IMG/VR virus record: IMGVR_UViG_3300007735_000500
Coordinates: 1-22,942 of that record
Reading direction: 5' to 3' (one strand)
Source: a virus
Length of the DNA stretch: 22,942 nt
This document shows, in pieces, positions 1 through 22,942 of the stretch. The notes beneath the pieces were generated by a model. That model did not search any database. It was not told where the DNA came from and saw nothing but the letters and a program-made list of their open reading frames with translations. Both the position numbers and the translations under genes were made by a program. Within the stretch, counting starts at the first letter, position 1; the number at the start of each line of letters is the position of its first letter.

Positions 1-1062
1 ACCGCCTCCGCTTATTGGCTCAGACCCAGCGCCATAAAAAAACGCATTTAGTTCGTTCACATCAGACTTCGTAAGTCCGTCACCACCAGTTCCGCCACCG
101 CCACCGCCTCTACCCGTAACGGTTCTAGCTGGAGTAACAGATTTAATGCTTTCCGCCAGTGATTTCTTATAGTCTGCAACTACTTGAGAAAATCTAGTGG
201 GGTCGTTAAGTATGATTTCAACCTCCTCATTAGAGGGAAGACCTCCTTTTATCCTAGCAGCAGCTTCCGTTGCAAGTCGTCTACGTCTTTCTTGACCTCC
301 TGGCACTTCTAACCTTAAATCATTGTCAAGCGTTTTTAAAGCGTTGTCTTGGATGTATTTTACATCGTAGAAAGTTACATTACCTTGGTCACGCTTTGAG
401 GCTGGTCCGTACAACTGAACGGCCTCAGCGGCTCGTTCTATCGGGTCCATCAGCTTTATATACGGGTCCTCTTTGTTGACACTAAGAGCATTACCTCCTG
501 GGCCCTGTGCGACTCCTATTGAAAATCCAGGCGATTGATTGATGGGGACTCTTGTTTTCCCGTCTGAAGATAAAACGGTAAGAACCCCGTTTTCAACTTG
601 AGGGGCAAAGTCAAATTTCACATAGTTATTATACTGTGACTCTATACCGCTTCTAGTAGGCTCATCGTATGCGTATGGGTTTGACTTGACTTCCTGTAAT
701 TGCCTTCTCCCTTCTGCTGAAGCAATAACGCCAACATTAAGGACTTGCTGAAAGTCTTTTAATGCGGAATTAGCATTATCCAAAGATTCAGGGTCACCAT
801 TAAGTATGTAGTCCTGAGCTGCTTTTTCGTATAGCTGCCAGGCCATATTCGCAACAGGCAACCTGTTAGGGTCAAGCTTATAAGTATTGTCTAAATACGA
901 AGACTTGGCCTGTGGAAGCATAGTCTCTTGCCTCCTTTCGGCCTTTTTTTGCTTTTCTCTTTCCTCTTCTCTGCGCTGCTTTTCCTCGTCCATCAATGAC
1001 TTCTCATAAGCCATCTTAGCGAAGTCGGGGAGCTGAAAAGGTGTTTGACTAAGAACAGCCAT
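1..1062 (-). CDS. Putative internal virion (cargo/ejection) protein, C-terminus cut by window edge
   Basis: The frame is open from the ATG at 1062 to base 1 (354 codons, no stop), so the gene continues beyond the left edge. The start overlaps the preceding gene's stop in a TAATG junction, which fixes it. Residues about 20-48 are a strongly charged Lys/Glu/Arg helix likely to form a coiled coil. The middle is soluble and mixed alpha/beta without a catalytic motif I recognise. Residues about 316-329 form a glycine-rich linker starting at RGGGGGGTGG. No signal peptide or membrane segment is visible. The position directly after a muzzle-like gene and a hydrophobic internal protein is where crAss-like phages keep cargo proteins that are ejected with the genome. 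The function is inferred from position only; a tail or fibre-associated structural protein is the main alternative. Confidence 0.6.
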   Translation of the reverse strand, partial: MAVLSQTPFQLPDFAKMAYEKSLMDEEKQRREEEREKQKKAERRQETMLPQAKSSYLDNTYKLDPNRLPVANMAWQLYEKAAQDYILNGDPESLDNANSALKDFQQVLNVGVIASAEGRRQLQEVKSNPYAYDEPTRSGIESQYNNYVKFDFAPQVENGVLTVLSSDGKTRVPINQSPGFSIGVAQGPGGNALSVNKEDPYIKLMDPIERAAEAVQLYGPASKRDQGNVTFYDVKYIQDNALKTLDNDLRLEVPGGQERRRRLATEAAARIKGGLPSNEEVEIILNDPTRFSQVVADYKKSLAESIKSVTPARTVTGRGGGGGGTGGDGLTKSDVNELNAFFYGAGSEPISGGG

Positions 1063-1967
1063 TACTTCTCGAATCGTTTAATGAGAGCCTTCACATAGCT
1101 ATGCAGCTTGGACTTGTCGTCCGTTGCAACATACTTCTTGATGTTCGACATCTGCTTGGGATTGAAGATATACTCCCCACCAGTCGCCTCTGCAATCTTC
1201 TTACCGTTACGCATAATGTCAATAGGGTTGGTCTTATGCGAGAACTCCCCAGGGGTCTTCATAACCTTACCGCCTTTTTCTTTTGTACTAAAGGAAAAAT
1301 TTTCGTATTTTTTAAGAAAATTCTCAGTTTCTCGAAGAGGATTACCACCACCTCCACCCTCACCTGTATTACCACCTCCGCCTCCACCCTTCTTCTTACC
1401 GCCTTCACCAAACCCATAAATACCCGCTGAGGCAAGGTTCCCGACACCACCAGCAATCGTCTGAATAGCTGCATCACGAGCCCCCTGAGCCATTTGAAGT
1501 TGATTCTGGAATCTAGCCTCCTTCATACCCAAACGGTTCTCCTGAAGGCCTCTTGTGCGCTCCTGTGCTGCTGCTAGGCCTTGCAAGGCCTCAGTTTGCC
1601 TTTGCTGCTGAATGTCAGCGATACCTTGAGCCTGCCTCTGAGCTTGCTGTGTGGCTGCTCCGATGCCTCCTAAAAGGGCTCTACCGCCAGCCCCTGAAAG
1701 GGCCTCTGTAGTGCCAGCCAAACCAGACTTGATGGATTCCATCTGTCGGTTCATAATGTCTTGGTCGTAGGCCTCTTTGTAGGCCTTGTAGTATTCAGAT
1801 GGGGTGCTGATGGGTGTGTTAAGGTCTGGGGCTGTCTTCTGAATCCTTTCGATTTCCTTCTTGGCCTTATTCGCCTGGTTGATGCCATAGATAGCTTGCC
1901 CTATTCCAGCAGCTGCCCCAATGATTCCTCCGATGATGTATTTCTTCGGGTTTTTGCGTGATTTCAT
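1062..1967 (-). CDS. Internal virion/ejection-type protein with N-terminal hydrophobic segment and poly-Gly linker
   Basis: 301 residues. A basic start (KSRKNPKK) is followed by a Gly/Ala/Ile-rich hydrophobic stretch at residues 11-28 that could insert in a membrane. Residues about 75-175 are a Gln/Ala/Glu-rich helical region. Residues 185-209 are a striking Lys/Gly linker with two runs of five or six glycines. The C-terminal module (about 232-301: GGKVMKTPGEFSH, NPIDIMRNGKKIAEATGGEY, ending in a basic helix) looks like a recurring terminal domain of Bacteroidota phage proteins. This layout suits T7 gp14-like ejection proteins and the crAss-like cargo protein encoded next to the muzzle. It begins 13 bases after the muzzle stop, so it is probably co-transcribed. 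Specific function is not proven. Confidence 0.7.
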   Translation of the reverse strand: MKSRKNPKKYIIGGIIGAAAGIGQAIYGINQANKAKKEIERIQKTAPDLNTPISTPSEYYKAYKEAYDQDIMNRQMESIKSGLAGTTEALSGAGGRALLGGIGAATQQAQRQAQGIADIQQQRQTEALQGLAAAQERTRGLQENRLGMKEARFQNQLQMAQGARDAAIQTIAGGVGNLASAGIYGFGEGGKKKGGGGGGNTGEGGGGGNPLRETENFLKKYENFSFSTKEKGGKVMKTPGEFSHKTNPIDIMRNGKKIAEATGGEYIFNPKQMSNIKKYVATDDKSKLHSYVKALIKRFEK

Positions 1968-1980
1968 AAGTGTAAAGATA

Positions 1981-4900
1981 CTATTCAGTTACTAATTCGT
2001 TGTGAAGCCTTGACCTAGTGAAGTATACGTTGAATGCGTAGGCCTCGATTGGCGTGTTTGTACTGTTGGTTACATCAATGATGAAGAAAGCTCCTCTAAC
2101 TGGGTCTCCGTCAATAGAGGCTCGACTGTCAGCGACAAGAATGGTCCCAGTTGGTACGGTTATAGGGGCTCCAGATAGATTACCAAGCAATATCGTGTTT
2201 GTCCCAGATACCTGTATTGTGGCATAGCCATTAGTGCCGTTGTAGATAGTCGTAGTAGTGCTGCTGGTTAAAGCACCTATGAAGGAGTTACCGCTAACCT
2301 GAAAAGGGGTTGCGATTGGGTTCCCTATCGTTAGCGTTACACCGCTAGCCCAAGTGCCAGTAGCTGTAACGTATCCGATAACAGCCCTGTTAGAAACAGC
2401 TTGATTTGAGGCGGCATTAAGCCTTGGCACACTAGCGTAGTACATACCCTCCCTGAGAGACAGATTGTCCACAGTCATAGTTTCTCTTGCGGTTTGTCCA
2501 GAAAGGGAAAACTTAAAGCTCCAAGGGGAATTTCCCTCAATGCTAAACGCTTCTGCAGTCTTAACCATTGAGTTGTTAAAGGCAGAAATAAGCTTTATTG
2601 AAGAAGCGCTTTCGTTACCATAGAATGTATTCCTTGGGGCTGCATCTGTGTGCCTATACATAGCCCCACTCTTAAATGTGTAAAGGAAGTTATCGAGATG
2701 CTCGTAGGCTTCTGGCTTGAACGAGTACCTCGTGTTCCACACCTTATCCTCCATGTCGTAGGCAATCGTGTCATTGAAAGTGTCACCGCTTGAATTTACA
2801 TTGAGGTATGTGATATCATACTCTCCGTGCATAGGGTCAATACCGCCAATGGTCTTGTAGGTTCCTGTGGATGAGGCAATGATGAAGCACTTGTCTTGGG
2901 TGTAAGCGTCAATCTTGGCTTCGCTGATTGGCTCTAAGCCGTCTGGGCCGATACGAACAATCTTACCAGACCTTACATCCGAGAAGTAGACTCTTCCATT
3001 GTAAGACTTGACGCTTTCAGGGTTTTGAGTCCCAAAGTCCCCAGCATAAACAGATTGAGTTCCAAGGAAATTGGTTGACACGGTTACATTTGATGTACCG
3101 TCAAGGTATTCAACGAGGTTTCTGTTTATCGGGATAAGCGATGATTTAACCTCCTGAAGAACCGTAACGCTGTCCCCATTATTGAGCATCTGCTTAATGG
3201 CTCCATAAGAGTTCGGTAGGTCTACAAAGTTACCTTGACCGCCATTGAATGATGACAACTTTAGCACAGAAGTATCCAGCGAATAAGGTTCTGAATAGGT
3301 TATAGACGACTTCCTTTCAATCTGTTTAGCATTTGACGATGATATGTTTGGCCTACCAAGACTAAGATTGTTCGATACATAAAAATCACTAATACTCGTG
3401 TCTTCGACAAAGTAATCGTTGTACCTTATACCAGATACGTTTGCAGGGTCTGTCTTGTATGAACCAGATGCGGAAACAGTACCGCTTATAGGGTTAAGTT
3501 TTATTTGGCGTGGCCTAAAGTAGCAGTCACCATCTCTAGCCTCAAGGATTGAGTCGGTAATGTTGGATATATTTAATATTTGGTAACTTCCATCAGTTAA
3601 TGAGCCACCATATGAAACTGGTTCATACACTATAACAGTTCTTCCATCACTTACCGTGTAAGTATCTTTTACAATTATAGATGTTATTGGCGGCCCAACC
3701 TCTGGTTGGACAAATCCGACAATGTCTCCTGGATATAATTTTGTTGCTCCAGAAGCGTAAAGAGTTCCACTAGTAACAGTGATAGTATTATTAGGTATCG
3801 TGTATGTAATGTCTCTAAAGGAACTCTTATGATAATAATTACCAAAGTACAAACCTACATCTCCATAAACATTCGTCTCCTTATAGATTGATGATGATGT
3901 ATTCTGGCTTGGCCTAAATACCTCAAAGACAACATCGCTACTCCAGAGAGAGTAATTATTGATTATGCTATCAGCATTGAAACCAGTGTAGTTTTCGTCT
4001 TTCAATATAAAGAACCAACCAGTAGCTCTTTCTGTGTAAGTACCGCCAGTAGCCAATGCAACTGGAGTATTAGTCGAATCAAAATATTCGTATCCTATGA
4101 TATCGTACACGAATTGCTTTGGATAAGCCGTAGAACCAGATGCCTGTTCGGACGCATAACTTATGACCCTAAGCTTGTCTCCTTGTGCGTGTTGGTAATT
4201 GATTATAGCATTCCTATTTTCTTTGTAGGAGCTATCCTTTCCCTCAAGATGCCTTGCCGACACATAGATTGCTCTGTTTTGAGTTGAACCAGTTGACGTA
4301 GCGTCTTTTCCGACAAAGGCCTCTGCCGCTGAATAAGTGTAGCAAAATGAATAAGTTTGATACGGGGCATAGACAAGTCTCCATTTCTTACCCCAAGAAG
4401 GTGGCTGAGAGCTTAGTCTTATGATAGCCTTTGTGGAGCCTAGAGATGCGGCCCCATAAGCTTCAAACCTCTCTCCTTCAGTCGGATTATATACTTCCCC
4501 TATTTCATTTACAGCTGAGCTTCTATTGTATGAGTCATAATATACGATACCAAATTTATGGTTTTGTCCAGATTTAAAGGTTGTAAATACGCTATCCTTA
4601 ATGAAAAAAGACTTATTTAAATTTGTTAATTTGAATCCATTAAAGAAAAGTAAGTATAAGGTCAATAATGACTGACTCTTAAAAGATAAGACTGGCCTTG
4701 AATCCGTAACATTTTCAACTGGAGTATCAGAGATTAGCCTGAGTATTTCCGTTGAATTAAGATTGAGGCCATTGTCTTTAGGAGATATTTTAAAAGTGAT
4801 TATGTTCCCAGAGACTGATACACCGCTAACCGTAGCCAACATTGAGCCTCCAAAAAGCACTTGAGCAGAAATATTTGGTTGACCAAGCGTTCCAAAGTAA

Positions 4901-6393
4901 GTCCCACGAGTAGGTATTGTGGATGCTATTTTAAACAAATAGTCTCCATTTATCCCAGAAACTATAGACGAAGCCAAAGCGGCTTTTGAATTATATGCTG
5001 GTAAAGATATATTCTTGTTGATATTGGTTGATGTGTTTCCTAAAAATAATTCCCGCTGACTTCCTCCACCAACTATATCTGGCTGAAATGCTCCTATGAG
5101 CCAAGAGCCCGAAAGTTTAACTATTCGAAAAGAATTGATAAATAAGTTAAAATTCACTACAAATGAAGGAAGCGAAATACAACTGTCTGGCATTTCTGAT
5201 ATGTCTAATTGAAACTCCAAGTTATTTACCCCACTTGTATTAGCGCTTACAGTAGTTCCAGACCCATTGACAAAATTAATGGACGACACATTTATCTTCT
5301 TAGATGAGTCCTGATTGTAGTCTAGAAGTATCTGAGATGATATATTCGTGTTGTCATAAAATTCCTTGTAGTTACCATACGCAAGCCTGTTTCCACTAAT
5401 CGTCTGAGAGACGGATGAAAGAGGGATAGAATCGTACATCTTATTTATCTCATTGTCTGAGATAAATTGACCAAGCGTTGAATTTGTAAATGTTACTAAT
5501 CCAGTGGTTAATGAGCGATTATTATTAAACTCTTTAAATATAGAAAAGTTTCCAAGATTTCCTTGCCTGTATAGTACTCTTATCTTAGAAACATCCCCTT
5601 TTGAATGCTTATAGGTCACATTGACTGCATTTCTATTAGAGTCCGAATCAGAATCACCAAAGCCGTCTAAGAAATCAACGATGTCAATAGAAAGACTTGA
5701 ATAAGGGGATATTGCTGATACTTCGCCATCCTCATAGATATACTGGTAAGCAAACTGGAAGTTTTTCTTAGTGATGTTGTTGGATATAGTCCCAGTAACT
5801 GTTGTGACAGCAACGCTAGGGGGCTCCAAAGGAGGAGCCTTAATAGTCGTGATGCTCAACAGCTTCTCATCGTTCGTGTAACCAGTAGCTCCAGCAGCCT
5901 TGTAGGGGTAACCACTAACCCCAGCTGTATTCGCTAGTGCCTTTGTGGCGTTAATCTTCTTAGGGTCCGTAACTCCATCCGTGAAGTATAAAAGCGTGTC
6001 ACCGTTCTCCTTAACGAGGCAATCAGCCTTGACGAAGCCAGTTGCTGTAAACCCAAGAACCGAGTCTCTGTAAACAAGCTTTACGGTGTTCCTTCGGCTT
6101 GTATACTGATAGATGCTGTGGTTGTTGCTTGAGTTGTGTACAAAGTAGAATATCTCCCCTGTCTGTTTACAAGCTGTTGTTCCGATGACTGTATTGGTTC
6201 CAGTTGGTAGCGCATCACCGCTTGCATCAGAGCTGACAAGTACATTTCCAAGCGCATTCTTGATGACCCCAGCGTTACCGCCTTCGTCATCAGACATCTG
6301 CACATTAAGTGCGTCAACCATCTCCACTGATTTAACCAGCAGATAGTCGTCGTCTTTGTTTAAATACCTAGGTATCAGCTTGTCAATAGCCAT
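1981..6393 (-). CDS. Giant tail muzzle/nozzle-like protein (crAss-like 'stabilization' protein)
   Basis: 1470 residues, the largest gene here. The N-terminus (AIDKLIPRYLNKDDD, MVDALNVQMSDDEGGNAG, VIKNALGN) matches the style of crAss-like muzzle proteins and T7 gp12-type nozzles, where an N-terminal beta-propeller-like part docks on the ring complex. The rest is almost entirely beta-strand-rich, Ser/Thr/Gly/Asn-rich sequence. Near residues 1130-1230 a repeated-blade section appears (SVKSYNGRVYFSDVRSGKIVRI, here split as SVKSYNGRVYF and SDVRSGKIVRIG; then TYKTIGGIDPMHGEYDITY). No enzymatic motif was seen. It starts two bases after the adaptor gene's stop, the same adaptor-then-muzzle order known for crAss001 gp43-gp44. 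Bases about 3250-5800 (residues ~200-1050) are much poorer in GC than both ends, suggesting an exchangeable outer portion. The family call rests on length, N-terminus and synteny. Confidence 0.8.
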   Translation of the reverse strand: MAIDKLIPRYLNKDDDYLLVKSVEMVDALNVQMSDDEGGNAGVIKNALGNVLVSSDASGDALPTGTNTVIGTTACKQTGEIFYFVHNSSNNHSIYQYTSRRNTVKLVYRDSVLGFTATGFVKADCLVKENGDTLLYFTDGVTDPKKINATKALANTAGVSGYPYKAAGATGYTNDEKLLSITTIKAPPLEPPSVAVTTVTGTISNNITKKNFQFAYQYIYEDGEVSAISPYSSLSIDIVDFLDGFGDSDSDSNRNAVNVTYKHSKGDVSKIRVLYRQGNLGNFSIFKEFNNNRSLTTGLVTFTNSTLGQFISDNEINKMYDSIPLSSVSQTISGNRLAYGNYKEFYDNTNISSQILLDYNQDSSKKINVSSINFVNGSGTTVSANTSGVNNLEFQLDISEMPDSCISLPSFVVNFNLFINSFRIVKLSGSWLIGAFQPDIVGGGSQRELFLGNTSTNINKNISLPAYNSKAALASSIVSGINGDYLFKIASTIPTRGTYFGTLGQPNISAQVLFGGSMLATVSGVSVSGNIITFKISPKDNGLNLNSTEILRLISDTPVENVTDSRPVLSFKSQSLLTLYLLFFNGFKLTNLNKSFFIKDSVFTTFKSGQNHKFGIVYYDSYNRSSAVNEIGEVYNPTEGERFEAYGAASLGSTKAIIRLSSQPPSWGKKWRLVYAPYQTYSFCYTYSAAEAFVGKDATSTGSTQNRAIYVSARHLEGKDSSYKENRNAIINYQHAQGDKLRVISYASEQASGSTAYPKQFVYDIIGYEYFDSTNTPVALATGGTYTERATGWFFILKDENYTGFNADSIINNYSLWSSDVVFEVFRPSQNTSSSIYKETNVYGDVGLYFGNYYHKSSFRDITYTIPNNTITVTSGTLYASGATKLYPGDIVGFVQPEVGPPITSIIVKDTYTVSDGRTVIVYEPVSYGGSLTDGSYQILNISNITDSILEARDGDCYFRPRQIKLNPISGTVSASGSYKTDPANVSGIRYNDYFVEDTSISDFYVSNNLSLGRPNISSSNAKQIERKSSITYSEPYSLDTSVLKLSSFNGGQGNFVDLPNSYGAIKQMLNNGDSVTVLQEVKSSLIPINRNLVEYLDGTSNVTVSTNFLGTQSVYAGDFGTQNPESVKSYNGRVYFSDVRSGKIVRIGPDGLEPISEAKIDAYTQDKCFIIASSTGTYKTIGGIDPMHGEYDITYLNVNSSGDTFNDTIAYDMEDKVWNTRYSFKPEAYEHLDNFLYTFKSGAMYRHTDAAPRNTFYGNESASSIKLISAFNNSMVKTAEAFSIEGNSPWSFKFSLSGQTARETMTVDNLSLREGMYYASVPRLNAASNQAVSNRAVIGYVTATGTWASGVTLTIGNPIATPFQVSGNSFIGALTSSTTTTIYNGTNGYATIQVSGTNTILLGNLSGAPITVPTGTILVADSRASIDGDPVRGAFFIIDVTNSTNTPIEAYAFNVYFTRSRLHNELVTE

Positions 6394-6395
6394 CC

Positions 6396-7208
6396 TTAGA
6401 ATTTCACGGTTTGCTTGAAGTTCTTTCTGATGGTCTTGAGCGCTTCGGTCATATTGAACGACTTCAGCCTTGCGTTAGCCAAACGACGCTCATTGTAGTA
6501 TTCTGCCCTTGCACGACTCTTCTCAACAGATGGAACATTGGATTTACGCTCAATAATCTTGTAATAGATATAGCTCCTCACCGCTGATTCAGCGTACAGA
6601 TGAACAGATGGGTTAGCAGAACGAGCTTCGTCTGCGATGTACTCAATAACCACATCAGAGAACCCTGGGGCACTCCCAAGTTCAATCCTGTTCTGGTCGT
6701 AGTTCATACGATACTCAGCGACATACTGACCCCCACCGACCCCGTAAAGAGCCCCGTAGGAGTCGTTGTCCCAGAAGTTTCTGAACAGATAAGTCTCAAA
6801 GCCATACAGGTCTGAGTAACCAAACCCAGGCCTTGAGTTGTCGTCAACACGCTCGTAGAGCCCGTCTTCGCCCTCTACTGGGTTTCCACCACCGTCCTCT
6901 ACATAAATCTGAGAGATGTTGATGTTCTTGTTCTCTCCAAGCACATACACCAAGCCGTCCCCACCAACAACCCCAATCTTCACGAGGTCTACAAAGTCGT
7001 CTGGTAGGTCAATGGTCAGAAGCGATTCATTGACAGGCATCTTGAGGCTCCTGACAATCTTGAGCATATCAAAGCCTAGCTCACGTATGGCCCTCAAGGC
7101 ATAGTTCCTTACGAGGGTATCCGAAACATCAGCGCAATAATCATCCCCAGCGATGCTGAGAATGAAATCATTGACGATTTGGTCTACGGTTACTAAGTTT
7201 CTAGCCAT
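6396..7208 (-). CDS. Portal-proximal ring/adaptor protein (T7 gp11-like; crAss ring protein R1-like)
   Basis: 270 residues. The N-terminal helical part (ARNLVTVDQIVNDFILSIAG, DDYCADVSDTLVRNYALRAI, RELGFDMLKIVRSLKMPV) followed by LPDDFVDLVKIGVVGGDG and a GENKNINISQIY strand is the pattern of crAss-like tail tubular/ring proteins related to T7 gp11. The C-terminal third (VVIEYIADEARSANPSVHLYAESAVRSYIYYK) returns to helices, closing the typical helical bundle around an inserted beta region. It would form the dodecameric adaptor between portal and muzzle. The ATG overlaps the stop of the preceding ring gene by one base (TAATG), so the two should be translationally coupled and made in fixed ratio. 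The alternative is another of the several crAss ring proteins. Confidence 0.8.
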   Translation of the reverse strand: MARNLVTVDQIVNDFILSIAGDDYCADVSDTLVRNYALRAIRELGFDMLKIVRSLKMPVNESLLTIDLPDDFVDLVKIGVVGGDGLVYVLGENKNINISQIYVEDGGGNPVEGEDGLYERVDDNSRPGFGYSDLYGFETYLFRNFWDNDSYGALYGVGGGQYVAEYRMNYDQNRIELGSAPGFSDVVIEYIADEARSANPSVHLYAESAVRSYIYYKIIERKSNVPSVEKSRARAEYYNERRLANARLKSFNMTEALKTIRKNFKQTVKF

Positions 7209-7954
7209 TATTGATTAGGTTGTTGACCTTGTGCTGCATATGCGTATACCTCTGAATCCCTCAAGTTAACCCCCACCATCTTTGCAATCTCAATGACAAG
7301 CTCAGGTACATACTGGTTAGGGAGCTCAAAATCAAAGGAAGTAGATGGGTTGTATACCTCTACATTACCGTCAGCTATGTAACCAAACGTCGGTTGGTTT
7401 GGAGCTCTTTCTTGAGGAGATGTCGCCTTTATACTCTCAGGGAGCTTGTAATAGCGCAGTTTAATCTTCTTGATGGTTGTAGGGTAAACCTCAAGAACCT
7501 CGCTCACAAGGCCTACAGGGCGTGTCTCCGTGGGCACAGAAAGCGTGCTCCTGAGGACATACTCAATCTTAGCCTCATCGTAAATAAGGTCAATAGGGAC
7601 GCTTGTAGTTTGTCCTAGGATGAATGTGCCAAAGGTCTTAGCGGATATAATCCTACCAAGGTCTGCTGGCTTTGCGAAGGTCTGGTCGGTGCTAGAAGTC
7701 TGGCTAATAGTCACCTCTTTGTTGAATCTAGCCAAATCCTCACGAATCTGCTTGAGAGGAGCCGTTTCACGCTCCCCAGCAAGCTGACGTGTACGTGCAG
7801 CATTCCCCAAGGCAAGCTTATCAAACAAGCTGTTGTATACGTTGAGCTGAGCAACCCCCGCAAACGAGTTGAAGACCGCTGGGGTGATAAAGCCCCTCTG
7901 GTCCTTGTTAGCTAAGTTTTTTAGAGCTGTGTATACGGTATTTACGCTAGCCAT
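7208..7954 (-). CDS. Second ring/tail-barrel protein
   Basis: 248 residues. The N-terminus (ASVNTVYTALKNLANKDQRG, FITPAVFNSFAGVAQLNVYN) is a short helical domain resembling crAss-like ring proteins. Residues ~90-215 are beta-rich (FGTFILGQTTSVPIDLIYDE, EVLEVYPTTIKKIKLRYYKL), and a final helix contains PELVIEIAKMVGVNLRD. It most likely builds one of the rings of the podovirus tail barrel between adaptor and muzzle. It is the first gene of its transcription unit: a TATATTTG -7 box lies 19 bases upstream of the ATG and an intrinsic terminator sits just beyond that. Which ring of the crAss model it corresponds to cannot be told from sequence reading alone. Confidence 0.7.
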   Translation of the reverse strand: MASVNTVYTALKNLANKDQRGFITPAVFNSFAGVAQLNVYNSLFDKLALGNAARTRQLAGERETAPLKQIREDLARFNKEVTISQTSSTDQTFAKPADLGRIISAKTFGTFILGQTTSVPIDLIYDEAKIEYVLRSTLSVPTETRPVGLVSEVLEVYPTTIKKIKLRYYKLPESIKATSPQERAPNQPTFGYIADGNVEVYNPSTSFDFELPNQYVPELVIEIAKMVGVNLRDSEVYAYAAQGQQPNQ

Positions 7955-7972
7955 CCCTTTTTATCGTAAGTG

Positions 7973-7980
7973 CAAATATA
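7973..7980 (-). promoter_or_regulatory. Promoter of the tail operon (TATATTTG -7 box)
   Basis: On the minus strand this is TATATTTG, an exact match to the Bacteroidota -7 consensus TAnnTTTG. Transcription would begin about 7 bases downstream, giving a leader of roughly a dozen bases before the ATG at 7954. The normal -33 TTG position falls inside the upstream terminator hairpin and does not match; instead TTGTTGG abuts the -7 box. The same TTG-then-G-TATATTTG layout recurs at 16417 and 20022. Confidence 0.6.
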
Positions 7981-7985
7981 CCAAC

Positions 7986-8013
7986 AAAAAAGGGGTCCCC
8001 GAAGGAACCCCTT
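7986..8013 (-). terminator. Intrinsic terminator after the 276-residue gene
   Basis: On the minus strand, AAGGGGTTCC, loop TTCG and GGGACCCCTT form a 10-bp stem with one G-U pair and a cUUCGg tetraloop. It is followed by a run of T (7986-7991). It lies 18 bases downstream of the stop of the gene at 8032-8862 and immediately upstream of the tail-operon promoter, so it separates the capsid and tail transcription units. Confidence 0.85.
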
Positions 8014-8031
8014 GATTGCAAGCTAGTTAGC

Positions 8032-8862
8032 TTATTGGAACTTTTCCAGCCGCTTGAGGATTTCTTGATGAACAAGGCTCCCCTTTTCGCTCAGGCAGAA
8101 CTTGGTCATCATATCGACCCCGTCCTGCCCTACAGGCGTAGCGAGAATCAATCTGTTTGAATCAGCCCAGAATATACCATCTTGGTTAATTTTTAGGATG
8201 CCGTTAGAGGCAGCAAGGCTAATCGAAGCCCTCATTTTAACCAAAGGATTATCAAACAGCTCGATAAACGCTTTTGGGTTGGATTTGGCCTCAATTAGAA
8301 GCTCCCTACGAATCTCTTGATTTCGCTGGTCAAGGCTAATGCCTAGGTACAGAATGACAGGTACAAGCTCATCAATGGACTTCTCACGAATCAATGAAAT
8401 AGCATCGTGAATTACAAACTCATCCTGAAGGAGGGTGTCTGTTTTTCTCTCGTTGTTGATTTCGTAGAATACGTTTCCGCCATTCTTTACATTGCCTGGG
8501 TGTAAGTCAAGGTAGTTTTGAAGGTTTGGCTGATTTGCTGGGACACCAAGCATCTTATCCGTGAAGATGATGTGGGCCCTACGAGCATTAACAGATTGCT
8601 CATCCAAGAAAATAGATGGCTCGTTGGGGGCATAGCGAATGGCCCTGATAGCATCTTTTTCTTTGTCGTACACCGTGATGTCTCCTTGGTTCAATTTGAA
8701 CCAAACACCGCCTCCTTCTACGAGTTGATAAACTTTTTGTTTCCTACCAGTCTCTTGTACTGGTTCTTGCCTACGTCGAGGCTTGAAAACTGGGACAGCT
8801 TCAATCTGAGCTGCGTCAGGGGCTAGGACCTCGTCCTCCCTCTGGAGTTGTTGTTTTGCCAT
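8032..8862 (-). CDS. Conserved virion-associated protein of unknown function
   Basis: 276 residues, family not recognised. The N-terminal ~45 residues are polar and probably disordered (Gln/Glu/Arg/Pro-rich). From about residue 45 there is a compact beta-rich section (KVYQLVEGGGVWFKLNQGDI), then IIFTDKMLGVPANQPNLQNY followed by LDLHPGN, which resembles small head- or neck-associated phage proteins that read a linear motif from the genome neighbourhood. The C-terminal half is helical (IHDAISLIREKSIDELVPVI; FIELFDNPLVKMRASISLAA) and ends in a short alpha/beta segment (GILKINQDGIFWADSNR). It lies alone between a GC-rich hairpin after the capsid gene and an intrinsic terminator, the last gene of the capsid unit. 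A head-completion or minor capsid role is a guess from position. Confidence 0.7.
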   Translation of the reverse strand: MAKQQLQREDEVLAPDAAQIEAVPVFKPRRRQEPVQETGRKQKVYQLVEGGGVWFKLNQGDITVYDKEKDAIRAIRYAPNEPSIFLDEQSVNARRAHIIFTDKMLGVPANQPNLQNYLDLHPGNVKNGGNVFYEINNERKTDTLLQDEFVIHDAISLIREKSIDELVPVILYLGISLDQRNQEIRRELLIEAKSNPKAFIELFDNPLVKMRASISLAASNGILKINQDGIFWADSNRLILATPVGQDGVDMMTKFCLSEKGSLVHQEILKRLEKFQ

Positions 8863-8905
8863 ATTAAATAGAATTTAGGGTTTTAAGAAATCTTTTGCTG
8901 AGTCA

Positions 8906-8927
8906 GGGGGACCCCGAAGGGCCCCCC
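8906..8927 (-). terminator. GC-rich UUCG hairpin downstream of the capsid gene (attenuator or mRNA-stabilising)
   Basis: Read on the minus strand: GGGGGGCCC, loop TTCG, GGGTCCCCC. This is a 9-bp stem with one G-U pair and the stable cUUCGg tetraloop, 21 bases after the capsid stop codon. No U-run follows, so it is probably not a strong terminator; partial termination or protection of the capsid mRNA 3' end is more likely. It closely resembles the hairpin at 7990-8013 (shared AAGGGG, CCTTCGGGG and CCCC elements). Confidence 0.6.
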
Positions 8928-8947
8928 TTGTCAGCGGTAATCAGTGA

Positions 8948-10354
8948 TTAAGAACGCTTAATCAACACGTGACGGTTAGCAGCACGAGTCACGAGAGCAA
9001 TCTCGGACAAGTAGTTGAACTGCAGTACGTCGAGTGTGGAGTTGGTAGCTCCCATAAACGAACCAGTCAACCAGTGCTGCATCTCACGAGAGACACCGTT
9101 GGTGGACTTGTAGTTGATTTCAAGAGGGAACTCACGGTTTCCAGTCTTGGGGTCAACTACGGTTGCCATAGGAATCATCGCACCTGCAAATCCTACACCG
9201 CTAGCGGTAGTGGTTGCAGTTGTACCAAGCAAAGTTGGCTCATTCAAGAGCTTCCAATCGTGCTTGTGGAAGGTGTAACCACCACGACCAAACGATTTGA
9301 ATCCGAGCTCGATAGCCATATTTGGGTTGTTGTTGAACGCTCCAAATTGAGTGGCAACACCCGCAGTCAGCGATGCAGTTGCAACACCTTTTGCTACGAA
9401 ATCGTCAAACGCCAAGTCCTGCAAGCGGTCTACATAGACAGCGTACTCAGGGCCAGCACCGTTACGGTCAAGGGCGGTCAAGATGATGTCGAGGTCAGCA
9501 AGGTCATTCAGATATCCGTTGGATACGATACCTCTGTTCTCAAGAGCAGAGAAGTAACCTTCGGAACCACTGATAGTACCAGAACCGTAAGCTCCAGTAG
9601 CAGCAGTTTGGTTAACTTGACCAAGCAACATCATCATCTCACGCTTGTCGATAAAGCGCTGACGAGTATCAGCTTCGCCTTTGATAAACCAACGATAGTC
9701 ACCGCCTCCTACGTCTACCCAGCCGATGTTCGTAGCTTGAGAACCAGTAACCTTATAGATTTCTTTCATAATCATATAAGGGTTGGTCCGCTTGATTACG
9801 TTCGACTCAAGGTATTGAGAAGGCTGGTCTGTTCCCTGTCCGTACAAGTTACCGATGATTGGAAGGGCGTAAGCAGTTCCAGAAGTACCAGAAGACAGAG
9901 TTCCAGAAGTCAAGCTCTGAAGAGTTACGGTGTTTGTACCAGTAGCAACAACAAGAGCACGCTGGGCATAGTTAACATTATCCCACATTACAACGTCGTT
10001 AAGACGGAATGCAGAGGCATTATTTCCAAGTGCAGGTGTACCAGAAAGTACAATTTGAGCACTAGCTGCTACGCTGGTTACGAGCGTGATGTTAGCGGTT
10101 GGGTGAAGACGCTGCTCCTCCCACCACTGTACTTCGTCGCCAGTACCAGCAGTTTTTACAGCACCAACAAGTTGCAAGAAGCCAGTGATACCTTGGTTTC
10201 CGAAGGTCTTAACAAGCTGAGTGCGGTTGTCTGGTTTGTTTACTGCGTTAATGAAGTCACCCAGAGCAATGTATTTGTCTGGGGTCGCCAGTTTAAAGGC
10301 GTTTGATTGAGAAATTGCGTTCTGTGTAAACACAGCGCCTGATGCGTTTGCCAT
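8948..10354 (-). CDS. Major capsid protein (HK97 fold, crAss-like)
   Basis: 468 residues, close to the ~490 usual for crAss-like capsid proteins. Motifs I associate with this family: EVQWWEEQRLHP near residue 80, NVIKRTNPYMIMKEIYKVTG then SQATNIGWVDVGGGDYRW, FIKGEADTRQRFIDKREMMM and EGYFSALENRGIVSNGYLND. An Ala/Ser/Thr/Gly-rich insertion at about residues 85-170 looks like a surface-exposed extra domain. No N-terminal delta-domain is obvious, consistent with a separate scaffold encoded just upstream. The leader (10355-10384) contains repeated AACCC(T)TTAA-like sequence and a purine stretch AAAAGAAA before the ATG, without a recognisable -7 box, so expression probably comes from the scaffold promoter at 11522. 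Confidence 0.92.
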   Translation of the reverse strand: MANASGAVFTQNAISQSNAFKLATPDKYIALGDFINAVNKPDNRTQLVKTFGNQGITGFLQLVGAVKTAGTGDEVQWWEEQRLHPTANITLVTSVAASAQIVLSGTPALGNNASAFRLNDVVMWDNVNYAQRALVVATGTNTVTLQSLTSGTLSSGTSGTAYALPIIGNLYGQGTDQPSQYLESNVIKRTNPYMIMKEIYKVTGSQATNIGWVDVGGGDYRWFIKGEADTRQRFIDKREMMMLLGQVNQTAATGAYGSGTISGSEGYFSALENRGIVSNGYLNDLADLDIILTALDRNGAGPEYAVYVDRLQDLAFDDFVAKGVATASLTAGVATQFGAFNNNPNMAIELGFKSFGRGGYTFHKHDWKLLNEPTLLGTTATTTASGVGFAGAMIPMATVVDPKTGNREFPLEINYKSTNGVSREMQHWLTGSFMGATNSTLDVLQFNYLSEIALVTRAANRHVLIKRS

Positions 10355-10384
10355 TTTCTTTTAGGGGTTTTAAGGGTTAAGGGT

Positions 10385-11497
10385 TTAGATTTTAAATCGC
10401 ACCATAGAGTCATTTTGACCCATAATGCTTTCAAGCTGTGCTAACAGGGTGTCAGTCTGACCTCCAGGCCCTGCATTTGGAGCGCCTGTTTGTACGTTGG
10501 CTACGTTTTGTACAACCTTCCGCTGTCCGTCTGACAGTCCCTGACTGTAAACAGCCTTGACAATTTCGTCAATGTTGTCTACAACGGTTCTGTGCATACC
10601 AAACAGCTCGTGATTCCACTGCCCGTTACCGTCGACGTATTGGTCGAAGAATGAGTCCAGTTGAGCGTTTTTTGACTTCAAGCTGTTTTTGTAAGCGTCG
10701 TTTAAGCCGAAGGTGAAGGTCTTCTCGCCATTAAGCTCAAAGTCAATCCCCTCAAGCGCATCTATCTCATTAGACATTTCTTGAAGCCATTGCTCGTCCA
10801 CAAACGATTCAGGTTCGTAAGCTTGGTATTCTCCCGTTTCGGTTATTGCCAAGTATCCGTTCCTGAGATTTTCAATCTCTTGACGAGCCTTATTAGCATC
10901 TATCTTGAGCTGAAGCTGAGCCATCTTCTGTTCTTTCTCATCGAGGAAATCATCTCCAATCTTATACTTAGTTTCCATAAGTATGGAGATATCCTCTTGA
11001 GACAACTCAGGGTGCTCTGCAGACATTTGTAGCTTAATCAGATTCAAATCATCCATTTCGGATGGGTTCAGCATCTGATAGCGAAACCAGTCTTCAGGAG
11101 AACGCCCTGTGTCACGAACGAATTCAAGGATGGGTAGCAACCTCTCATCGATATATGTTTCTTCCGTTTGACCCTGTAGGATATCCTCAAGCCCAGTTCC
11201 GAACTTTTCCTCCAGATACGTGTTGATGAAATCAAGCGTCTCCTCGTCGGAGACATCATCATCGTATCCATCTTGGTATCCGCCCTGCGTGTAAATCACA
11301 TTAGAGTCGTCTCCAAGAGGTTCAGATTGAGGCTGAGGCTGAGACTCAGGGTCTGATGTCAAAGAACTATCGCCAGCGTTTGGTTCGGAGCTAGCAGCCG
11401 ATGGTTCGGGTTGTGGTTCAGGACTTGGTGGGTTGTCGAAGATTTCGATTCCAAGGTCCTTAGCCAGGTTTTCAAGCGGATTGAAGTTTGTTTCCAT
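10385..11497 (-). CDS. Putative capsid scaffolding protein
   Basis: 370 residues from the ATG at 11497. An upstream in-frame TTG at 11524 is less likely because it lies within the -7 box. The first ~130 residues are acidic and Pro/Ser/Gln/Glu-rich (PPSPEPQPEPSAASSEPNAG, then DDVSDEETLDFINTYLEEKF), hence probably disordered. Residues ~165-260 are predicted long helices (EKEQKMAQLQLKIDANKARQ). The C-terminus is helical and ends in a small basic tail (MVRFKI). An acidic, coiled-coil protein immediately upstream of the major capsid gene is the classical scaffold arrangement, and basic C-terminal tails often bind the capsid protein. No protease motif was seen. The call rests on context and composition, not a recognised family. 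Confidence 0.75.
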   Translation of the reverse strand: METNFNPLENLAKDLGIEIFDNPPSPEPQPEPSAASSEPNAGDSSLTSDPESQPQPQSEPLGDDSNVIYTQGGYQDGYDDDVSDEETLDFINTYLEEKFGTGLEDILQGQTEETYIDERLLPILEFVRDTGRSPEDWFRYQMLNPSEMDDLNLIKLQMSAEHPELSQEDISILMETKYKIGDDFLDEKEQKMAQLQLKIDANKARQEIENLRNGYLAITETGEYQAYEPESFVDEQWLQEMSNEIDALEGIDFELNGEKTFTFGLNDAYKNSLKSKNAQLDSFFDQYVDGNGQWNHELFGMHRTVVDNIDEIVKAVYSQGLSDGQRKVVQNVANVQTGAPNAGPGGQTDTLLAQLESIMGQNDSMVRFKI

Positions 11498-11521
11498 AAA
11501 TAATTGAATTACAGTTGCTTG

Positions 11522-11529
11522 CAAAGATA
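11522..11529 (-). promoter_or_regulatory. Promoter of the scaffold-capsid unit (TATCTTTG -7 box)
   Basis: The minus strand reads TATCTTTG, matching TAnnTTTG. The predicted start is near 11515, about 18 bases before the scaffold ATG at 11497. The box overlaps one arm of the inverted repeat at 11525-11544, which could be an operator. No TTG lies at the canonical -33 distance. Confidence 0.5.
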
Positions 11530-11544
11530 GTATAAAAACTATCT
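11525..11544. repeat. Inverted repeat AGATAGT-N6-ACTATCT over the scaffold promoter
   Basis: Perfect 7-bp arms at 11525-11531 and 11538-11544 separated by six A/T bases. It covers the stop codon of the upstream gene and most of the TATCTTTG box. The stem would be A/U-rich and has no T-run, so an operator is more plausible than a terminator. Confidence 0.5.
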
Positions 11545-12252
11545 CCGATATTTGACCACCTTCTTAGCAATGGTTTTGGGCTGAGCAACGAATTGCTTAC
11601 CCTGCTTGTTGCCTTCAGCTTTCGCTCTGTTGGTTGCTGCTTTCTCTGCGGAAGACAGTGCAGACCAAGCCTTGCGTGGGAGATAGCGACGCTTACCCTC
11701 CGATGGCTTACCAGATGAAGTGGTCCAGTCTTGCTTTGTCCACTTGGATAGGCCTGTCTCCTTCTTAGGGCCCTTGTATCCGCCTCCAGCTTTCTTATAG
11801 ATGGACACAGCCAGCTGCATAGCTCTTGCGCTGTGCTTACCGCCCATACGTGCCTTGGCCTGTGCCTTGGCCTTCTCCCAAAGGGATGGGTTGGTTTTGG
11901 TGGCTACCTTACCGCCCTCAGCATACTTCTTTAGCCCCCTTGTATACTCTTGAGACTTGGGTGGCATCTTCTTGTCTGCACCTGGGCCTCCCCAGAAAGC
12001 CTTATCAGCCCAATAGGCTGCACTCATTTTGCCCTTGGCGATGTTCTTAGCGTGCCTTGACTTAAATGACTTACGTGCTTCTGGGCTGTAGTTGTGACCC
12101 ATATTCTGGTCCCCAAAGCGGATAAGCTTCACTCTATCGCCCTCTTTTGCAAGAACGATGCCTTTCTTTGTAGGGTGGCTAGGGGTTTTCTTTGGCCTGT
12201 TAACGCCAGCCAGCCCGTGCTTCTTGATGAGGTTCTTGATACGGTTGTCCAT
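11539..12252 (-). CDS. Very basic three-module phage protein (C-terminal DUF5872-like domain)
   Basis: 237 residues, exceptionally rich in Lys and Arg. Three small modules can be separated. Module 1 (about 38-88) has VKLIRFGDQNMGHNY, SFKSRHAKNIAKGKM and SAAYWADKAFW, a motif set I associate with short marine phage proteins. Module 2 (about 119-160) has NPSLWEKAKAQAKARMGGKH then SARAMQLAVSIYKKAGG. Module 3 (about 167-230) has LSKWTKQDWTTSSGKPSEGK and RRYLPRKAWSALS, resembling DUF5872, found in phages and large eukaryotic viruses. No signal peptide or membrane segment. It sits between the candidate spanins and the scaffold, one base after the upstream stop. The charge suggests nucleic-acid binding, perhaps an internal head protein, but the biochemical function is unknown. 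Confidence 0.75.
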   Translation of the reverse strand: MDNRIKNLIKKHGLAGVNRPKKTPSHPTKKGIVLAKEGDRVKLIRFGDQNMGHNYSPEARKSFKSRHAKNIAKGKMSAAYWADKAFWGGPGADKKMPPKSQEYTRGLKKYAEGGKVATKTNPSLWEKAKAQAKARMGGKHSARAMQLAVSIYKKAGGGYKGPKKETGLSKWTKQDWTTSSGKPSEGKRRYLPRKAWSALSSAEKAATNRAKAEGNKQGKQFVAQPKTIAKKVVKYRR

Positions 12253-12253
12253 C

Positions 12254-12553
12254 TTACTTTAGCTCCGATACAAAGTATTCGTGAAGTTCCTTAATGCTAT
12301 CCTTGAGGTGCTTGTTCTCTTTTTCGAGCTGTTTTACTTTTGCTGAACTACGTTTAATCATTAACTTTTCGGCCTTTGCAATAGCTTGTGTGCTATCAAG
12401 TTCATGTATTACTTTATGTACACGTAGAGCCAATGTGTCGGCTGCTGTTGTAGTAGTACCACCGCAGCAAGGTTTCTTGGCCTTTGCATTCAACGGTTCT
12501 TCAACGCAGGAATAAGAGCAAAGGCTTAAACAGATGGAGAGTAGGTATTTCAT
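12254..12553 (-). CDS. Small lipoprotein-like coiled-coil protein, candidate outer-membrane spanin
   Basis: 99 residues. The N-terminus MKYLLSICLSLCSYSC-VEEP is a short signal peptide with a plausible, non-ideal lipobox (SYS before Cys16). A Cys-Cys-Gly-Gly follows at about residues 29-32, then a Thr-rich stretch. Residues ~44-95 are a charged heptad-like helix (KVKQLEKENKHLKDSIKELH). The gene overlaps the preceding membrane/coiled-coil gene by four bases (ATGA). A membrane-anchored coiled-coil protein followed by an overlapping lipoprotein is the layout of two-component spanins (Rz/Rz1), which fuse inner and outer membranes at lysis. Usual Rz1 proteins are Pro-rich and this one is not, so a virion or membrane lipoprotein with another job remains possible. 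Confidence 0.55.
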   Translation of the reverse strand: MKYLLSICLSLCSYSCVEEPLNAKAKKPCCGGTTTTAADTLALRVHKVIHELDSTQAIAKAEKLMIKRSSAKVKQLEKENKHLKDSIKELHEYFVSELK

Positions 12554-12804
12554 CGTTGTGCGTTAATAGACTCCAGTTTAACCAAGGCTCTAACAAGCAG
12601 GCTATCGCTTACTTTGAGCTTAGTTTCCAATACGCCAACCTTTTGCTCAAGTATTTCGACCTTCGTTCCACAAGCCTCAATCTGATGCTGGTAGTTGGTT
12701 TTGTTGTCAAGGTACAGATACCCAACGCAGATGATGGTAAAGAATAGCATACCAGCAATGGGTTCCTTGGTGAACTTTTCAAGTACGGCGAGTAGTTCTT
12801 TCAT
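12550..12804 (-). CDS. Single-pass membrane protein with coiled coil, candidate inner-membrane spanin
   Basis: 84 residues. A short N-terminal amphipathic segment (MKELLAVLEKFTKEP) precedes one hydrophobic transmembrane stretch at about residues 16-32 (IAGMLFFTIICVGYLYL). The remainder is a periplasm-facing coiled coil (KVEILEQKVGVLETKLKVSD). This is the shape of an i-spanin (Rz-like). Both neighbours overlap it by four bases (ATGA), so it is coupled to the fibre gene before it and the lipoprotein gene after it. A holin is less likely because the coiled coil is long and there is only one membrane segment. No endolysin gene is visible in the window. Confidence 0.55.
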   Translation of the reverse strand: MKELLAVLEKFTKEPIAGMLFFTIICVGYLYLDNKTNYQHQIEACGTKVEILEQKVGVLETKLKVSDSLLVRALVKLESINAQR

Positions 12805-13349
12805 AAGACGTATGCTGCAAATGTTAATGTTTTAATGTTTATACTGGTTGGGTCGTTTGATAATGCAAATATTTCAAATTGACTACCATTACTTGCGTTT
12901 ACGAAGGCCTCACAGGATACTGTATGAGCGTGGGTTCCTTGAAGAGTATCCTCCCATAATGATTGAGGTATTTCGGCCCCATCTTGAGCAATCCAAAAAG
13001 AATACCTTCTGTTGTTTACTCCAGTAAAAGCCAACTGACATGATACCCTTAGTTGTGCATTACTTCCCGTATATATTATCTTGGAATCACTTTGTTCTAA
13101 TACGCTTCCATAACTTGCACCAGCACTCATAGTTATATCGATTGGTGACGGGCTAGCATCACTAATCCCGTAAGGTGTAGCAGTATCGACGTATAAGGAT
13201 ATCATTCCTCGCTCCAATGTCAAAACGGTGCTATCAGCAAAGTCATCAAATAGTCCACCAACCCTTGCAGCGGTATTGGCATTTGGGGCCGTTTCATTTT
13301 GAACAGTTGCAGACTTTGTCTGTAATTGAGCTCTTGTTTGTACAGCCAT
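12801..13349 (-). CDS. Head-fibre/decoration protein with C1q/TNF-like C-terminal fold (inferred)
   Basis: 182 residues. The N-terminal ~40 residues (RAQLQTKSATVQNETAPNAN, TAARVGGLFDDFADS) form a Gln/Thr/Asn-rich segment that in phage fibre proteins makes a trimerising stalk. From about residue 45 the protein is beta-rich (ISLYVDTATPYGIS, LRVSCQLAFTGVNNRRYSFW, TVSCEAFVNASNGSQFEIFA) and ends in a hydrophobic strand (TLTFAAYVL), as in C1q/TNF-like jelly rolls. The slot between portal and capsid is where crAss001 encodes head-fibre proteins. GC content is lower than in the portal gene. The start shares one base with the previous stop (TAATG). Whether it sits on head or tail is not decidable here. 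Confidence 0.6.
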   Translation of the reverse strand: MAVQTRAQLQTKSATVQNETAPNANTAARVGGLFDDFADSTVLTLERGMISLYVDTATPYGISDASPSPIDITMSAGASYGSVLEQSDSKIIYTGSNAQLRVSCQLAFTGVNNRRYSFWIAQDGAEIPQSLWEDTLQGTHAHTVSCEAFVNASNGSQFEIFALSNDPTSINIKTLTFAAYVL

Positions 13350-13543
13350 TATTCGAAGGTTAAGTCAAAGGTGTAATCAAAAATGCCAACTCCGCCTAGC
13401 AAATCGTAGATAAGATTAAGCTCTCTCGGTGGTTGAAAATTGAGCGCATAAGTCTCTTGAGCTGGTATTGAAAACCATAGAGGGACAGTGCCCTCTGCCT
13501 CGGTACGAACCGTAATCGTGAGCTCAACAGTTGGCTTAATCAT
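13349..13543 (-). CDS. Small beta-rich virion protein, unknown function
   Basis: 64 residues with no recognised family. The sequence alternates strands (VELTITVRTEAEGTVPLWFS; NFQPPRELNLIYDLLGG; IFDYTFDLTFE), suggesting a small beta-sandwich. It starts two bases after the preceding gene's stop and shares one base with the fibre gene's start, so the three small genes behind the portal form one coupled set. It may be a head-fibre base or connector protein. Confidence 0.6.
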   Translation of the reverse strand: MIKPTVELTITVRTEAEGTVPLWFSIPAQETYALNFQPPRELNLIYDLLGGVGIFDYTFDLTFE

Positions 13544-13545
13544 CG

Positions 13546-13923
13546 CTAGGTGACAGTTACATCTTCGTTAATCAGAAAAGTCCCGTAAAGCCAAGTCTGA
13601 ACAAAGCTGTCAGAGACTCTTGTGGTTTGAAGGTCATACACATACAACCCAGAGTTTACAGCAGCCATTGTAGTGGAGGATACTGTAACCGTTAAAACGC
13701 CACTTGCTGTCCCCGCAAACACAAAGCCAGTCGCATTTGTTGGGATAACCGTACCAGTGGCAGTGTCCGTTTCACGAACCTCCATCTTGTAGGTAAAGGC
13801 CGAACCAGAAACATTCACCACCGCGCCAGAGCTATCTCTCACATTGAGGACCATCTTAAACGTATCCCCACGTCTGCAAACGATGTCAACCCTTTGGGCC
13901 TGGTCTAGTCTTAATGTGCTCAT
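13546..13923 (-). CDS. Ig-like/BppU-like beta-sandwich structural protein
   Basis: 125 residues from the ATG at 13923, one base after the portal stop. A longer reading from 13959 would overlap the portal and has a different, polar N-terminus. The sequence RRGDTFKMVLNVRDSSGAVV, then VSGSAFTYKMEVRETDTATG and FVQTWLYGTFLINEDVTVT resembles the N-terminal domains of baseplate/fibre-adaptor proteins (BppU-type): a 'RGDTF' strand, an Asp-X-X-Gly turn and a final strand ending in acidic residues. It probably acts as a fibre adaptor or capsid decoration protein. The family call is a resemblance by eye. Confidence 0.6.
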   Translation of the reverse strand: MSTLRLDQAQRVDIVCRRGDTFKMVLNVRDSSGAVVNVSGSAFTYKMEVRETDTATGTVIPTNATGFVFAGTASGVLTVTVSSTTMAAVNSGLYVYDLQTTRVSDSFVQTWLYGTFLINEDVTVT

Positions 13924-13924
13924 A

Positions 13925-16384
13925 CTAAGCTTGTTGGGGGGTTTGTTGTTGGCCTCCAAAGATACTATTCATCAGCTCCTCATCTGCGGACATCAGCTCG
14001 CCTCTCTCGCCCTTTCTTTGGCTGATTAGCTTGGATTGCTCAACAGCTTGAGCCTTGACACGCTCGTCTTTTGCCTTCTCCTTTTTGTCTTCAAGTTGTT
14101 CCCTAAACATCTTGTCATTATCCGAAACCATGTTCCTCATCTCAGCCTCCAGCTTAGCCAGCTCCATCTTGAGCATATACTCGGTCTGCAACAGCTGAGT
14201 TTTGGATTGTGTTTCAAGCTCTATCTTTTGCGCTTCAAGTTGTGCTTGGGTTTGCAGTTCCTGAATCTTAGCTTGCGATGTCGCCATAACAGTCTGCTGA
14301 TTAGCCTGCGCTTGCATTTGACTGTTTTGAGCAGCTAATTCTTGATTTTGCCGAATTCTCTTCTTTCTTCTAACAAGCAGAAGCCTTTCGGCCTGGTCTA
14401 CATCCTTTAGCTTCCTAATCGCCATAGCGTCCTCAAGGTCTATCTCCTTTTGAGACAAAGAAGCCTGAATGTTTGCCTCAAGGTAGGCCTTGTCCACGTC
14501 GTTCATCTCTGTGACCACCTTCACCCCAAAGTTGTACATCGGTAGGTCAGCAAAGGATGACAGAACCTCCATATTGGCCTTTCCGATAGCGTTCTCGTAG
14601 ACTCTGTAGATGACAGAATCTGTCGGGAGAATCTGAAGACACTTAATGATATCTTCACATACCTTCTTGAACAGAACCATTGAGGAGTGCGTGATGTCGT
14701 AGGTGGCGTTGTTTGAAGCGTCAATCGCTTGCTGGCGAACCCCAACAAGAGCATCACCCTTGGGTGTTGAACCGTCCACAACCTCGTTGATACCCGTAGC
14801 ATCACGAATCATTCGCAGATAGTGGTTGTAAAGAGCCACAAGCTCGTTGATGTTCCGAATCTGATTCTCAATCGAGCGTATGGGTGGGTTTTGGAATCCG
14901 CCCTCTGGGTTCTTGGAGCGATAGTAGAATACACCAGTTTGCTCGTAGATGTCCTGAATCTGCAAGGGCTGTAGGTCTCCACCTTGCCCAAGCTGCACAT
15001 TCTCAAGACCCTCAATGTCAATGATAAGACCATCGGGCTTTGCCTTCGCAATGGACTGCTGAATCTTCAAGTGCGTAATCTGAAGCTGGTCAGCAAACCC
15101 AATCACCGAGGAAACCATTGACTTAGGCTGCAGCCTGCGCATATTCACGGCAATGGCGCTGTAAGACATACGGGCTCTTGTGATGTCGTGGATGTTCTTA
15201 GGAACATTCTTCTTCATCCCGTAGCCGTACAGCATATCCGTCCCAAGCACGTATGAGCCACCGTAAACTGTAGCATACGACATCTTGAAAGGCTTCCTGT
15301 CGTACACGCTCTCACGTGGAGGTGTGTACATAGCCCCCTTGTAGTAGAAGCCTACATTACCGAACTTGGACTCCTTGCTCTCGTAGTAGACATTGTCCAC
15401 CGACATAAACTCAAAGTCAAGCACCTCGATGATGTACTCATCGTATCCATAGGTCATCCGATTGGTGTACCTATCGTAATTGGAGTAACCCATTCTGCCT
15501 GGGTTGTTGGAGTATTTGTACTGAACATCTCTAGCAATCTTCTCGTACTGCTCCTCGGTTAGCTCATCCCCTGCAATCCTCTTGAGCTCCTGAATGCTAA
15601 TCCTTTTGATGTGACCAGCATAGGTCAAGTCGGCCATATTGGGGTCCTCTGTGTAAGAGTGAACGAAATAGGCTGGGTCTACATAGTTGGCGACAATCCC
15701 GTAGTTGGGGTCGTTCTCACGCTTAACAACAGCCATCCCAAGCGACACAAGGTCGTTTACGCAGCGTCTAAAAGTCCCGTCATTGAAGTCATTCCACTCA
15801 AGCGTTAGATTTGTTGCAATCTGTGAAGCAATCTCCGCATTGGTCTTGATGTTGCTCTCAAGAAAGATTTCAGCTTCCTCTGGGGTTTCTGGGATTTCAT
15901 TTGCATCTACCCCTGTGTTTACCCCAGCCTGATTAGCCATCTTAATCAGTTCCTTGTTTTCTACTTGGAACTTAACCTTGGCCTTCTTTTTCTCCTTCTC
16001 CGAAATAGACAAAGGGTCAACAGCCTCCACATTGGGGTAAGGCTTGCGACCCAGAATTTTGTTTACAACGATGCGAACGAACTTGGGGACGATGGGTACT
16101 GGAGACCAGTCAATGTTAATCAAGGAACCGTCCCCGTTGTTTGGGTCTAGCGATGTAAGAATCTGCTTGTAAACGGTGACATCCTGAGTCCCGTTGGCGT
16201 AATCCCTGTTTCTCTCAAACTCCCCGTACCTTCTTGCAAATGCGCTCTGCACATCGTCTGTTCGACCCCATTGGCTTTCAATAGCCTTTCCGTATTTCAA
16301 CCCATACTCCTTGGTCTGTTTGACTTCCGTAGAAGCCAAAGGGTTAGGGAAGTTCCCGCTGGGGAAGTTTATGTTTTTCGCCAT
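13925..16384 (-). CDS. Portal protein (crAss-like) with long C-terminal coiled coil
   Basis: 819 residues. A wing/clip region covers about residues 90-520, with WSPVPIVPKFVRIVVNKILG, RRCVNDLVSLGMAVVKREND and YVDPAYFVHSYTEDPNMADL. The segment ENQIRNINELVALYN then LRMIRDATGINEVVDGSTPK (about 506-542), followed by LVGVRQQAIDASNNATYDI, is characteristic of podovirus portals in this group. Residues ~660-795 are an uninterrupted Gln/Glu/Lys-rich helix, an extended C-terminal barrel or core-contact domain. Forms the dodecameric DNA gate at the capsid vertex. It lies 48 bases after the terminase stop and has its own -7 box at 16410-16417. Confidence 0.92.
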   Translation of the reverse strand: MAKNINFPSGNFPNPLASTEVKQTKEYGLKYGKAIESQWGRTDDVQSAFARRYGEFERNRDYANGTQDVTVYKQILTSLDPNNGDGSLINIDWSPVPIVPKFVRIVVNKILGRKPYPNVEAVDPLSISEKEKKKAKVKFQVENKELIKMANQAGVNTGVDANEIPETPEEAEIFLESNIKTNAEIASQIATNLTLEWNDFNDGTFRRCVNDLVSLGMAVVKRENDPNYGIVANYVDPAYFVHSYTEDPNMADLTYAGHIKRISIQELKRIAGDELTEEQYEKIARDVQYKYSNNPGRMGYSNYDRYTNRMTYGYDEYIIEVLDFEFMSVDNVYYESKESKFGNVGFYYKGAMYTPPRESVYDRKPFKMSYATVYGGSYVLGTDMLYGYGMKKNVPKNIHDITRARMSYSAIAVNMRRLQPKSMVSSVIGFADQLQITHLKIQQSIAKAKPDGLIIDIEGLENVQLGQGGDLQPLQIQDIYEQTGVFYYRSKNPEGGFQNPPIRSIENQIRNINELVALYNHYLRMIRDATGINEVVDGSTPKGDALVGVRQQAIDASNNATYDITHSSMVLFKKVCEDIIKCLQILPTDSVIYRVYENAIGKANMEVLSSFADLPMYNFGVKVVTEMNDVDKAYLEANIQASLSQKEIDLEDAMAIRKLKDVDQAERLLLVRRKKRIRQNQELAAQNSQMQAQANQQTVMATSQAKIQELQTQAQLEAQKIELETQSKTQLLQTEYMLKMELAKLEAEMRNMVSDNDKMFREQLEDKKEKAKDERVKAQAVEQSKLISQRKGERGELMSADEELMNSIFGGQQQTPQQA

Positions 16385-16409
16385 TCCTTTCGATTGGTCA
16401 ATTTGGCTA

Positions 16410-16417
16410 CAAATATA
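16410..16417 (-). promoter_or_regulatory. Portal promoter (TATATTTG) with overlapping ATTTG/CAAAT dyad
   Basis: Minus strand TATATTTG, exact TAnnTTTG match, preceded by TTGAG. ATTTG at 16401-16405 and CAAAT at 16410-16414 form an inverted repeat with a 4-base spacer over the start region. The same dyad with a 2-base spacer occurs at 20008-20019. The ATG lies about 26 bases downstream of the box. Confidence 0.55.
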
Positions 16418-16432
16418 CTCAAAATCTATTGA

Positions 16433-18562
16433 TTATAAGCGAGTTATAGGCTTGTGCTTCCTGAAGAAGACTTTATTTGACAAATCGGCTTTTACCTTGG
16501 CTACCTTGTACTTCTGAGCTGCCAAAAGGGCAAGCCCAGCAGATATCGTTAAGTCGTACTTGGTTCTGTCATCCACCTTGAAGTTAATCCAATCCTCAAG
16601 GGTTCTGTCCAGATACATCTTCCCGTAGGTTCCTGAGTCGTCGTTGATGCCAACGTGCTCGTGAATATAGGACTCAATGGCCTGTGCGTGAGCCTGGATA
16701 ACGTCCTGGCTATTAGAGGGTATGCCCTTGGTTTTTATATTTGCATTACTATGTGGAGCCCTGAGATGTTCTGGTCGGTCAAGGATGAACCCGTCGTAGC
16801 CTCTTGCCTCAAAGTATCGGACAATCCCGTATTTATTGTTTTCAATGAGAAGTGGGTATCCGAAGAATACGGCAGCTTGGAGAACGTCCTCATAGAAAAT
16901 CCTCGCAAGAGGTGGCCTCTCTGCGTATTCGGCAACAAACAGGTTGGATGGGTGCTCAATATTGAATTTGTTGAATAGGTGGCAAGCGCCCTTGGAGCCC
17001 CTTCCGTCCATTGTATTGTCAATATCGTAGGAGTCGACCCCGCCACAGCCTAGGAAATCATTGCCTGGGAACCACTTTCCGTTCCTGGTCACCTTGTTGT
17101 TCCTCATATGCTCTGGTGGAAGCCAAGAAATCCTCCACTTCCCGTTCTCGCTTGCAGACCAAACCACCTCGCTGTCCTGTATTCCGTTCTTCCAAATGAA
17201 GTTACCCCTCACCACAGGGTTAGGGTACAGCTCTCTATTGTACTGCAACTGCTCGTAAATCTTACCAATGTTGAAGTGAGAGGACTTTGTGGACTCCCTG
17301 AAGGCTTCGTCAATCGTCCAAGGGAACTGCCTGATAACTTCGTTCAACTCATAGCCATCCTTGTTCAAAGCCTTTCTTTCGTTGGCCAAATAAGCCTTTG
17401 CACCTATCTTCACGAAGTCCCCATCCATCGTCCTGATGGCGTGCTTGGGGTTCTCAATGATAGGAATCCCGTATGGGTCAAAAAAGCCTTCTAAGGCCTC
17501 GTAGGCGGGGATAAAGATGCGGTATAGGCCAGACTTCGTCCGACCGTTTTCGTTGCGTTCTAGAGGGTCTGAGTCGTTGTAGAGCTTACGGAAGTTAGCG
17601 CCTCCCTTGTCCAACTGGTTAACCGTGCTACCTACCAGCGCTTTACCGACAACCTTCTTACCAACGATAAGGCAAGTCCTGTGGATTCTCCAAACCTCGG
17701 TGATATCCATTGGTTTTTCCCATTTTCCCGCCTCATCCAAGTACAACAGATGGAGCTTTTCACCGTCGTAGGCGTTTGATGTGGTGTTTTTCCAGTTAAT
17801 CACCGTGTCCAAGGCTTCTGTCTTACCAATCGTCTTGTTGGTCTTGGTGATTCGCCTTGCTGGCTCTCTAAAAGCTAGCTCCATCCTGGGGTTGGTTGTG
17901 CCGTCCTGGATAGGTTTAAAGAAAAAAGGGTAGCTCCTGTACATCGGGAGGATTTTCTTCATAAAGATATTCTCCTGAGCGTCGTTACCCGTTTTGGACA
18001 TAATGCCTAGCACCTTGTTGGAGACTGAAGTGCCCTTGTTGACCGTAATAGCCGAACTAATGTTCGTATAACCGCTACGACGGCACTTCACATAGAGCTG
18101 GCCTAGGCATCGTGGGTCTACAAAGCACGCCTCAGCGTGTATGAACAGCTTTCTCTGGAAGTCTAGGTAGCCACCGTAACCGATATCCATCTGGCTCCAC
18201 TGCAGAAGCATATAGTGGTCACCTGTGATGTAGGTCGGCTCCCCGTTATTGTAGAACCAAACCCCGTTTCTGCGCCTTTCGAACTCCTGTTTGATGTACG
18301 GGGAATACTTTTCCTTGAATTCCTTGGGTTGCTGGTTCCACTCATCCATCGAGCGAATCTTCTCAAGCTCTCTGGGAACCTCTAATCGTTTCCATTTCTG
18401 GTCTTTTTGCGGAAGATTTAGAAATAGAATCCTCTTTTTTTCAATCTGTTTGGGTAGTTGGATGAATATACCGTCAATCTCAACGACCTGCCCCTCTGTA
18501 TCGTCAGGGCAAATGTTGATGACAGGCTCTTTGAACCCTTTGACGTTCTTTAATCCAGCCAT
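16433..18562 (-). CDS. terL: Terminase large subunit (DNA-packaging ATPase/nuclease)
   Basis: 709 residues, the size of crAss-like large terminases. An N-terminal ~150-residue extension precedes the ATPase. A Walker-A-like loop is at 157-165 (YVKCRRSGYT), deviating from the canonical GKT/S ending. Walker B and catalytic acid are LLYLDEAGKWE (272-282, Glu277). A coupling motif VGSTVNQ is at 310-316. The nuclease domain begins near 500 with the acidic motif GGVDSYDID (507-515), followed by VAEYAERPP, LLIENNKYG and a terminal basic tail. It cuts and pumps DNA into the procapsid through the portal. Its start shares a base with the preceding gene's stop (TAATG), suggesting tight stoichiometric coupling with that small protein. 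Confidence 0.95.
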   Translation of the reverse strand: MAGLKNVKGFKEPVINICPDDTEGQVVEIDGIFIQLPKQIEKKRILFLNLPQKDQKWKRLEVPRELEKIRSMDEWNQQPKEFKEKYSPYIKQEFERRRNGVWFYNNGEPTYITGDHYMLLQWSQMDIGYGGYLDFQRKLFIHAEACFVDPRCLGQLYVKCRRSGYTNISSAITVNKGTSVSNKVLGIMSKTGNDAQENIFMKKILPMYRSYPFFFKPIQDGTTNPRMELAFREPARRITKTNKTIGKTEALDTVINWKNTTSNAYDGEKLHLLYLDEAGKWEKPMDITEVWRIHRTCLIVGKKVVGKALVGSTVNQLDKGGANFRKLYNDSDPLERNENGRTKSGLYRIFIPAYEALEGFFDPYGIPIIENPKHAIRTMDGDFVKIGAKAYLANERKALNKDGYELNEVIRQFPWTIDEAFRESTKSSHFNIGKIYEQLQYNRELYPNPVVRGNFIWKNGIQDSEVVWSASENGKWRISWLPPEHMRNNKVTRNGKWFPGNDFLGCGGVDSYDIDNTMDGRGSKGACHLFNKFNIEHPSNLFVAEYAERPPLARIFYEDVLQAAVFFGYPLLIENNKYGIVRYFEARGYDGFILDRPEHLRAPHSNANIKTKGIPSNSQDVIQAHAQAIESYIHEHVGINDDSGTYGKMYLDRTLEDWINFKVDDRTKYDLTISAGLALLAAQKYKVAKVKADLSNKVFFRKHKPITRL

Positions 18563-18855
18563 TACTTAGCAAATTCCTCTGCAAAACCGCTTGAGTAGTC
18601 GGACTCTTGCTCAAAGTCCCCATCGCTTTTGAGTGTAGCAATCATCTCCTCAATCTTCTGCCTCTCTTGCAGCAGCTCCCTAGCATCTGCAACCGTCTGC
18701 TTGATAGCCGATAGCTCGGCTTTCCTTGCTGCTCCAACAAGCTCCTGTGGAATGGGCTTACGCACCTCTTCAATAAGATTGGTGATGGCGTGCTCCATCG
18801 ATATCAAGAGCTGTTGGGCAGCCTCAATGGTGGAAAATTTAGGGCTTTTCGACAT
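18562..18855 (-). CDS. Small helical protein upstream of terL, terminase small-subunit candidate
   Basis: 97 residues, no recognised family. It is almost entirely helical: an amphipathic first half (STIEAAQQLLISMEHAITNL, IEEVRKP) and a coiled coil at about 45-75 (IKQTVADARELLQERQKIEE). The tail is acidic and Ser/Phe-rich (SDYSSGFAEEFAK). Position, size and coupling to terL would suit a small terminase, but I see no helix-turn-helix for DNA binding. It overlaps the co-chaperonin-like gene by 17 bases. A terminase cofactor without DNA binding is an equal possibility. Confidence 0.55.
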   Translation of the reverse strand: MSKSPKFSTIEAAQQLLISMEHAITNLIEEVRKPIPQELVGAARKAELSAIKQTVADARELLQERQKIEEMIATLKSDGDFEQESDYSSGFAEEFAK

Positions 18856-19426
18856 AGAGGATATCTTCTATACGCATTCTGTAAACCGTCTCCCCTTCAA
18901 GCTCCATCTCGTAGTCTGCATTATTCGCAAAGTAAACCTTGTCCCCTTTTTTAATGCCCTCTCTGTCAAGCTCATCTGATTCGTACAGAATCGTAGCTAC
19001 ATTCTTCTTAACAGATGGTTCTAGAAGTAAAATACCGCTCTCTGTTTTCTCCCCCTCCTCCTTTTCAATCCCGACAAACACCCAGTTGGAGAAAAGCCTT
19101 ATATTCCCATTCCGCTTGTAGGCATAGGCCTGCGTGGCGTGACCACCGCTTTCGCTGTATCGCACAATATAGAGCTCCTTGTCTATCTCGGCTCTTGCGT
19201 CCAAAACGACGTGGTGGTGGAAATAAAGGGTATCCCCGACCTGGACAGGGGTCTTGTATTTGAGAGGTACACCAACGACCTCCCCGTAGCAATATCGGTT
19301 TTCGAACTCCCTGAACTTGCTTTCAAGGTAAAGCTCCTTCCCAGCCACGGTGATGGTGTCCTTGAACTTCTTTGGTAGCTTCACCAAGAAGTCGTGAATA
19401 GGCGTTATCTTAGAACTTGCAGTCAT
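18839..19426 (-). CDS. GroES-like co-chaperonin with two tandem GroES domains
   Basis: 195 residues from the ATG at 19426; the in-frame TTG at 19432 adds two residues and is less likely. The C-terminal half (109-195) follows GroES closely: a strand at NIRLFSNWVFVGI, a mobile-loop equivalent at TESGILLLEP (128-137), then GIKKGDKVYFANNADYEME and a final RIEDILYVEKP like the GroES 'SDIL' terminus. The N-terminal half (7-106) repeats the plan: ITPIHDFLVKLP, a loop with GKELYL, YGEVVGVP, then VQVGDTLYFHHHVVLD and IDKELYIVRYSE. It likely caps host GroEL to fold phage capsid proteins, as T4 gp31 does. Tandem GroES domains are known from chloroplast Cpn20. The domain call is from eye alignment. Confidence 0.75.
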   Translation of the reverse strand: MTASSKITPIHDFLVKLPKKFKDTITVAGKELYLESKFREFENRYCYGEVVGVPLKYKTPVQVGDTLYFHHHVVLDARAEIDKELYIVRYSESGGHATQAYAYKRNGNIRLFSNWVFVGIEKEEGEKTESGILLLEPSVKKNVATILYESDELDREGIKKGDKVYFANNADYEMELEGETVYRMRIEDILYVEKP

Positions 19427-19619
19427 ATTCAACGATTACAGGCATATTTTTAATGGACTTCCAGTGAAGAGTCCCCTCACTGTTTTCAATAAAAACCTCA
19501 AAGCGGTCCCCTTCGTCGTTCTCAACGATGGCTACGACCTGACCACCACCAGCTGGCATACCGACAAAGTATGCCATAGCGTCCTTTGGGTTTACACCGA
19601 TAATAATCTTGCGTATCAT
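19410..19619 (-). CDS. Small conserved phage protein, unknown function
   Basis: 69 residues in five or six beta-strands (IRKIIIGVNPKDAMAYFVG; GGGQVVAIVENDEGDRFEVF; LHWKSIKNMPVIVEYDCKF). The 'NPKDAMAY.VG' and 'HWK...PVIVEYD' ends resemble small SH3-like proteins in marine phages, but I have no named family. It overlaps the co-chaperonin gene start by 17 bases and begins two bases after the gene at 19621, so it is coupled to both. No signal, membrane or catalytic feature visible. Confidence 0.6.
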   Translation of the reverse strand: MIRKIIIGVNPKDAMAYFVGMPAGGGQVVAIVENDEGDRFEVFIENSEGTLHWKSIKNMPVIVEYDCKF

Positions 19620-19620
19620 T

Positions 19621-19998
19621 TTAGTTTAGGTTAATCCAGTCCTGGGCCGTTGTTGAGCCCTTTTCTGGTGGTGTTTTACGCATAATGCGCTCCTTCCTTT
19701 CTTTAGCCATCTCGCTTGTGTGGGCGTAATAGACGTTATCGAGAATCTCCTCAAGCTCATCTGAATCCGTTACGTTTGTGGCGTAGAATACATCAATCTT
19801 GGGTTCGTCTTCATCGACTGGGTTGATAAGCCTTTCAATTTCGTCTTGCTCGTCCTCTTCAAAGTCGATATCCTTGATACCGATAGCGTTTACATAGAAA
19901 GAGCCTGGTCCAGCACCGTACTTAATCAGTAGGGACTGAATCTGATTGTTGAGGGACTTGAATTCTTTGGAGAACTCCTTTACTTGTTTTCTAGTCAT
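19621..19998 (-). CDS. Acidic protein of unknown function, first gene of the terminase operon
   Basis: 125 residues from the ATG at 19998. An earlier ATG at 20043 would put the start upstream of the promoter and read through the -7 box, so it is rejected. N-terminal helix (TRKQVKEFSKEFKSLNNQIQ) then an acidic middle (DIDFEEDEQDEIERLINPVD, EDEPKIDVFYATNVTDSDEL) and a basic region (MAKERKERIMRK). No family recognised. It sits directly behind the divergent promoter, with a leader of about ten bases, and would be the first protein made from the packaging operon. The strong acidity could allow it to mimic DNA or bind a basic partner, which is speculation. Confidence 0.65.
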   Translation of the reverse strand: MTRKQVKEFSKEFKSLNNQIQSLLIKYGAGPGSFYVNAIGIKDIDFEEDEQDEIERLINPVDEDEPKIDVFYATNVTDSDELEEILDNVYYAHTSEMAKERKERIMRKTPPEKGSTTAQDWINLN

Positions 19999-20004
19999 AT
20001 GAAT

Positions 20005-20012
20005 TAAATTTG
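20005..20012 (+). promoter_or_regulatory. Plus-strand promoter of the winged-helix regulator gene (TAAATTTG)
   Basis: TAAATTTG matches TAnnTTTG. A TTG at 19984-19986 lies 18 bases upstream, an acceptable -33 element for Bacteroidota. Transcription would start near 20019, about a dozen bases before the ATG at 20032. The box faces and overlaps the start region of the minus-strand promoter. Confidence 0.55.
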
Positions 20013-20014
20013 CA

Positions 20015-20022
20015 CAAATATA
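20015..20022 (-). promoter_or_regulatory. Terminase-operon promoter (TATATTTG), face to face with the regulator promoter
   Basis: The minus strand reads TATATTTG, preceded by TTGAAG. Together with the plus-strand box the region reads TAAATTTGCACAAATATA, a near-perfect inverted repeat (ATTTG-CA-CAAAT at 20008-20019). Both start sites are then covered by one symmetrical sequence, so polymerase can probably occupy only one direction at a time. Confidence 0.6.
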
Positions 20023-20031
20023 CTTCAATAA

Positions 20032-20502
20032 ATGGCAACCCATAAAACACCAAAGCCCCAGAAGAAGGGGACAGTGCTTGTAATACGAGAATTCAGGAAG
20101 GAGGAGAAGAACAAGATAGGCAAGAACTACCTTAAGTACCTCCGTATGGCGATGAAGGACATTACCAGCAACGAGGGGCTTCTGCGTATGGATATCGAGC
20201 TTCTCCTCTTCATATACGACCTAGAGTTCTTCAGTGCTAAGTATGCAGCCGAACAGCTCGGATACAAGAACTCCAACGACTTTAGGAAAGATTACATTGA
20301 GCGCTTAATCCACAGGGGGCTTGTTATCCCCTACATCCACCACGGGAACATCTCCAACGAGGACAGGCAAAGGTTCGGGGTTTCAACCAAGGAAAAGTAC
20401 AGAACGAGATACGCAATCACCCAAAAGGCACGATTGATTATCCAGAGGCTCTACAATAAGCTTGAAGGGAGAATCCCCATCTTTATCAATGACGAGAAAT
20501 AA
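20032..20502 (+). CDS. Winged-helix (MarR-like) transcriptional regulator
   Basis: 156 residues; the only convincing plus-strand gene. A basic, Pro/Lys-rich N-terminus (~35 residues) leads into a winged helix-turn-helix: helices at MDIELLLFIYDLEFFSAKYA, then AEQLGYKNSNDFRKDYIERL (recognition region with YIERLIHRGLVIPYI), a wing with HHGNISNEDRQRFG and TRYAITQKARLIIQRLYNKL, the typical 'Y.IT.K.r.II..ly' dimerisation ending of MarR-like proteins. It likely binds the dyad in its own promoter region and controls itself and the divergent packaging operon. Its coding end overlaps the convergent gene at 20486 by 17 bases. Effector, dimer state and whether it represses or activates are unknown. Confidence 0.7.
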   Translation: MATHKTPKPQKKGTVLVIREFRKEEKNKIGKNYLKYLRMAMKDITSNEGLLRMDIELLLFIYDLEFFSAKYAAEQLGYKNSNDFRKDYIERLIHRGLVIPYIHHGNISNEDRQRFGVSTKEKYRTRYAITQKARLIIQRLYNKLEGRIPIFINDEK

Positions 20503-20650
20503 CCTTGAAAGGCATTTCTAGGGATGCCCCCTCGTGTGGCTTAAACTCCCCATCGTGCTTCATTAGGAAGAAGCGCCCCCCTTTGTTCATCCAGTGGTAG
20601 CCCTCTGGAGCCTTCACCATTATCTTGCTTGGCTTCTTGCTAGCTTTCAT
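20486..20650 (-). CDS. Short conserved phage protein with a GYHWM motif
   Basis: 54 residues, ATG at 20650 overlapping the lectin-like gene's stop (TAATG) and a TGA at 20486. The sequence is basic at the N-terminus (KASKKPSKIMVKAPEG) with the motif EGYHWMNKGGRFFLMKHDG, a pattern I associate with short proteins or domains of marine phages. It probably folds as a small beta-hairpin with aromatic residues on one face. The last 17 bases overlap the convergent regulator gene. Conservation of start, coupling and motif argue that it is real; function unknown. Confidence 0.6.
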   Translation of the reverse strand: MKASKKPSKIMVKAPEGYHWMNKGGRFFLMKHDGEFKPHEGASLEMPFKVISRH

Positions 20651-21915
20651 TACGGAGTTGTTAGGGCTGCGAGTTGTGCGTCGGTCAGGCGGGTGGTGTA
20701 GAGGGCAGCGGCACGGATGCGGTCGTTGATATTACTTCCCGCACCTGTTTCTGCATTTCCAAGAGCAACTAAAGAACAAGCAGGAACCAAAGCGGTTGTA
20801 TCCTCTCCAATCTTCACTCCATTAATGTAAAAAGCGTAATTATTCAAAGCATAAGCCACGGCTATCTTAAAAATACCTGCAACTTGCGATGATGAAGAAA
20901 TGTCAACTTGTGAAGTCGTGGAAACAGTTGATAAAAGCCTTATTCTATTAGAAGTATTGAATATAATTATAATTCTATTACTGGATGTCCCATCACTAAT
21001 TCCAATTATTCTTGCAGGAGATGAAAAATTCTTCGCATCAATTTCTGCATAAATCGTTCCCTCCGTCTGCCCGATGGACCCGCTCACCGCTCCGCTGACC
21101 GAAATCACATCTGCGTTGCGGGTGATTGACCCCGTGGTGGTGGGGATGTAGGATGTTGCAACCGAGCCTGTTTCAAGTTGTGCGCCCCATACATTTACCG
21201 TGCCGCTGACAACTGCTATAGGTCTCCCTCCACTTAATTGAGTACCGAGCCTCATCCCAACTCGTGGTGTTGCAGGCGTGTAACCCATAAGCACAGTCAT
21301 TCTGCAACGATACCAACCATTGCCATAATTTTCCATTCCCACGCTTTGCATTGTGAATCCAGCACCAACAGTTCCACTTGCACCTAAAGTACCTTCATTA
21401 AGATTAAATGCTTGACATACACCACTTCCGTAAGTTGTGGCATTCTCATCAAAAACATTCATCGTAAATCCGCTTGAAAGTGAGCCGAATTTGCCGAACC
21501 AAGAAAATGTGTAAGTCGTTCCGCTTGTTAGCGTTACTGCTTGGCGAATCCTTGCCCCAGTTGATGTTGATTCCAATAAAGTTGCGTCATTAGTTCCGCT
21601 TGGTGATATAACACCTGAAGTAGAATTTAAGAAAGCCGATAACCATGTCAGCGAATAATCCGAACTCTGCAACGCTAAATTCTGCGCACTCGGCTCAACC
21701 AACAATGCAGGGCAACCAACCGTTCCGCCGCTGGCGAAGTAGTCCAAACGAGGTATTCCGCTTGCTACCAACTCAATCAAGCCACTTGCATTGACACGGG
21801 TTGCCTCGGTCGCACGGGTTACCGTGAAGTCACCTGCTCCGCTGGTTGGGATTTGGGAGTACATCTTGCCCGACTTGAAGCGTGCGGGTACTATGAGGAG
21901 GGAAGGAGTCGGCAT
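20650..21915 (-). CDS. Lectin-like receptor-binding/fibre protein (LamG-like C-terminus)
   Basis: 421 residues from the ATG at 21915 (MPTPSLL). A longer reading from 21957 would overlap the preceding gene's 3' end, and the sister gene at 22366 also begins MPTP. N-terminal part (~1-100): FTVTRATEATRVNASGLIEL and GIPRLDYF, GCPALLVEPSAQNLALQSSD, a head typical of marine phage fibre proteins that present variable C-termini. Middle (~100-250): carbohydrate-binding-like beta-sandwich (TTYTFSWFGKFGS; NYGNGWYRCRMTVLMGYTP). C-terminal (~265-421): LamG/concanavalin-like fold (EGTIYAEIDAKNFSSPARII; FKIAVAYALNNYAFYINGVK; ending in RLTDAQLAALTTP). Probably contacts host-surface glycan. Bases ~20760-21060 are far richer in A/T than the ends, suggesting domain exchange. 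Confidence 0.75.
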   Translation of the reverse strand: MPTPSLLIVPARFKSGKMYSQIPTSGAGDFTVTRATEATRVNASGLIELVASGIPRLDYFASGGTVGCPALLVEPSAQNLALQSSDYSLTWLSAFLNSTSGVISPSGTNDATLLESTSTGARIRQAVTLTSGTTYTFSWFGKFGSLSSGFTMNVFDENATTYGSGVCQAFNLNEGTLGASGTVGAGFTMQSVGMENYGNGWYRCRMTVLMGYTPATPRVGMRLGTQLSGGRPIAVVSGTVNVWGAQLETGSVATSYIPTTTGSITRNADVISVSGAVSGSIGQTEGTIYAEIDAKNFSSPARIIGISDGTSSNRIIIIFNTSNRIRLLSTVSTTSQVDISSSSQVAGIFKIAVAYALNNYAFYINGVKIGEDTTALVPACSLVALGNAETGAGSNINDRIRAAALYTTRLTDAQLAALTTP

Positions 21916-21917
21916 TG

Positions 21918-22091
21918 TTAGAAGTTGTAAATCGTAGCAAATCTTCCGAAAAGGCAACCGCTAACGGCGGCCTCTGCCGTGGCTGCTCCATCCGCATCAG
22001 CACGAGCGTTGAACGCCGCCCAAGCAGATGCCGATAAGCCACCGCCTTGCAGGGTGCTTAATGGATAGCCGTAGCCGTATCCTATCAGCAT
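21918..22091 (-). CDS. 57-residue protein of the receptor module, unknown function
   Basis: Short gene found by reading the gap on the minus strand. ATG at 22091 overlaps the previous stop (TAATG) and TAA at 21918 lies two bases before the lectin-like gene's start. The protein begins MLIGYGYGYPLSTLQGGG and continues LSASAWAAFNARADADGAAT with an Ala-rich helix, ending FGRFATIYNF. Phage contigs often carry such glycine/tyrosine then alanine-rich short proteins beside fibre genes. The tight fit between neighbours is the strongest evidence that it is real. Confidence 0.6.
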   Translation of the reverse strand: MLIGYGYGYPLSTLQGGGLSASAWAAFNARADADGAATAEAAVSGCLFGRFATIYNF

Positions 22092-22366
22092 TACAGGAAG
22101 GTGTAACCGATGACGCTTCCCACGCTGGGCGTTACTGCCGTAATCTTGCCGCCGTTGCGACCGCTGATGACGATGCCAGCAGACACGGACTTGCCGCTCA
22201 TTGAGTACGCAGTCAGCAAGTTCTCGCCACCAGTACCTGTGAGGGTTGTGAAGGTAGCGGCCGTATTGACCACAATGAAGTCAAAGTTTGCGCCCGATAC
22301 GGCAGCGTCGATGAACTGCATCGTGCCGCCTTGGCCGAGCATTTGTTGTAGAATTGGAGTAGGCAT
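22091..22366 (-). CDS. Small Gly/Thr-rich beta protein of the receptor module
   Basis: 91 residues: MPTPILQQMLGQGGTMQFID then a beta-rich section (FDFIVVNTAATFTTLTGTGG, LLTAYSMSGKSVSAGIVISG, KITAVTPSVGSVIGYTF). It has the composition of a small phage decoration or fibre-tip protein with trimerising beta-strands. The MPTP start is shared with the lectin-like gene. It sits 29 bases behind the 167-residue gene, with a weak -7-like TACATTTA in between, and is coupled to the next gene by TAATG. No named family recognised. Confidence 0.65.
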   Translation of the reverse strand: MPTPILQQMLGQGGTMQFIDAAVSGANFDFIVVNTAATFTTLTGTGGENLLTAYSMSGKSVSAGIVISGRNGGKITAVTPSVGSVIGYTFL

Positions 22367-22395
22367 TGCTTGGGGGTATTTAGGGTAAATGTATT

Positions 22396-22899
22396 TTAAG
22401 TAGGAATTTCACAAACGGAATGACTGTATGGGATTTGGAACGACATCGTAGCCACCCACCCCGCCGTGCGGTCATCTCGGCTCTCCACAAACCTCGTAAG
22501 CGACACGGATGTACTTAGCGTCCACTCTTGCGTCGGGTCGTTTGTAAGGGCTGAAATGAAGTCCTGAGCGATTTGCAGTTGGTCGCTCAAAACTTCGTCC
22601 TCATTATCCTGCCAGCCAAGCGTTGGACTGCCCGAAACCACGCCACCCATCGGGGCAATGGATTCAACTCGGTCGCTAAAATAGACCCCCACAGTAAGAG
22701 CCAAACTACCCAAGTCCGTAGTCGCTGACTGCACGTCCGCAAACACCAACGGATAGACGATTCGCTCACGGCTTGGGGTGCGTAAGTTTATCGTGTTGTC
22801 TGTTCCTATCGCAAGCGGGTCGCCCGTTCCGAACGAGTTCACCTGCGGATGACTGTTTGCAAGTGTCAGCAACGCCTGCTTGATTTTTATCCAAGACAT
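22396..22899 (-). CDS. Tail-terminator/completion-like or fibre-adaptor protein (inferred)
   Basis: 167 residues, alpha/beta: helix MSWIKIKQALLTLANSHPQV, then NSFGTGDPLAIGTDNTIN, strands IVYPLVFADVQSATTDLGSL and ALTVGVYFSDRV, a loop with DNEDEVLSDQLQIAQDFISA and LTNDPTQEWTLSTSVSLTRF, and a final strand (AGWVATMSFQIPYSHSVCE). The helix, beta-sheet and 'DN..EV.SD...IA.DFI' helix resemble the small tail-terminator/completion family of sipho- and myoviruses. That is unexpected beside podovirus-type tail genes, so it may act here as a fibre adaptor. Upstream bases 22900-22942 hold no gene I can assign; a short frame ending at 22912 is possible. Confidence 0.6.
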   Translation of the reverse strand: MSWIKIKQALLTLANSHPQVNSFGTGDPLAIGTDNTINLRTPSRERIVYPLVFADVQSATTDLGSLALTVGVYFSDRVESIAPMGGVVSGSPTLGWQDNEDEVLSDQLQIAQDFISALTNDPTQEWTLSTSVSLTRFVESRDDRTAGWVATMSFQIPYSHSVCEIPT

Positions 22900-22942
22900 A
22901 TTTTTGGAGTTTCAAAATGTTTTTTGCGTGTGCGCCCATAGT

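Follow-up and report, generated by a model that had tools for sequence, protein, structure and literature searches.

A tandem GroES-fold protein in the head operon of a marine phage, probably a Cpn20-like co-chaperonin

The head and packaging operon in a viral DNA stretch of 22,942 nucleotides (IMG/VR record IMGVR_UViG_3300007735_000500, positions 1 to 22,942; hereafter the window) contains a gene whose product appears to resemble GroES twice over, which raises the question of whether a phage makes a two-domain lid for a chaperonin and which proteins such a lid would serve. The phage is marine, and comparison with known systems suggests that the tandem protein is probably a tailored lid, supplied by the phage itself, for the chamber in which bacterial proteins fold. 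In particular, we favour a phage-encoded, Cpn20-like tandem co-chaperonin that would act as a GroEL lid serving head assembly, a reading to which we assign a probability of approx. 0.6. An earlier note on this DNA had placed the gene at 18839-19426; the coordinates are right, and the open reading frame itself lies on the minus strand (Table 1), the same span of the plus strand being interrupted by stops. The motifs VGDTLYF (residues 63-69) and KGDKVYF (residues 160-166) are also where that note had put them. Purifying selection is strong in both halves: in comparison with three relatives, dN/dS is 0.04-0.08 in each half, and the differences fall mostly at synonymous sites. These values demonstrate that the tandem ORF is a real protein, selected along its whole length. 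Moreover, the phrog_13932 profile, annotated 'co-chaperonin GroES', matches residues 10-193 (E 6e-30).

Table 1. Features of the tandem gene and its surroundings in the window
Feature	Position	Strand	Remarks
Tandem GroES-fold co-chaperonin gene	18839..19426	minus	ATG 19426, stop 18841-18839; 195 aa
N-terminal GroES-fold domain, residues 1-107	19106..19426	minus	hhalign with shuffles; fold of N half alone
C-terminal GroES (Cpn10) domain, residues 108-195	18842..19105	minus	Pfam Cpn10, hhalign, VIA
N-half mobile loop, residues 19-48; LYL at 32-34	19283..19372	minus	constant loop in clade; low pLDDT
C-half mobile loop, residues 121-145 (SGILLL)	18992..19066	minus	variable; lost in several lineages
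His cluster H70-H72, right after GDTLYF	19211..19219	minus	invariant in A1; HH in most distant lineages
69-aa ORF, adjoins upstream, overlaps tandem gene start	19410..19619	minus	conserved, 90/94 distinct loci
97-aa ORF, overlaps tandem gene end, abuts TerL	18562..18855	minus	conserved
Terminase large subunit (TerL)	16433..18562	minus	phrog_6681 E 3e-185
Portal protein	13925..16384	minus	phrog_6547 E 2e-201
Virion structural protein at major capsid protein position	8948..10354	minus	phrog_13704 E 2e-111

The C-terminal half has the GroES beta-barrel of the GroES/Cpn10 superfamily. Pfam Cpn10 matches residues 111-190 (E 7e-8) with a score above the gathering cut-off, comparison with GroES by hhalign gives P 2.7e-16, and the half superposes on E. 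coli GroES in 4pkn with a VIA Z of 8.5. The NCBIfam GroES equivalogs reach at best 26.5 bits, against a cut-off of 109 (GroES cut-offs are 96 or more). The phage chain is like bacterial GroES/Cpn10 in the fold of both halves and in the Pfam score of its C half, and unlike it in carrying two domains and in staying far from the NCBIfam cut-offs.

The N-terminal half escapes the family searches. Pfam finds no Cpn10 match there in the window protein or in any of 23 relatives, and the GroES matches of the NCBIfam and PDB profile searches are confined to the C half. However, an N-half profile compared by hhalign with bacterial and phage GroES gives an end-to-end alignment (probability 92%, P 5.7e-7). 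Its score of 41.0 is not approached by any of 300 column-shuffled profiles (best 20.6) or by the reversed profile (13.0), and these controls rule out a chance resemblance. The one-domain phage GroES profile phrog_3188 detects the N half of the Elemovirus protein at 3e-4 and that of the window protein at 0.022. Folded alone, the N half is modelled with a pLDDT of 86, and in the structural search the first 15 rows all belong to the GroES family at Z 7.9-6.1 (values below 8, not strong taken singly), T4 gp31 among them at Z 6.4, and the next row has Z 5.3. Since Foldseek gives only weak matches when run with this half by itself (best E 0.05) and the structural Z values stay below 8, the assignment rests on profile and fold jointly; together, they place a GroES beta-barrel in the N half as well. 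The earlier note had asked for each half to be tried separately by profile and structure, and both return GroES. It had also named profile matches in the C half only as the outcome that would count against a tandem: this is what single-sequence Pfam searching returns, but not what the profile-profile comparison with its shuffles returns.

A full-length AlphaFold2 model built on a 25-sequence alignment (pLDDT 82, pTM 0.76) indicates how the two domains may be arranged. Its best PDB match is 7ekq chain R, the Cpn20 co-chaperonin subunit of Chlamydomonas (Foldseek E 3.5e-6, TM 0.62), which VIA aligns over 168 residues, spanning model residues 1-194, with a Z of 10.6. As both domains superpose on Cpn20 simultaneously, their predicted relative placement is that of Cpn20, with the two GroES domains side by side in one chain, and this speaks against a stacked, taller lid. 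The profile comparison with shuffles and the structural matches of the whole model and of the N half thus uphold the proposal of two fused GroES-fold domains with the Cpn20 architecture in a phage protein. Like chloroplast and apicoplast Cpn20, the phage protein joins two GroES domains head to tail within a chain of about 195 residues and matches over its full length in structure; unlike Cpn20, it is encoded in a head operon, shares only about 16% identity with it, and has relatives in which the C loop is missing. As far as can be told, the phage tandem arose separately from Cpn20, and the likeness may be a convergent fusion.

The family extends well beyond the window. A scan of a viral collection with the protein finds 328 relatives, and a scan with the alignment finds at least 552 matching stretches. 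Named relatives occur in Cellulophaga phages (Pachyviridae, Pervagoviridae), Maribacter phage Panino, the uncultured ctfjg026 and Elemovirus, whereas Tenacibaculum phage Gundel, also of Pachyviridae, is without the tandem gene. The full-length profile match and the place before TerL make the window protein a member of the phrog_13932 family, shared with Cellulophaga phages phi13:2, phi38:1 and Calle, although the window clade is divergent from these, at 23-26% identity. The earlier note had spoken of a crAss-like phage. This affiliation is not borne out: the TerL matches are to flavobacterial podoviruses, with 29-47% identity across more than 90% of the protein, and the same phages are matched by the portal protein, whereas the crAss-type 'cr' phages give only partial TerL matches (24-35% over 13-49%) and none for the portal. 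The closest relatives by TerL and portal are Elemovirus, Pervagoviridae, Pachyviridae and ctfjg026, which places the phage outside Crassvirales. A bacterial or prophage gene was considered and rejected, as relatives occur in only two metagenome-assembled genomes, one of them truncated.

In a domain tree of few columns, which leaves the deep forks unresolved and took in no plastid sequences, the N halves form one clade (100/100) and the C halves another (96/96). These groupings suggest that the fusion most likely occurred once, as a single ancient event before the phage families split. A recent internal duplication is rejected because the two halves of the window protein align with a negative score, the match between the N and C profiles extends over no more than 32 columns and the halves fall in separate clades.

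The surroundings of the gene are equally conserved. The order 69-aa ORF, tandem gene, 97-aa ORF, TerL is found in 90 of the 94 distinct loci, the window counted; of the other four, one is truncated and three come from reference phages, in which the tandem gene precedes TerL. The 69-aa ORF has no family match. The 97-aa protein ends in GFAEEFA, and in phages without this ORF TerL is about 877 aa long, with an extra N-terminal part that contains GFAEKFA; judging from this weak, 14-residue match, the 97-aa protein may be a split-off N-terminal part of TerL or a small terminase. The virion structural protein at 8948..10354, whose positional counterpart in Calle is annotated as the major capsid protein, is a possible client of the tandem protein.

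In GroES, a hydrophobic triad in the mobile loop is the element that binds GroEL. It had been claimed for the window protein that only the second half keeps a clear triad, so that the C half would be the sole candidate for GroEL binding. Both loops of the protein carry such a triad, and comparison of 24 non-redundant window-clade sequences turns the claim around. The N loop has 30 residues in all 24, with a hydrophobic triad in each (LYL, MYL, IFL and so on), whereas the C loop varies between 24 and 27 residues; mean pairwise identity is 54% for the N loop vs 25% for the C loop. Moreover, the C loop is shortened and its triad lost in Elemovirus, Panino and ctfjg026. Both loops are modelled with comparatively low confidence (pLDDT 68-77), as is expected of mobile loops. 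The constancy of the N loop and the variation or loss of the C loop argue that, if the protein does bind, the constant binding site is in the N half. In one close relative, a single metagenome contig (L013, 976-1500), an in-frame deletion of 57 bases removes precisely the C-half mobile loop; the deletion is flanked by short similar sequence and reflects either a variant that has lost the loop in nature or a mistake in assembly.

A second conserved element of the N half is the His cluster H70-H72, a possible metal site. The HH pair is retained in Pervagoviridae, Elemovirus, Panino, ctfjg026 and an Ekhidna MAG and is absent from phi13:2; host GroES has GKY at this position. The conservation of the N loop and the His cluster seems to exceed the needs of a generic GroES loop, which counts against reading the protein as a Cpn20-like lid. 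The loss of the C loop in several lineages and the scores below the NCBIfam GroES cut-offs weigh on the same side.

The tandem gene also coexists with other chaperonin genes. Cellulophaga phages phi38:1 and Calle, Elemovirus, Panino and ctfjg026 carry a complete pair of GroEL and one-domain GroES besides it, and phi13:2 has a one-domain GroES. Mass spectrometry has detected the phage GroEL in cells infected with phi38:1 (PMC13288928). Among 21 environmental contigs of window relatives (19-76 kb, some incomplete), neither GroEL nor one-domain GroES was found, only the tandem gene. Thus, the tandem gene appears to be a fixed part of the head operon, whereas the GroEL/GroES cassette comes and goes. 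Since phages that encode GroEL and a one-domain GroES themselves still keep the tandem, it is not just a stand-in for GroES, and the idea that it replaced a lost GroES is weakened accordingly.

These observations can be accommodated in the following scheme, which draws on analogy with known lids. Each polypeptide would contribute two GroES-fold domains, predicted to lie side by side, to one lid ring. The mobile loops, chiefly the conserved N loop with its L-Y-L edge, would dock on the apical domains of GroEL, which in the window phage would presumably be the host's. The lid would then close the chamber over phage clients, the likeliest being the capsid or another head protein, because the tandem gene lies in the head/packaging operon directly before TerL and portal. 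A head-specific GroEL lid has a precedent in T4 gp31, which serves gp23. The phage protein is like gp31 in its GroES fold, and a head-related role is a working analogy between the two; unlike single-domain gp31, it has two domains, and no sequence match between them was found. With two domains per chain and seven sites on GroEL, three tandem chains and one single-domain GroES, from host or phage, could make up the seven; alternatively, a lid of six or eight domains might sit with one mismatch. GroEL works with lids of six and eight domains, and the lids found natively in plastids are probably hetero-rings of seven domains (PMC5780408). Furthermore, Plasmodium Cpn20 substitutes for GroES in E. 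coli (PMC3542282).

The strongest alternative, which we consider unlikely yet worth taking seriously, is that the protein is a GroES-fold factor which flavobacterial podoviruses dedicate to head assembly or packaging and which acts outside the chaperonin cycle, ringing or capping terminase, portal or capsid without GroEL, while chaperonin work is done by the host's proteins or by the separate GroEL/GroES of some relatives. The constant position beside TerL, the retention of the tandem in phages that also encode GroEL and a one-domain GroES, the loss of the C loop in Elemovirus, Panino, ctfjg026 and L013, the tight constraint on the N loop and an invariant His cluster that host GroES lacks would all suit such a factor. 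However, the GroEL-binding triads are retained, and gp31 shows that head specificity and GroEL binding can go together, so that the GroEL lid is preferred. Lids of this kind may nevertheless serve other rings: the Chlamydomonas CPN11/20/23 complex associates with an axial side of the Clp core, Cpn20 thus also capping ClpP, and such lids can therefore cap other machines (PMC8889267). This association, and the tight, mismatched lid that an even number of domains could make, also lend something to the improbable view that the protein is a regulator or sequestering lid which, in the infected cell, would block host GroEL or a protease such as ClpP, or redirect it, and would not promote folding of phage proteins; the gene sits, however, in the late head operon and not among early takeover genes. 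That only the C half is GroES, and the beta domain before it unrelated, as the family searches and the weak Foldseek result would have it, is very improbable in view of the shuffle-controlled profile match, the GroES family in the first 15 structural rows, the phrog_3188 match of Elemovirus and the superposition of both domains on Cpn20 at once.

Tandem GroES lids are described for plastids. In phage records, the gene is already annotated as 'co-chaperonin GroES/cpn10', with no mention of two domains, and chaperonin cpn10 is listed among the core proteins of Pervagoviridae (PMC8776804). A description of the tandem architecture in phages was not found in the open-access literature, outside which most subscription papers lie; only a chloroplast review was found. 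The phage tandem is widespread, with over 500 matching stretches within a single viral collection, and offers an independent natural system for studying how even-numbered lids fit seven-fold chaperonins and whether phages adjust the host chaperonin to suit their head proteins. In particular, division of labour is directly testable in those cultured phages in which the tandem protein occurs together with GroEL and one-domain GroES (Cellulophaga phages phi38:1 and Calle, Flavobacterium phage Elemovirus and Maribacter phage Panino).

Additional GroES-like genes occur elsewhere. Besides a normal GroES, most of the sampled Bacteroidota genomes (G015-G056) have another ORF that resembles Cpn10 but is divergent, its open frame being about 130-180 aa long. 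Several jumbo phages (Pectobacterium phage CBB, Cronobacter phage GAP32 and Erwinia phages) have two separate GroES-like places per record and may thus parallel the tandem protein with a pair of genes.
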